Positions 1 through 64,000 of a DNA stretch of 64,000 nucleotides are shown here, one piece after another; positions within the stretch are counted from its first letter, which is position 1; every line of letters begins with the position of its first letter. Position numbers and translations under genes: made by a program. This stretch comes from an uncultured Granulosicoccaceae bacterium. GTDB lineage: Bacteria > Pseudomonadota > Gammaproteobacteria > Granulosicoccales > Granulosicoccaceae. The DNA is taken from positions 1 through 64,000 of the forward strand of contig CALJAA010000028.1 in NCBI GenBank assembly GCA_938028465.1. Reading direction: 5' to 3'. Below the pieces are notes generated by a model. It ran no database searches. It was not told the origin of the DNA and saw only the letters and a list, made by a program, of their open reading frames with translations.

Positions 1-425
1 GTCAGGTTCTCTAGCGGGTCGCGCAAGTCGCGAATATCCAAGTATGGAAAAATCATTTTCCCATCGGCTACATCCATAACCGTGCTCAATAAGGTTTCTG
101 TTGGTTTATCGTGTGAGTAGTATCCTGCAGCACCTGCAGCCATTGCACGTTTGGCCAATTCGACTGATGCCGTTTGTGTGCAGATAACGATACGCATGTC
201 TAATTCCTGCTCGCGCACAATGTGCATGAGCTTTTCTGCTCCTAGGGTAGGGAGGTGCCAATCCATGATGGCCACCTGTGCAGGAACAGTAATGACAGTC
301 TGCAAAAAAGCTTCTGCTGTGCTGGTGGTGCTGAGAATACTGAAGCGGCCGTCTTTTTCGAACAATTCTGATAAGGCCGATAGTACTAAGGGGCTGGATT
401 CAGCCAGTGCAATATCCATTTTCAT
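1..425 (-). CDS. response regulator, receiver domain (partial, C-terminus beyond window edge)
   Basis: Reverse-strand translation from ATG at 425: MKMDIALAESSPLVLSALSELFEKDGRFSILSTTSTAEAFLQTVITVPAQVAIMDWHLPTLGAEKLMHIVREQELDMRIVICTQTASVELAKRAMAAGAAGYYSHDKPTETLL; receiver-like fold with a central D and a K near the end. Open at position 1. Confidence 0.65.
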   Translation of the reverse strand, partial: MKMDIALAESSPLVLSALSELFEKDGRFSILSTTSTAEAFLQTVITVPAQVAIMDWHLPTLGAEKLMHIVREQELDMRIVICTQTASVELAKRAMAAGAAGYYSHDKPTETLLSTVMDVADGKMIFPYLDIRDLRDPLENL

Positions 426-617
426 ACGCCATTACCCCGATGTCTGGAATCTGCAGTATAGAGAGAAAGTACTGCTTTAAACCCATACTAATGGATAGTA
501 TTGATGCAATACTAATGGTCACCGATTAGTGCTGGAAAGGGTGTGGTTGTGCGGCTGAGCCCCCTCCACAATGTGGGACTGGCTCTTGAAGCCAAGCTTG
601 CGTAGCATCGATGCACT

Positions 618-1808
618 ATGGATATTCACGAATACCAATCGAAAGAGCTTTTGGCGGGGTTTGGCGTTAATGTGCCCAAGGGTGGGCTGGCCTATAGCCC
701 AGAGCAGGCAGCCTATCGTGCGCGTGAAATTGGCGGCGCCGGTTGGGTGGTTAAGGCACAAGTACACAGTGGTGGTCGTGCCAAAGCCGGCGGCATCAAA
801 GTGTGCCAGGACGAAGAGTCCGTGTATGACATGGCTGATTCATTGTTTGGTACTCGCTTGCAAACTGATCAGGCAGATGGCAAAGGTAAAGTTGTCTATC
901 GAATATACGTTGAAAGCCTGGTGCCCATTGCACAAGAATTCTATTTGGGTTTTGTTTTAGATCGTAAAACTGAGCAAATCATGGTTGTTGCCTCCAAGGC
1001 TGGCGGTATCGAAATTGAAGATATCGCTGCACAACAACCTGAAAGCATTATTCGTTGTTCTGTAGAACCCGCTGTTGGTATGCAAGCATTTCAAGCAAAA
1101 GAAGTTGCGTTTAAGCTCGGCATTGATCCAACACATCTTAATGAAGCCGTCGACACCATTATGGCAAGCTACCGCGCATTCGACGAGCTAGACGCAACGA
1201 TGGTTGAGATTAATCCCCTAGCCGTATCGACAGATGGCTCCTTGTATGCAGTTGATGCAAAGATGACCTTTGACGATAACGCACTTTACCGCCATCCAGA
1301 TATTGCAGAGCTTCGAGACAAATCACAAGAAGATTCTTCGCAAACTCGAGCAACGGATCGTGGCTTGAGTTATGTCGGCTACGATGGTGATATTGCTTGC
1401 ATTGTTAATGGTGCTGGCTTGGCGATGGCAACAATAGAAATGCTACGACACTTTGGTGGCGAGCCTTCATGTTTTATTGATATAGGCGGTGGCGCATCAG
1501 CTGATAAAGTGGCGAAGGCGATTCGTCTTGCTAGACGCAATACCAATATGAAATCATTGCTCATTAATGTGTTTGCAGGTATCAATCACTGCGATCGAAT
1601 TGCCGAAGGGATAGTTCAAGCTGTTGAAGCAGATGAGCTAGATGTGCCATTGATTGTGCGATTGGCCGGTACGCGAGTTGCAGAAGGCAAAAAAATACTA
1701 TCAAAAAGTGGCTTGCCGCTTGTGCGGGGTGATTCACTAGAAGAAGTAACGCAACGTGCGGTCACCGCTGCACGCCGATTTAAATCTGTGAAGAAAAAAA
1801 GCACGTGA
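618..1808 (+). CDS. mtkA: malate--CoA ligase beta subunit (MtkA-like, SucC superfamily)
   Basis: MDIHEYQSKELLAGFGVNVPKG ATP-grasp/SucC start; MtkA-like segments VEPAVGMQAFQAKEVAFKLG, NVFAGINHCDRIAEGIV, VRLAGTRVAEGKKIL. Confidence 0.8.
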   Translation: MDIHEYQSKELLAGFGVNVPKGGLAYSPEQAAYRAREIGGAGWVVKAQVHSGGRAKAGGIKVCQDEESVYDMADSLFGTRLQTDQADGKGKVVYRIYVESLVPIAQEFYLGFVLDRKTEQIMVVASKAGGIEIEDIAAQQPESIIRCSVEPAVGMQAFQAKEVAFKLGIDPTHLNEAVDTIMASYRAFDELDATMVEINPLAVSTDGSLYAVDAKMTFDDNALYRHPDIAELRDKSQEDSSQTRATDRGLSYVGYDGDIACIVNGAGLAMATIEMLRHFGGEPSCFIDIGGGASADKVAKAIRLARRNTNMKSLLINVFAGINHCDRIAEGIVQAVEADELDVPLIVRLAGTRVAEGKKILSKSGLPLVRGDSLEEVTQRAVTAARRFKSVKKKST

Positions 1809-2692
1809 GTATTCTAATTAATGCCGACACGCCGGTTTTAATGCAAGGTTTAGGTAGTCGCACCGGTGAGTTTCATTGCAAAGAAATGCTCAACTACGGA
1901 ACTAATATTGTTGCCGGCGTATCACCTGGTAAAGGTGGGCAATCGGTGTTGGGTATCCCCTTATTTAATACGGTGAAAGATGCCGTTGGCGCTACGGGCG
2001 CAACGGCAAGCATGATCACCGTGCCGCCACCGACAGCAGCTGATGCCATTATGGAGGCAGCGGATAGTGGTATAACGCTTGCGGTGTCAGTAACTGACGG
2101 CATCCCCGCGCAAGACATGATCAAAGTAAAACGCTATATGCGCATGTATCGTTCTGAGCGGCGCATGCGATTGATCGGGCCAAATTGCTCGGGGATTATC
2201 AATCCAGGCAAAACCATGTTGGGTATTATGCCGTCGGCAATATATACCGCGGGTAACGTTGGCATTGTTTCGCGCTCAGGCACATTGGGGTATGAAGCTG
2301 CATTGCAAATAGGGGATAGAGGCTTCGGTGTGTCTAGCAGTGTTGGTATTGGAGGGGATCCCATTGTCGGCAGTACGTTTCACGACATTCTCCAGTTGTT
2401 TGAAGCGGATGATGATACTCACGCAGTGGTACTTATTGGTGAGATCGGCGGCCCGCAAGAGGCAGATGCAGCGCGTTATATCAGTGAGTCGATGAGCAAG
2501 CCTGTGGTCGCTTATGTTGCTGGCCGTGGCACTCGCCGCAATCAAACGATGGGGCATGCAGGTGCGATTATTTCGGCGTTTGGCGATAGTGCGGATGAGA
2601 AACAACAAATACTTCGAGACAGTGGTGCGTTCATCGCGCCATTGCCTTGTGACATAGGCGCGACAGTGGTTGCGGCTCTGAACCCTAATTAA
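1805..2692 (+). CDS. mtkB: malate--CoA ligase alpha subunit (MtkB-like, SucD superfamily)
   Basis: MSILINADTPVLMQGLGSRTGEFHCKEML; SVTDGIPAQDMIKVKRYMR; GPNCSGIINPGKTMLGIMP; GHAGAIIS; 4-bp overlap with the upstream gene. Confidence 0.8.
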   Translation: MSILINADTPVLMQGLGSRTGEFHCKEMLNYGTNIVAGVSPGKGGQSVLGIPLFNTVKDAVGATGATASMITVPPPTAADAIMEAADSGITLAVSVTDGIPAQDMIKVKRYMRMYRSERRMRLIGPNCSGIINPGKTMLGIMPSAIYTAGNVGIVSRSGTLGYEAALQIGDRGFGVSSSVGIGGDPIVGSTFHDILQLFEADDDTHAVVLIGEIGGPQEADAARYISESMSKPVVAYVAGRGTRRNQTMGHAGAIISAFGDSADEKQQILRDSGAFIAPLPCDIGATVVAALNPN

Positions 2693-2715
2693 TAAAAACG
2701 AGTACGAGCAGTTAA

Positions 2716-3681
2716 ATGAAAAAAGTAATCGTAACTAGACGTTGGCCAAAAGCGGTGGAAGATGAGCTAAAAGCACATTACAACGTAGAGCTAAACGAAG
2801 CTGACATTCCTTTTGATACAGCGCGCATGCAATACGCCTTACAAAATGCGGATGCGGTCTTGCCGACTGTTACTGACAAGCTTGATGCTGACGTATTTAA
2901 AATTGACAACATTCAAGCCAGCGTCATCGCCAATTACGGAGTTGGTTTTGCCCATATTGATACTGACGCTGCAAAGGCGCATAACATTACGGTCACCAAC
3001 ACGCCTGATGTACTCAGTGATTGCACGGCCGATGTCGCCATGACACTTATGCTGATGGTGGCGCGCCGGGCAGGAGAGGGCGAACGAGAGCTGCGCTCTG
3101 GCAACTGGACTGGTTGGCGGCCTACGCATATGGTTGGCAGTAAAGTTACTGGCAAAACACTTGGCATAGTGGGCTTTGGCCGAATCGGCCAGGCGATGGC
3201 GATGCGAGCGCATCACGGTTTCGGTATGCCGATCCTTGTGCAAAATCGGTCTATGGTTGCGCCTAAGGTGTTGGCTGCGTGTAATGCGGTGCAAGTTGAA
3301 AACTTAGATGAGCTAATGAGGCAATCGGATTTTGTGTCCTTTCATTGCCCTGGCGGTGACGCCAATGCTAATTTGGTTAATGCTAAAAACCTTGCGCTTA
3401 TGAAGCCCAGCGCGTTTTTAATTAATACCGCGCGGGGGGAAATTATTGATGAAGCGGCGCTGTTTGATGCGTTGTCGAGTAAGCAAATCGCTGGAGCTGG
3501 ATTGGATGTATTTCGTGGCGAGCCGGCACTAGACCCACGCTTTATGGAAATGCCAAACGCAGTGATGCTTCCTCACTTAGGTAGTGCAACAGTCGAGACC
3601 CGAGAAGCGATGGGATTCAGAGTGTTAGAAAACATGGAAGCGTTTTTTGCAGGCAACACGCCAGGCGATAAAGTCGCTTAA
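2716..3681 (+). CDS. D-2-hydroxyacid dehydrogenase (glyoxylate/hydroxypyruvate reductase-like)
   Basis: [17 protein letters not shown] Rossmann motif; [32 protein letters not shown]. Confidence 0.85.
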
Positions 3682-5585
3682 GCGCTCCGCCGCTTGGCAT
3701 TCTGAGCTACGGCTTCACTGACTTGTGTTTGCAAGCCCGCTAAGTCGAGTTTGGCATAGCTCAATAACTCATCTCGGCTACCGTGCTCGATGTATTCGTC
3801 GCGTAAGCCGATCAGCTTAATGGCAGTGCCGATACCTGCTTCGCTTAGGTATTCCATAACACCAGCGCCTGCGCCACCTGCAATACTGTTTTCTTCAAAG
3901 GTGATTAGGAGATCATGGCTAGCTGCAAGGGATTCAATTAGTTTGGTATCCAGCGGTTTGACAAAACGCATGTTGATGACGGTATAGCCATGTTCTTGAC
4001 CTATTTTTAATGCGGGCTCTACCATTGTGCCGAAAGCCAGTAGTGCCACTTTTTTACCTTGATTCAAGGTTTGTGCTTCGCCTGGTGGAATGGCTTCCAT
4101 CTCTTCGTCTATGTCGACACCCGTGCCTTTGCCACGCGGGTATCGAACCGAGCTTGGGCCATCAAACTGGAACGCGGTATAAAGCATTTGGCGGCATTCG
4201 TTTTCGTTAGACGGTGCCATGATTAGCATGTTGGGTAAGCAACGCATAAAGCTAAAATCAAAACTGCCAGCATGCGTTGGACCATCTGGGCCAACTAGGC
4301 CAGCACGATCAACGGCAAACACCACGGGCAAATTTTGAATAGCAACGTCGTGTACGAGTTGATCGTAGGCGCGTTGTAAAAAGGTTGAATAGATGGCAAC
4401 AACCGGTTTTTGTCCACCACAGGCGAGGCCGGCTGCTAGTGTTACGGCATGTTGCTCTGCGATAGCAACATCGTAGTAGCGATCTGGAAACTGAGCTTCA
4501 AACTCAACCATGCCCGAGCCTTCTCGCATTGCTGGCGTGATACCGACTAAGCGATCATCGATCGCTGCCATATCGCATAACCACTTACCAAAGACTTGGG
4601 TGTAGGTAGGTGAGTTGGATTTTGACGACTGTAAGCTTTTGCCTGTTTCAATATCAAACGGTGTGACAGCGTGTAAGGCTAGTGGGTCTTGTTCGGCGAA
4701 GTGATAGCCGTGGCCTTTTTTTGTTACCACGTGCAAAAACAAGGGGCCTTGCAGTTCGCGCATGTTTTTAAGGACACCCACTAAGCTGTCGGTATCGTGG
4801 CCATCAACTGGGCCAAAATAGTTGAAGCCGAGTTCTTCAAATAAGGTGCTGGGCACCACCATGCCTTTCATGTGTTCTTCCCAGCGCTGAGCAAAATTAA
4901 ACATGCTAGGCATTCTTTTTAAGATGCTTTTGCCGCTTTCGCGAGCGCCCGATATGATTTTGCCGGTAAGAATTCGAGCAAGGTATTTGTTCATCGCGCC
5001 CACGTTCGGGGATATCGACATGTCGTTGTCGTTGAGAATCACGATCATGTTGGCTTTGATTCCACCAGCGTGGTTAAGCGCTTCATAAGCTAAGCCTGCA
5101 GTGAGTGCACCGTCCCCAATAACCGCGACAGTTTTGGGTGCTTCGTCGGGAGTTCCGGCAAGCTTGTGTTGTTGTTCAGCTGCTAACGACATGCCCAAGG
5201 CTGCACTAACAGATGTACTGCTATGCCCAACACCGAAGGTGTCGTATGGGCTCTCTGCGCGATTAGGGAAACCCGCCAAGCCACCTTGTTTACGCATGGT
5301 TAACATGCGGTCACGCCTTTCAGTGAGTATCTTGTGCGGATAGGTTTGATGGCCAACATCCCATACGAGTTTGTCGTAAGGCGTGTTGAATACGTAGTGC
5401 AGCGCAACCGTTAGCTCAACCGTGCCCAAACTGGCACCAAGATGCCCACCGGTTTGCGCTACGGAGTAGAGCAGAAACTGTCTAAGCTCTGCGCTGAAGT
5501 CTTGCAATACGGATTCATCTAGCTCGCGTAAATCCGCAGGCTTCTTGACCGAGTGCAACAACGGAAATTGTTCAGAAATGTCCAT
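3678..5585 (-). CDS. dxs: 1-deoxy-D-xylulose-5-phosphate synthase
   Basis: 635 aa; [83 protein letters not shown]. Confidence 0.97.
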
Positions 5586-5752
5586 GAAATCAATTTGTTT
5601 GTACAGACTGAATTATGTGCTGGCGAACCCATCATTACAAGTAATTACAAGTGAAGGATGGTGTCTGGAGGTTAAGAGTACAGCTGAAAAAGTGATTTGA
5701 CAGGGCGAAATGTGGCTCAAATCGGGCGTCATAGCCCTTCTCGCGGCCGTGA

Positions 5753-6670
5753 CTAGTGGCTGCGGCTCAGGACATAGGCCGATAAGTCACGTAATTCGTC
5801 GAATGAATCGCCCAATCCTTCTAATGCCTGGCAGGCAGCATTGTGCATATCTTGGGCATGCCGTTGGGCACCATCCAAGCCCAGTAATGACGGATAAGTC
5901 GGCTTGTTACGCGCAATATCAGCGCCCTGAGACTTGCCTAGGGTAGCCGTATCTCCGACGACATCGAGAATGTCGTCAACGATCTGAAAGCTTAAGCCAA
6001 CGGCTGCAGCATAGTCATCGAGGCGGAGGCGCACCGATTCGGTGACATCGGCGGAGCACAGAGCGGCAAGTTGAACGCTTGCACGTATTAGAGCGCCAGT
6101 TTTGTGTCGATGCATATCTTCAAGCTCGCTTAGCTTGAGCATTTTGCCAACGGCTTCTAGGTCGATCGCTTGCCCTTCGGCCATGCCTTCTGCGCCACTG
6201 GCAGCACCTAGTACACCGATCATTTGTAGTTTGTTGTCACTCGCCAGCTGTGTGTCTTCGTTTTTGGCAAGGATGGTAAACGCCAGTGCCTGCAGTGCAT
6301 CGCCTGCCAATATGGCTGTGGCTTCGTCAAATTGTTTGTGACAGGTTGGCTTGCCGCGTCGCAGGTCATCATCATCCATGGCGGGTAGGTCGTCGTGCAC
6401 GAGTGAATAGGCATGCATCATTTCGACGGCACAGGCCGGCGTGTCTAAACGTTTAATGTCAACGCCTAGTGCGCGACCCGTGGCATAGGTTAGTACAGGT
6501 CGGATGCGCTTGCCGCCATTGGTAGCTGCATATTTCATAGCAGCCTGCAAGTTAGTACGATTATTTTGATATGCAGGTAGCTTTAGCAACAGCGCATCGT
6601 CAACTCGTTGCTGATACGCTTTCATTTGTTGGCTGAAGCTGCTCATTAATTTAGTTTTTAGATTTGCCAA
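5753..6670 (-). CDS. ispA: farnesyl diphosphate synthase / geranyltranstransferase
   Basis: GGKRIRPVL, HAYSLVHDDLPAMDDDDLRRGKPTCH, and second Asp motif QIVDDILD. Confidence 0.95.
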   Translation of the reverse strand: MANLKTKLMSSFSQQMKAYQQRVDDALLLKLPAYQNNRTNLQAAMKYAATNGGKRIRPVLTYATGRALGVDIKRLDTPACAVEMMHAYSLVHDDLPAMDDDDLRRGKPTCHKQFDEATAILAGDALQALAFTILAKNEDTQLASDNKLQMIGVLGAASGAEGMAEGQAIDLEAVGKMLKLSELEDMHRHKTGALIRASVQLAALCSADVTESVRLRLDDYAAAVGLSFQIVDDILDVVGDTATLGKSQGADIARNKPTYPSLLGLDGAQRHAQDMHNAACQALEGLGDSFDELRDLSAYVLSRSH

Positions 6671-6931
6671 TTACTCGGGCGCTTCTAGATCTTCCAGGGT
6701 ATCCGTGCCATTTTTATCCATAAGAATTTTAACTTTACGCTCAGCATCGAGAAGGCTTTGCTGACAGAAGCGAGCCAAGCTGACACCTCGTTCAAACTGG
6801 CCAAGTGATTCATCTAACGATTGCTCACCTGATTCAAGGGTGGTCACGATAGTTTCTAGCTCGCCCAGTGCGTCTTCAAATTTTGTTGATTTTGGGATCG
6901 CTTTTGCGGCTTTGGTGGTTTTGTTGGTCAT
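6671..6931 (-). CDS. xseB: exodeoxyribonuclease VII small subunit
   Basis: 86 aa; FEDALGELETIVTTLESGEQSLDESLGQFERGVSLARFCQQSLLDAERKVKIL. Confidence 0.93.
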   Translation of the reverse strand: MTNKTTKAAKAIPKSTKFEDALGELETIVTTLESGEQSLDESLGQFERGVSLARFCQQSLLDAERKVKILMDKNGTDTLEDLEAPE

Positions 6932-6935
6932 CGGC

Positions 6936-8294
6936 CTAGTCTAACAAATCGATGGCTTCATGCAGCCGGTGAACCCCATCCACGCGCATATTTTTGATCG
7001 CTTTTTTAGGTATATTGGCATGAGGCGCGATCGCTCGTTTAAAGCCATGCTTGGCAGCCTCTTGCAAACGCTCCTCACCGTTGGCAACGGGCCTCACCTC
7101 CCCAGCTAAGCCAACTTCGCCAAAAATTACCATGTCCGAGGGTAAGGGCCGATCACGAAAAGATGATAGCGCTGCCAGTAGAACGGGCAAATCGGCTGCA
7201 GTTTCGGAGATGCGAACACCGCCCACGACATTAATGTAAACATCTTGATCAAACATAGCGATGCCAGCGTGCCTGTGTAGCACGGCCAGTAACATGGCTA
7301 AACGGTTTTGCTCCAGCCCAAGTGCAACACGCCGAGGGTTGCCCATATGGGTGGTGTCAACTAATGCCTGTGCTTCAACCAACATTGGGCGGGTGCCTTC
7401 GCGGGTCACCATGATGACACTGCCGTTAACTGGCTCAGGGTGTTTTGATAAAAATATGGCAGAAGGATTTTTCACGTTCTGCAAACCCTTTTCGCCCATG
7501 GCGAATACGCCGAGTTCGTTTACTGCACCAAAGCGATTTTTAACGGCGCGTATCACGCGGTAACGGCTGCCTTGCTCACCTTCGAAATACAAAACAGTAT
7601 CAACCATGTGTTCAAGCACACGAGGTCCAGCTAAGGCACCTTCTTTGGTTACATGGCCAACCAAAAAGATTGAACAACCCGTTTGCTTGGCATAACGCAC
7701 CAGCCTTGCTGCGCTCTCTCGCACTTGCGCAACAGCGCCCGGAGCTGAATTAAGCATCTCGGTGTACATGGTTTGAATTGAATCAATAACCATGATGGTG
7801 GGCTTTTCTTTTTCAGCATGCGCAAGGATTGCCTCTACTCTTGTTTCAGCTAACAAGCGCAAATGTTTTTCTGGGAGTTCGAGGCGCCTGGCGCGCAACG
7901 TAATTTGTTGTAGAGATTCTTCACCGGTGGTGTAGAGCGTACGATGGTTTTCGCTCAGGTTGGCAAGGCATTGTGTGAGCAGTGTTGATTTACCAATACC
8001 TGGGTCGCCACCGAGTAAGGTTACTGAGCCGGTTACTAAGCCACCTCCAAGTACACGATCAAGCTCAGTTAAACCGGTGTTGGTGCGTTCCTCAGCTTTG
8101 AGCTTAACATCAGATGCGTTAATGATACCGCTGGCACCGGCGTAACCTTTGAAGCGGCCGCTACTAGCTTCAGAGCCACCGTCATTAAATTCTTGCAGCG
8201 TGTTCCAAGCTTCGCAATCGGCACATTGACCGTTCCATTTACTGTGGGTTGCGCCGCAATCGGTACACACGTATTGCGTTTTTGCCTTAGCCAT
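6936..8294 (-). CDS. radA: DNA repair protein RadA
   Basis: CTDCGATHSKWNGQCADCEAWNT zinc finger; GGDPGIGKSTLL Walker A; KNRFGAVNELGVF; Lon-like C-terminus. Confidence 0.97.
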   Translation of the reverse strand: MAKAKTQYVCTDCGATHSKWNGQCADCEAWNTLQEFNDGGSEASSGRFKGYAGASGIINASDVKLKAEERTNTGLTELDRVLGGGLVTGSVTLLGGDPGIGKSTLLTQCLANLSENHRTLYTTGEESLQQITLRARRLELPEKHLRLLAETRVEAILAHAEKEKPTIMVIDSIQTMYTEMLNSAPGAVAQVRESAARLVRYAKQTGCSIFLVGHVTKEGALAGPRVLEHMVDTVLYFEGEQGSRYRVIRAVKNRFGAVNELGVFAMGEKGLQNVKNPSAIFLSKHPEPVNGSVIMVTREGTRPMLVEAQALVDTTHMGNPRRVALGLEQNRLAMLLAVLHRHAGIAMFDQDVYINVVGGVRISETAADLPVLLAALSSFRDRPLPSDMVIFGEVGLAGEVRPVANGEERLQEAAKHGFKRAIAPHANIPKKAIKNMRVDGVHRLHEAIDLLD

Positions 8295-8296
8295 GC

Positions 8297-9589
8297 CTAG
8301 TGTCCGTTAGCGGCGATTGAGTCGGCATCTTCGTCAAGCGCAGGATCAATACGAACTTGTAGTACGCGATTATCTTCAACAGAGATAATCGTCAGAGGGT
8401 GATTGTTAAAGTTAAACACCGCGCCTTGAGGTGGAAAATTTTCGAAGTGCTCGAGTATTAATCCATTAAGCGTTTTAGGGCCGTCAGCGGATAAGGTCCA
8501 ATTAAGTGCTTTGTTCAAATTGCGTATTTGCGCAGTGCCATCCACAATAAAACTACCATCTTGTTGCGGGCGAATTTCTGCTGATGCCTGTTGTGGGTCA
8601 GTATCAAACTCGCCAACGATTTCTTCCAGTATTTCTTCGATTGTTAGTAAACCTTGTATATCTCCGTACTCATCTACCACTAAACCAATGCGCCTTTTTT
8701 CGCGCTGAAAATTTAGCAGTTGCACCGTCAATGGCGTGCCTTCAGGTATGTAGTATGGTTCGCGGACAACCGATTCGAGATACTCTAGGTTTAACTTGCC
8801 ACTAAGCAACGCATCAACCATTTTGCGCAGGTAAATAAACCCTATTGCATTATCAATATTATCGCGGAATACAAGCAAGCGACTGTGTGGGCTATTAGTT
8901 ATTTGATCCAGTATCTCATCCCAAGGGTCATCTAAATCAATGCCGACAATCTCATTGCGCGGCACCATTATTCCATTTACTGAAATCGTGCCGAGATCAA
9001 GAATATTGAGCAGCATGTCGCGGTGACGGGTGGGTATAAGCCCGGCGTTTTCAGTGACAACAGTGCGCAGTTCGTCGCTACTGAGGTGTTCATCTTCAGG
9101 ATTTAATTTTGATACATTAAAAAACCTTAAGATGCGTGCGCTTATCCAGTTAACAACGATGACCAGTGGATAGGTAATGGTCAGTAGCGGCGTGTAAATG
9201 GCCGAGGCGACAAACGAGACCGATTCGGCGCGACGGGTGGCAAACGTTTTGGGTGTGACTTCGGCAAATACCAAAATTACGAAGGTGAGTAAGCCCGTGG
9301 CAACGGCAATACCGGCTTCGCCCATTAGGCGCAGTGCGATAACGGTGGCTATCGCCGAGGCAAGAATGTTGACGAAGTTATTGCCTAATAGGATTAAGCT
9401 AATTAATCGATCAGGCTGTTCAAGCAATTCGAGCGTGCGCTTAGCGGCTTGGTTGCCGTTGTTCGCCTGATGGCGCAAGCGGTAGCGATTAAGCGACATC
9501 AATGCGGTTTCGGAGCCGGAGAAAAAGCCGGACATCAAAATTAGCAGTACCAAAATGAAGAGGAGTACGCTAATGGGAATGGCGTTCAA
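8297..9589 (-). CDS. CNNM/CorB-CorC family transporter (DUF21, CBS, CorC_HlyC domains)
   Basis: MSGFFSGSETALMSLNRYRLRHQANNGN; EVTPKTFATRRAE; VPRNEIVGIDLDDPW; CorC C-terminal domain. Confidence 0.9.
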   Translation of the reverse strand: MNAIPISVLLFILVLLILMSGFFSGSETALMSLNRYRLRHQANNGNQAAKRTLELLEQPDRLISLILLGNNFVNILASAIATVIALRLMGEAGIAVATGLLTFVILVFAEVTPKTFATRRAESVSFVASAIYTPLLTITYPLVIVVNWISARILRFFNVSKLNPEDEHLSSDELRTVVTENAGLIPTRHRDMLLNILDLGTISVNGIMVPRNEIVGIDLDDPWDEILDQITNSPHSRLLVFRDNIDNAIGFIYLRKMVDALLSGKLNLEYLESVVREPYYIPEGTPLTVQLLNFQREKRRIGLVVDEYGDIQGLLTIEEILEEIVGEFDTDPQQASAEIRPQQDGSFIVDGTAQIRNLNKALNWTLSADGPKTLNGLILEHFENFPPQGAVFNFNNHPLTIISVEDNRVLQVRIDPALDEDADSIAANGH

Positions 9590-9638
9590 GAAGGTGTGGG
9601 CCTTATGTAGCTACAGTGGCTTGCATCATAGCAACCTT

Positions 9639-10439
9639 CTAACGTTGCAGGATCAGCTCTAACACCAATTTGCTGCCAAAAAAGGCTAATACCAGTAAGA
9701 TAAAGGCAGCTATTGACCAATTAACAACCCGTTTGCCCCGCCAGCCAAACATCCATCGCCCGACCACCAATACGCCAATAATTGCCCAAGCCAAGCAGGA
9801 GAGCACCGTTTTGTGCACCAAGCTCTGGCCCCACATGTCATCTAAGTAAAAAAAGCCAGTGAGCAAAGACAGAGACAGCAGTATGAAACCGACTGTTAGT
9901 AGCAAAAAGAGTAGGCTTTCAGAATTGTCGTAAGGCGGTAGCGAGCGCACAAAGCCGCTGGGCTTATGATGGCTTAGCTGGTGGCGTTGTAGTGCAACTA
10001 CCAGGGCCTGCGTGGCAGCCAATGCCAACACCGAATAGGCCACAATGGATGACAATACGTGTAGGCCTGTGGCGGGGTCGAGTGTGGTCTGACCACCGGT
10101 TTTTTGCGTAAATAGCAGTGTAATAGCAGCCGCTGGATAAACCAATAAACCCAGATGATCGGCGCGTCGAGTTATTGCTAGTAGAAGTTGTAGCAAAACG
10201 ATACACAGGGCTGTAATGCTCAGAGCACTAAAAAAGCCCCATATCAGCCCACTTTCTCTGGTGCTTATGATGGTGGCGGCCAGGTGGATAAACCAAGCGA
10301 GTGTGGCCATGAGGCGAGTGAGCCGCAGCGGAGCGCTATCTGTATTGTCACTAGGCGCATTGTTAAAGCTCAGCCAAAGCCTGAATGCGGCAATCGTATA
10401 CAGAATCGACGCAATAATGGCGAGCAGAAAGGTAGTCAT
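9639..10439 (-). CDS. cytochrome c assembly (CcsA/YpjD-like) inner membrane protein
   Basis: 266 aa, multiple TM segments, LHVLSSIVAYSVLALAATQALVVALQ; located between corB-like and ffh as in many gammaproteobacteria. Confidence 0.85.
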   Translation of the reverse strand: MTTFLLAIIASILYTIAAFRLWLSFNNAPSDNTDSAPLRLTRLMATLAWFIHLAATIISTRESGLIWGFFSALSITALCIVLLQLLLAITRRADHLGLLVYPAAAITLLFTQKTGGQTTLDPATGLHVLSSIVAYSVLALAATQALVVALQRHQLSHHKPSGFVRSLPPYDNSESLLFLLLTVGFILLSLSLLTGFFYLDDMWGQSLVHKTVLSCLAWAIIGVLVVGRWMFGWRGKRVVNWSIAAFILLVLAFFGSKLVLELILQR

Positions 10440-10529
10440 GACGTTACTGTTAAGCTCGGCGGCCGGTATACTGTTGCTGGTAGATCTGGATTCATTTAGT
10501 TTAATTAACTAGGATTCATTTTGATTTTG

Positions 10530-10568
10530 TTTAATTGTTTTATTTAATTGTTTTATTTAATTGTTATT
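10530..10568. repeat. 13-bp tandem repeat (about 3 copies) upstream of ffh
   Basis: TTTAATTGTTTTA TTTAATTGTTTTA TTTAATTGTTATT. Confidence 0.85.
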
Positions 10569-10581
10569 AATTGGGATAACC

Positions 10582-11943
10582 ATGTTTGATTCGTTGAGCG
10601 AACGATTAGGCCGTACTATCAAAACCTTGCGAGGGCAAGGGCGGCTTACCGAAGATAACATCAAGGATACCATGCGTGAAGTGCGCATGGCCTTACTAGA
10701 GGCTGATGTGGCCTTGCCCGTGGTTAAGACGGTCATCGACCGCGTTCGCGAAAAGGCGTCGGGCCAGGAAGTGCTCGGTAGCCTCACACCAGGGCAAGCG
10801 CTAATCAAAGTTGTTAGCGATGAGTTAACAGCGATCATGGGCGAACAGGCCGAGGATCTAAACCTCGCTACGCAGCCGCCAGCGGTTGTATTGATGGCAG
10901 GCTTGCAAGGCGCTGGTAAAACCACCACCGTTGCTAAGCTAGCGCGTCGCCTAAAAGAAAAACAAAAAAAGAAAGTAATGGTAGTCAGTTGTGATGTCTA
11001 TCGTCCAGCCGCTATCAAGCAACTTAAAACCCTAGCTGACAGTGTTGAGGTCGCGTTCTTTGAAAGCAACGTTGATCAATCACCCATTGATATCGCTAAT
11101 GCAGCGCTGGCGGCAGCTAAAACCCAATTCATTGATGTGTTATTAGTGGATACCGCTGGTCGCTTAGCCATCGACGAAGAAATGATGAGCGAGATACAGC
11201 AACTGCACTCGGCCATTAATCCGATCGAAACCTTGTTTGTTGTCGATAGCATGACTGGCCAAGATGCGGCAAACACGGCTAAAGCGTTTGGTGATGCACT
11301 TCCATTGACAGGTGTTGTGTTAACCAAAACTGATGGCGATGCACGTGGTGGTGCGGCTTTGTCAGTACGCATGATTACTGGCAAACCCATCAAGTTTATT
11401 GGCGCGGGCGAAAAAACGGATGCGCTTGAGCCGTTTTATCCCGATCGTGTGGCATCGCGTATCTTGGGAATGGGCGATGTCGTCAGCCTGGTTGAGGAAG
11501 TTACTGAAAAAGTTGATCACGCCAAGGCCGAAAAATTTGCGAAAAAAATGCAGAAGGGCAAAAACTTTGATTTTGTCGATCTGCGTGAACAGCTCGAACA
11601 GATGGCCAATATGGGTGGCATGGCATCGTTGCTCGATAAAATGCCGGGCATGAGTAACATCCCTGAAAAAGTAAAAAACCAAGCCAATGATGGCGAGTTT
11701 AAAAAGATGATGGCCCTTATTGATTCAATGACTCCACATGAGCGTAAGTATCCTGCGGTGCTTAAAGGCTCGCGCAAAAAACGCATAGCTGCAGGCGCTG
11801 GTTTGCAAGTGCAAGACTTAAACCGCTTGGTTAAGCAGCATATGCAAATGAGCAAGATGATGAAAAAAATGAACAAAGGCGGCGGGATGGCTAAGATGAT
11901 GCGCGGCATGCAAGGCAAGTTGCCACCTGGCATGGGCATGTAA
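10582..11943 (+). CDS. ffh: signal recognition particle protein Ffh
   Basis: MFDSLSERLGRTIKTLRGQGRLTEDNI; GLQGAGKTTTVAKLARRL; VDTAGRL; Met-rich M domain. Start moved 21 nt downstream of the ORF-track start. Confidence 0.97.
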   Translation: MFDSLSERLGRTIKTLRGQGRLTEDNIKDTMREVRMALLEADVALPVVKTVIDRVREKASGQEVLGSLTPGQALIKVVSDELTAIMGEQAEDLNLATQPPAVVLMAGLQGAGKTTTVAKLARRLKEKQKKKVMVVSCDVYRPAAIKQLKTLADSVEVAFFESNVDQSPIDIANAALAAAKTQFIDVLLVDTAGRLAIDEEMMSEIQQLHSAINPIETLFVVDSMTGQDAANTAKAFGDALPLTGVVLTKTDGDARGGAALSVRMITGKPIKFIGAGEKTDALEPFYPDRVASRILGMGDVVSLVEEVTEKVDHAKAEKFAKKMQKGKNFDFVDLREQLEQMANMGGMASLLDKMPGMSNIPEKVKNQANDGEFKKMMALIDSMTPHERKYPAVLKGSRKKRIAAGAGLQVQDLNRLVKQHMQMSKMMKKMNKGGGMAKMMRGMQGKLPPGMGM

Positions 11944-11945
11944 AC

Positions 11946-12884
11946 ATGCAGTCAGACGCATCAGGAGGATTGCCTGCGATAACACTAAAAAATGTGCACA
12001 AGCGTTTTGGGTCGTTACAAGTGCTTCAGGGCTTAACGCTCAATGTCGAACGTGGCGAAGTGTATGGTTTTTTAGGGCGCAACGGCGCGGGAAAATCGAC
12101 AACGATAAAACTACTGATGGGCATCACTCAAGCGGATGAAGGTTTGGTGTCATTATTTGGCGAAGACATCAGCAGTTCGCTAATCCCTATCAGGCAGCGT
12201 ATTGGCTACGTTGCGCAAGAACAGCACTTTTATCCATGGATGTCGCCTAAGGCACTGGGTAGTTTCCTAAAAGGCCTTTATCCAAAGTGGGATAAGCGGC
12301 GCTACGCACAATTACTTGATCGCTTTGAATTGCCACTCAAGCGAAAGTCTGCGGTGTTTTCCGGCGGCATGAAAGCAAAGCTAGCATTGTCAGTTGCCTT
12401 GGCATCAAGACCTGAGCTGCTCATTTTGGATGAACCCACTGCGGGTATGGATCCAGTAGCGCGACGCGAATTTTTGGATTTAGTGCGTGAGGAATCCGCG
12501 CAAGCTGGCACAACAACCTTTTTCTCCACTCATTTAATTGATGATATTGAATCCATTTCTACTCGAATTGGCATAGTGGAAAACGGTAAAACGATATACG
12601 ACGGTAGTTTGCAAGCCTTGTCACAGGGAGTGGTGGCGTATCGTATCGATTCCGAGCACGATTATCCTGATGCGCTTCCGGGAGAATTTGTTAGGCAAGC
12701 TACGCAGGTTTTGCAGCACATGCAAAGCCCGCAGCATCGCACGCTGATACTTAAATTTGCTGGTAGTGTGCCATCGGGTATGCCGCTTAACCTGGGTTGG
12801 CGGATACATCCTATGTCACTCGAGGATATTTTTATTGCCGTAGTGGCTGGCCAGAGCCAAGGCCGCAATCAAGGCGATAGATAA
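11946..12884 (+). CDS. ABC transporter ATP-binding protein
   Basis: Walker A GRNGAGKST; signature SGGMKAKL; Walker B LLILDEPTAGMD; starts 3 nt after ffh stop. Confidence 0.95.
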   Translation: MQSDASGGLPAITLKNVHKRFGSLQVLQGLTLNVERGEVYGFLGRNGAGKSTTIKLLMGITQADEGLVSLFGEDISSSLIPIRQRIGYVAQEQHFYPWMSPKALGSFLKGLYPKWDKRRYAQLLDRFELPLKRKSAVFSGGMKAKLALSVALASRPELLILDEPTAGMDPVARREFLDLVREESAQAGTTTFFSTHLIDDIESISTRIGIVENGKTIYDGSLQALSQGVVAYRIDSEHDYPDALPGEFVRQATQVLQHMQSPQHRTLILKFAGSVPSGMPLNLGWRIHPMSLEDIFIAVVAGQSQGRNQGDR

Positions 12885-14812
12885 TGGCCTTAGGCGGTGC
12901 CCCCACGTTAATAAAAAAGGAATTTCGCGAACACGGCTTATCCATGCTGTTGCTAGGCGGTGGCTTTATTCTCACCCTGTTATTGGCGCATGCACAAAAC
13001 CAGCAAGCCGCCTTTGCAATGAGCCCGTTGCAGGTGTTGCTTCTGTCAGTGACTCTTGTGTTGCCGCTCATTGCATTTATTATGGGCAACCGGCTAATTA
13101 CCGCTGAGTATTTGGGTCGCACGCGTCAATTCGCTGAATCTTTACCCATTAAGCCCTTAGTATTTTTGATCATTAAGTATTTGCTAGGTTTGTTATTTCT
13201 GAGCGGTTTGGCAGTAGCTGCAATTGCTTATGCGTGGTTGCTATCAGATAGTGGAGATGCGCTAGATCAACGATTGCTGCGGATCGTTTCATTAAAGGTT
13301 TTGTCGGTGATGTTCTTTATCTGGAGCATCGTTTTTTGTTTTAGTTTTTTTGGTTCTCTCAGATTCGCTCTTTACGTCATGCTCGGTTTGTTGATCTTGA
13401 CCGTCATTAATTACCCCGGATTTGACCAGCGCGATTTTGGGCCTTTTGCATTACTTGATCAGGGGGTGTTTGCATTTGAACGCGATCAAATACCCATAAA
13501 AGCTGCGATCCAAACAATAGGCATGGGTGTTGTTTTTACATTAGCAGGTTTTATGTTGCCATTGATGCGCGACGGTTCGTTAATTGAATCGCTGGCCAAG
13601 CCAGTCAATCGCGGCAATATGGTTGTGTTGTCAATAATTGGTGTGGGTGTGCTAGCCACGCTGGGTTCGCTAATCGAAAAATGGGATGCGCCTCAATACG
13701 ATTTTAGTAGCGATTACGTGGTATCAACAGTTGACCCACCTATTTCAGTTTTATACTTAGAACCAAAATATGAGGAGCCGTCTCAGCAATTGTTAGATTC
13801 GATGCACAATCTAATCGTACCGTTGCAACAGGCACTAGATATAGAGGATGTGCCGATAGTGCGAGTCGTGTTGGATACTGCTCTATCCCAAACTGATTTA
13901 AATGATATTCGGTTTGGCGCCGCCGATGGTGTGGTTGTCAGAGCCAATTACTTAGAGTACGACAGTTATTCGATGGCAGTATTGCAAACTAATGCAATGC
14001 ATCAACTAATTCAAGTGACTTCCGGCGATCGTCGCACCTTTGAACCCTATCACTGGCTTACCGATGGGTTTACCCGCTGGTGGGTTGAAGATAACCTTGA
14101 TGAAGAAACACACAAAACAGAACTGATTGCGCGTGCTGTGCATAGCCTTCAATACCTAGAAGAGCCTATTGATCTTGCATACAATTGGCAATGGATAGCA
14201 GAGTATGTCAGCTACCCCTCGGCGGAGGCGCTGGCCTACACGGCCCTAGTTTATTTTGAACAGCAGTTTGGTCGGGACGCGGTGATGGAGTTAGCTAATA
14301 CAGTTTTAGCGCCAACCGTGACTAAAAATACGGTGGGTATGGTGAAGGATCGCAGCGTTGGTGTGCGCCGCCCATTTAGCGAAATAGCAGGGCAAGATCT
14401 GGATAGTTTTTTTGTTGATTGGCTGCAATGGCTTAAGGGTCAGCAATCTGATTCTGCAATTGCTGGCTTACTAAGCGCAATGCCCAATGTTAAAGCCGCG
14501 GCTACTAGTAAAACCAAATCTGATGGTGTGCACCGGCTCACCGGTAGCTATCGAACCATTGATGCATCCGATCCAGTCGAGCTTACTGGCTTTACTTGCG
14601 ATATGCAGCACGTTCTAATTTCTCCTTTCGATTATGAAATAGCTTGGACCTCTGGTCAGCACGACTATCAAGCTTGCGATTTCTCTGATGCATTGCATTC
14701 TGTGTCGTCTTACTACGCGGCTGGCGATAGAGTGTTTGTCGCATTTGAGGTAAAGCTGGATACGCTGCATCAAGCACTGCGTGTAGGCGCGCAACGGCTG
14801 GTGATCGAGTGA
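12884..14812 (+). CDS. ABC-2 type permease fused to a gluzincin-like domain (degenerate active site)
   Basis: About 250 aa TM region followed by a soluble domain; HQLIQ (codons 373-377) and LTDG (D394) sit where the paralog has HETAH and IEG. Confidence 0.75.
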   Translation: MALGGAPTLIKKEFREHGLSMLLLGGGFILTLLLAHAQNQQAAFAMSPLQVLLLSVTLVLPLIAFIMGNRLITAEYLGRTRQFAESLPIKPLVFLIIKYLLGLLFLSGLAVAAIAYAWLLSDSGDALDQRLLRIVSLKVLSVMFFIWSIVFCFSFFGSLRFALYVMLGLLILTVINYPGFDQRDFGPFALLDQGVFAFERDQIPIKAAIQTIGMGVVFTLAGFMLPLMRDGSLIESLAKPVNRGNMVVLSIIGVGVLATLGSLIEKWDAPQYDFSSDYVVSTVDPPISVLYLEPKYEEPSQQLLDSMHNLIVPLQQALDIEDVPIVRVVLDTALSQTDLNDIRFGAADGVVVRANYLEYDSYSMAVLQTNAMHQLIQVTSGDRRTFEPYHWLTDGFTRWWVEDNLDEETHKTELIARAVHSLQYLEEPIDLAYNWQWIAEYVSYPSAEALAYTALVYFEQQFGRDAVMELANTVLAPTVTKNTVGMVKDRSVGVRRPFSEIAGQDLDSFFVDWLQWLKGQQSDSAIAGLLSAMPNVKAAATSKTKSDGVHRLTGSYRTIDASDPVELTGFTCDMQHVLISPFDYEIAWTSGQHDYQACDFSDALHSVSSYYAAGDRVFVAFEVKLDTLHQALRVGAQRLVIE

Positions 14813-16692
14813 TTGCACTCATTGCAAAAGAATTGCGGCAACTCATGCCGATTGCTTATTTATGGATCGCCCTGCTAGCGCTCTCAATTGGTATTGAGCT
14901 TTTTACGACACGCATTGATGAGCAAAGCTACGAGTTGTTTTGCGATGCACTTTGTGCCCCTGGTATCGAATATTCGCAGGCGATATTTTTACTGATTTTG
15001 TGTCTGGTTACGGCGTATAGCCTTTATCCACGAGAAGTGGATGAGCGCACGATTGATTTTTTACATGCCTTGCCAATTAAAAAATCGACTGTGTTTTATG
15101 GCAAATTTATCGCCGCATTTGGCCTTGTTTGCTTGCTGCTGATATTTGGGTATGCCGTTTTAAATTTGCTTTTGGCATTTAATCCTGAATCTATGTCAGG
15201 CAAAAAATACTTTGCTATCGATGGCAGCTTGTTCTTACGGGATTGCGTTTTTGCTTTTGTCGTTATGGCGCATGGCGTATTTTTATCTCGATTCCGCACA
15301 GTTGGACTTGTGGTTTACGCACTCTATTTGATGTTAATCCGCTGGCTCGAAACCTTGTTTGATGGCATAGGTTGGATTAGTGTTTTTGAAATATTCAAAA
15401 TAGATTATGCCGGCACGGCATTTTCTTTTAGTGTCAATGCGATGATAGGTCACGTTGCTGTTGCCTTAGTGTTGCTGGTTTGGGCCTGTAAGCTGTGGTC
15501 ATCCGCCCAAGGAAAGGCAGAAGGCGCAAGTAAGAATGAAAGGGCGCATAAAGTTTTAAAAGTCGTGGCAAGCGTATTTGGTTTTCTATTTATGGCGATG
15601 GTCGTAGTTGGCCAAGTGATACAAAATGCGCAAGTAGCACAGGAAAGAGCCACCGAAGACCTGCGCACCGATCATTACCGGTTTACATTTTTAACGGCTG
15701 ACAAGGCGCGAGCGGAAGAGCTGCAAGCCACTGCCGAAGAGCATTATCAACAGTTACGAGTGTTGTTGAATGCCACTGAAGAGCCTGTTATATACGTTGA
15801 TATGACATCGGAGAATGATCACGCAGCCGGGCTTGCTCAGTGGAAAACAATTAAAATGGGCCTTAGCCGAGGTGAGTCGCCGGAGCGTTATGCTCGCGTG
15901 CTGAGTCATGAAACCGCTCACGTGTTTCAGTCAGTTGAATCCAATCGAGCTTTTGGAACCTATTTTGATTCGACCCGCTTTTTTATAGAAGGTATGGCTA
16001 ACTACACGTCGTTCGAAATCGTGCCGCAGGCGGACACGCGCAGACAAAACCGAGATATCGCTGCGGTTTCTTGGAAACGGCAAGATATTCGATTTGAGGA
16101 TATGGCTAACAGTACGGCCTTTAGCAACGAATTTAATGCAGAGCTCGTATACAGCCTTGGTGAAATTTGGACTGAAGCGCTTGTCGATGTCTGTGGCAAA
16201 GAAGCTCTTGGTGAGGTGTTACGATCCGCCGGACGCGATGGCGCGCCAAAAGCGTTATCTGCCATAGTGTTTTGGCGGGATACCTTGCAATATTTTTCAT
16301 GCGAGATGGAGCTGGTTAATGCGGCTTGGCGTAACAAGTTAGCCGCTCGCTATGATGAACTAGATCAAAGCCAGTTTCCGGTCCTAGATAATATGTCGGC
16401 GGTGGATAATGGTGGCGTAATCACGGTCAGTGTCTCGGTTCCCCTAACCAGTGAGCTGCCTCGTAATCGATATACCTTGAGGATGGCCAAAGAAAGCAAA
16501 ACAGTGGCATCGGTCGATGCGGTTTTCAAGCCTGTTGACCTAGTAGCTGAAGGAGATTCGCAGGTGGTGAAGTTTGAGGTGCCAGCTGCACTAATTGATA
16601 ACGGCAGATTCAGGTACCAGGTTGGGTATCAGATCGAATCGGGCTCACGGATTTATTTTCAGCCGTGGCGCAGCGGTTCAGTTTTTCAATAG
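14809..16692 (+). CDS. ABC-2 type permease fused to a gluzincin-type zinc metallopeptidase domain
   Basis: TM N-terminal half; VLSHETAHVFQ...FFIEGMANY gives HExxH (codons 367-371) plus E394 after 22 residues; 4-bp overlap with the preceding gene. Confidence 0.8.
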   Translation: MIALIAKELRQLMPIAYLWIALLALSIGIELFTTRIDEQSYELFCDALCAPGIEYSQAIFLLILCLVTAYSLYPREVDERTIDFLHALPIKKSTVFYGKFIAAFGLVCLLLIFGYAVLNLLLAFNPESMSGKKYFAIDGSLFLRDCVFAFVVMAHGVFLSRFRTVGLVVYALYLMLIRWLETLFDGIGWISVFEIFKIDYAGTAFSFSVNAMIGHVAVALVLLVWACKLWSSAQGKAEGASKNERAHKVLKVVASVFGFLFMAMVVVGQVIQNAQVAQERATEDLRTDHYRFTFLTADKARAEELQATAEEHYQQLRVLLNATEEPVIYVDMTSENDHAAGLAQWKTIKMGLSRGESPERYARVLSHETAHVFQSVESNRAFGTYFDSTRFFIEGMANYTSFEIVPQADTRRQNRDIAAVSWKRQDIRFEDMANSTAFSNEFNAELVYSLGEIWTEALVDVCGKEALGEVLRSAGRDGAPKALSAIVFWRDTLQYFSCEMELVNAAWRNKLAARYDELDQSQFPVLDNMSAVDNGGVITVSVSVPLTSELPRNRYTLRMAKESKTVASVDAVFKPVDLVAEGDSQVVKFEVPAALIDNGRFRYQVGYQIESGSRIYFQPWRSGSVFQ

Positions 16693-16720
16693 CGGCAACT
16701 CTGCCTGTATACTTGCAAGC

Positions 16721-17179
16721 ATGTTATCCAAATTCATAACAATTGCACTGCTGGTGTTTTCAATCGGTATTTATGCGAATACGACAACGCCTGCCGACAA
16801 GCAAGGCTTGCGTATCGCAATGCTAGCCGCTGAAACGCAGTTTGATAGCAATACTATGGCGTTAACTCCTGAAGGGATACAATCATTGCAGGATCTAATT
16901 GCGGAATTAGATAAATTTCACGAAATCCTATCTATTCGGATTGTTGGCCATACAGATGATGTTGGCTCAATAGAATTTAACAAATCACTTTCAATGCAGC
17001 GTGCTAATTTCATCAAGCAAAGCTTTGTAAAAAAATTCGCCAATGCTCATCTTATTTCTATAGGAGCGGGTGAGGCGCAGCCCATTGCCAACAATGATAG
17101 TGAGGCAGGGCGTGAACTCAACAGGCGGGTTGAGATTCAAGTCATAGCAAGGGGTTACATGCCGCTCTCTACCGATTAG
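16721..17179 (+). CDS. OmpA-family C-terminal (peptidoglycan-binding-like) protein with signal peptide
   Basis: MLSKFITIALLVFSIGIYA signal; IRIVGHTDDVGSIEFNKSLSMQRANFIKQ; NRRVEIQV. Confidence 0.88.
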   Translation: MLSKFITIALLVFSIGIYANTTTPADKQGLRIAMLAAETQFDSNTMALTPEGIQSLQDLIAELDKFHEILSIRIVGHTDDVGSIEFNKSLSMQRANFIKQSFVKKFANAHLISIGAGEAQPIANNDSEAGRELNRRVEIQVIARGYMPLSTD

Positions 17180-17267
17180 GTGGCGACAAACAATTGACTG
17201 TGTTGGCTGCCGCGTTGAGCCGTAAAACTGGTTAAACTTTACGGCAGTCGTCTTGTGTAATCCAGCA

Positions 17268-20200
17268 GTGAAGCGCCGTTCCTTAATCCATATCCAGCCG
17301 GGTACTACCCCACTGCTTTTATTGGCAGTGTCTGCCAGTGTGAGCACGGTTGCCCGAGGTGAAGAGGCATCGGTTCCACAAAGTGAGGCAGGCGGTTCGT
17401 CATTAGCTCACTCTGATCAATCTACACGATCTTTGATTAACGAAGGGTTGGCTTCCGGTGTATGGATTATGCCTGTCGATGGCGATAAACAAAGCAACAG
17501 TCGATTTTTACAAAAGTTGTTGTTAAGTCATGGTGTGCAAATTGACTTAGATAAGTCCGAATTTCTTGATACCGCGCAATTTGCAGAATCGCTTAGGCAA
17601 GCACCATCTACAGCTGTCACTATTGATGAATTTGATCTAACCGTGTTGGTTGAGATGGACGCACTACTGAATATGCCAAAGCCGGTGCAAACCAGCCGCT
17701 TAGAGGTTAGCGATCAATGGGAAGTGCTTTGGTTAGATTTAAGTGCTGATGGTGATTTTGACGAAGAGCAAGCCAGGTTACAGGTAAAGCAATCGTTAGA
17801 GAAAAAACTAAGTTCCCCAAACTCCCAATGGCAGCTTGATGTGCTCATTAGTAGGCCAGCAACGGTTGCTGAGCTGGCCGCCTTAAAACAACAAGGTAAG
17901 TATCCGTTGCCGTTAAAGTCAGATGCGGCGCTTCAATCTGGGCTGGTAGGCAGGCAACAATCGAAAACCCCAATTAAGAAAAACAAGCCTAGAAAGGGCG
18001 TGCTAAAACGCTGGTTGTCGACATTGCCTTTGGATGTTGATCTAGATGATGATTGTAGTGTTCAGAACGCGATATCTGAGTACTTAAAAAACCCAGAGTC
18101 AGTTACGCCTCCTAAAATAAGTGAATCAGGCCAGTCCGCTAATGTGATGAATAACGGGGTTAGTAGTGAATGGGAAGTGCGTTGGTTAGATTGCGAGATT
18201 GACTTAGGTAAACCGGCGATGGCGATTACTGATGATTCAAGCCTAAATAAAATGCCCGATATTAATCTGGGCACAAGTTCTACCGGAGTAGCAAAGCAAA
18301 CTCCGCCTGTCTCTTTGTCGCTAGATGAGCTGCCTGCTGATCGAAGCTCTAGTCCAGCACCAGCTACCGCAGAAGAGGCGACTGGTATGTTTGGTTTTGA
18401 TGATGACGTACCTCCAGGTTTTGAAAATTTGGCTGGGCCGCAAACACAATACGTTGATGTGTATTTCAATGAGCGAAAGGTAGGCTCAACGTCCATCACG
18501 GCGACGGCTGAAGTTTTCACATTTGATGAGCCTATAGAGGTGGCGGGCATGCTTCAAGGCATCAAAGATTCGGCATCGCTTCATTCATTGTTGGCCGTGT
18601 CGCTTGATACGAACGGTCATTTAATTTGTTATACCGCGGGCGATCCGCCAGGTTGTGGCATTGTTGATGCTGATCCTGTGGCCGCGATATTTAACGACGC
18701 AGAACTAAGAGTCGACCTATTTATTGCACCAGAGCTGCAGAGTGTACAAGCACTTGAACGCCTTCGTTATTTGCCCGTACCTGGCAGTAAAAATACGTCC
18801 ATCTTGTCGTTGTATGCCGTGAGTTCGAAGTTAGAAGACGAGGATGCAGCGCTTGACGTATCAGCTCGCGCCTTGCTTGGTTATGGGCGAGGTAACTTTT
18901 CACTGGAAGCGGATTATAACTCTCGTACTGAGCGGCAACGTTTGCGAGAAATTAAGTTAACGCACTACTTCAACGACTATGAGCTTGGCTTGGGTACGTA
19001 TTCACACAGCCCAGGCGGTGGCCTTGCAGATATTGATTTGCTCGGTGGAAGTTTTTCAACATCGTATAAGTCACGTATTGATCTTGAACGAGCCTTTAGC
19101 TCTGATTTAATCGTATATCTACCGCGGCGCTCGGTTGTACAAGTAGCCGTTGATGACAGAATCTATTCAGGTGATAGTTATGATGCGGGTAATCAGGCAA
19201 TAGATACAACGGCATTGCCAGATGGATCGTACGAAGTTGAGATTCGGATTATTGACCCCTTAAGTGGATCGCGAACCGAAACCCGTGTATTTACTAAGAG
19301 CACGCAAATACCCCCAAAAGGTGAGTCCGTCATTAGCGTTACCGCCGGTAATGTGATCGAGTTTGGCGACGACGACGTGCTCCCGGAGATTAATAATGTT
19401 TCGGTGGCAGGATTTACCCTTGGTAATCGCTTAACGGATCAGTCAGCGTTTAAGCTAGGCTTGCTTCAGTTTGGAACGCAATCATTTATACAATCTGAGT
19501 TTCTGTATCTTGGCGAACGAATATCGCTACAACTAGCGGCCAGCGCCGGTGAGGACAGCACCTTAGCCAGTGCGTTTAGAGTGGCGTATGCGCGCAGCGG
19601 AGTATCGCTAAATATTACGGGTAATTACTTTGGATCAGAATTTGAGCCTGGGCCAGACCCTAGTGAGCAGGCGGCCTATCAGCGCATGTTTCCTAATGAC
19701 TACCAGCAAGTCAGTGCATCGATAGGTAAGGCGTTCAAGCGTTTTTCATTAGGTGCTCGAACCAGCTATCGCAAAGAAGATACCGACGTTGGGATAAACA
19801 CGAGCAAGCAGTACTCTGTATATTATCGTCAACCCGTGTTTCGACAAAGAAATCTTCGCGGTTTTGTTGATGCAAACTTACAGCAAGACGATTTTGACCG
19901 CCGATTGAAACTACAGTTTAATGTGTACTTTGGGCGCGGCCAATGGAACGGTGGTATTCAAACAGCGGCCCGCCGAACTGAGTCGGAAGATTGGGAGCAT
20001 CAATGGGGCGCGGATGTGGGTTGGCATTCTGCTAGTAATCGAACACTTCAATGGCAAACCGGCACGTATCTGAGATCAGAGCAAAGTTTTCGCTCGGCTG
20101 GTGCGCATCTAGACGTTGAGCATCCCTGGTTCACAGCTGGGATAGCGTCAGATTGGAATGAAGCATCAACAGGCGGTACCGTACAAAACTCAATTGCAAG

Positions 20201-20774
20201 CCTAAGTGCACATATTGGCTTAGATAAAAAAGGCGGAGCGATAGGTGGCAGCGACTTTGCTCAGGCTGGTGTCATCATCGCAGTAGATGGTGAGCCAGCT
20301 GGTGCTAAGTTTGATGTGTTTGTTAATAACATCAAAATAGCGGCGGGTCAGATCGGTGCGTCGCAATTTATTGGCTTACAACCTTTCGAGCGTTACTCAG
20401 TAAAGCTTGTTCCGCAAACCACCTTGTCAAACGGTTTAGGTGAGGACATACACGAATTTACCTTATACCCCGGAACAGTCGAGCGAATTAGTATTACCGC
20501 TCAGCAAGAGATTATGTTGGTGGGTACCTTGATTGATGAAAGTGGTGAAATCATCGCCAATGCCTTAATGCAAACCGAACCGAATCCGTTAATTGTTGAT
20601 GCCAGTGGGTATGTTCAAGCGGAGCTGCAGCCGGGTAAAGTGGTGACGGTTAAATTGTCAGACGGTAGCTATTGTGAATTTACCGTTCCGAGCTCTGCAG
20701 AAGAAGACATTGTTGTAATGGCAGAGCCGATCGAATGCAGGGCTATTGAAAAATCTGAACCCAAGCCCGAGTAG
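17268..20774 (+). CDS. outer-membrane usher-like protein (TcfC/CfaC type) with large N-terminal extension
   Basis: Usher-type segments YLPRRSVVQVAVDDRIYSGDSYDAGNQAIDTTALPDGSYEVEIRIIDPLSGSRTETRVFTKSTQIPP; beta-barrel-like middle; beta-sandwich-like C-terminus. Start uncertain (GTG at 17268 or TTG at 17253). Confidence 0.8.
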   Translation: MKRRSLIHIQPGTTPLLLLAVSASVSTVARGEEASVPQSEAGGSSLAHSDQSTRSLINEGLASGVWIMPVDGDKQSNSRFLQKLLLSHGVQIDLDKSEFLDTAQFAESLRQAPSTAVTIDEFDLTVLVEMDALLNMPKPVQTSRLEVSDQWEVLWLDLSADGDFDEEQARLQVKQSLEKKLSSPNSQWQLDVLISRPATVAELAALKQQGKYPLPLKSDAALQSGLVGRQQSKTPIKKNKPRKGVLKRWLSTLPLDVDLDDDCSVQNAISEYLKNPESVTPPKISESGQSANVMNNGVSSEWEVRWLDCEIDLGKPAMAITDDSSLNKMPDINLGTSSTGVAKQTPPVSLSLDELPADRSSSPAPATAEEATGMFGFDDDVPPGFENLAGPQTQYVDVYFNERKVGSTSITATAEVFTFDEPIEVAGMLQGIKDSASLHSLLAVSLDTNGHLICYTAGDPPGCGIVDADPVAAIFNDAELRVDLFIAPELQSVQALERLRYLPVPGSKNTSILSLYAVSSKLEDEDAALDVSARALLGYGRGNFSLEADYNSRTERQRLREIKLTHYFNDYELGLGTYSHSPGGGLADIDLLGGSFSTSYKSRIDLERAFSSDLIVYLPRRSVVQVAVDDRIYSGDSYDAGNQAIDTTALPDGSYEVEIRIIDPLSGSRTETRVFTKSTQIPPKGESVISVTAGNVIEFGDDDVLPEINNVSVAGFTLGNRLTDQSAFKLGLLQFGTQSFIQSEFLYLGERISLQLAASAGEDSTLASAFRVAYARSGVSLNITGNYFGSEFEPGPDPSEQAAYQRMFPNDYQQVSASIGKAFKRFSLGARTSYRKEDTDVGINTSKQYSVYYRQPVFRQRNLRGFVDANLQQDDFDRRLKLQFNVYFGRGQWNGGIQTAARRTESEDWEHQWGADVGWHSASNRTLQWQTGTYLRSEQSFRSAGAHLDVEHPWFTAGIASDWNEASTGGTVQNSIASLSAHIGLDKKGGAIGGSDFAQAGVIIAVDGEPAGAKFDVFVNNIKIAAGQIGASQFIGLQPFERYSVKLVPQTTLSNGLGEDIHEFTLYPGTVERISITAQQEIMLVGTLIDESGEIIANALMQTEPNPLIVDASGYVQAELQPGKVVTVKLSDGSYCEFTVPSSAEEDIVVMAEPIECRAIEKSEPKPE

Positions 20775-20784
20775 GGCTTGGGTT
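20758..20784. terminator. bidirectional stem-loop between usher and chaperone genes
   Basis: AACCCAAGCCC-GAGTA-GGGCTTGGGTT perfect inverted repeat overlapping the usher stop codon. Confidence 0.7.
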
Positions 20785-20792
20785 GATTGCGC

Positions 20793-21521
20793 TTAATAAC
20801 TTGCTTTCGAATTATCAATACCAACTGATTTCCATACCTTTACTGGGTACCGGCTTGCCGGCCCTGACTTGGGTAAGGCAACTCTATAAGTCTCGCCTGC
20901 GTAGAGGCGATTAGGTTGTATCTCTACGCAGTCAGATTCTGAACTTCCACACTGAACGATTTTGCGTAACAGCACATTGGTATTGCCGTTGTTCGCAAAT
21001 TCAATCGAATTGTTGGTACGTTTGACTTTTAAGTCCGCATTGGCGTTTTGAGGGCGTGACAAAAGTAATAGGTCGTAACCGACCAATACTTTTATGGCAG
21101 ATGCTTTTTTGTTGCCACCGTCATTGTCGAGTTTCACTTTTCCAGTGTAGGGCTTAACAGATAAACGAAACACGCGATCCTTATTCGTTGCTGATTCTCT
21201 TAGTATCACTCGTACACGTTTGCGTTGACCAGGTGGAAGCAGTATTTGCTTTGGGCTTACTAATACCGCTGCAGTACGTGGATCGGTTAGCTCGACTCGG
21301 CCAGGGTTTTCTGATTCAGGGTTGATTATTTCTGCCGCATTTAGGTCGAGATAGATTTTGAAGTCGCCGTTATTTTTGACTTCAATATCTTGAACCAACT
21401 TATCGGGTGAAAATTCAATTACAGAGCGATTGACTGAAAGTTGCGCTGTAGCCGTTTGTGACAATGCCAGCCCAGCTACCATCAGGCCTAGTTTGGAGAT
21501 GTCTTTAAAGATTTTGATCAT
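20793..21521 (-). CDS. fimbrial/pilus periplasmic chaperone (PapD-like)
   Basis: 242 aa, signal peptide; SVNRSVIEFSPDKLVQDIEVKNNGDFKIYLDL; ILLPPGQRKRVRVILRE; second Ig-like domain. Confidence 0.85.
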   Translation of the reverse strand: MIKIFKDISKLGLMVAGLALSQTATAQLSVNRSVIEFSPDKLVQDIEVKNNGDFKIYLDLNAAEIINPESENPGRVELTDPRTAAVLVSPKQILLPPGQRKRVRVILRESATNKDRVFRLSVKPYTGKVKLDNDGGNKKASAIKVLVGYDLLLLSRPQNANADLKVKRTNNSIEFANNGNTNVLLRKIVQCGSSESDCVEIQPNRLYAGETYRVALPKSGPASRYPVKVWKSVGIDNSKASY

Positions 21522-21820
21522 GCGTCGTATCTGCCATTTTTTTAATTGTTATGCCTGAATTTGCTAGCGGCAGCCCCTTAGGTACCTTCATTTTAGGCCA
21601 TGGTTTTTCGTAGCGCACCCCACTTTAGATGGGCTAGATGTGAATAGCTTCCTAAAGCGGCAGGAGAAACTGTGTAGCACACGGGAATATTACCTAGTGA
21701 AGTTACAAAAGGCCTGTTCGGCTGCCGATACGGATCTCAGCTAGGGGATGGCAGTTTATCTTCTCGTTACGGCAGCGTATCGAAAGCGTCCGTTCCTAGT
21801 TTTCCTAGACGTAAATAACA

Positions 21821-22351
21821 ATGAGAATAATAAAATTTATGAAGAACTTTAAACTTGCGGTATTGGCTTCAGCTTTGGTTACATCTGGTTCGTTAATGGC
21901 GGCCCAAGACGGCAACTTAGGTGGTACTTCTGCAGGCGAATCACTAGTAACCATCATTAAGGAAAACGCTGTACAAATAAGCGATGTGGCAGATCTTGAT
22001 CTAGGCTCACACGCAACTCTTGCAGCTGATGTATCCGCTAACGATGATGTTTGTGTTTTCAATTCAACTGCAGCCTATAGTATTACGGTGAGCTCTGCTA
22101 ACGGTGAATTTAAATTGATGAATGGCGCAGCTGAAATTCCTTATTCAGTTGAGTGGTCTGCTAATAGTGGGGCTGCAGCTCCTCTCGCACACGGTGCAGC
22201 GCTGGCGTCTTTGGCTGGTGATCGTACGAGTCTGAATTGCAATGGTGGCACTAATGCTAATTTTAGCGCGACTGTAGCCGCGGCTGATTTTAATGCAGCT
22301 GGCCCAGGCACTTACACTGATACATTAACCCTTCTAGTTGAGCCTGAGTAA
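21821..22351 (+). CDS. pilin-like secreted protein (candidate major pilin)
   Basis: Signal peptide MKNFKLAVLASALVTSGSLMAA (ATG at 21839 may be the true start); two Cys; C-terminal GPGTYTDTLTLLVEPE; next to chaperone and usher. Confidence 0.7.
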   Translation: MRIIKFMKNFKLAVLASALVTSGSLMAAQDGNLGGTSAGESLVTIIKENAVQISDVADLDLGSHATLAADVSANDDVCVFNSTAAYSITVSSANGEFKLMNGAAEIPYSVEWSANSGAAAPLAHGAALASLAGDRTSLNCNGGTNANFSATVAAADFNAAGPGTYTDTLTLLVEPE

Positions 22352-22375
22352 GGCTTCATTCTTGTTTTGATGGAC

Positions 22376-22392
22376 GCGGGCTCACTGCCCGC
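22376..22392 (+). terminator. short GC-rich stem-loop between pilin-like genes 1 and 2
   Basis: GCGGGC-TCACT-GCCCGC followed by GCTCTTTC. Confidence 0.4.
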
Positions 22393-22435
22393 GCTCTTTC
22401 ATCAAAATTTTTGATTAATTGTTCTGTAAATTGCT

Positions 22436-22999
22436 ATGAACAAGGTTCCGACATTATTTAAGAAGGTAGTTTCAAGGCTCGGCGTGTTGGTGCTGGTAAC
22501 AGGGTGCTTAACTAGTTCTGGGTTGTTGTATGCGCAAAGTGCATCGACAGACACCGAAGTTGCAATTACTAAATCTGAAGCAGTCAAGATCAGTAATATT
22601 GATGATTGGCTGATTGGCGTATTCACCGCAACCGACTCGATTAACACGATTCAATATAATTGGGATGCGGAGTGTGTATACAGTTCTACTGGCAGTTATA
22701 AAGTAGAAATTATTAGTCAAAACGGAGGTGCAGACCTTACGCTTAAGAGCGGGCCCAACTCAATGAAGTACTGGATTTATTCCTTTTACCGAAGAGGCGC
22801 GAACTTTCGTATGCAAGGTTTTACTGATTCGAATTTTACGATTGATAATCTCAGTGGCAGTAGGCAACAAGATTGCAGCGATGAGGCCAATGCTGGCACT
22901 AATCTATGGTTCGCAGCACTCGTTCGCCCTGCTGATTTCAACCCAGCTCCACCAGGGATCTACCAGGATCTGGTGACGCTGTTGGTGAGCCCGTTATAA
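22436..22999 (+). CDS. pilin-like secreted protein (paralog 2)
   Basis: Signal peptide; ECVYSSTGSYKVEI; DCSDEANAGTNLWFAALVRPADFNPAPPGIYQDLVTLLVSPL. Confidence 0.65.
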   Translation: MNKVPTLFKKVVSRLGVLVLVTGCLTSSGLLYAQSASTDTEVAITKSEAVKISNIDDWLIGVFTATDSINTIQYNWDAECVYSSTGSYKVEIISQNGGADLTLKSGPNSMKYWIYSFYRRGANFRMQGFTDSNFTIDNLSGSRQQDCSDEANAGTNLWFAALVRPADFNPAPPGIYQDLVTLLVSPL

Positions 23000-23005
23000 C
23001 GATCG

Positions 23006-23461
23006 ATGCGGCTCTTTTTTTCATTCACACTGTTTTTGTTGCTGTCATGGTCTTCGATCGTGACAGCCAACAGTGTGTCTGTTGAAGGGGATCTTTTTCT
23101 AGGAGTTTGGTCGCCAATGCAGAGCCGATGGGAGTCCCGTGTTCCTGTTTGTGTGTCCAGCGATGCCAGCCAATCCCCTTACCGACTTGTGGCTTTTGGC
23201 CAAAACCCTAGCCAATTTGCGCTAACCAACGAGCTAGATGACCAAGTTCGCTACAAAGTGCTTTGGCACACCGGCAAAAATTACCAGCGCCGGGATCATC
23301 TTGCCCCTTCTGTTCCCTCGAGCCGAGTCTATGGAAACGCCGGAAATTGCCAATCTAAGCCTACTGGCTACATCCGAGTCCGCTTAAACAAGCAAGATAT
23401 CGATAAAGCCATTCCGGCGATTTATCAAGACACCTTAGTGATCATGTTGTCGCCGCTTTAG
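23006..23461 (+). CDS. pilin-like secreted protein (paralog 3)
   Basis: Signal peptide MRLFFSFTLFLLLSWSSIVTA; VCVSSDASQSPYRLVAF; NCQSKPTGYIRVRLNKQDIDKAIPAIYQDTLVIMLSPL. Confidence 0.6.
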   Translation: MRLFFSFTLFLLLSWSSIVTANSVSVEGDLFLGVWSPMQSRWESRVPVCVSSDASQSPYRLVAFGQNPSQFALTNELDDQVRYKVLWHTGKNYQRRDHLAPSVPSSRVYGNAGNCQSKPTGYIRVRLNKQDIDKAIPAIYQDTLVIMLSPL

Positions 23462-23575
23462 CCCAGTCTATTGGATTGAGCGATAAACATACACCCGAAC
23501 CAGAATATCCAGTATAATTGGCGGTTCTCTAACGAGGCGCCACGTGCGCCTTAAGCAAGATTGACTGGAATTCAC

Positions 23576-23833
23576 ATGGTAACAATACGCTTGTCCCGAG
23601 GCGGCGCCAAAAAACAGCCGTTTTATCACATAGTTGCGACAGATAGCCGCGCACGTCGTGACGGTCGCTACATCGAACGCTTGGGTTATTACAACCCGGT
23701 TGCTCGTGGTGATGCAGTCGCACTCAATCTAGATCTGGAACGTGTTGACTACTGGGTCGGTGTTGGCGCTCAAATGAGCGATCGCGTTAAAAAAGTCGTA
23801 AAAGGCTATCGTAAGGAGCATGCAGCCGCTTGA
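23576..23833 (+). CDS. rpsP: 30S ribosomal protein S16
   Basis: [41 protein letters not shown]. Confidence 0.98.
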
Positions 23834-24389
23834 TGGCAAGCGTCCTGAGGACTTAGGTGAAGTCTTAAACGACTTCATAGCTCTGGGGCGTGTCAGCGGA
23901 CTTTTTGGTGTTAAAGGTTGGGTCAAGGTCTTCTCCGACACACAGCCTAGAGAGAACATCACTCAATACAGCGCTTGGTGGCTTAATAACGCCGAGAGCA
24001 CACAAGATTGGAAAGAAATAAAGGTCGTGCAGGCACGACCTCACGGTAAAACCATAATTGCTTCATTTGAGGGGATAACCACTCGTGAAGCAGCGGCTAA
24101 ACTCATTGGCCAGCAAGTCGCGATACCTCGCAGCTTGCTGCCAGAAGCTCAAGAAGATGAGTACTACTGGGCTGATTTGGTAGGCTGTAATGTTGTTTCG
24201 GTGTCAGGTGACGAAATGGGCTTGGTCGACAGTCTGTTTGAAACCGGTGCTAACGATGTATTGGTCGTGAAAAGAAACAAAGGCAGTGATAACAGTGAAG
24301 TATTGATCCCTTGGGTCATTCCTGATGTCATTACCTATATTGATATACCCGCCAAGCAAATAGTTGTGGATTGGGATCCAGACTATTGA
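23820..24389 (+). CDS. rimM: ribosome maturation factor RimM
   Basis: [40 protein letters not shown]; position between rpsP and trmD. Confidence 0.95.
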
Positions 24390-24407
24390 GCGGAATGACT
24401 GGGCAGG

Positions 24408-25175
24408 ATGGCTAACGTGCGATTCGCCGTTATTACAGTACTGCCGGATCTCATAACGGCTACGCTACAACAAGGTGTTGTCGGCAGAGCAGTTGGTAGC
24501 GGCAAGATCACTGTTAGTTTGCACAACCCGCGGGATCACACCCAGGATGTGCACAGAACGGTTGATGATCGACCATTTGGTGGTGGGCCCGGCATGGTGC
24601 TAAAGCCCGAGCCAGTTGGGCTGGCTATTGAAGAGGCCCGAAAAAGTTTACCGGATGCGCCGGTGGTGTATTTATCGCCACAGGGGCGTCAGTTTGATCA
24701 ACCAGTGGCGCGCGTTTGGTGCGAACACGGGTCGCTGATATTACTTTGCGGTCGTTACGAAGGCATCGACGAGCGCATCATTGATCAGCATGTTGATGAG
24801 GAAGTCTCGTTAGGGGATTTTGTTATCAGCGGTGGGGAACTAGCCGCAGCCGTCATCATTGATGTGGTGTCGCGGTTACAACCGGGGGTGCTTGGGCATC
24901 CGTCGTCAGCAATCGAGGATTCCTTTGAATCCAGCCTGCTTGACCATCCGCATTACACGCGGCCGGAAGCTTATAACGGGCAGGGAGTACCCGACGTTTT
25001 ACGCAGTGGCGACCATGCAAAAATTGCACGTTGGCGGCGGCAGCAAAGCGTCAAAAGAACACAGGATCGTCGTCCGGATTTGCTACTTGAGGCTAATCTA
25101 GACAACGCAGATAAACAGTATTTACAACAGTTTGACGGGCCAGGCCCAACAAGCACGAAGGCAGAAAAGAAATGA
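24408..25175 (+). CDS. trmD: tRNA (guanine-N1)-methyltransferase
   Basis: [59 protein letters not shown]-type motif. Confidence 0.97.
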
Positions 25176-25519
25176 GCAAAATCATTGATGCAATCAACGC
25201 CGAGCAAATGGGCAAAGAGATCCCTGCATTTTCAGCAGGCGACACCATTACGGTTCAGGTAAAGATCAAAGAAGGCGAACGTGAGCGTTTGCAGGCATTT
25301 GAAGGCGTAGTTATTGCCAAGCGTAACCGCGGCCTTAACTCTGCATTCACTGTGCGTAAAATTTCACACGGTGAAGGTGTTGAGCGTGTATTCCAAACCT
25401 ATAGCCCGCTGGTCGATTCAATCGAAGTTAAGCGTCGCGGTGATGTCCGTCGTGCGAAGCTTTACTACCTACGAGGCCTTACTGGCCGCGCAGCTCGAAT
25501 CAAAGAAAAATTGTCTTAA
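25172..25519 (+). CDS. rplS: 50S ribosomal protein L19
   Basis: [56 protein letters not shown]. Confidence 0.97.
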
Positions 25520-25626
25520 TATTTTAGAATTTAAAATTGTTATAGAAACTATTGAAATCACTGGCCTCTCAATCATGAGATGGCCAGTTGGCACATCGCC
25601 AATCGAAGCACTCAGGTTTTGCCCTC

Positions 25627-27570
25627 ATGACTGATACCAAAACAGAATCAATGCCGTTTCAGGCAGAAGTAAGCCAACTTCTGCAATTGATGATTCATTC
25701 GCTTTACAGCAACCAAGAAATCTTTTTGCGTGAACTTATCTCTAACGCATCCGATGCCTGCGACAAATTGCGTTTTGAAGCAATAGCCGATAGCAAATTA
25801 TTAGAAGATAACAGCGACCTAGCCATCACGGTATCGTTTGATAGCGAGGCAAATACAGTTACGGTCAGTGATAACGGTATCGGTATGGATCGCGATGACG
25901 TTATTAATAACATTGGTACTATCGCAAAATCGGGCACTAAAGCGTTTCTTGAATCACTGACAGGTGATCAAAAAGCGGATGCACAGCTTATTGGTCAATT
26001 TGGTGTTGGCTTTTACTCAGCATTTGTTGTAGCAGACAAAGTGCAGCTAAACACTCGTAAAGCTGGAGCTAAAAATGATCAGGGTATTAGTTGGGAATCA
26101 GATGCTTCAGGCGGTTATACCTTAAGTGAGATTGATAAGCCGGTTCGAGGCACGGAAGTCGTGCTTCATCTTAAAGATGAGTCAAAAGAGTTTGCTGATA
26201 ATTTTCGCCTGCGTCATGTCATTAAAAAATATTCTGACCACATAACCTTCCCGATCATGATGCTTGAGCAGGTAGCGCCGCTAACGGATGAGCAAACGGA
26301 GGCAGGTGAAGTGCAAGCCGCTGCAGAGCTAGAACAAGTTAATGCGGCATCGGCCCTTTGGACTAAGTCTAAATCTGAGATATCAGACGAAGATTATCAA
26401 GAGTTTTACAAGCAAGTTTGCCAAGATTACGAAGCGCCATTAACGTGGGCTCATAATCGGGTTGAAGGTAATCTTGAATACACCTCGCTATTGTTTATAC
26501 CTGCCAAAGCGCCTTTTGATTTATACGATGCTTCTATGCAGCGTAACGGTATCAAGCTGTTTGTGCAGCGTGTATTCATCATGGATGAAGCTGAAAAACT
26601 GATGCCCCGATATTTGCGGTTTGTGAAGGGCTTGGTTGATAGTAACGACCTGCCGCTTAATGTGTCGCGCGAGATTTTGCAAAACAACAAAGTGATTGAA
26701 TCGATCCGTAAGGCTTCATCTAAAAGAGTACTAACACTTCTAGAAAACTTAGCTGACAAAGAGCCCGAAAAGTACAAAACGTTCTGGGCAGAATTTGGTA
26801 GCTGCCTTAAAGAAGCGCCAGGTGAAGATCACGCCAACAAAGATCAAGTTGCGAAGCTGTATCGATTTAACTCAACTCATAATAGTGACGCTAACGAACA
26901 AACTAGCCTCGATGATTACATAGGCCGCATGCAGCCCGGCCAAGATAAGATTTATTACATTACTGCTGATAGCTTGTCGGCTGCCAGCAATAGCCCCCAT
27001 CTAGAAATATTTAAAGAAAAGGGTATCGAAGTGGTGCTGATGCATGATCGCGTTGACGAATGGATGATGACTTACCTCAACGAATACGAGCAAAAGCCAT
27101 TTGTCTCTGTGGCTAAAGGTGATCTTGATCTAGCTGGTGTTGGCAAAGATTCAAGCGAGACAGAAACAGAGAAGGCGGAGGCCGAGAAGAGATTGGCTGA
27201 AGCTGAGCCGTTAATCAAGCGAATAAGTGCGATACTAGATAACGACACCAGCGAAGTTCGAGCATCGACAAGATTGACCAGTTCGCCAGCTTGTGTGGTG
27301 TTAGCTGAGCACGAGATGGCTTTGCATATGCAACAATTGCTTAAACAAGCTGGGCATGAAGTACCCGATAGTAAACCTATACTTGAGGTTAACCCAGAGC
27401 ATCCGATTTTAGCGCTGCTCGATCAAGAACAAGACGAGGAGCGCTTTGCAGATTGGTCTCGTTTATTGCTTGATCAGGCACTTTTGGCTGAAGGTGGGCA
27501 ACTTGAGGACGGGGCAGGGTTTGTAAAGCGTATGAATGAGCTATTTTTGGCCATGGGTCAATCAAGTTAA
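25627..27570 (+). CDS. htpG: molecular chaperone HtpG (Hsp90)
   Basis: FQAEVSQLLQLMIHSLYSNQEIFLRELISNASDACDKLRF; GQFGVGFYSAFVVAD. Start set to ATG 25627 (MTDTKTES). Confidence 0.97.
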   Translation: MTDTKTESMPFQAEVSQLLQLMIHSLYSNQEIFLRELISNASDACDKLRFEAIADSKLLEDNSDLAITVSFDSEANTVTVSDNGIGMDRDDVINNIGTIAKSGTKAFLESLTGDQKADAQLIGQFGVGFYSAFVVADKVQLNTRKAGAKNDQGISWESDASGGYTLSEIDKPVRGTEVVLHLKDESKEFADNFRLRHVIKKYSDHITFPIMMLEQVAPLTDEQTEAGEVQAAAELEQVNAASALWTKSKSEISDEDYQEFYKQVCQDYEAPLTWAHNRVEGNLEYTSLLFIPAKAPFDLYDASMQRNGIKLFVQRVFIMDEAEKLMPRYLRFVKGLVDSNDLPLNVSREILQNNKVIESIRKASSKRVLTLLENLADKEPEKYKTFWAEFGSCLKEAPGEDHANKDQVAKLYRFNSTHNSDANEQTSLDDYIGRMQPGQDKIYYITADSLSAASNSPHLEIFKEKGIEVVLMHDRVDEWMMTYLNEYEQKPFVSVAKGDLDLAGVGKDSSETETEKAEAEKRLAEAEPLIKRISAILDNDTSEVRASTRLTSSPACVVLAEHEMALHMQQLLKQAGHEVPDSKPILEVNPEHPILALLDQEQDEERFADWSRLLLDQALLAEGGQLEDGAGFVKRMNELFLAMGQSS

Positions 27571-27669
27571 CGAGCAAGTCAAAAATTAATCAGCAGATCA
27601 GCTTGGCGCACTGCTACCGAACGGCTAGACTATAGCGATCAGGCCTCTTTATAAATGAATTTGAACTAG

Positions 27670-28266
27670 ATGAACGTAATGAGAATCAAACTGTTATTGG
27701 TTGGTGTGGTACTGGCTGCGGTACAGTCAACCTCAATGGCTGCAGGCGACGCAGAAGAGGGCCAAAAATTGGCTCATACTTGCCTAGGTTGCCACGGTGT
27801 TAAACATTACGTTAATACGTATCCTACGTATAAAGTGCCACTTATTGCTGGTCAGCACGAGTCATACATCATTGCGGCGTTAAAGGCTTATCGCTCCAAG
27901 CAACGTGCACACAAAACGATGCAAGCTAATGCTAGCGATCTAACTGATCAAAACATGGAAGACGTAGCGGCGTACTTTGCAGGCCTAGGTGCCGAAGCCA
28001 AGAGTGGATCTAAAATAGCAGACGAGCCTCTAGCAGCGACTTGCATGACTTGTCATGGCCCAGGCGGTTTGTCAACTATCCCAACCAACCCAATTTTGGC
28101 TGGTCAGTATGAAAGCTATATCGAGCAGTCGCTTTATTCGTACCGCTCGGGTGAGCGTAAGAACCCCATAATGGGTGGTTTTGCATCTACGTTAAGTGAC
28201 GAAGATATCGGTAAACTGGCCGAGTATTTTTCAGCCCACAATGGGCCATTGCGTACCGCTGATTAG
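27670..28266 (+). CDS. diheme cytochrome c4-like protein
   Basis: Signal peptide; two CxxCH motifs (TCLGCHG, TCMTCHG); duplicated GQ.ESYI...L..YRS..R pattern. Confidence 0.92.
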   Translation: MNVMRIKLLLVGVVLAAVQSTSMAAGDAEEGQKLAHTCLGCHGVKHYVNTYPTYKVPLIAGQHESYIIAALKAYRSKQRAHKTMQANASDLTDQNMEDVAAYFAGLGAEAKSGSKIADEPLAATCMTCHGPGGLSTIPTNPILAGQYESYIEQSLYSYRSGERKNPIMGGFASTLSDEDIGKLAEYFSAHNGPLRTAD

Positions 28267-28559
28267 TCGGGCTTGTTCTTAGTAGCTTGTTGAGCTATTG
28301 TCGCGATCTGATCTTCGATATCTCGCGGCATTTGAATGTGAAAACCCTGTGATTCGATGTTGCTAATGACTGTGGCTGGATCTTCTTGGCCCAGCTTACG
28401 ATCACTAGTGAGCATGAAGCTCAAAGCGAGTTCGGGTTCACCCATTTGTAGCGAAACTGCATCGGGCAACTCGCATTTGTCGATTGTGTTGGGCAGGTAC
28501 AGATACAAGCCGTCTTTTTTGGAACTGCGATAAACGTAGGTGTGCATGGAAAATTGCAA
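28263..28559 (-). CDS. YcgL-domain protein
   Basis: YVYRSSKKDGLYLYLP; LSFMLTSDRKLGQEDPATVISNIESQGFHIQMPR; start may be 28547. Confidence 0.8.
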   Translation of the reverse strand: MQFSMHTYVYRSSKKDGLYLYLPNTIDKCELPDAVSLQMGEPELALSFMLTSDRKLGQEDPATVISNIESQGFHIQMPRDIEDQIATIAQQATKNKPD

Positions 28560-28591
28560 GCTTAAATGTCAGTGGTAAGGATAACCACATA

Positions 28592-29044
28592 GTGAGTCAA
28601 AATCTGTCTGACATTGAAAAAATGCGACTAGATAAGTGGCTTTGGGCTGCACGTTTTTTTAAAACGCGATCGCTGGCGACAGATGCCATCGCTAAAAACC
28701 AGATTAAAGTCGGCGGCCAGCGAGTGAAGCCGTCTCGCAATATAGCCATAGGCGATACAGTATTGGTTGAGAAGCCGCCGTACAGCCAAGAACTAACGAT
28801 TATTGGTTTGTCAGAACAACGGCGCCCGGCGAAGGAGGCGCAACTGTTGTATGAAGAGCTGCAGTCGAGTATTGAGCGGCGCGAAACTCTGGCTAATCAA
28901 TTACGGGTTGAACGACAAATGAATCCACGCTTTATCAGCGATGGAAAGCCAAGCAAAAAACAACGCCGGCAAATAATTCGTTTTCAAAATGTACAGGACG
29001 CACCTGATTCTGACACTGATCAAAAAGTTGGTCCAAAAAGTTGA
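28592..29044 (+). CDS. hslR: heat-shock protein 15 / ribosome-associated S4-domain protein
   Basis: MRLDKWLWAARFFKTRSLATDAIAKNQIKVGGQRVKPSRNIAIGD; GTG start 28592 or ATG 28622. Confidence 0.88.
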   Translation: MSQNLSDIEKMRLDKWLWAARFFKTRSLATDAIAKNQIKVGGQRVKPSRNIAIGDTVLVEKPPYSQELTIIGLSEQRRPAKEAQLLYEELQSSIERRETLANQLRVERQMNPRFISDGKPSKKQRRQIIRFQNVQDAPDSDTDQKVGPKS

Positions 29045-29082
29045 TCCAAAATAATGAATAACAAACAACAGTTGAGCTTATC

Positions 29083-31209
29083 TTGAGCACTTCACCTAAA
29101 GCTAAGGTAGCGAAAAAAACGGCAGCCAAAAAAGTTGCAAGTAAGATAGCTACCAAGAAAACAGTAGCCAAAAAGGCGGCAGCTAAGAAAGTTGCCAGTA
29201 AAAAAGTGGCTGGTAAAAAAACCGTTAGCAAAAAGTCGGTTAGTAAAAAAGCGGCCAGTAAAAAGACGGCCAGCAAAGTCACTAGTAAGGTTGGCAATAA
29301 AAAGGCAGCTAGTAAAGTCGCCAGTAAAAAGGTAGCGTCGGAAAAAACGCCAGCGCCAAAAGCTACGAAAAAGAAAGTGACAAAAAAAGCGACTCCAGCG
29401 AAAGCTCAGGCTGAAAGTGTTGATGTAGCCAAGCCAGCGGCTAAGCCAAAAACTGCAAAACCAGCAGTTGCCGAAAAGAAACCCGCGGCTCAAAAGGTGA
29501 AAAAGGAGAAGGCATTGAAGCCATCGCTTGCAAAGGAAGATGCAGTAGCATCGGGTGCCACAGCCCTCATTGTGCCGCAATCGGAGCACAGTGTTTCACG
29601 CAATTCAATAAGCAGAAACGCACTTAAGGTACTAACCCGGCTTCATGAAGAGGGCTATGCCTCCTATCTGGTTGGCGGCGGTGTGCGCGATGCGCTTGTG
29701 GGTATTCAGCCAAAAGATTTTGATGTGGCTACCAATGCAAGCCCAGAGCAGGTGAAGGAATGCTTCAGAAATTCTCGCATTATTGGCAGGCGGTTTAGAC
29801 TAGTGCATGTCGTGTTTGGTCGAGATGTGATTGAAGTTGCTACGTTCCGTGCAGCTCATGATAAAGGCGATGGCGGCGAAACAGAAGAATCCTCCGGCAG
29901 AATCGTCAGAGATAACGTATTCGGCACTATAGACGAAGACGCGATGCGCCGCGACTTCTCAGTAAATGCCTTGTACTACAACATTGCCGATGATTCGGTC
30001 GTAGACTATTGCGGCGGCTTACAAGACATCGATAAAAAATTGTTCAAGCTGATCGGTGATCCGCAAGTGCGTTGTGAAGAAGATCCAGTACGCGTGCTTC
30101 GCGCCGTACGCTTAGCTTCGAAACTTAAGTTCGAAATACACGAAGACACCCTAACGGCGATGAGAAAAACGGCGCACTTACTTGCGCAAACACCGCCTGC
30201 TAGATTGTTTGAAGAAGTACTAAAGCTATTTCAAGGTGGCTACGCGCAGCGTAGTTTTAACGCCGTTAGAGAACATGATTTACTCCAGTATCTTTTCCCC
30301 ATGTTGTCAGAGCGTTTAGAGGACGAAGACGAAGAGATTATTCAAATGTTGGATGCTGCGCTAAGCAACACTGATAAACGCGTAGCGCAAAACAAGCCGA
30401 TTACTCCGGCTTATTTATTGGCGTTTATGCTTTGGCCAGAAATCGAAGAACAGGCTATTGCACTTGTGGCTTCTGGACATCCTGCTAACGAAGCGTTGCA
30501 TACTGCAACCGATAGAGTTATGGCAGAGCAGCTTCAAGTCATCTCCATCCCGCGCCGTTTCTCGGGCCCTATGCGTGAAATTTGGCTTCTTCAACCTCGG
30601 TTGGAACACGCCCAAGGCAATCGTGCATTGAAGCTAATGGAAGATCGTCGATTTAGAGCGGCGTATGATTTCCTATGCTTGCGTGCTGGCGTAGACGAAC
30701 GGCTAGAAGCTTTAGCGGATTGGTGGACACGTATCCAAGAACTAAGCGGTGATAAGCAACAAAGTGAGTTAAAAAATAAGCCTCGCGTTGATAGCATCTG
30801 GGGTGCGGGCAGTGATAATGCGCAAGAGCCACATCGAGGCAATCGTAACCACGGTAAGCGACCTCAGGGTAAAAAAGTCCACGGCAAAAGAACTCACGGT
30901 AGACGACCGCAAGGCGCGCAAGGCAATTCACAAGGTAATTCACAAGGTAATTCACCGGGAAATAACTCACAGGGAAACCATTCGCAGCCATATAACCCAC
31001 AAGGCAACAACCCTCAGGGCGGGCAAGGTAGCGGCGGTCAGGGCAGCAATCACGGCAAAAAACCTCAAGGCAAAAAGCGCTGGGCGAGGCGTAGGAGATC
31101 CGGTCCGAAAAATGCCCAAGGTGGCCAGGGTGGCAATCATAGCGGTGGTGGTAATTACGGTGGCGGAGGAAATAGTGGTGGCAACGGTAACGGCAACTCC
31201 TTAGGCTAG
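29083..31209 (+). CDS. pcnB: polynucleotide adenylyltransferase (poly(A) polymerase I) with low-complexity N- and C-terminal extensions
   Basis: Core YLVGGGVRDALVGIQPKDFDVATNASPEQVKECFRNSRIIGRRFRLVHV; DAMRRDFSVNALYYN; TTG start; adjacent folK. Confidence 0.93.
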   Translation: MSTSPKAKVAKKTAAKKVASKIATKKTVAKKAAAKKVASKKVAGKKTVSKKSVSKKAASKKTASKVTSKVGNKKAASKVASKKVASEKTPAPKATKKKVTKKATPAKAQAESVDVAKPAAKPKTAKPAVAEKKPAAQKVKKEKALKPSLAKEDAVASGATALIVPQSEHSVSRNSISRNALKVLTRLHEEGYASYLVGGGVRDALVGIQPKDFDVATNASPEQVKECFRNSRIIGRRFRLVHVVFGRDVIEVATFRAAHDKGDGGETEESSGRIVRDNVFGTIDEDAMRRDFSVNALYYNIADDSVVDYCGGLQDIDKKLFKLIGDPQVRCEEDPVRVLRAVRLASKLKFEIHEDTLTAMRKTAHLLAQTPPARLFEEVLKLFQGGYAQRSFNAVREHDLLQYLFPMLSERLEDEDEEIIQMLDAALSNTDKRVAQNKPITPAYLLAFMLWPEIEEQAIALVASGHPANEALHTATDRVMAEQLQVISIPRRFSGPMREIWLLQPRLEHAQGNRALKLMEDRRFRAAYDFLCLRAGVDERLEALADWWTRIQELSGDKQQSELKNKPRVDSIWGAGSDNAQEPHRGNRNHGKRPQGKKVHGKRTHGRRPQGAQGNSQGNSQGNSPGNNSQGNHSQPYNPQGNNPQGGQGSGGQGSNHGKKPQGKKRWARRRRSGPKNAQGGQGGNHSGGGNYGGGGNSGGNGNGNSLG

Positions 31210-31214
31210 TTGAC

Positions 31215-31724
31215 GTGTCGTCAACTGATTCGATAACTACGCAGGTATTTATTGGCTTGGGTAGCAATATGAAAGAGCCGCTAGCCCAGCTAAAAGGGGC
31301 CGTTGCGGCACTACGCAGTTCGCCGGGCATTGGTAATGTTGTATGTTCATCTGTTTATCAAACAACACCGATGGGCCCCGCGGATCAACCAGACTATATC
31401 AATGCAGCGGTTCAATTCGATACAACGCTGTCCCCAATCCAACTACTTGATCGCACTCAGTTAATAGAAAACCGAGCTGGGAGAATTAGAGATAGGCGCT
31501 GGGGGCCACGATCCCTAGATTTAGATCTGTTGTTGTACGGACAACAAATTATTAACTCACTCCGGCTAACCGTGCCTCATTCGGGTATTGCTGAGCGTTC
31601 GTTTGTGTTGTATCCCCTTGCTGATTTAGCGCCATGTTTGAGCATACCGGGCAAGGGTAAGTTGAGTGATCTTCTAGATCGCTGTCCACAATTGGGCATC
31701 ACGCGACTACAATCATCATTATGA
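31215..31724 (+). CDS. folK: 2-amino-4-hydroxy-6-hydroxymethyldihydropteridine pyrophosphokinase
   Basis: VFIGLGSNMKEPLAQLKGAV; VYQTTPMG; ENRAGRIRDRRWGPRSLDLDLLLY; GTG start. Confidence 0.96.
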   Translation: MSSTDSITTQVFIGLGSNMKEPLAQLKGAVAALRSSPGIGNVVCSSVYQTTPMGPADQPDYINAAVQFDTTLSPIQLLDRTQLIENRAGRIRDRRWGPRSLDLDLLLYGQQIINSLRLTVPHSGIAERSFVLYPLADLAPCLSIPGKGKLSDLLDRCPQLGITRLQSSL

Positions 31725-32359
31725 AAAAGCAATTTATTGCAGTTGAAGGGCCGATCGGTGTCGGTAAATCTACATTAGCTAATTTATTAGCTGATGCGGG
31801 CAGTGCGTATCATCTGCAGGACACTGAAAACACTAATCCGTATTTGTCTGCGTTTTATACGCAGGGAAAATCCATGGCCTTTCACACCCAAATGCACTTT
31901 TTAATGTCGCGTTTGCAAGTGTTAGAAAACCCAGCCGTGGTTAAGCCGGTGCAGCCAATCGTTGCAGATTTTATGTTGGAAAAAGATCGCTTATTTGCCG
32001 AGTTAACACTTGATGAACAAGAGTGGTGGATGTATGCCGGCCTATATGAGCGCATGACAGCTAACTGTCCAAAGCCTGACTTTGTTATCTATCTTCAAGC
32101 ACCATTGTCACGCTTGATTCAGCGAATAGAAAAGCGGGGCATCCCAGATGAGCAGCGAATCGATAGCCATTACTTGCAGCAAGTGATTGATCAATATGAG
32201 CAGTTTTTTCATAACTACACCAGCACGCCACTGCTTATCGTCAATGCGGCTGACATCAATTTGGTCGATAATTCGTCAGATATCAATGCGCTATTGAGTC
32301 AAATTAGTAGCATTGAAGGTGGTCGACACTTCTACAATCCGAGTGTTGTAAAGGCCTGA
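31721..32359 (+). CDS. deoxynucleoside kinase family protein
   Basis: FIAVEGPIGVGKSTLA P-loop; FMLEKDRLFAELTLDEQEWWMY; PDFVIYLQAPLSRLIQRIEKRG. Confidence 0.88.
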   Translation: MKKQFIAVEGPIGVGKSTLANLLADAGSAYHLQDTENTNPYLSAFYTQGKSMAFHTQMHFLMSRLQVLENPAVVKPVQPIVADFMLEKDRLFAELTLDEQEWWMYAGLYERMTANCPKPDFVIYLQAPLSRLIQRIEKRGIPDEQRIDSHYLQQVIDQYEQFFHNYTSTPLLIVNAADINLVDNSSDINALLSQISSIEGGRHFYNPSVVKA

Positions 32360-32523
32360 TTGGCCAATATTCATTGAGTGAACCTTAAACGAACCTGAAT
32401 ATCGGTTTTTTTGCCCCTGCCGAGGCTCTAAATCAATCTTTCTTCACTAGATACGTTGTATTTATTGCACTAAACCCGCCTGATAGGCGAAAATACAGTT
32501 TAGTAACCCTAATGGATTGAAAA

Positions 32524-33231
32524 ATGTCGGAAAGACAAAAATTGCGGATCGCCCTGCTTGAAGATAATCCAGACCAAGCGTCGCGCGTGTCTGGTTGGAT
32601 CGAGGATAGAGACTATCACTGTGGTGTTTTTTCAACAGCTGATGATTTCCAGCGAGCTTTTAGAAAGTCTAGCTACGATGTAGTAGTGTTGGATTGGGAA
32701 CTACAATCTGGCAGTTCAGGCTTAGAAGTCTTGCATTGGATTCGTAAAACGCTAACCAGCGATATCCCAATTATTTTTGTAACGGCCCGTCAGGCTGAAG
32801 AAGACATCGTTACTGCACTACAAGCTGGGGCGGATGACTACTTAGCAAAACCGGTTCGTCAACACGAGCTGCTTGCTAGGCTTTATGCCTTAGCTCGTCG
32901 TGCGCAACCAGAAACTGAAATTCTTGAATGCCCGCCGTACACGTTTGATACATCAAACCGACAAGTACTGCTAACGGGTGAGCAAATCAAGCTGACTGAA
33001 AAAGAATATGAACTGGCTTTGTTTTTATTCCGCAATCGAGGCCGCGTGTTGTCGCGCCAGCATTTGCTAACGTCTGTATGGGGTACATCCGCTGAGCTCA
33101 ATACTCGTACTGTTGATACACACGCAAGCCGTTTGCGCAAAAAACTTAAGTTGCTAGCGTCTGAGCGATGGAAGCTTACCTCCATTTATCAGCACGGCTA
33201 TCGTCTTGAGGAACACACCAGTAACGACTAA
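32524..33231 (+). CDS. OmpR-family response regulator
   Basis: Receiver RIALLEDNPDQA...VVLDWEL...DYLAKPV; winged-helix LTEKEYELALFLFRNRGRVLSRQHLL..VDTHASRLRKKL. Confidence 0.93.
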   Translation: MSERQKLRIALLEDNPDQASRVSGWIEDRDYHCGVFSTADDFQRAFRKSSYDVVVLDWELQSGSSGLEVLHWIRKTLTSDIPIIFVTARQAEEDIVTALQAGADDYLAKPVRQHELLARLYALARRAQPETEILECPPYTFDTSNRQVLLTGEQIKLTEKEYELALFLFRNRGRVLSRQHLLTSVWGTSAELNTRTVDTHASRLRKKLKLLASERWKLTSIYQHGYRLEEHTSND

Positions 33232-33235
33232 CTAG

Positions 33236-35830
33236 ATGGCTGCCAAGTCACGACCCAGTGGTATAACACCTTTATGGCTGCTGGGTTTTCTAGTCCTTTT
33301 GCTATCTTTGACCGGTGTGTTGTTGTGGAGTGATGCAACTCGCAAACTGGATCGCTTGTTACACGATAGTTGGGTGCGATTTAACCAACGTGTCCCGCAT
33401 GAAAACGTCGTTATAGCGGCCATTGATCCAACCAGCTTGCGCCAAATTGGGCGCTGGCCGTGGCCTCGAGATGTTCAAGCCTTACTCTACAATCAATTGG
33501 CTGACCTTGACGCTGCTGCTGTGGTTGCCGATGTGCTTTACACAGAGCCTGACGCCGATAGCTCGATGGATCAGTTACTCGTTGAATCACTAGAGCGCCA
33601 AAAGCTCACGATTTTGCCTGTGTTTACAGAAGGCAATCAAGGTCAAAACGGAGCGGAGAAACTTCCCTTACCTGCCTTAACTCAATTGGTTACCGATCTA
33701 GGTCATATTCATTTGCCGATCGATGACGATGGCATCGTGCGCCGGGTCTATTTAAAAGCAGGTTACAGCAGCCCACATTGGTCGTCGCTTCCGCTCGCCG
33801 CCTACCTGCAATCGTCCGCTTCCGATCAGCGTGCGTCAATTGAACTGCCAGGAAAGCGCGTTAAAAGTTTGGGTAATACCAACTTTCAGTGGGTGCAGGA
33901 TTACGAAGTGTTGATTCCGTTTTATGGGCCGAGTGGGACCATTCCGAGCGTATCGGCCTTAAGCTTAATTAACGGGAAAGCTGACCCTGAAGCCATTCGG
34001 GGCAAAACTGTATTTGTGGGCATTACCGGTACTGGGCTAAGTGATGTGGTTCCAACGCCGGTATCTGCATTAGATCAGCCTGTGCCTGGTGTAGAGATAC
34101 ACGCCAATATTTATTCTGCGTTGCTAGACAATAGTTTGGTAACCCGTGTTGATGGTTGGCTTAACTTTGCTGTGGCGCTGCTGTTGTTACCGCTCATGTT
34201 ATTGGTGTATTCACGCGCAGCAACCCGATGGGGATTAGCAATGGCCTTGGTTGGAGCATTGCTGCCGATAGCATTGAGTTTTGTGATTTATTTCTTTGGC
34301 AAGCTTTGGTATCCGCCTTTGTCAGCAAGCGTACCCATACTCGTTAGTTACTTGCTTTGGAGTTGGCATCGACTCAGCTATGTCAGTGGTTTCTTAGAGC
34401 AAGAAAACGCCCAACTAGTGCCAGCGCTTGAAGCAGTTGATCGTACTGATAATGCAGCCTTAGAATCTTTTTTTAAGAATGCTGCAATGCATCTACCGAT
34501 AAAAGCGTGGCAGTTTTCTGCGCGAGGGCAGTTGGTTGAAGGTGGTGATTCGATACCCAATTTGCCAGATCAAACTGGTGGAGAAAGCTGGTTACATCGC
34601 GATAACTACTACAAGAAAAACTATCCCACACCGGGCAAACTATCGATCTCCTTAGAAGTTGAAGACAGTGAGGTAGGAAAGCAGCTAACGCGTTATATCG
34701 ATTCACTTGCACGTGTTCAGTTGCGTCGCAAGCCTGGCAGATTTACAGGCTCGATAGAGAAGCTTCAAGTTAGTGCACTCAAACTTAGCGACCAAATGGC
34801 CACGCTTCGTGGCATCAAAGTATTCACAGAAACTGTTTTAGCAGGTAGCCCTGCAGGTTTCATCGTTTGGAATGCGGCGGGTGAAATGGTTAGAAGTAAC
34901 CCATTGATACGCGAATTGTTTCCAAGGTTGCGCGCAGCGCCGTTGTTGATTGATTTTATCAAAGAGCTAGATCACGACCCCAGTAAAAGTGCTGATTTAA
35001 AGTTGCTTCGTGAGCTAATACTAGAAAGTAAATCTTGGCAGATCATCAAAGTCGATGGTGAGCGTGAGTTTATTGTTAATTTTAGTGCTGTTGGTGAGCA
35101 GCTGAGTGAACGATTGATTTGCGCTTCGGTGGTGGATGTGTCTGATATACGTGGCGCGGAGAGAGCAAGGGCTGAGATGGTTGATTATCTATCTCATGAT
35201 TTACGATCACCGTTGATTTCTGCGATGTATGGATTAGAAGAGATCGATGAAGAGCACAGTGCACAAACAGAGCGAGTAAAAAGCAATATCAACCGCAGCT
35301 TGCAAATGATGGATGACTTGCTGCACGTGGCGCGAGCGGATAGTTTGCGAGCGGATAATTTTTCTGAAGTGTTGTTTAATTCTGTTATTGATAATGCGCT
35401 GGATCAACTACTTCCGCAGGCCCGGAAACGTAAAATCTCCATCGATGTTGATACAGAGGATGATGACTTTTGGCTGCTAGGTGATGCCTCGTCGCTCGAA
35501 AGAGCTGTGGTGAATATTGTGGGTAACGCGATCAAATATTCTGAAGACGGCGGTGAAATCACCATCGAAATTTTCCGTAAAGAAAGTTCGGTGCAATTAC
35601 ATGTAACCGACGACGGTGTTGGTATAGACCCTGCCATGATGGGTGATCTATTTACGCGTTTTAAGCGTGATGCCAAGGTGGCTGATAAATTTCAAGGTAT
35701 CGGTTTGGGCTTAGCATTAGTTGCACGTGTGGTGTCCCAGCACGGCGGAGAAGTGCATGCTGAGAGCCCGGGTAAGGGCACCAAGATTGTATTGCAACTG
35801 CCGTTACGAGCAGAGTTACTTACTGATTAG
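33236..35830 (+). CDS. CHASE2-domain sensor histidine kinase
   Basis: N-terminal CHASE2-like region ([27 protein letters not shown]), 3 TM; H-box [17 protein letters not shown] boxes; paired with upstream regulator. Confidence 0.9.
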
Positions 35831-36488
35831 AGGCTGCCGTTACTGTTCTGACGCTACCCTTTTCGTCAGATAACAATAAAAGATTTGCTGGCCTTGCTGC
35901 AAACAACCCATTGGTGACTACGCCGGTAATATCATTGATGGTTGACTCAAGCGTAAGCGGATCGTCAATGGTAAAGCCGTGGCAATCGATTATTTCGTTG
36001 CCGTTATCAGTACGTTTGCCTTCGCGGTATTCAGGGTCAGCACCGAGCTTCACAATCTCTCTAGCAACGTAGCTACGAGCCATCGGGATAACTTCAATAG
36101 GCAATGGAAACTCTCCGAGCACATTAACTAGCTTGGAGTCATCAGCGATGCAAATAAATTGTTGGCTAGCCGCAGCAATGATTTTCTCGCGCGTTAGGGC
36201 AGCACCGCCACCTTTTATTAATTGCAATTCTGGATTGGCTTCGTCAGCGCCGTCGATGTAGAGCTCTAGGCTGCCACAACTATTGAGATCCAGCATATCG
36301 TAGCCATGAGCTTTTAAGCGCTCAGCTGTGGCTTCAGAGCTGGCGACAGCGCCCGCTAGATCGATGTTGCGGGCAGCTAATGCATCGATGAATTCGTTTA
36401 CGGTGGAGCCGGTGCCTACGCCTAAGATAGTGCCTGGTTTGACGTGCTCTACCGCAGCTAGGGCGACAGCTTTTTTAGCAGCTTGCAT
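35820..36488 (-). CDS. rpiA: ribose-5-phosphate isomerase A
   Basis: [46 protein letters not shown]; overlaps the kinase gene end by 11 bp. Confidence 0.96.
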
Positions 36489-36577
36489 GGAGTTAAAGTT
36501 TCAGTTGGTGATATGACCCACAAGTGGACCGAAAACCGGTACATTGGTATTTTACAACCAGATTACAGCACGACCGC

Positions 36578-38098
36578 ATGAGTGGGTTTCACGAGCAGTA
36601 TATCAAACGCATTCTCAGCGCGAGGGTTTACGATGTAAGCCTAGAAACTCGCCTGCATAATGCATCATTATTATCCCAACGCATTGATAATAATGTGTTG
36701 CTCAAACGCGAAGATGAACAACCCATCTTCTCGTTTAAGTGTCGCGGCGCCTTCAATCGAATATTTCAGCTGAGCCAAACCAAAACCCTCAGCGGCGTTA
36801 TTGCCGCTTCTGCTGGCAACCATGCTCAGGGCGTCGCGTTAGCAGCAAATAAATTGGGCTTAAAAGCCATCATCGTTATGCCCGAAACCACACCTAGCAT
36901 TAAGGTAGAGTCGGTAAAGAGTTTAGGAGCTCAAGCGATACTGCACGGTGATGATTTTGATGCGGCGCTCGAGCGCGCGCTGGTTCTGGCTGACGAATAC
37001 CAATTCGAATTTATCCATCCCTTCGATTCACCCGATACTATTGCTGGGCAAGGTACCGTCGCGGTCGAACTGTGTAGACAGCATCCCGAACCTATCGATG
37101 CAGTGTTTGTGCCCGTGGGTGGTGGTGGGCTAGCGGCCGGTGTCTCGGCTTATCTAAAATATTTGCGGCCTGAAATCAAAGTCATCGGTGTGGAGCCGGT
37201 TGAAGCTGCCAGCATGCACAATGCACTCAAGGCTGATGAAAGAATCATTCTGTCTCAAGTCGGTTTATTTGCCGACGGCGTAGCAGTTAAGCAGGTGGGA
37301 GAAGAAAATTTTCGCGTATGCCGAGAATTTCTCGATGCAGTGGTATTAGTTAGTGTTGATGAAATGGCATCCGCAATCAAGGATATTTTTACTGATACAC
37401 GTACCCTGGTGGAACCTGCTGGTGCATTGGCTGTTGCTGGCCTCAAGCGCTACGTTAGTGATAATAAAATAAAAGAACAAACATTGATTGCAGTAAACAG
37501 TGGTGCCAATATCAACTTTGATCGCCTACGCCACGTAGCAGAGCGCGCTGAAATTGGCGAAAACCGCGAAGCGCTCTTTGCTGTCACTATTCCAGAGCGG
37601 CCCGGTAGCTTCCGGCGCTTCTGCGAAATTCTCGGGCGACGCAGTATCACTGAGTTTAACTATCGCTATTCAGACGAGGCCAGCGCGGTAGTGTTTGCAG
37701 GCGTTGAAATAAGTGATGCTGAAGAAGAACGGCTTGAAATCGTTAAGGCGCTAGAAGCCAATGGTTATCAAGTGCTCGATATGACGCACAACGATACCGC
37801 TAAATTGCACGTGCGCCACATGGTTGGTGGTAACGCCGGCCTAAGTAACGAACGCCTACTGCGCTTCCGCTTCCCTGAACGCCCCGGTGCATTATTAGAT
37901 TTTCTTGATCAGGTTGGCGAACGCTGGAACATCAGCCTGTTTCACTATCGCAATCACGGTGCGGCATACGGTCGAGTTTTAGTAGGCGTGCAATTACCTA
38001 AAACCGAACAACAACAGTTTGATCAGTTTATTGAGCGATTAGGGTTCAAAGCAACGGATGAAACTGATAACGAAGCTTATACAGCCTTTTTGCGATAA
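36578..38098 (+). CDS. ilvA: threonine ammonia-lyase, biosynthetic
   Basis: LKREDEQPIFSFKCRGAFNRI; ASAGNHAQGVAL; PVGGGGLAAGVSAY; two C-terminal ACT-like regions. Confidence 0.95.
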   Translation: MSGFHEQYIKRILSARVYDVSLETRLHNASLLSQRIDNNVLLKREDEQPIFSFKCRGAFNRIFQLSQTKTLSGVIAASAGNHAQGVALAANKLGLKAIIVMPETTPSIKVESVKSLGAQAILHGDDFDAALERALVLADEYQFEFIHPFDSPDTIAGQGTVAVELCRQHPEPIDAVFVPVGGGGLAAGVSAYLKYLRPEIKVIGVEPVEAASMHNALKADERIILSQVGLFADGVAVKQVGEENFRVCREFLDAVVLVSVDEMASAIKDIFTDTRTLVEPAGALAVAGLKRYVSDNKIKEQTLIAVNSGANINFDRLRHVAERAEIGENREALFAVTIPERPGSFRRFCEILGRRSITEFNYRYSDEASAVVFAGVEISDAEEERLEIVKALEANGYQVLDMTHNDTAKLHVRHMVGGNAGLSNERLLRFRFPERPGALLDFLDQVGERWNISLFHYRNHGAAYGRVLVGVQLPKTEQQQFDQFIERLGFKATDETDNEAYTAFLR

Positions 38099-38139
38099 CT
38101 TGTGCTTAGGCATTCACTTTAGCGCGTTACTACAACAGA

Positions 38140-38733
38140 TCAGCCCTTACGTGGGTAAATATTTTTATCGGTAATGACCATATCCAGGGGCACATCCCAC
38201 CATTCATGAAATACCGTCTCTGATTTTTGGCACTCGTGAGCTACGCCAATGAGCATAGGCTGCTGTTCGCCTTCACGCCTGAATGCAAAACTTTTATCGT
38301 AAAAACCGCCACCCATGCCCATGCGATTTGCGGCGCTATCAAACGCCACTAGGGGTACCAAAATGCAATCTAACTCCTCGGGTTTTAAATAACTTTTAAC
38401 AGGGATATCTGGTTCAAGTAAGCCAAACCGTTTTTTTACCATTGGAGTTTGATCGCTGAATGGCGCAAACAGTAAGGTTTCATCGTTAACGATGGGTAGT
38501 GTTGTTACAGCGCCATTGGCGCGAGCGTCTCGTAGCAATGCGTCTACTGAGATTTCTCCACGAACCGCCAGGTAGCCTGCAATACAACTTTTATCGTTAA
38601 TGAAAGGCTTACACAGCGCTTGAAGGTTGCTGGCTGCGGCGTTGAGTTGTTCTGGGGTTAACTCTAAGCGTAGTGCTTGTTTATTGCGGCGCAAGTCGTC
38701 GCGTTTAGAAGTGTTGTTCGCAGTGTTGTTCAT
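38140..38733 (-). CDS. fau: 5-formyltetrahydrofolate cyclo-ligase family protein
   Basis: LRRNKQALRLELTPEQ; LDCILVPLVAFDSAANRMGMGGGFYDKSF; next to 6S RNA as in other gammaproteobacteria. Confidence 0.92.
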   Translation of the reverse strand: MNNTANNTSKRDDLRRNKQALRLELTPEQLNAAASNLQALCKPFINDKSCIAGYLAVRGEISVDALLRDARANGAVTTLPIVNDETLLFAPFSDQTPMVKKRFGLLEPDIPVKSYLKPEELDCILVPLVAFDSAANRMGMGGGFYDKSFAFRREGEQQPMLIGVAHECQKSETVFHEWWDVPLDMVITDKNIYPRKG

Positions 38734-38758
38734 AGGTAAGCATTGAGCAATAAAAAGT

Positions 38759-38947
38759 GTATCAACCACGAATGCCGTTTTTGGTGTGCTACCTTGAACC
38801 AATCGGTTCAGGTGGGAACATCCGGAATCGCTTCAGGCTTTCCGCCGTAGCGGACATGCACAACAGCAACCACCGGCACGGTTCCCGGGGTGAGAAATTA
38901 GGCTCAAGGGATATACCCAACCGAATAACAAACACCGCAGAAGATAC
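38759..38947 (-). ncRNA. ssrS: 6S RNA
   Basis: Between zapA and fau, same strand. Reverse strand carries recognisable 6S segments: TATCCCTTGAGCCTAATTT (E. coli GUCCCCUGAGCCGAUAUUU), GTCCGCTACGGCGGAAAGCCTGAA, CACCTGAACCGATTGGTTCAAGG (E. coli CACCUUGAACCAAGGGUUCAAGG). Closing stem TGCGGTGTTTG/CAAAAACGGCA plus GTATC/GATAC. Ends approximate. Confidence 0.85.
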
Positions 38948-39035
38948 AGAACCAGCGTAGCATGAACTTCTCGTTGTTGTGAATAACAATGATGTTACGA
39001 AAAAATGTTTACGCTAACTAATACGCAGATAAACG

Positions 39036-39332
39036 CTAAGCATCTTCGTGTAATAAACTGTCAAGTTTTTTGTTGATGGTTTGTAAGCGTTCAGAAACGT
39101 TATCGTCACCTGGTTCGCTATTGCGTTCTGTCAGCAATGCATAAGCTGTGTTGATGGCAGTAACAATGGCAAGCTTCTCTGTGCTCGACGAATTATTTCT
39201 CATTCGTAAATCACGCATTGACTTATCCACATAAGCTGCAGCATCGGCCAATGCGTCTTCTTGCCCTGGTGCGCACGCTAACTGCACCTCTTTGTCAAGA
39301 ATACGTAGTTTTACTGTATTGGCTTTACTCAT
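39036..39332 (-). CDS. zapA: cell division protein ZapA
   Basis: VKLRILDKEVQLACAPGQEDALADAAAYVDKSMRDLR; TEKLAIVTAINTAYALL. Confidence 0.9.
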   Translation of the reverse strand: MSKANTVKLRILDKEVQLACAPGQEDALADAAAYVDKSMRDLRMRNNSSSTEKLAIVTAINTAYALLTERNSEPGDDNVSERLQTINKKLDSLLHEDA

Positions 39333-39550
39333 TGACTTGCCTCCAGCGATTTAAGACGCATAATCATTTGCTCTACTTTTGAGCGTGCCTGTTCATTTTT
39401 TTCAATTAGGCGCGCACGTTCTTCGATAAGACTATTTTGCTGATCTTGGAGTGAGGCATTTTCCAGACGCAGTCGTTCGCACAAGCTGATTACATCTTGT
39501 AGCTTGGCTTCGATATCGCTGAGGCCCTGATTGAGCTCTGGTTGAGACAT
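39329..39550 (-). CDS. small coiled-coil protein (TIGR02449/ZapB-like family)
   Basis: 73 aa, DIEAKLQDVISLCERLRLENASLQDQQNSLIEERARLIEKNEQARSKVEQMIMRLKSLE; directly upstream of zapA. Confidence 0.75.
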   Translation of the reverse strand: MSQPELNQGLSDIEAKLQDVISLCERLRLENASLQDQQNSLIEERARLIEKNEQARSKVEQMIMRLKSLEASQ

Positions 39551-39618
39551 GCTTGATCCTGCGTGGAAAGACAGCGCATTGTATACTCAAGAACAGCTAA
39601 ACTGGCAAGTGCTTTATA

Positions 39619-40200
39619 GTGACTTCACGATACGAAAACATTTCGATGGGGCTGTCGAATCTGGCAGTTACCATCTCCGCGGCGGAGTCACACGGTATGC
39701 TCGTGGGCCTGCTGTGCACTATGCCTTCAGGCGTCGCAAAAAAACACTGGTTCACCGAACTCCTTGATCTTGCAGGCGCATCCCCAGAATCTGTCGCCGG
39801 TAACGCAAGAGAGCTCAAAGAGTTAGACGACTGGTTCACAGAATCTGTCCAATTCATGAACGATCCTGATCTGAGTTTTCAACTGTTTTTGCCCGATGAC
39901 AACGCAAGCTTTGTCGAGCGTCAAAATGCATTGGCCGATTTTTGCGCAGGCTACAACTACGGTTTTGGCATTGGCATGACTGGCAAGAGCAATCAAAAAT
40001 TACCTGCAGACACACGCGAATTTCTAGAAGATATCCAAGCCATCGAAGCGGCAGACATAGCTAAGGGTGATCAGGCTGACGAAAACGCGTTTGTTGAGAT
40101 CGCTGAATATGTTCGCATGGGTGTGTTGCTCGCGCACGAAGAGCATCAACCCGCTGCCCGTTCGAACAATGTGTCATCCACCACAAATAAGGTGCATTAG
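39619..40200 (+). CDS. UPF0149 (YgfB/YecA) family protein
   Basis: SAAESHGMLVGLLC; FLPDDNASFVERQNALADFCAGYNYGFG; GTG start; upstream of pepP. Confidence 0.88.
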   Translation: MTSRYENISMGLSNLAVTISAAESHGMLVGLLCTMPSGVAKKHWFTELLDLAGASPESVAGNARELKELDDWFTESVQFMNDPDLSFQLFLPDDNASFVERQNALADFCAGYNYGFGIGMTGKSNQKLPADTREFLEDIQAIEAADIAKGDQADENAFVEIAEYVRMGVLLAHEEHQPAARSNNVSSTTNKVH

Positions 40201-40203
40201 GTT

Positions 40204-41535
40204 GTGTTAACGAAAGCTGTGTTTACTAAGGCTCAGGCGGCCGAACTCAAACGACGTCGCCGGTCGTTGATGCGTATTATGGGTGATGGTGCCATTGCCA
40301 TTTTGTCAGCCGCACCAGTTGCTACACGTAATCGTGATTCTCATTACGCCTATCGCCAAGACGGTAATTTTTATTACCTAAGCGGTTTTGATGAACCAGA
40401 ATCTTTGATGGTGTTAATACCTGGGCGCAAGGCCGGTGAATTTATAATGTTTTGTCGCGAGAAGGATCCGCTGCAGGAAACCTGGCATGGGCGTCGTTTA
40501 GGTGTAGAAGCTGCGCCTGAAACCTTGGGCGCTGATGATGCGTTTCCAATCGCTGATATCGATGACATTCTTCCAGGCTTGATGGAAGGCCGTAAGCATG
40601 TGTACCACACGCTTGGTAAAGACCAAGCATTTGATGCGCAGTTGCTGGGTTGGTTGCAACACGCACGATCAACCCGTAGCGCAGGTGACGATCCTGATTC
40701 ATTTATCTCGCTGGACTATCACCTGCACGAAATGCGCGTACACAAAAGCCGCAGTGAAATTGCACTGATGCGAAAGGCTGCCAAAATAACTGCAGCCGGT
40801 TTGAATACCGCTATGCGCGAATGTAAACCGGGCATGATGGAATATGAACTAGAAGCATGCTTAATCCATGAGTACACGCGATCAGGAGCTTGCCATGCTT
40901 TTTTGCCGATAGTAGGTAGTGGCGAAAACGGTTGCATACTGCATTACACCGAAAACAACAGCAAGCTCACCGATGGTGACTTAGTGTTGATTGACACGGG
41001 TGCAGAACACGAATGTTATGCCGGAGATATCACGCGAACGTTTCCAATAAATGGCAAATTCAGTAAAGCTCAAGCTGAGGTTTATAATATTGTGCTCAAT
41101 GCAAATCTTGCCGGTATAGCTGCGGTTAAGCCGGGTAATCATTGGAATGATTCTCACGATGCAGCGGTGCAGGTACTGACAGAAGGTTTGCGCAAACTCG
41201 GTATATTGAAAGGCGCAGTCAAAAAATTAATCAAGGATGAGGCCTTTCGCCCGTACTACATGCATCGCACTGGTCATTGGTTAGGGTCTGATGTGCATGA
41301 TGTAGGCGAATACCGAGTTGATAAGGATTGGCGCTTGCTTGAACCCGGAATGGTCTTAACTGTTGAGCCAGGTTTGTATTTGGGTAATGATAAATCGATA
41401 CCCAAGCAGTATAGAAACATTGGTATCCGTATAGAAGATGATGTTGTCGTGACTAAAGATGGCTGCGATATTTTATCGAGTGATGTGCCCAAGCAGATTG
41501 ATGAAATTCAAACCTTGATGGCTAATGGAAGCTGA
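40204..41535 (+). CDS. pepP: Xaa-Pro aminopeptidase
   Basis: RDSHYAYRQDGNFYYLSGFDEPE; LIDTGAEHECYAGDITRTFP; HRTGHWLGSDVHDVG; TVEPGLY. Confidence 0.95.
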   Translation: MLTKAVFTKAQAAELKRRRRSLMRIMGDGAIAILSAAPVATRNRDSHYAYRQDGNFYYLSGFDEPESLMVLIPGRKAGEFIMFCREKDPLQETWHGRRLGVEAAPETLGADDAFPIADIDDILPGLMEGRKHVYHTLGKDQAFDAQLLGWLQHARSTRSAGDDPDSFISLDYHLHEMRVHKSRSEIALMRKAAKITAAGLNTAMRECKPGMMEYELEACLIHEYTRSGACHAFLPIVGSGENGCILHYTENNSKLTDGDLVLIDTGAEHECYAGDITRTFPINGKFSKAQAEVYNIVLNANLAGIAAVKPGNHWNDSHDAAVQVLTEGLRKLGILKGAVKKLIKDEAFRPYYMHRTGHWLGSDVHDVGEYRVDKDWRLLEPGMVLTVEPGLYLGNDKSIPKQYRNIGIRIEDDVVVTKDGCDILSSDVPKQIDEIQTLMANGS

Positions 41536-42748
41536 CACTGACATTCTGATTGTTGGTGGTGGCATGGTCGGTACGCCATTGGCGTTACTGTTGGCACAGC
41601 AAGGCTGGAAGGTAACGTTGCTGGATGCTGTAACGGATGCAGATACAGGTAATTCAGCTGCGCAAACACACCCCTTAGAACAAAGATGCACGGCTATCTC
41701 GGCTGGTAGCGTTGGGCTGCTGGATTCTGTTGGTTTATGGGATGCAGTAAAAGCTGACGCTTGCCCAATGACCAAAGTACATGTGTCGCAACAAGGTTTT
41801 TTTGGCACGGTGCGTATGCAGGCCAGTGACCATAATCTTGATGCGCTTGGCTATGTTGTTAACAATAATCATTACTTAACAGCACTACGTAGCCGCCTGT
41901 CTGATAGTGACGTGCAGCACATCATCGGTGCCCGCGCCGTGTCTTACCGTGCTGATGCGACTAGTGCGGCGGTTGCTTACAAAATAGATTTGGATGAAGG
42001 ATCGGATGAAAAGACCATTTCTGCCCAGCTTGTCATAGCTGTAGATGGCATAGCGTCTACCATGCGAGATGCAGTGGGTATTGGTATTCGTCATCATAAT
42101 TACGAGCAGTGTGCAGTATTAGGTTGTGTTGAGTTAGATCAGCCCCACGATAATGTTGCTTACGAGCGCTTTGCAGCTGGTGGACCATTGGCGATGCTGC
42201 CTCGCACCGGAAATATTGCTTCGTTTGTTTATTGTATTGATGCTAAAGATCAAAATCGTGTCGCCGTAATGGAAGCGGATGAGTTTCTTGCAATGATACA
42301 GCTTGAGTTTGGCCATCGTTTAGGCGTGTTCAAGCAAGTTGGTAAGCGAACCATTTTTCCGTTAACTCGAATTGAAGCGCAAGTTCAGCAGCGAGATCGT
42401 TTGCTGCTGCTGGGTAATGCTATGCGGCTTTTGCATCCCGTAGCGGGGCAAGGATACAACTTGGCCATTCGCGACGTAGCCGGGCTATTAAGTACACTGG
42501 GCTTAACTCCCGATGTTGATCCTGGTGACGCTTCTGTATTAGCAAGCTTTGTCAGCCTGCGTGAATCGGATCAAAATCGCATTGTAAAACTAACCGATGC
42601 TTTAGCGCGTGGTTTTCGTGGGTATTCAAAACTACCTGGGCATATTCGCGGAGCAGGCTTGTTAACAATGGCCGCTGTCCCACAACTGAGCCAACTCATC
42701 ACAAAGCAAGGTTTAGGGTACGTAAAAAGCGCGCCAGCTGTACGCTAA
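41525..42748 (+). CDS. ubiH: UbiH/UbiF-family FAD monooxygenase (2-octaprenyl-6-methoxyphenol hydroxylase-like)
   Basis: DILIVGGGMVGTPLALLLAQQGWKV; LLLGNAMRLLHPVAGQGYNLAIRDVAGL; follows pepP. Confidence 0.9.
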   Translation: MEADTDILIVGGGMVGTPLALLLAQQGWKVTLLDAVTDADTGNSAAQTHPLEQRCTAISAGSVGLLDSVGLWDAVKADACPMTKVHVSQQGFFGTVRMQASDHNLDALGYVVNNNHYLTALRSRLSDSDVQHIIGARAVSYRADATSAAVAYKIDLDEGSDEKTISAQLVIAVDGIASTMRDAVGIGIRHHNYEQCAVLGCVELDQPHDNVAYERFAAGGPLAMLPRTGNIASFVYCIDAKDQNRVAVMEADEFLAMIQLEFGHRLGVFKQVGKRTIFPLTRIEAQVQQRDRLLLLGNAMRLLHPVAGQGYNLAIRDVAGLLSTLGLTPDVDPGDASVLASFVSLRESDQNRIVKLTDALARGFRGYSKLPGHIRGAGLLTMAAVPQLSQLITKQGLGYVKSAPAVR

Positions 42749-42774
42749 ATCAGTTCCGCACTACACTCAATGCA

Positions 42775-44523
42775 ATGAATTTACAGCCCATTCTGCAGAT
42801 ACCAACGGTTAACCGAGCGTTAATATTCTCGTTAGCGGCACTGGTGGGCGGTGTGGTTGCCTTAGCCATCGTCGGGCTAATCAAATTAATCTTATTGGTG
42901 CAATGGTTAGGTTTTGGTGACGCGTCTGAATTTCGCTTTGCCGATATCGTTGCAGCTACGCCTTGGTGGCAAACCTTGTTAGTACCTACGGTCGGCGGTT
43001 TGATCGTAGGTATCATTGTTCAGCAGCTACCTGGTGGTCGTTACCACGGTATTGCTGATGTGATGGAAGCATGCGCATTAAACAGTGCGCGTATGCAAGT
43101 TCGCTCTGGCGTTGCAGCGGCGTTGGCTGCAGCCTGCTCTTTAGGAGTGGGTGCGCCACTAGGGCGCGAAGGCCCAGCGGTGCACATCGGTGCATCGTTA
43201 AGCGCGTGGATAGCTGAAAAGCTTAGCCTTGATCGCAGGCAGTCGCTTGCCTTACTTGGTTGTGGTGCAGCAGCGGCGGTAACGGTTTCGTTTGATGCGC
43301 CCATAGCTGCAGTCATTTTTGCTTTAGAAGTTATAGTGGGGTACTACACCTTGCGAGTATTTGCGCCTATCGTTATTGCGGCTATGGTTGCCGTAGTTGT
43401 GCGTGATGCCTTTCTAGAAGGGCAGCCGTTAGTGTCGATACCGGCTTATCAACTCAATAGTCTTTGGGAGCTTCCGCTGTTTGCACTTTTAGGTATTGCC
43501 GGTGCGGGTGTGTCCTGGTTGCTAATATGTCTTGTCGGTGTAACGCAGCAATCCTGGGTCAAGGTGCCGTGTCCGGTTTGGATACGGCCTGCAGTTGCTG
43601 GTTTTATTATTGGCTTAATCGCAATAAAACTACCCGACATAATGAATATCGGCACAGCTGCAATTCTTAATGCCATGCAAGGGCAGCTAGTTGCCAGCTT
43701 GTTAGTTTCCTTATTGATATTTAAATTGCTCACCGTAGCTTTAGCGATTGGTAGCGGCTTTGCCGGCGGTGTATTTAGCCCTGCTGTTTACATTGGTGCG
43801 ATGCTAGGCGGTTGTTTTTGGTTGGTTGTATCGGCGTTCGGATTGCCAATAACTGATCAAGGTGCCTATGCTGTAGTGGGTACTGCAGCTGTCGCATCAG
43901 CATTGCTTGGTGCGCCAATATCAACAATATTGATTGTGTTTGAACTCACTCGCAACTATGAAATAACATTAGGGGTTATGACGGCTGCAGCATTCGCTAG
44001 TACAGTTATGCAGCTGATTGGCCATGGTTCATTTTTTCGTTGGCAATTGGCGCAGCGCAATATCAATATTGCATCCGGGCGTGATATCAGTTTATTAATG
44101 ACACATCGGGTGGAGCATTTACTCAATCAACGGTTCACTCGGGTATCACAAAATGCTAGCGTTGCTGAACTCGAATCTAGGCTCGGACGAGAGCGCCAAC
44201 GCGTGGCTATGCTGATTGATGAAGAAGATCATTTTCATGGCAGTGTTACTGCGGTAGAGCTAGTCGCGCTCACCAACGACATGGGCTTAGATCACCCAGC
44301 ATCGGCCGTTACACGTTCAGCTGAATATGCGGTCAGTAGCAGCACCAACATCGTCGCAGCTTTGCAAGCCATGGCTGAAAACGAAGTAGAGTATTTACCT
44401 ATCGTTGATCAATCCGGCTCCGAAGCCCCGGTTTTATTAGGGGTGGTGTATAAGAGTGATTTGCTTGCAGAACACTACGATGTGGTAAAACGAGCAAGAG
44501 AAGAAGAATTCGGCATTACTTAG
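42775..44523 (+). CDS. CLC-family chloride channel/transporter with C-terminal CBS domains
   Basis: GVGAPLGREGPAVHIGA; GSGFAGGVFSPAVYIGAMLG; CBS-like C-terminus. Confidence 0.93.
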   Translation: MNLQPILQIPTVNRALIFSLAALVGGVVALAIVGLIKLILLVQWLGFGDASEFRFADIVAATPWWQTLLVPTVGGLIVGIIVQQLPGGRYHGIADVMEACALNSARMQVRSGVAAALAAACSLGVGAPLGREGPAVHIGASLSAWIAEKLSLDRRQSLALLGCGAAAAVTVSFDAPIAAVIFALEVIVGYYTLRVFAPIVIAAMVAVVVRDAFLEGQPLVSIPAYQLNSLWELPLFALLGIAGAGVSWLLICLVGVTQQSWVKVPCPVWIRPAVAGFIIGLIAIKLPDIMNIGTAAILNAMQGQLVASLLVSLLIFKLLTVALAIGSGFAGGVFSPAVYIGAMLGGCFWLVVSAFGLPITDQGAYAVVGTAAVASALLGAPISTILIVFELTRNYEITLGVMTAAAFASTVMQLIGHGSFFRWQLAQRNINIASGRDISLLMTHRVEHLLNQRFTRVSQNASVAELESRLGRERQRVAMLIDEEDHFHGSVTAVELVALTNDMGLDHPASAVTRSAEYAVSSSTNIVAALQAMAENEVEYLPIVDQSGSEAPVLLGVVYKSDLLAEHYDVVKRAREEEFGIT

Positions 44524-44549
44524 CCGCATAACCTGACAAGAGGCGCAGT

Positions 44550-45851
44550 GTGAGCAACCAATATAAACCGGGCATCGAAACGCTTGCCCTGCACGCCGGG
44601 CAGCATCCGGATGTAACAACTGGCGCTAGAGCGACGCCGATATATCAAACGACTTCGTTTGTGTTTAACGATAGCGATAAGGCGTCGTCATTGTTTGATG
44701 TGGCGCGCGCGGGCCATGTTTATTCCCGCATCTCAAACCCAACGGTTGCGGTACTCGAAGAGCGCGTCGCAGCGTTGGAAGGCGGTGTAGGTGCTGTCTG
44801 TACTGCTAGTGGCATGGCAGCCATTCATTTGGGTATTGCTACTATCGTTGGGGCGGGCGCGCATATAGTGTCATCACGCTCACTTTATGGTGGTACGCAT
44901 AATTTACTCAGCTATACCTTGAAGCGCTTCGGTATCGAAACAACCTTTGTTGATCCGCGCGACCCAGCAGCATTTGCTGCCGCCATTAGGCCCAATACAC
45001 GATTACTATTTTCGGAAGGCATAGCTAATCCACGTTGCGAAGTGTTGGATATACCGGCAGTAGCCGCTATTGCTCATGATGCTGGTATTCCGCTGATGAT
45101 CGATGCAACCCTAACGTCTCCTGTTTTACAAAAGCCAATTGATTTAGGTGCCGACATCGTCATGCATTCCTTAACCAAATTTATGGGTGGCCACGGTGTG
45201 GCGATTGGTGGTGTGCTGGTAGATAGCGGTCGTTTTGATTGGGCTGCCAGTGGTAAGTTTCCAGAGCTGTCGGAGCCTTATGCTGGGTTTCATAATATGA
45301 ACTTCGTTGAAGAATTCGGCCCATACGCGTACATCATGCGAGCGCGTAAAGAGGGTTTGCGCGATTTTGGTGCGGGTTTATCACCTGGCAATGCATTTCA
45401 TTTGCTTCAAGGGATGGAGACCCTACCCATGCGTATGCAACGACATGTTGAAAATACGAATCAACTTGTTGATCTGCTCGATGAAAACGAAGCTGTTTCG
45501 GTAGTTCATCATCCTCACTTGGCTACGCATCCTGATCATGAGTTGGCTAAAAAATTGTTGCCTGATGGTTGCGGTGCTGTATTTAGCTTCGAACTAGCTG
45601 GCGGTCGGCCTGCGGGCAGTAAATTTATTGAAAGCTTAAATTTATTTTCACACCTTGCCAATGTAGGTGATGCAAAATCGCTGGTGATACATCCGGCTAG
45701 TACAACCCACTCTCGAATGGATGATCAAGCCTTGTTAGATGCTGGCATTGCGCCGGGCTTAGTAAGGCTGTCGGTGGGTTTAGAGGATATTAAAGATCTA
45801 AAAAGTGATTTGAAGCAAGCACTGCGTCAAGCACATAAGGTGAAGGCATGA
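44550..45851 (+). CDS. Cys/Met metabolism PLP enzyme (O-acetylhomoserine sulfhydrylase/MetY-like)
   Basis: [64 protein letters not shown] lysine; GTG start. Confidence 0.88.
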
Positions 45852-46663
45852 ATATCGATATAGACGGCCAATCAGTCTTTGTTGGCCAAGGTGGCGTTGA
45901 ATGGAAAACCAACACACCAACGCTAGTACTGTTACATGGTGCAGGTATGGATCGTACGGTGTGGGTATTGTTAGGGCGATACTTTGCGCGTCACGGTTAT
46001 AACGTTGTGCTTGCTGATATGCCTGGGCATGGAAAATCGGGTGGAAGCCCGCTGACAACCATCGGTGCAAATGCACAGTGGTTGTGGAGCTTGCTTGATG
46101 CGCTTGCAAGCCAAACCGAGCTGTCACTTGATGATGTCACCTTATGTGGCCATAGCATGGGTTCCTTGGTGACATTGCAAGCTGCCGCCGATAGGCCTGC
46201 GCAAACTTCACGGTTAATAATGATGGCCAGTGGTTATCCCATGCCTGTAGGCAAGCCGCTTCTAGATGCGGCAGAAGCTAACGATGAAGCCGCTATTGAT
46301 ATGATCTGTTTTTTCAGCCACGCCTATGTGTCGATGCTGGGTAATAATCCGGTCGCGGGTATCAGTGTTTATAACAGTGCTGAAATCCTGCTTGGGCAGG
46401 CAAAGCCAGGTGTGTTGTTTGCTGCCTTGTCTGCTTGCAATAACTACCAAGGTGGCGAAGACGCAATTGAATCCGTTAAAGGAAAAATGGACATCGTGGT
46501 GATTGCGGGTGATTCTGATCGCATGACACCCCTGGGGCGTGACCCAGCTGCCATGTTGCATACGCGTTTAGGTGCAACGCTTGAATTGATACCTGATTGC
46601 GGGCATATGATGATGTCGGAACAACCAGAAGCATCGTTACAAGCGCTTAAAAGAAGCTTGTAA
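45848..46663 (+). CDS. alpha/beta hydrolase
   Basis: LVLLHGAGMDRTVW; GHSMGSLVTL nucleophile elbow; C-terminal IPDCGHMMMSEQP. Confidence 0.9.
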   Translation: MNIDIDGQSVFVGQGGVEWKTNTPTLVLLHGAGMDRTVWVLLGRYFARHGYNVVLADMPGHGKSGGSPLTTIGANAQWLWSLLDALASQTELSLDDVTLCGHSMGSLVTLQAAADRPAQTSRLIMMASGYPMPVGKPLLDAAEANDEAAIDMICFFSHAYVSMLGNNPVAGISVYNSAEILLGQAKPGVLFAALSACNNYQGGEDAIESVKGKMDIVVIAGDSDRMTPLGRDPAAMLHTRLGATLELIPDCGHMMMSEQPEASLQALKRSL

Positions 46664-46681
46664 TGATGCTTCGGCTGGTGT

Positions 46682-47347
46682 CTAGTCGTCTATGCCGGCT
46701 AAGCCTGCAAAAATTCGATCGCGTACTTCTTCAAGTTCACCAATACCATCTACTTTTACGTAGCGTGGTGCAGTGTCGGGTTCGTTTTTTTCCCAATCCT
46801 TGAAGTAATTAATGAGTGGTGCCGTTTTTTCTTCGTATACATTCAGACGATGGCGCACAGTATCTTCTTGGTCATCGTCGCGTTGTACTAAGGCTTCGCC
46901 GGTTTCGTCATCCTTGCCAGCTATCTTAGGTGGGTTGTGGCTAATGTGGTAAACGCGCCCCGATGCTTCGTGCACGCGCCTGCCACTGATGCGTTCGATA
47001 ATCACTTCATGATCCACATCAATTTCAACCACGGCATCAAGACTAAGGCGCTGCGAGCGAAGTGCGTCTGCTTGAGCAATAGTGCGCGGAAAGCCATCGA
47101 GTAAAAAACCATTTTTGCAGTCTTCGTGCTTGATGCGCTCGCGCACCAACTTGGTGATTACATCATCCGGCACCAAGTTGCCCTTATCCATCAGTTTTTT
47201 GGCCTCAATACCCACAGGTGTTCCTTCAGCGATAGCGGCTCGTAACATGTCGCCTGTCGAAATTTGAGGTATCGAGTAGTGTTCGGTCAGAAACGCGGCT
47301 TGCGTCCCCTTGCCCGCACCGGGCCCGCCCAACATAATAAAACGCAT
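46682..47347 (-). CDS. adk: adenylate kinase
   Basis: [51 protein letters not shown]; start moved from 47380 to 47347. Confidence 0.97.
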
Positions 47348-47493
47348 CGAAATGCTCCAACAATATAAAGAATGCGTCAAGGGTATCGAAAAGCGAGCGG
47401 ATTTTCAGAGAACTAAGCGCCTGTGGGCGAATAATCATGCAAGGAACGGCAAATTGGCTTGCTAGCCAAGTGGCAAGGCTCCAAAATACCGGC

Positions 47494-48102
47494 ATGACAA
47501 CTGAAAATCGACTAAACACTTTAGGCCTTGGTCATTTGCGGGCTGAGCAACAATTTGAATCCGATCTACTCGGCAACCAGTTGCGCTTCAACACCACGTG
47601 GGGGCTTTTTTCGCCCAGACAGATAGATGAAGGTAGCAGCCTGCTGCTCTCACTGCTGGACTTAGGTAGTGATGAGGTGGTTTTGGATATGGGCTGCGGT
47701 TATGGTGCCTTGGGATTGGCTATTGCTAAAGCTAAGCCAGATGCTCAGGTGCATATGGTTGATAGAGACTACCTAGCGATAGAATATGCGCAAAAAAACG
47801 CAGAGCTGAATAATATTAAAAATGTAAGCGTTTACACCAGTGATGCATTGAGTAATGTGGCGTCTGATTTGCCATTAACCCTGATGATATCCAACCTGCC
47901 TGCCAAGGTAGGCAACGAGTTGTTCTACATTTCGTTCTGCGATGCTTATGATCGCCTGCAACCCGGTGGCAGGATCGTTGTCGTAACGATTAATGGTTTA
48001 AGGCAATTTATTAAGCGTTCGTTTACGGAGGTTTTTGGTAACTACAAAAAAATCAAACAAAGCACTAGCTACACCATTTCTAGTGCTCTTAAGGTTTCGT
48101 AG
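47494..48102 (+). CDS. class I SAM-dependent methyltransferase (small/RsmC-like)
   Basis: WGLFSPRQIDEGSSLLL; VVLDMGCGYGALGLAIAK; MISNLPAKVG in the NPP(F/Y) position; start uncertain (47437 or 47494). Confidence 0.85.
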   Translation: MTTENRLNTLGLGHLRAEQQFESDLLGNQLRFNTTWGLFSPRQIDEGSSLLLSLLDLGSDEVVLDMGCGYGALGLAIAKAKPDAQVHMVDRDYLAIEYAQKNAELNNIKNVSVYTSDALSNVASDLPLTLMISNLPAKVGNELFYISFCDAYDRLQPGGRIVVVTINGLRQFIKRSFTEVFGNYKKIKQSTSYTISSALKVS

Positions 48103-48944
48103 TCACCAGGCGTCTCGCAAACGCAAAACTCGCCGGGTGCCACTGCCGTATGGCAAGTTCTGCAAATAGTGACATCGGTGGGTTCTAGTTTGGTATTCAC
48201 CTCGATTCGGTCGTCAAATACAAAACAATCGCCGTCCCAGTGTTTACCATCGCATTTTTCGAAGTAATTGATAATCCCGCCTTCAATTTGGTAAACCTCA
48301 TTAAAACCTTGCTCCATTAAATAAGGAGCAGCCTTTTCGCAGCGGATACCACCAGTACAGAAAGTGACCACGGGTTTTTTTAGATCAAGCTCGCCCGATT
48401 CAATCGCACTAGCAACAGCCTCTGGGAAATCGCGAAAGTGGCTTATATCAAGGTGTGTCGCGCCTTCGAATGTGCCAGACGCCACTTCGTATTTGTTGCG
48501 CGTATCCAGTAGCGTTATATCGTCGCGGTTTTGTAAGTGTTGTAACAATTGTTCGGGCGGCATAGCAGGAGCTTCATGAACCTCCCAAGGAGGCGTTTCG
48601 TTACGTTTTTCCGGTGGTAAGAAAGTAATGATTTCAGGCCGGACGCGCACTTTTAGCTTCGCAAATGGCAGCATTTGTGAGTAACTTTCTTTTAACCACA
48701 AATCTTTAAGTTCTGGCCGCGTGTCAAACCAAGCTCGAGCATCGCTAATTTGTTCTGCTGTGCCAGCTAGGGCTACATTGATACCCTCTTCGGCAAGGAG
48801 TATGGTGCCCAATACGCCGGCAGCTTTTAGCCCTTCGCGCATGTCGGCTTGTAATGTTAGTAGGTCATCGATCTTTACAAAGCGATAGCCTGATACGTTA
48901 ACGTGTTCGGTAGATTGAGAGGTTTGAGTAGATTCTTCTGGCAT
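48069..48944 (-). CDS. trhO: tRNA uridine(34) hydroxylase / rhodanese-domain UPF0176 protein
   Basis: LLAEEGINVALAG; LLDTRNKYEVASGTFEGA; VVTFCTGGIRCEKAAPYL; CxxC-like C-terminus. Confidence 0.92.
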   Translation of the reverse strand: MPEESTQTSQSTEHVNVSGYRFVKIDDLLTLQADMREGLKAAGVLGTILLAEEGINVALAGTAEQISDARAWFDTRPELKDLWLKESYSQMLPFAKLKVRVRPEIITFLPPEKRNETPPWEVHEAPAMPPEQLLQHLQNRDDITLLDTRNKYEVASGTFEGATHLDISHFRDFPEAVASAIESGELDLKKPVVTFCTGGIRCEKAAPYLMEQGFNEVYQIEGGIINYFEKCDGKHWDGDCFVFDDRIEVNTKLEPTDVTICRTCHTAVAPGEFCVCETPGDYETLRALEMV

Positions 48945-49044
48945 TTTTTTCGCGCTGTACTAGTGTTAGTAATATAACTATAAGTGTATCCGTTTTTCCT
49001 GATGGGCTGCTATCGGAATAACGAGGGTGAGAGTTGAGTCAAAA

Positions 49045-50997
49045 ATGAGCAGATTTCAATCAGCGTTGTGTGTGCTGGCCTTGTGCTGCGCACAGGTGCC
49101 TGCGATTGCCGCAGATGCTCCTGAGCCAACACCAGAGCAAGCGCGATTCATAGAGGCACGTGAGGCGCTAGCTAGTGGCCAATACGATAGCTTTCAAGCG
49201 TTATCAGCCTCGCTCGACGACTATATCCTGCACCCGTTCCTCGAATATGAGGGTCTTCAGCACGAACTTCGTACCACCAAACCGGGTAAAAGCTTTGTCA
49301 GTAAGCTCAATCAATTTGAGCAGGATTCAGGTGATAAGGCCTTAACGCGTAAGCTTACTCGTTCGCTTCAACGCCGTTTGCTGGAAACCAAGCAGTGGAA
49401 ACTGTTTTTAGGTGTGAGCAAGTCTGGGTACGCCTCCAAAATGCCCTGTGGCCGATTACAAGCCTTGCACCAAACGGGTGAAGCGATTAGTTTTGCTACG
49501 CCAGACTTACTCGCCTTATGGACCAAGCCTGCGAAGCCGGCAAAAGTGTGCAGAGGCTTGGTTGAAGAAGTTGAGGCCAAAAATACGCCGCCAATAAAAG
49601 CCATTTGGGAGCGGATTTTTGCGGCCATGGAAGAAGACAAGCCCGATTACGCTGAATCCATGCTGCGATATCTGAGCAAAAAGGATCGTAAGCGCGTTAA
49701 TGATTGGCTCAAAGCGACCGAATCGCCAGAAAAGTATTTAAGTAGTCAAACGCTGCGTGACGATACACAGCTTAATCGTCGTGTTGTATCTGATCTAGTT
49801 CTGGCTTGGTCTAGAAACGAACCCGTGAAAGCCACTCGACACTGGTTGGGTGTAAGAGACAAATACAAATTTGGTAAAGATCGTTATTACGATACTAATC
49901 GAGCCTTGGCGATGCGTGCAGCGTATCGACGATTGCCTGAAGCTAACGAACTACTCAATACCTTTACCGCAAACGGTGATGATCTAGAGCTTAAAGAGTG
50001 GCGAATACGCACGGCATTGCTTGCGCAGGATTGGCCTGAAGTTATTCGCAGTATTAAACGTTTACCAAAAGATGAGCAAATTGAAGATCACTGGGCGTAT
50101 TGGGAGGCGCGTGCCCTAGAGGAGGCCGGCCACACGGATCATGCTAATAAGATCTATGAAGAACTAGCAGGCCTGCAAAGCTACCACGGTTTTTTATCAG
50201 CCGATAAATTAGGTAAACCGTATACCTTGCGTGACGAACCCGTATCTGCAGATGCTGCGATAGTTGATAGGCTTAAAAAATTGCCGGCCTTAATTAGAGC
50301 GCGCGAATATCATCGTGTAAAAGTAGGCTGGGAGGGCCGTCGTGAATGGAATTCGGTGTTAAGTGTTAGTTCCCCTGAGGAGTTGGCCGCGCTGGCTAAG
50401 ATCGCATATGAATGGCGTTTACATGATCGCGCAATTTTTGCAGCCGGTAAAGCTGAGCAAAAGCGTGCTCTGAGTGTGCGGTTTCCTGTTTTGTATCGCT
50501 CGGAGGTAGCGCAAGCTTCCGCTGCTAATAGTATTGATCCTGCCTGGGTGTTTGGTGTGATGCGACGTGAAAGTGCCTACATTGCGGATGTTCAATCCGG
50601 TGCAGGGGCAAGAGGATTGATGCAACTGATGCCCAATACGGCAAAGTATGTCGCCAAGCTACAAGGCGACAGCAATTGGGAAGGGGATTTAACAGACCCA
50701 GAAACTAATATTGGATTGGGTTCGCATTATCTACGGCATGTATTGGATAAGTTTGATAACCATATCGCGCTGGCTACTGCCAGTTACAATGCTGGGCCGC
50801 ACCGCGTTAGTAAATGGTTGCCCGAAAAAGATATGACTGCCGACATATGGATTGATGCCATCCCGTACACCGAAACCCGTCGTTATGTGCGTGCGGTACT
50901 GGCTTATACCGCCATTTACGAATGGCAGCTAACAGGTGAAGCCGCGCGGCTAAGCGATAAGCTAACGGTTGTAATGGCGGACCAAGACGATACTTAG
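49045..50997 (+). CDS. slt: soluble lytic murein transglycosylase
   Basis: SLT domain: VFGVMRRESAYIADVQSGAGARGLMQLMPNTAKYVA; LATASYNAGPHRVSKWLP; IPYTETRRYVRAVLAY. Confidence 0.93.
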   Translation: MSRFQSALCVLALCCAQVPAIAADAPEPTPEQARFIEAREALASGQYDSFQALSASLDDYILHPFLEYEGLQHELRTTKPGKSFVSKLNQFEQDSGDKALTRKLTRSLQRRLLETKQWKLFLGVSKSGYASKMPCGRLQALHQTGEAISFATPDLLALWTKPAKPAKVCRGLVEEVEAKNTPPIKAIWERIFAAMEEDKPDYAESMLRYLSKKDRKRVNDWLKATESPEKYLSSQTLRDDTQLNRRVVSDLVLAWSRNEPVKATRHWLGVRDKYKFGKDRYYDTNRALAMRAAYRRLPEANELLNTFTANGDDLELKEWRIRTALLAQDWPEVIRSIKRLPKDEQIEDHWAYWEARALEEAGHTDHANKIYEELAGLQSYHGFLSADKLGKPYTLRDEPVSADAAIVDRLKKLPALIRAREYHRVKVGWEGRREWNSVLSVSSPEELAALAKIAYEWRLHDRAIFAAGKAEQKRALSVRFPVLYRSEVAQASAANSIDPAWVFGVMRRESAYIADVQSGAGARGLMQLMPNTAKYVAKLQGDSNWEGDLTDPETNIGLGSHYLRHVLDKFDNHIALATASYNAGPHRVSKWLPEKDMTADIWIDAIPYTETRRYVRAVLAYTAIYEWQLTGEAARLSDKLTVVMADQDDT

Positions 50998-51021
50998 TAC
51001 CGTCTCGTTTTAGTTTGCGAA

Positions 51022-51666
51022 TCAGAAGCCAACAAATGGCTGCATTAATTTGCCCATCACACCTGAGAATTGAACGGGTGATTGCGTAGCAATGAGCGCG
51101 ATACAGGGTTCTTGCGTATCAACAACTGGCTGATGCACAACATCGTCACCTAAATCAGCTACATCGCCTGCTTTAAATCGACCAATCTCATCCTGATAAG
51201 ACCCACGTAAAACGAGTGTGAGTTCCTTGTCCTTGTGTGTGTGCTGGCTTAACACCACGCCCGGAGCAAGATGCAATAATTTAAACGCGCCGTACTTGCG
51301 GTGTCGATTGCTTAGATTGTATTGTTTGATGCCAGGTGCCAAACGTTTCCATGCTAATGATTCAAGCGGTGCTGGCAACAATCGTCCAAGAGGCCTTGGT
51401 ACATCACTTACTGGCGGTTCGGCTTGTGCTTGTTCCTCGCCTAAACTCTGGGCTTTTTGAATCAGCTCAAGTGCTGTAGTTCTAACAGCAGTAGGTTGCT
51501 CGGTGTCTAGTAATGCGCCCACAGTTACATCGAGCATGTCAGCTCTGTTTCGGCAACTCGTGCAATAGGTAAGATGGCAAGCGATTACCACTTCCAATGA
51601 TGGATCTAAAGCACCAGCAGTGTATTCCTGCAGCGTGTCATCACTAAGGTGATGTGAGATATTCAT
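51022..51666 (-). CDS. chrR: ChrR-family zinc-binding cupin anti-sigma factor
   Basis: N-terminal H..CHLTYCTSC zinc motif; cupin domain LLHLAPGVVLSQHTHKDKELTLVLRGSYQDEIGRFKAGDVADL; overlaps sigma gene by 4 bp. Confidence 0.9.
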   Translation of the reverse strand: MNISHHLSDDTLQEYTAGALDPSLEVVIACHLTYCTSCRNRADMLDVTVGALLDTEQPTAVRTTALELIQKAQSLGEEQAQAEPPVSDVPRPLGRLLPAPLESLAWKRLAPGIKQYNLSNRHRKYGAFKLLHLAPGVVLSQHTHKDKELTLVLRGSYQDEIGRFKAGDVADLGDDVVHQPVVDTQEPCIALIATQSPVQFSGVMGKLMQPFVGF

Positions 51667-52256
51667 ACTTGTTCCTCTTGCTCATGCAAGGTGTTTCGTA
51701 TACTTCGCATAGCCAGGCGAATTCTTGATTTAACTGTACCTATCGGCAACCCTAGGCGAGTAGCGATATCACCGTGTGATTGCCCTTTGAAAAATGATAA
51801 GTGCAATACTTTGTGTTGATCTTCCGGAAGCGTTGCCATCGCGCTATGTACGCGAGTGGCATCTTGCAAAATATCAACTTGTTGTTCAGCCGGTATATCG
51901 TCTGACTCTAGCTGTAATAATGAATCTTCGAGTTCAATTTCCACGCGAGGTGTGCCGCGTAAATGATCAATACGTCGATTACGTGCGATAGTGAATACCC
52001 ATGTGCTGGCTGCCGCTTTGGATTGATCGTAGGTGCAAGCCCTTCTCCATACGGCGATCATAACTTCTTGCATTAATTCTTCTGCTGTGTCGTCATTGAT
52101 ACCTTTACCGATTAAGAAAGACTTGACCCGCCCGGCGAAGTGGTTATAAATCGCAGTAAAGGCGTCGGAACATTGTTTTTGACCGATGTCTGTCAGCTGC
52201 TTGTTGAGTAGCTGAATTTGAGCTTTCTGGTCTGGCTCGGCTATCACGTGAGACAT
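51663..52256 (-). CDS. rpoE: ECF sigma factor (RpoE/ChrR-partner, ECF11-like)
   Basis: EELMQEVMIAVWRRACTYDQSKAAASTWVFTIARNRRIDHLR; GDIATRLGLPIGTVKSRIRLAMRSIR. Confidence 0.92.
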   Translation of the reverse strand: MSHVIAEPDQKAQIQLLNKQLTDIGQKQCSDAFTAIYNHFAGRVKSFLIGKGINDDTAEELMQEVMIAVWRRACTYDQSKAAASTWVFTIARNRRIDHLRGTPRVEIELEDSLLQLESDDIPAEQQVDILQDATRVHSAMATLPEDQHKVLHLSFFKGQSHGDIATRLGLPIGTVKSRIRLAMRSIRNTLHEQEEQV

Positions 52257-52294
52257 TTCGTAGAATTAATTAACAATATTATCCACTATAACCG

Positions 52295-52324
52295 CTTGTA
52301 CGAGGGGCCGCGAGACTTGGATCA
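52295..52324 (-). promoter_or_regulatory. candidate ECF promoter for rpoE-chrR
   Basis: Reverse strand TGATCC-N18-TACAAG, about 39 nt upstream of the sigma ATG. Confidence 0.45.
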
Positions 52325-52335
52325 TTTTCGCTATG

Positions 52336-52365
52336 AAATCCAAACAATCAGCCAGTACGTAAAAA
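52336..52365 (+). promoter_or_regulatory. candidate ECF promoter for the FAD oxidoreductase-DUF1365-cfa-DUF3833 operon
   Basis: AAATCC-N18-TAAAAA, 28 nt upstream of ATG 52394. Confidence 0.35.
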
Positions 52366-52393
52366 CGGGTAACCAAGTAGAGACGAGTTCGTA

Positions 52394-53737
52394 ATGCAGA
52401 AGAAACGCCAATCCGTCGCGATTATCGGTAGTGGGGCCGCCGGGCTAGCCGCCAGCTGGTTGCTGCGACGAAAATGTGACGTGTGCCTCTATGAGAAGGA
52501 TGACAGACTAGGTGGGCATGCTCACACCCGGCAATTGGAGCAGAGAGGGCAAACGCTCGATATCGACACCGGCTTCATCGTCTACAACGAGCTAAACTAC
52601 CCCAATCTCACCAAATGGCTTCAGGAGCTGGAAGTCGATACCATTCCAACGGATATGTCGTTTGCCGTGTCAAAAGGTGCGGGCGGCTTTGAATACAAGG
52701 GTGGTGGTTTGCTTGGACTGCTCGCGCAACCGAGTAATTTAGTTCGCCCAAGATTCTGGAGCATGATTAAAAGCTTGCTTCGATTTTTCAAAACGGCCAG
52801 CGAGGAACCTTTGCCCCATGCGTCAGTGTCTTTGCGCGAGTACTTAAGTCAGGGCAACTATTCTCAAGCCTTCATAAAGGATTACTTACTCCCTTTTGGT
52901 GCGGCGATTTGGTCAACATCGCAACGCGATATGATGGATTATCCGGCGGCTAGTTTTATTCTCTTTTGTCAAAATCACGGCTTGCTGAAATTGTCTGAGC
53001 GTCCTCAATGGCGCACAGTAAAAGGTGGTAGCAAACGTTACGTCGAAAAAGTTCGCCAAGCGCTTGGTGATGAAGCTTGTATTACTAGTGCGCATATTGT
53101 GAGTGTGGTCCGAGCTGCAGATAAAGTGATTCTCGAAGATCGCTCGGGTGAAACTCGGCAGTTTGATCATGTGGTGCTAGCCACGCATGCAGACCAAGCC
53201 TTAGGGTTATTACATGATGCTGATTCCCACGAGCAAAACTTACTATCACCGTTTTGGTATGAGCAGAATTTAGCGATCTTGCACACCGATGAGCGTTTAC
53301 TGCCAAAACGTAAGGCAGCTTGGGCTAGTTGGAATTACATGGAGCAACAAGAAGGCGATCAAGATAAGCCTAGTGTGAGTTATTGGATGAATAACTTGCA
53401 GTCGCTAGATGCGTCTGATGAATACATCGTGTCACTTAATCCTTCAGTATTGCCCGATGAGAATAAAATACTACGTACTAGCGTGTACGAACATCCCATT
53501 TTTACAAGTGAAACCTTAGCTGCGCAGCAACTGTTGTGGTCATTGCAGGGTAGGCGGAACACCTGGTTTTGCGGGTCGTACTTTGGCTCGGGGTTTCATG
53601 AGGATGCGATTCAATCCGGCTTCGCGGTGGCGGAGCATTTAGCCGGTGTTAAACGCCCTTGGATTGTGGAAAACCCATCTTCGCGTATTCAAACAAGTGC
53701 TGAGCCTGCGCCAGTATTGAGTAGTGTCACCGCGTGA
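52394..53737 (+). CDS. NAD/FAD-binding amine-oxidase-like protein (COG2907 type)
   Basis: VAIIGSGAAGLAASWLLRRKCDVCLYEKDDRLGGHAHT; IDTGFIVYNELNYPNLTKWLQEL. Confidence 0.9.
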   Translation: MQKKRQSVAIIGSGAAGLAASWLLRRKCDVCLYEKDDRLGGHAHTRQLEQRGQTLDIDTGFIVYNELNYPNLTKWLQELEVDTIPTDMSFAVSKGAGGFEYKGGGLLGLLAQPSNLVRPRFWSMIKSLLRFFKTASEEPLPHASVSLREYLSQGNYSQAFIKDYLLPFGAAIWSTSQRDMMDYPAASFILFCQNHGLLKLSERPQWRTVKGGSKRYVEKVRQALGDEACITSAHIVSVVRAADKVILEDRSGETRQFDHVVLATHADQALGLLHDADSHEQNLLSPFWYEQNLAILHTDERLLPKRKAAWASWNYMEQQEGDQDKPSVSYWMNNLQSLDASDEYIVSLNPSVLPDENKILRTSVYEHPIFTSETLAAQQLLWSLQGRRNTWFCGSYFGSGFHEDAIQSGFAVAEHLAGVKRPWIVENPSSRIQTSAEPAPVLSSVTA

Positions 53738-54504
53738 TCCAACACTCTTGCCTTTACTCGGGGTTGGTTAAGCATTACCGCACCCGGCCTAAGCGCCATG
53801 TGTTGCGTTATCGCCTGTTTATGTTTTGGTTTGACTTGGCTGAGATAGATTCATTGTCGTCCAAGTTAAAAGTACTGTCGCGCAACCGGTTTAATTTGTT
53901 CAGCTTTTATGACGAAGATTATGGCTTGCCAGGACAAAGTTTGAATGCTTACGTAAGCGACGAATTAGCCAAGGCCAATATCCCTTGCGCGCCTGCGAGA
54001 ATCCAGCTGTTATGTAGCGCTCGCATGTTGGGCTATAGCTTCAACCCTATCAGCGTATTTTATTGCTTCGATGACGCTGATAACCTCTATGCGATTGTCT
54101 ATGACGTTCATAACACGCGCGGTGAGCGGCATACCTATGCGCTTGCTGCGTCTGCTGATAGTGATTGGATTGAGCAACAGTGCGATAAAGCGATGTACGT
54201 ATCCCCGTTTGTTCCAGCAGAGATGACCTATCGGTTCGGCCTGAAAAGGCCTGAGCGCCGGCTTGTGTTGAGTATTAAAGTGAGCGACGCAGAGGGCACT
54301 ATGGTGGGTGCAAGTTTTCAAGGTGTTCACAGTGAAATCACAGACCTTCTGTTATTACGTAATCTCATTTTTTATCCACTAATGACACTAAAAGTGATTA
54401 TTGGTATTCATTACGAAGCATTGAAACTCTGGTTAAAGGGTGTTCAATGGTTTAGGTATTTGCCCAAGTCTAGGCTATATGCCAAGCAATCTGGAGAGCA
54501 GTAA
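53734..54504 (+). CDS. DUF1365 family protein
   Basis: LYSGLVKHYRTRPKRHVLRYRLFMFWFDLAEID; MLGYSFNPISVFYCFD; position between FAD oxidoreductase and Cfa. Confidence 0.9.
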   Translation: MIQHSCLYSGLVKHYRTRPKRHVLRYRLFMFWFDLAEIDSLSSKLKVLSRNRFNLFSFYDEDYGLPGQSLNAYVSDELAKANIPCAPARIQLLCSARMLGYSFNPISVFYCFDDADNLYAIVYDVHNTRGERHTYALAASADSDWIEQQCDKAMYVSPFVPAEMTYRFGLKRPERRLVLSIKVSDAEGTMVGASFQGVHSEITDLLLLRNLIFYPLMTLKVIIGIHYEALKLWLKGVQWFRYLPKSRLYAKQSGEQ

Positions 54505-55846
54505 GAGCATGCAAGAGGCTTCAAAAAAACAAGATGTAGCTCGTGGTGGTGCGGTGGGTAGCGGCGCTATTGGTAGGACGGCTATGACGAATACTACAGC
54601 CAGTAATGCAGCCTTGACCAACGCCGCGGTGAGCCGCGGCGCGATAGCTAAGCAGTCTGCAAGCAATAGCGCTCTGGTGAAGAGCATTACGCATCTTCTC
54701 AAGGATATCAAAAACGGCAGAATTCAGGTTCGTTGGCCCGATGGTTCAACCACCGAACATGGGCAAGGTGGCCAGCGTGTGGATGTTGTCATGCACAGTA
54801 CATCCCCAATCAAACAATTGTTTTTTGATGGCCATAATGGATTTGCCGATGCTTACTTTCAAGGTCATTGGTCATGCAGTGATCTAACCGCATTGTTTGG
54901 CATAGTGATGCATAACGAGGCCTTGTTTTCTGGCACGCTGCCTGGTAAGTGGTTAGCCCGTATTAAAAACGTGTTTCATCATTTTTCCAAACGCAATTCT
55001 ATTGCAGGTTCTAAGCGCAATATTTCGTTCCACTACGACTTAGGCAACGATTTTTATAAGCTGTGGCTTGACCCGTCGATGAGCTATTCGTCTGCGTTGT
55101 ATGAACAAAGCAATGATCAGGGCAAATTGAGCCTAGAGCAAGCGCAACTTAACAAGCTTGAACGAATTACGAGTTTACTCAAACCAAAAACCGATGCTCA
55201 GGTGCTCGAAATTGGATGTGGCTGGGGAGCACTTGGTAATCATCTAGTCATCAATGCTGATTGCAATGTGCACGGAGTATCCTTAGCGCAAACCCAGCTC
55301 GATTATGCCAACCGGCGGTATGTTGATCCGAGGTTGACGTTTGAGTTTCGCGACTATCGAGATATTAGTGGTCGCTACGACCATATCGTATCCATAGAAA
55401 TGTTTGAAGCAGTCGGCATGGCTTATTGGAATACCTATTTTGATAAGTTGTCGGAGCTGCTGACTGATACTGGCACCGCGTTGTTGCAAGTGATCACTAT
55501 CGACGAAGATCGATTCGAGGGTTACCGAAAAAAGCCAGACTTTATTCAACGTTATGTATTCCCTGGCGGCATGTTGCCGACTAAGACACATCTAAGCGAA
55601 CTAGCTGACTCTGCTGGTTTTGACATCGTTGAAACACAATGGTTTGGAGCAAGTTATGCCGAAACCTTGCGGCAGTGGAAAAACACGTTTGAAGAATCAT
55701 TAGATGAAGTTCGAGCGCTGGGGTACGACGAAGCTTTTATAAGGCTGTGGCGTTATTACCTAAGTTATTGCGAAATCGGATTTATGGTTGAATCAACGGA
55801 TGTTGGTTTGGTGTTGTTAACTAAGAAAAACGGATCAACGTCTTGA
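54479..55846 (+). CDS. cyclopropane-fatty-acyl-phospholipid synthase family methyltransferase
   Basis: NISFHYDLGNDFYKLWLDPSMSYSSALYE; VLEIGCGWGALG; YIFPGG-like YVFPGGMLPT; start could be 54440, 54479 or 54509. Confidence 0.93.
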   Translation: MPSNLESSKSMQEASKKQDVARGGAVGSGAIGRTAMTNTTASNAALTNAAVSRGAIAKQSASNSALVKSITHLLKDIKNGRIQVRWPDGSTTEHGQGGQRVDVVMHSTSPIKQLFFDGHNGFADAYFQGHWSCSDLTALFGIVMHNEALFSGTLPGKWLARIKNVFHHFSKRNSIAGSKRNISFHYDLGNDFYKLWLDPSMSYSSALYEQSNDQGKLSLEQAQLNKLERITSLLKPKTDAQVLEIGCGWGALGNHLVINADCNVHGVSLAQTQLDYANRRYVDPRLTFEFRDYRDISGRYDHIVSIEMFEAVGMAYWNTYFDKLSELLTDTGTALLQVITIDEDRFEGYRKKPDFIQRYVFPGGMLPTKTHLSELADSAGFDIVETQWFGASYAETLRQWKNTFEESLDEVRALGYDEAFIRLWRYYLSYCEIGFMVESTDVGLVLLTKKNGSTS

Positions 55847-56430
55847 AACCGTTCGCGCGCCGAGTTTTAGTTTCTTTATCAGCTTTATTATTTTGTGTGG
55901 GGTGTTCAACAATGGATATGAAGACTATGGCATCTGATTCGCCAAAATTCGATTTTGAACAATATTTTACGGGGCACGTAAAGGCTTCCGGTTGGTTTAC
56001 AGATCGTTTTGGTAATATCAAAAAGCATTTTTGTGGTGATTTTTATGGCAGCACTGAGGGTGATGATTTTGTACTTGATGAAGCGCTTTATTATTCCGAT
56101 GGCTCTGTAGAAAAGCGACAGTGGCGAGTGCGTATTAACGAACAAGGTGATTTCACCGGCGAGTCGCCGGCGTTAATAAATGGCGTTACTGGTAAGATTG
56201 TTGGTAACACTTTGCGCATGGCGTATGTGATGAAAGTTGATGTGGCTAATGGCAAGCAATGGATTCTTAACATGGACGACTGGATGATTCTTCAGCCTGA
56301 TGGCAGTTTGCACAATCAAACCTATGTGTCTAAATGGGGAGTGAAGATTGGTAGAGTTAGCACGCAGTATCAACCGCATGATGGCGAACTACTGTGTAAT
56401 AACCTAATTGAGAAGCGCAAGGCCAGTTAA
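55843..56430 (+). CDS. DUF3833-like lipoprotein
   Basis: LLFCVGCS lipobox; FDFEQYFTGHVKASGWFTDRFGNIKKHFCGDFYG; last gene of the operon. Confidence 0.82.
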   Translation: MKPFARRVLVSLSALLFCVGCSTMDMKTMASDSPKFDFEQYFTGHVKASGWFTDRFGNIKKHFCGDFYGSTEGDDFVLDEALYYSDGSVEKRQWRVRINEQGDFTGESPALINGVTGKIVGNTLRMAYVMKVDVANGKQWILNMDDWMILQPDGSLHNQTYVSKWGVKIGRVSTQYQPHDGELLCNNLIEKRKAS

Positions 56431-56441
56431 AGTAAGTTAAG

Positions 56442-57194
56442 TTAAAGGCGGCTAGTCAATTTAAAATATAGAGGGTATGGCAATAATCTAAGCGTTTTCA
56501 GTATCAATGAAAAACGTTTAGGGAAGTTAATATCGAAACGTTTTTTATCTAATCCTATTTTAATACGGCGCGCTGCGTCGTCGGGTTCAATAATAAACGG
56601 CATAGTAAAATCGTTTTTATCGGTAAGCGGTGTGCGAACAAAGCCAGGATTAACCATTGAGAGCATGATGCCCGCTGCATTGCATTCAACTTTAATTGAT
56701 TCACAAAGGTGTATAAGCGCTGCTTTGCTAGAGCCATAAGATGCCGCCTTGGGTAGGCCGGTGTAGCCTGCCACCGATGAAACAATCGCCACGTGTCCAT
56801 TTTTTGTTTTTTTGTAATGTGGGAGCAGTGCCGTTAAGGCTCTAGCCACCCCAAAAAAATTAACTGCAAACGTATCGTTAAAGTTATCCATTGTTAGCTC
56901 ATCTAAACCGATAGCTTCGTAGTAGCCTGCGTTTAAAATGGAGAGTCTGGGAAGAGTTTGCGTTTCTACTCTTTTATCGATAAAGGTTTGAATATCGCTT
57001 GGATGGGTTACGTCCATAGGGGCAGCGATAATGCTGCCTTTTAAATTGGTGGCTTCTATGCTTAAGGCTTGCAATGAATCGGCATTGCGCGCGCTGGCAT
57101 ATACTTGCCAGCTATTTGTTGCATAGAGAAGGGCGAGCTCGCGACCTATGCCACTGCTAGCGCCGGTTATCCAGACAATGTTTTCTGTGGTCAT
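56442..57194 (-). CDS. short-chain dehydrogenase/reductase
   Basis: IVWITGASSGIGRELALLYA; SILNAGYYEAI; YGSSKAALIHL. Confidence 0.93.
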   Translation of the reverse strand: MTTENIVWITGASSGIGRELALLYATNSWQVYASARNADSLQALSIEATNLKGSIIAAPMDVTHPSDIQTFIDKRVETQTLPRLSILNAGYYEAIGLDELTMDNFNDTFAVNFFGVARALTALLPHYKKTKNGHVAIVSSVAGYTGLPKAASYGSSKAALIHLCESIKVECNAAGIMLSMVNPGFVRTPLTDKNDFTMPFIIEPDDAARRIKIGLDKKRFDINFPKRFSLILKTLRLLPYPLYFKLTSRL

Positions 57195-57892
57195 GCGTTA
57201 AATCCCTTGCAGCGGTACTCAACGAAGTTACCATCCTCACCCTTGAAGCGCAGCTTAACCCAACGCCCTGCGTTGTCATACCAAACATCGGTTTCTACTT
57301 TGCCCACGAGTTGGTAATGAGAAGCTTCGATTTCGGTTTTGGCATCATTGCTCATGGTGATAGTTTCCACGCCGACATTTTTAAATGTGATGTCGTTTGC
57401 TTCACCTGTTAGCGTATTAAACATCTTATCGGCTGTCACTACGTTAGAGTTCCAGTGGTTGCTTGAGTAGGCAACTTTTGCTGTTGTCGTTTCACCCTTT
57501 TTGTCTGTTAGTAGCATGTCGTCGCCAGTACGCTTGGCTGAAACTTGATGTTTTTTGCCGTTGTTGTCAGTGGCGGCTTTAACACGTTGGAGCCGGCCGT
57601 CAACCCACGTCTCGTTCGATTGATAGTTAAACCTAAACACCGGAACCTTGAGCACCGTAACCGTGATTTTTGATTCGATGTTCACCCGTAAGTCGCTATC
57701 AGTTTTGGTGAATTGCACTGTGTGTTGGCCGATTTTTTTCTTTTTACGATAAATGTCGTAAAACACAGACTGACCGTAGGTTGCTATGGGGTTTCGGTCA
57801 TCTAATGTTGCTGAGGCTTCGGCAAAAGCTTGTTTTAACAACGTTGGTGCTACTGCCATAAGTGTTAGTAGCTTGCGTCGATTTATGTCCAT
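57191..57892 (-). CDS. DUF6134-like secreted protein (uncharacterised)
   Basis: Twin-Arg-like/hydrophobic N-terminus MDINRRKLLTLMAVAPTLL; beta-rich; YDIYRKKKKIGQHTV; embedded in the SDR operon. Confidence 0.6.
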   Translation of the reverse strand: MDINRRKLLTLMAVAPTLLKQAFAEASATLDDRNPIATYGQSVFYDIYRKKKKIGQHTVQFTKTDSDLRVNIESKITVTVLKVPVFRFNYQSNETWVDGRLQRVKAATDNNGKKHQVSAKRTGDDMLLTDKKGETTTAKVAYSSNHWNSNVVTADKMFNTLTGEANDITFKNVGVETITMSNDAKTEIEASHYQLVGKVETDVWYDNAGRWVKLRFKGEDGNFVEYRCKGFNA

Positions 57893-58413
57893 GCGTTCTT
57901 CCTAGAGTCAATCCATCGAGATGTAATGATGAGCAACGCCATTAGAGGTATCCAGGCGGCAGAAACAATGAGCGCCGTTTTTAGGTACCCCAGCGGAAAT
58001 ACTACTGCGCCTAAGCGCGAGGCCGATAGATAGGCAAAGGGCGCGCCTATCGCCGCGCTGATTAAGGCGAGAGGTGCCCTTGCAATGAAGTAGCGTAGGC
58101 CATGCCGTATCGTGGCTGCGAACGCCAACCATATGCCCAATAGCCACCACGGAATTGGAAGAAGCGTAGGCTGCGGATCAAATACGTAGACACCAGAAAC
58201 CGTTAGCACGCTATCAATCGTGACGCCAATAACGGCACAGAACATCACCATCGTGACTTCTTTGACCCGTTCTGGGCTTAACCAAAGGTGAGCTGCCAAG
58301 CCAAGGGCAAAGGCGAGAAGCGAGTAGTTTCCAGTGAAAATGGCTAGAAACCACAGAGATTGGTAGCCAATCAGATTTAGCCAAATAGGGTATGCGCGCA
58401 ATGTTTTGATCAT
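57883..58413 (-). CDS. DUF2878-like membrane protein
   Basis: 176 aa multi-TM; WLNLIGYQSLWFLAIF; IPWWLLGIWLAFAATIRHGL. Confidence 0.75.
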   Translation of the reverse strand: MIKTLRAYPIWLNLIGYQSLWFLAIFTGNYSLLAFALGLAAHLWLSPERVKEVTMVMFCAVIGVTIDSVLTVSGVYVFDPQPTLLPIPWWLLGIWLAFAATIRHGLRYFIARAPLALISAAIGAPFAYLSASRLGAVVFPLGYLKTALIVSAAWIPLMALLIITSRWIDSRKNAWT

Positions 58414-58418
58414 ATTTA

Positions 58419-58448
58419 TCTATACGTTTGTAAGCAAGTGGTAGATCA
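58419..58448 (-). promoter_or_regulatory. candidate ECF promoter for DUF2878-DUF6134-SDR operon
   Basis: Reverse strand TGATCT-N18-TATAGA; very close to annotated ATG 58413, so either a leaderless transcript or a different start. Confidence 0.3.
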
Positions 58449-58590
58449 CCAGAGCTTCTTCAATAGCCTTCTGGCCGTAATCCTTTCCAATTTTTTCAAC
58501 AAACTCCTTTAGTTATCAAACCTATCTGCTACTTTTTACAGATCTATTAATAAAAACATGTAGCGAGATGCTGCAGGTTCGAGAGATGTT

Positions 58591-60459
58591 GTGCGCCATC
58601 CCAAGAAGACAACAAAGCGTCATCTGAGCATCGCCTGTGCTGCCCTGTGCATGCTAGCGTTGGAATCGGCGCAGGCTGCTGCAGAATTGCCAATGATTGG
58701 TGGTTCAAAATGGTTTGGAGATATCCTTTTAAACTTTAAGCATGCACAACCTGTGCTAGCGGGCTTGGTGTGCGCCGCTGGCTTACTCGTTTTGTTATGG
58801 ATTGCGGTTAAATCGTTGCGACCTGGCCGTAATCGCCAACCATTGGGAGTCCTCGAGCGCCTGCCAGATGCGATTGCGTTATTTGATGCCAAAGGGCAGC
58901 TAACAGCGATCAATACCAAATTGCTTAAATTGTTACCCCTTGAAACCAAGGCTGATGAGCTGGATAACATTACAACCAGCGATTTGTACGCGCAATTATC
59001 GCCCGATAATATCGCCATTGAGCGTGCTCGCAATGATGCTCGAGACAATCTGCATGATCCAGATTCCACGATTAGCTTTGAGGTGCCAAGCTACGGGCCG
59101 AAATCGTTGTTAGTCAAAGAGCGCTCAACCGACGATGGTGGTACTGCGATCACGGTATATGGTGCAAAGCATACTCAGGGTGCTCGCTTAAGCGACCCTT
59201 TAACCGCATTGCCAAACCGTACGAGGCTACTCAATGAGTTGGCGCAACGTTGCAGCCGTACCAAGGATGAGCTGGCATTGATTATTGTTGATCTGCGGAG
59301 TTTTCGGCAGATCAATGATTCTTATGGTCGTGAAGCGGGTGATGAATTACTGAAGCAGACTGGCATTTGTTTGCAACATTGCATGGCAGACGATGCGTTA
59401 ATTGCTCGCACGGCGGGTGATGAATTTGCAGTGTTAATCGAATTTGATAATGATGGTCGAGTTGATATCGAGCGCCGGGTTACTCGTTTTTTAACGACAT
59501 TACGCCATGGTCTCAACGTTAAAGCGATGAACGTGCCTGCTCGTGCCAGCGTCGGTATCGCGTTTGCCCCTGAGCACGGCAATACCGTATCGAAGTTACT
59601 GGAATGCGCTGATAGTGCTTGTGCTCATGCCAAGCAATTGGGTAACAACAGTTTGGTTGTATACAACAGTGAGCAGCAGCATGCGGCCAAGCGCCGTCAT
59701 AAAATGGAAATTGGTTTACAGCAGGCGATTAAAAACAAAGAGTTGAGCTTGCAATACCAGCCGCAGGTGGATATTGCCACCATGATGACCAGCGGCACAG
59801 AGGCTTTGCTACGTTGGAAGAGCCCAGAATATGGTCAAGTGTCACCCGCCGAATTTATCTATGTGGCCGAGCAATCTGGAATCATTACCCAGCTGGGTAG
59901 TTGGGTGCTCAACCAGGCGATAGAGGATTATCAAAGTTTGGCACGTTACGGCATGTCGCCGGATATGTTATCGGTTAATTTGTCCCGGAAGCAATTTGAG
60001 AATGGCCGCATTGTAGAAGATGTAGCCCGTGTGCTAGATGCCACCGGTTTTGACCCGTCACGCCTTTGTCTGGAAATTACTGAGACCGCATTGTTTCGAG
60101 ATTCGGACTCTATGCACAAAATTTTGCATGATCTAACTGCGTTGGGTACCAACATCGCCATTGATGATTTTGGTGTGGGTTATTCGTCATTACTTGAGTT
60201 ACGGGATTACCCCATTGCTGAGGTTAAAATTGACCGAGCCTTTGTTATGGATGTCGCCACCAGCCAGAGTAGCCAAGACATCATTAAAGCCATTGTGGAT
60301 ATCGCCAAAAGCATTGGCGCCGAAGTGGTGGCAGAGGGTATTGAAGATCAACAGCAGTTCGATATGGTTAAAGCGTTAGGTTGTCATCGGGCGCAAGGTT
60401 ACTTTTTGTGCAAACCGATGCCAGTCACGACCTTTCCAGACGTGCTGTTAGGCGCATAG
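58591..60459 (+). CDS. membrane GGDEF-EAL protein
   Basis: DPLTALPNRTRLLNEL; RTAGDEFAVL (AGDEF variant); GTEALLRWKSPEYG EAL motif; IDDFGVGYSSLLELRDYPIAEVKID; GTG start. Confidence 0.92.
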   Translation: MRHPKKTTKRHLSIACAALCMLALESAQAAAELPMIGGSKWFGDILLNFKHAQPVLAGLVCAAGLLVLLWIAVKSLRPGRNRQPLGVLERLPDAIALFDAKGQLTAINTKLLKLLPLETKADELDNITTSDLYAQLSPDNIAIERARNDARDNLHDPDSTISFEVPSYGPKSLLVKERSTDDGGTAITVYGAKHTQGARLSDPLTALPNRTRLLNELAQRCSRTKDELALIIVDLRSFRQINDSYGREAGDELLKQTGICLQHCMADDALIARTAGDEFAVLIEFDNDGRVDIERRVTRFLTTLRHGLNVKAMNVPARASVGIAFAPEHGNTVSKLLECADSACAHAKQLGNNSLVVYNSEQQHAAKRRHKMEIGLQQAIKNKELSLQYQPQVDIATMMTSGTEALLRWKSPEYGQVSPAEFIYVAEQSGIITQLGSWVLNQAIEDYQSLARYGMSPDMLSVNLSRKQFENGRIVEDVARVLDATGFDPSRLCLEITETALFRDSDSMHKILHDLTALGTNIAIDDFGVGYSSLLELRDYPIAEVKIDRAFVMDVATSQSSQDIIKAIVDIAKSIGAEVVAEGIEDQQQFDMVKALGCHRAQGYFLCKPMPVTTFPDVLLGA

Positions 60460-60461
60460 AT

Positions 60462-60527
60462 TGTCATTCCCGCGCTGCGTCGTCATCCCCGCGTAGCCTT
60501 GTCTTCCCCGCCTATGCGGGAATGACA
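60462..60527. repeat. REP-like palindromic element between convergent genes
   Basis: TGTCATTCCCGC...CGTCATCCCCGCG...TTGTCTTCCCCGCCTATGCGGGAATGACA; ends are inverted repeats. Confidence 0.7.
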
Positions 60528-60532
60528 GTAAA

Positions 60533-61687
60533 CTACAAGCCCAATTCCAGCTGTGTGTATTGCACACTCGACGCCTCTAACAACCCTGATACTGATACGC
60601 CCAGCAGCCGCACTGACACGTGCTGTTGACCATCCAGTGCTTTGTTCAATAAAAAGGGCAGCATCCGGCTTGCCTGCTCAACGGTGCTGATGCCAGTTTG
60701 AATGCTATGTGCTCGCGTGAGTGTTTCAAAATTGGCAAATCGCACCTTTATCGACACGGTTGTGCAGCGTAAGTCGCGCTCCACGAGTTTTAAAAATAGC
60801 TTCTCACACAGTTTTTCTAGGTGCTCAAGCATGTCCTCGGGTTTAGTCAGATTATTTAAAAAGGTCGTTTCTGAACCAATCGATTTTCTCGATCGTGATG
60901 AGCGAACCTCTCGATTATCAATTCCTCGTGCCACATTGAAGTAGTACTGCGCGCTTTTACCAAATTGTTGCTCTAGGTCACTCAGGCGCCAATGCCTTAG
61001 GTCAGCGCCATTTTGTATGCCAAGTTCATGCATGCGGGCCTCGGTTGCTGCACCGACACCGTAAAAACGACCGATGGGTAAATCTGCGACAAAGCGCTCG
61101 CCGTTTTCAGGCAAGATGCAATACAAGCCATCGGGTTTATCAACATCGGAGGCGATTTTGGCGAGAAATTTATTGTATGACACGCCAGCGGAGGCAACCA
61201 GGCCGGTGCGTTGCAGAATCATGAGCTTTATTTCCTTGGCGATACGAACCGCTGATCCACCCAATAAGTCGCTGTCGGTAACGTCGAGGTAGGCCTCGTC
61301 TAATGACAATGGCTCCACTAGTGAACTGAATTCCCGAAATACACCATGAATTTGCTGCGATACCTGCCGGTAAACATCAAAACGAGATTTAACAAAAATT
61401 GCATTGGGGCAGCGTCGCACGGCTTCGGCGCTTGGCATGGCCGAGTGCACGCCAAATTCTCGCGCTTCGTAGCTGCATGCCGCCACAACGCCGCGACCGT
61501 CTGGGCGACCACCAACGATAACCGGCTTGCCGCGTAATTGAGGATTGTCACGCTGTTCGACTGACGCGTAAAATGCGTCCATATCCACATGGATTATTTT
61601 GCGTAAGCGCTCGGCGTTGTCGTCGCTAGACATATCGGTAGTCATACCGCGAGTCATGTCGGTAGAAGATGGAACACAGTTTGTCAA
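60533..61687 (-). CDS. dinB: DNA polymerase IV
   Basis: KIIHVDMDAFYASVEQRDNPQLRGKPVIVGG; LDEAYLDVT; start uncertain (internal Met options). Confidence 0.95.
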   Translation of the reverse strand: MTNCVPSSTDMTRGMTTDMSSDDNAERLRKIIHVDMDAFYASVEQRDNPQLRGKPVIVGGRPDGRGVVAACSYEAREFGVHSAMPSAEAVRRCPNAIFVKSRFDVYRQVSQQIHGVFREFSSLVEPLSLDEAYLDVTDSDLLGGSAVRIAKEIKLMILQRTGLVASAGVSYNKFLAKIASDVDKPDGLYCILPENGERFVADLPIGRFYGVGAATEARMHELGIQNGADLRHWRLSDLEQQFGKSAQYYFNVARGIDNREVRSSRSRKSIGSETTFLNNLTKPEDMLEHLEKLCEKLFLKLVERDLRCTTVSIKVRFANFETLTRAHSIQTGISTVEQASRMLPFLLNKALDGQQHVSVRLLGVSVSGLLEASSVQYTQLELGL

Positions 61688-61797
61688 AGTGGATCTGCCG
61701 CTTGTGCGCCATTTGCTTTAGAATTGTCGGATTAACACGCGTGTGATTGTGGATCTTAATTGTGTCGAGCCAGAAAGAAGTCGAATTAAAAGGAGGC

Positions 61798-62538
61798 ATG
61801 TATACATTCATGTCGCTTAAGTTGCAGACAACCGATCTCGACACCATAAGTGATCAATTAAAGAGCAAAGTATTACAAGCGCCAAGTTTTTTTAAGGATA
61901 CGCCTGTCGTACTCGATTTAAGCTTAATAGATAACGATGAAGAACAAGCAACTGATCTTGATGGCGCGGATTTGCTCGATTGCATTAGGAGCCACAATTT
62001 ATTACCCATAGTTGCCAGTGTAAGCAATAAATCTTCACCGTTAGCGGCCTCAATCGCGTTACCATTGATCGAAGGTGGGGCGCAGCGACAGCGTAAGACT
62101 TCCGAAACGCCCGCGCCAAGTAAATCTGCTGATGCTGCGGATAAAGATCCATCGAAAGCAGCAGCTAAACCGGACTTGGCGCTGACGCCAACCGAAGTTG
62201 AATATGTCATCAAAACGCCGATGCTGGTTAACCGGCCGGTGCGTTCTGGTCAGCAATTGTACGCTCGAGATACTGATCTCATCGTGATGGGTTCAATTGG
62301 AGCTGGCGCTGAGGTGATTGCAGACGGTAATATCCATGTGTACGGCCCGTTAAGAGGCAAAGCACTATGTGGCGTGTCAGGCAATGCTGAGACACGTATT
62401 TTTTGTCAGTCTCTGGAAGCAGAGCTGGTCTCAGTTGCCGGTAACTATCGGTTGCTAGAGGAAATACCCGAAGATTTGCGCGGAAAACCAGCGCAAATCT
62501 ATCTGGATAAAGACAGGCTCAATATAGAGCCGTTATAG
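61798..62538 (+). CDS. minC: septum site-determining protein MinC
   Basis: C-terminal RSGQQLYARDTDLIVMGSIGAGAEVIADGNIHVYGPLRGKALCGVSGN; followed by minD, minE; start uncertain (61798 or 61810). Confidence 0.93.
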   Translation: MYTFMSLKLQTTDLDTISDQLKSKVLQAPSFFKDTPVVLDLSLIDNDEEQATDLDGADLLDCIRSHNLLPIVASVSNKSSPLAASIALPLIEGGAQRQRKTSETPAPSKSADAADKDPSKAAAKPDLALTPTEVEYVIKTPMLVNRPVRSGQQLYARDTDLIVMGSIGAGAEVIADGNIHVYGPLRGKALCGVSGNAETRIFCQSLEAELVSVAGNYRLLEEIPEDLRGKPAQIYLDKDRLNIEPL

Positions 62539-62562
62539 CGCCATAACGTTATAGCGCCATAG
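62531..62562. repeat. 16-bp tandem duplication between minC and minD
   Basis: CGTTATAGCGCCATAA CGTTATAGCGCCATAG; first copy contains the minC stop codon. Confidence 0.85.
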
Positions 62563-62592
62563 TAAGCAAAGAAGACTTTCGGGAGTGAGATC

Positions 62593-63402
62593 TTGACCAA
62601 AACAATCGTTGTTACATCGGGCAAAGGTGGTGTAGGTAAAACAACCACCAGCGCGTCCATAGCGACAGGACTTGCACAAAAAGGCTACAAAACTGTAGTC
62701 ATCGATTTCGATGTCGGTTTACGTAACCTTGATCTGATCATGGGCTGCGAGCGCCGTGTCGTCTATGATTTAGTTAATTTGGTGAACCAAGAGTCTAGCC
62801 TCCACCAAACGCTAATCAAAGATAAACGTATTGATAACCTTTACATTCTGCCGGCTTCTCAAACCCGCGATAAAGATGCGTTGACTATCGAGGGTATTGC
62901 TCGTGTTATGCACAAGCTCAAGAAGAGCGAATTCGATTACATTATTTGTGATTCGCCCGCTGGCATCGAGAAAGGCGCCAAGATGGCCCTGTATTTTGCG
63001 GATGAGGCAATCATTACCACTAACCCCGAAGTCAGCTCTGTGCGCGACTCAGACCGCATCTTGGGTATTCTGCAGAGTGAGTCCAAGCGTTCCAAGATGA
63101 ACGAAGACCCGGTAAAAGAACATCTGTTGATAACACGTTACAACCCCGGCCGAGTTAAAGACGGGCAAATGCTCAGTGTCGATGATATTGTCGAACTCTT
63201 GGCCATACCACTGTTAGGGATCATCCCCGAGTCGCCTACAGTGTTGGATTCGTCAAACGCCGGTAAACCGGTGATCTTAGACCCTGCCAGTGAGGCAGGC
63301 CAGGCTTACTCCGACGCCATAGATCGGCTGTTAGGCGACACTAAGCCACATCGTTTCTTGGAGGCCGAGAAAAAAGGCTTTCTTAAGCGTTTATTCGGGT
63401 AA
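62593..63402 (+). CDS. minD: septum site-determining protein MinD
   Basis: IVVTSGKGGVGKTTTSASIATGLA; C-terminal amphipathic KKGFLKRLFG; TTG start. Confidence 0.98.
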   Translation: MTKTIVVTSGKGGVGKTTTSASIATGLAQKGYKTVVIDFDVGLRNLDLIMGCERRVVYDLVNLVNQESSLHQTLIKDKRIDNLYILPASQTRDKDALTIEGIARVMHKLKKSEFDYIICDSPAGIEKGAKMALYFADEAIITTNPEVSSVRDSDRILGILQSESKRSKMNEDPVKEHLLITRYNPGRVKDGQMLSVDDIVELLAIPLLGIIPESPTVLDSSNAGKPVILDPASEAGQAYSDAIDRLLGDTKPHRFLEAEKKGFLKRLFG

Positions 63403-63408
63403 AGCATC

Positions 63409-63699
63409 ATGGGTATATTCAGTTTTTTCAGAAGTCGCGCAGAGGACGCATCGGCAAAAGTTGCAAAGGATCGTTTGCAGGTGTTGATTGCACATGAGCG
63501 TACTGGCCGTAATGGCCCAGATTATTTGCCCATGCTGAAAAAAGACATCCTCGCTGTCATCAAAAAATATGTCAGCGTAGGCGAAGAGCAAGTTTCAGTG
63601 CAACTCGATACACAAGACGATTGCGATGTACTCGAATTGAACATTACGTTGCCAGAAGCGGATGAAGCCAAGCCGGCTGCAAAGCCTGCGACTGCGTAA
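63409..63699 (+). CDS. minE: cell division topological specificity factor MinE
   Basis: AKDRLQVLIAHERTGRNGPDYLPMLKKDILAVIKKYV. Confidence 0.95.
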   Translation: MGIFSFFRSRAEDASAKVAKDRLQVLIAHERTGRNGPDYLPMLKKDILAVIKKYVSVGEEQVSVQLDTQDDCDVLELNITLPEADEAKPAAKPATA

Positions 63700-63755
63700 C
63701 TTGCATTCCGCGTCAGCATAACGTCGTTTGTTGCGTAATTTTTAACCGCTTATTT

Positions 63756-63790
63756 AACCCCAGCGCTGTTCTGCGCTGGGTTCAAAAATA
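63756..63790 (+). terminator. stem-loop terminator after minE
   Basis: AACCCCAGCGC-TGTTCT-GCGCTGGGTT hairpin; weak downstream T run. Confidence 0.6.
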
Positions 63791-64000
63791 AACTTTCCGT
63801 ATAGCAAGATTTCCTCGCCAGCGCTAAATTTGCGTTCGCCCGAAAGTTTTTTCTGGACACTTTGGCGAATTTCCGTGGCTTGTCAGCACGCGGGATTGCC
63901 CTAAAAGCCTCAGTTTGTTGCATAAAAACCACTATTTCCGAAATTGTTTAAAAACCAGTCAAAATCGACTGGCCAAGTCTATATTCTCTTCTACACTTGT

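Follow-up and report, generated by a model that had tools for sequence, protein, structure and literature searches.

The window, by which we mean the whole 64,000-nucleotide stretch analysed here, carries three adjoining genes that encode an ABC ATPase and two half-permeases, P1 and P2, each of which ends in a soluble domain with a predicted M1-like fold. The predicted peptidase site is intact in P2, and all relatives checked have lost it in P1; the two halves therefore probably act jointly as a peptidase linked to a transporter. The reading that we favour, and hold to be moderately probable, is a heteromeric ABC-2 complex in which a catalytic P2 is paired with a pseudopeptidase P1 that gates the chamber of P2; within it we infer the assembly, the periplasmic side, the zinc, the peptidase activity, the direction of transport and the role of P1.

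The three genes lie on the plus strand and overlap head to tail: the ATPase at 11946-12884 (312 residues), P1 at 12884-14812 (642 residues) and P2 at 14809-16692 (627 residues). P1 has an ATG start codon that overlaps the ATPase stop by 1 bp, and P2 begins with GTG and overlaps the P1 stop by 4 bp; the coordinates of both permease genes had been given exactly in an earlier, sequence-only reading of this DNA. The ATPase (Pfam ABC_tran, E=1.2e-30) carries a Walker A motif (GRNGAGKS), the signature FSGGM, a Walker B motif (LLILDEP) and an H-loop (STH). Walker A, FSGGM and the H-loop are found in 26/26 ATPase copies, and the gene adjoins P1 in relatives with intact contigs. Directly 5' of the ATPase lies ffh (10561-11946), with the ATPase ATG 3 bases past the ffh stop codon; this adjacency occurs only in the window and its closest relative, and the trio sits elsewhere in other clades. 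On the other side, an OmpA-like ORF is listed at 16595-17179 with a TTG start that falls within P2, and translation more probably begins at the ATG at 16721 (MLSKFITIALLVF, signal-like). It is followed at 17253-22351 by a cluster resembling a chaperone-usher system, whose ORFs were named by eye from their translations: a large usher-like ORF of 1173 residues (17253-20774), a chaperone-like ORF (20793-21521, minus strand) and pilin-like ORFs from 21821.

By hydropathy, the hydrophobic segments in the membrane half of P1 (12884-13675, plus strand) fit seven TM helices, the seventh of which, at about residues 246-264, leads to the soluble domain. Those of the P2 membrane half (14809-15627, plus strand) likewise fit seven TM helices, the last again running into the soluble domain, and this half matches ABC2_membrane_4 at E=1.3e-5. 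The same profile is found at E<=0.01 in 15/16 P2 orthologues (best 6.9e-11) and in 7/15 P1 orthologues (best E=5.7e-07), and the window's own P1 and P2 lie under the Pfam cut-off for the ABC-2 membrane profile. Judged by sequence, the ATPase motifs beside the permeases and the ABC-2 profile in the permease halves class the trio as a predicted ABC-2-type transporter. The P2 membrane half also gives weak profile matches to NosY/CcmB-type ABC-2 permeases (E=0.6-1.5 in PDB sequences; best E=3.2e-5 for the CcmB Pfam family), which, unlike P2, have no fused peptidase domain. If, as in ABC-2 permeases, the TM2-TM3 loop (GNRLITAEYLGRTRQFAESLP in P1) serves for coupling on the cytoplasmic side, both soluble domains would lie in the periplasm. 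In agreement with this placement are the seven hydrophobic segments and the invariant cysteine pairs, which are candidate disulfides: C572/C598 in P1 (14597-14677, plus strand; 26/26, also invariant in A4) and C462/C498 in P2 (16192-16302, plus strand; 28/28, also invariant in A3). We therefore treat both soluble domains as predicted periplasmic domains.

AlphaFold2 models built from alignments of the window proteins and their relatives gave the soluble domains of P1 (13676-14809, plus strand; pLDDT 89.6, pTM 0.91) and P2 (15628-16689, plus strand; pLDDT 90.9, pTM 0.90) an M1-like fold with a C-terminal β-sandwich. The order of elements is common to both: N-terminal strands, a long helix, three strands, the motif helix, the ligand helix, further helices and the β-sandwich. 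Foldseek searches of the PDB returned the M1 enzyme IRAP as the best match for each domain (8p0i for P2, E=1.3e-7; 4pj6 for P1, E=1.6e-6), and chain B of 7edx, a TFIID subunit with an M1-like fold, appeared in both lists. The TM-scores were below 0.5 and the rmsd large for both domains, the targets being much larger multidomain chains, so the M1 match is one of topology. The shared element order and the shared PDB neighbours, M1 aminopeptidases, support kinship of the two soluble domains at the level of predicted fold, in line with the sequence-only reading. The label 'M1-type' used there holds for the fold, by model and Foldseek, but not for Pfam membership, as there is no match to PF01433.

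In profile comparison the full-length proteins scored 97.8% (E=1e-12, 592 columns), to which the membrane halves contributed at least a share, whereas the soluble domains alone reached a weak 2.4%, or 52.6% when the secondary structure of the models was included; direct P1-P2 sequence alignment placed the soluble halves at chance level, and PDB sequence searches gave no significant match. The weak soluble-only score, together with the finding of no peptidase family for P1, might be taken to mean that the soluble domains are not homologous, that the resemblance of P1 is coincidental and that P2 alone is a gluzincin. We consider this highly improbable, as the independent models agree in element order, in the C-terminal β-sandwich and in the top PDB family, and the HWxxDG of P1 aligns with the FFxEGMA of P2.

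The predicted active site of P2 comprises three elements. The first is HETAH (H367, E368 and H371; 15907-15921, plus strand), the zinc-site and catalytic motif, which the sequence-only reading had placed at residues 367-371. The second is E394 in FFIEGMANY (15988-15990, plus strand), the predicted third metal ligand, 22 residues on as that reading had counted. In the model HETAH sits in the long helix expected of a gluzincin fold and E394 in the next long helix. H367, E368, H371, E394 and G395 are invariant in 31/31 P2 orthologues, and the gap of 22 is also kept in 31/31, so the motif is no chance occurrence. The third element is Y448 in YSLG (16150-16152, plus strand), in the position that the catalytic Tyr of YxKG occupies in M1 enzymes, where it stabilizes the transition state. 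Y448 and G451 are invariant in 31/31 P2 sequences, with the Tyr 53-55 residues past E394. From this conserved catalytic set we infer that P2 is built as an active zinc peptidase.

Assignment of P2 to peptidase family M1 was rejected. Members of family M1 have 18 residues between HExxH and Glu and carry GxMEN; in P2 the gap is 22, the exopeptidase motif GxMEN occurs in 0/31 sequences and PF01433 gives no match. With its HExxH, downstream Glu and predicted gluzincin fold, P2 is best described as a putative gluzincin (MA(E)-type) outside Pfam M1. PF01433 is absent from the whole genome of the window (G000) at E<=0.001, in an assembly 88.8% complete, and 90/114 genomes of the class have one. The window P2 matches no Pfam peptidase family above the cut-off (best DUF6055, E=0.0011), and among ORFs of at least 90 residues no precursor peptide or substrate gene is conserved beside the trio. 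Both observations would suit an ordinary ABC-2 exporter of a small molecule or lipid, in which the M1-like domains bind or gate and the P2 motif serves metal binding, not proteolysis. Metal binding alone, however, needs the ligands only, and E368 and Y448 are invariant in 31/31 sequences; we regard such an exporter as rather unlikely.

P1 carries HQLIQ at residues 373-377 and D394 in LTDG, as previously reported from the sequence. All 28 P1 orthologues share H373, D394, G395, H390, W391, E387 and R383. HExxH is present at the site in 0/28 of them, which upholds the claim that the catalytic Glu is lost; a single HEKPH, in L079, lies at residue 470, about 100 residues downstream of the site. The segment T369-H373 (13988-14002, plus strand) appears to be the remnant of the HExxH helix, with H373 as the one retained His and no Glu, and D394 (14063-14065, plus strand), in HWxxDG, aligns with E394 of P2, so that Asp stands where Glu would be the third metal ligand. 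Among the 28 sequences position 370 is V, I, T, N, A or F and position 374 is G, H or Q. The likely counterpart of the P2 Tyr, position 452, is Y, W or F, so the Tyr is not kept.

The register of P1 against P2 probably differs from the one first proposed, in which HQLIQ stood for HETAH. In the models H373 of P1 lies 12 residues into a 19-residue helix and 6 from its end, which corresponds to H371 of P2 (13 into a 20-residue helix, 6 from the end) rather than to H367 (9 in, 10 from the end). These helix positions favour H373 as the second His, with T369 and N370 replacing the first His and the Glu. The alignment by hhalign of the soluble domains alone placed H373 on H367 of P2 with a 3-residue gap, that of the full proteins placed it beside H371, and an ungapped sliding-register score did not separate the two P1 registers (0.039 vs 0.010). 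The original register of HQLIQ is likely to be shifted by one helical turn. Whichever register is right, P1 lacks the Glu and keeps no more than one of the two His. Given the predicted M1-like fold and the loss of the Glu in all orthologues, we describe P1 as a predicted pseudopeptidase with a dead site.

P1 could also serve in binding, with H373, H390, D394, E387 and R383 forming a site repurposed for a metal or a ligand; the pair would then be a receptor and a peptidase. These five residues are invariant in 28/28 sequences, which is stricter than structural upkeep alone demands. The most divergent P1 (L161:3124-5042) speaks against such a site, as it has Arg at the H373 position and Ala at that of H390, with LLDG kept; we judge a binding role of this kind distinctly unlikely. 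The contig with this divergent copy stops where P1 does; the P2 from that genome (L056) lies at the start of another contig and keeps HETVH.

Loss of the catalytic residues has not been followed by decay of P1. Against the nearest relative, dN/dS was 0.038 for the ATPase, 0.098 for P1 and 0.043 for P2, and for the soluble domains 0.119 in P1, the looser of the two, vs 0.045 in P2; synonymous sites are near saturation, so these ratios are approximate. P1 is constrained, and both P1 and P2 are under purifying selection. The pairwise distances of P1 and P2 correlate (r = 0.97), to which shared ancestry contributes, and this correlation alone does not show physical contact.

The two genes occur together. 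P1 is full-length in 32/48 genomes of the order, a count that includes some P1/P2 copies split over contigs, P2 is full-length in the same 32, and the other 16 have neither; two further P2 matches in these 48 genomes cover the membrane core only. The co-conservation of an active and a dead half, a check suggested in the sequence-only reading, holds across the P1/P2 orthologues. A search with two conserved peptides in 85,462 species (one genome each) found 30 relatives; one is a Chromatiales MAG, and the others bear the label Granulosicoccus or Granulosicoccaceae. Profile searches were made in 274 genomes from the class and 399 from the phylum, which are samples in which rare distant carriers may have been missed. 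In the class sample, the full-length matches were the window and one genome of the same genus, the remaining matches covering the membrane core only; in the phylum sample the window alone was matched. Neither sample yielded a full-length relative from another family.

Wherever the contig is long enough, the genes in L032-L058 and L059-L088 run ATPase-P1-P2, and the genes flanking the trio vary between clades; the trio therefore behaves as one unit. Genes next to it encode, among others, GGDEF/EAL proteins, methionine synthase, an NYN-domain protein, a mechanosensitive channel and a rhomboid. In one clade (L083:2333-2953; also L084 and L086; cluster c13) the rhomboid-family gene immediately precedes the trio. 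Among ORFs of at least 90 residues, no neighbouring gene is common to all clades, and a dedicated peptide or RiPP export cassette was rejected on this ground. Since no substrate gene is conserved next to the trio, its role may be a general one in the envelope rather than that of a dedicated peptide exporter. Two other possibilities were also discarded: PADLOC gave no match for P1 or P2 and generic matches only for the ATPase, which leaves no sign of a defence system, and the search for plasmid carriage gave no match.

Fusions of ABC permeases to M1 domains are known, as the sequence-only reading had noted, and we found a single-chain example in another genome (L198:4520-8122, 1200 residues; PF01433, E=2.6e-14), the only one of 12 loci with other M1-containing frames from the class to have a multi-TM permease part. 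Like P2, it joins an ABC-2-like membrane part to a C-terminal M1-fold domain, and its HEAAH, downstream Glu and YNKG align with HETAH, E394 and YSLG of P2. There are clear differences, however. The L198 fusion is one chain with about 12 TM helices and a single catalytic, Pfam-positive M1 domain, and it has no second, dead domain; the trio has two chains of about seven TM helices, each with a soluble domain outside Pfam M1, one of them dead. Because single-chain permease/M1 fusions exist, the two-chain active/dead arrangement is a variant on a known theme; no description of permease-peptidase fusions in this arrangement was found in the literature searched, which included few subscription journals. 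M1 aminopeptidases (IRAP, ERAP1 and PepN) and the M1-like TFIID subunit in 7edx are the best structural neighbours of the two domains. The aminopeptidases share the HExxH...E and YxxG layout with P2, which differs from them in its gap of 22 and in lacking GxMEN, the N-terminal M1 domain and a Pfam M1 match. The M16B peptidases offer a possible functional parallel: active/inactive metallopeptidase pairs of homologous subunits come from two-gene operons, and in the mitochondrial processing peptidase the inactive subunit is essential (PMC11266112). P1 and P2 are likewise encoded as a pair with homologous, predicted active and inactive metallopeptidase domains; the M16B pairs differ in having HxxEH, another fold and no fusion to transporter permeases.

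In the mechanism that we propose, an ATPase dimer would sit under a P1/P2 permease heterodimer to form one heteromeric ABC-2-type complex, and the two M1-like domains would be neighbours in the periplasm. The zinc peptidase would be P2. P1, of the same domain origin but with catalysis lost, would now shape or gate a shared substrate chamber, a role modelled on the inactive alpha and active beta subunits of the mitochondrial processing peptidase and on the bacterial M16B pairs. Driven by ATP hydrolysis, a peptide would leave or cross the inner membrane and reach P2, which would cleave it; alternatively, ATP hydrolysis may transmit a mechanical signal that opens the peptidase.

The carriers are marine Granulosicoccaceae bacteria, a family that includes the kelp-associated genus Granulosicoccus. 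We tentatively suggest, as a possibility short of an even chance, that the family has a lineage-specific transporter-coupled peptidase, in which ATP drives a periplasmic heterodimer of a catalytic and a pseudo gluzincin that pulls peptides from the inner membrane and cuts them, as an ABC counterpart of the M16B pairs. The trio builds a strictly co-conserved active/dead peptidase pair into an ABC transporter, and it offers a clean system for studying the contribution of a pseudoenzyme half and the possible control of proteolysis by an ABC motor.
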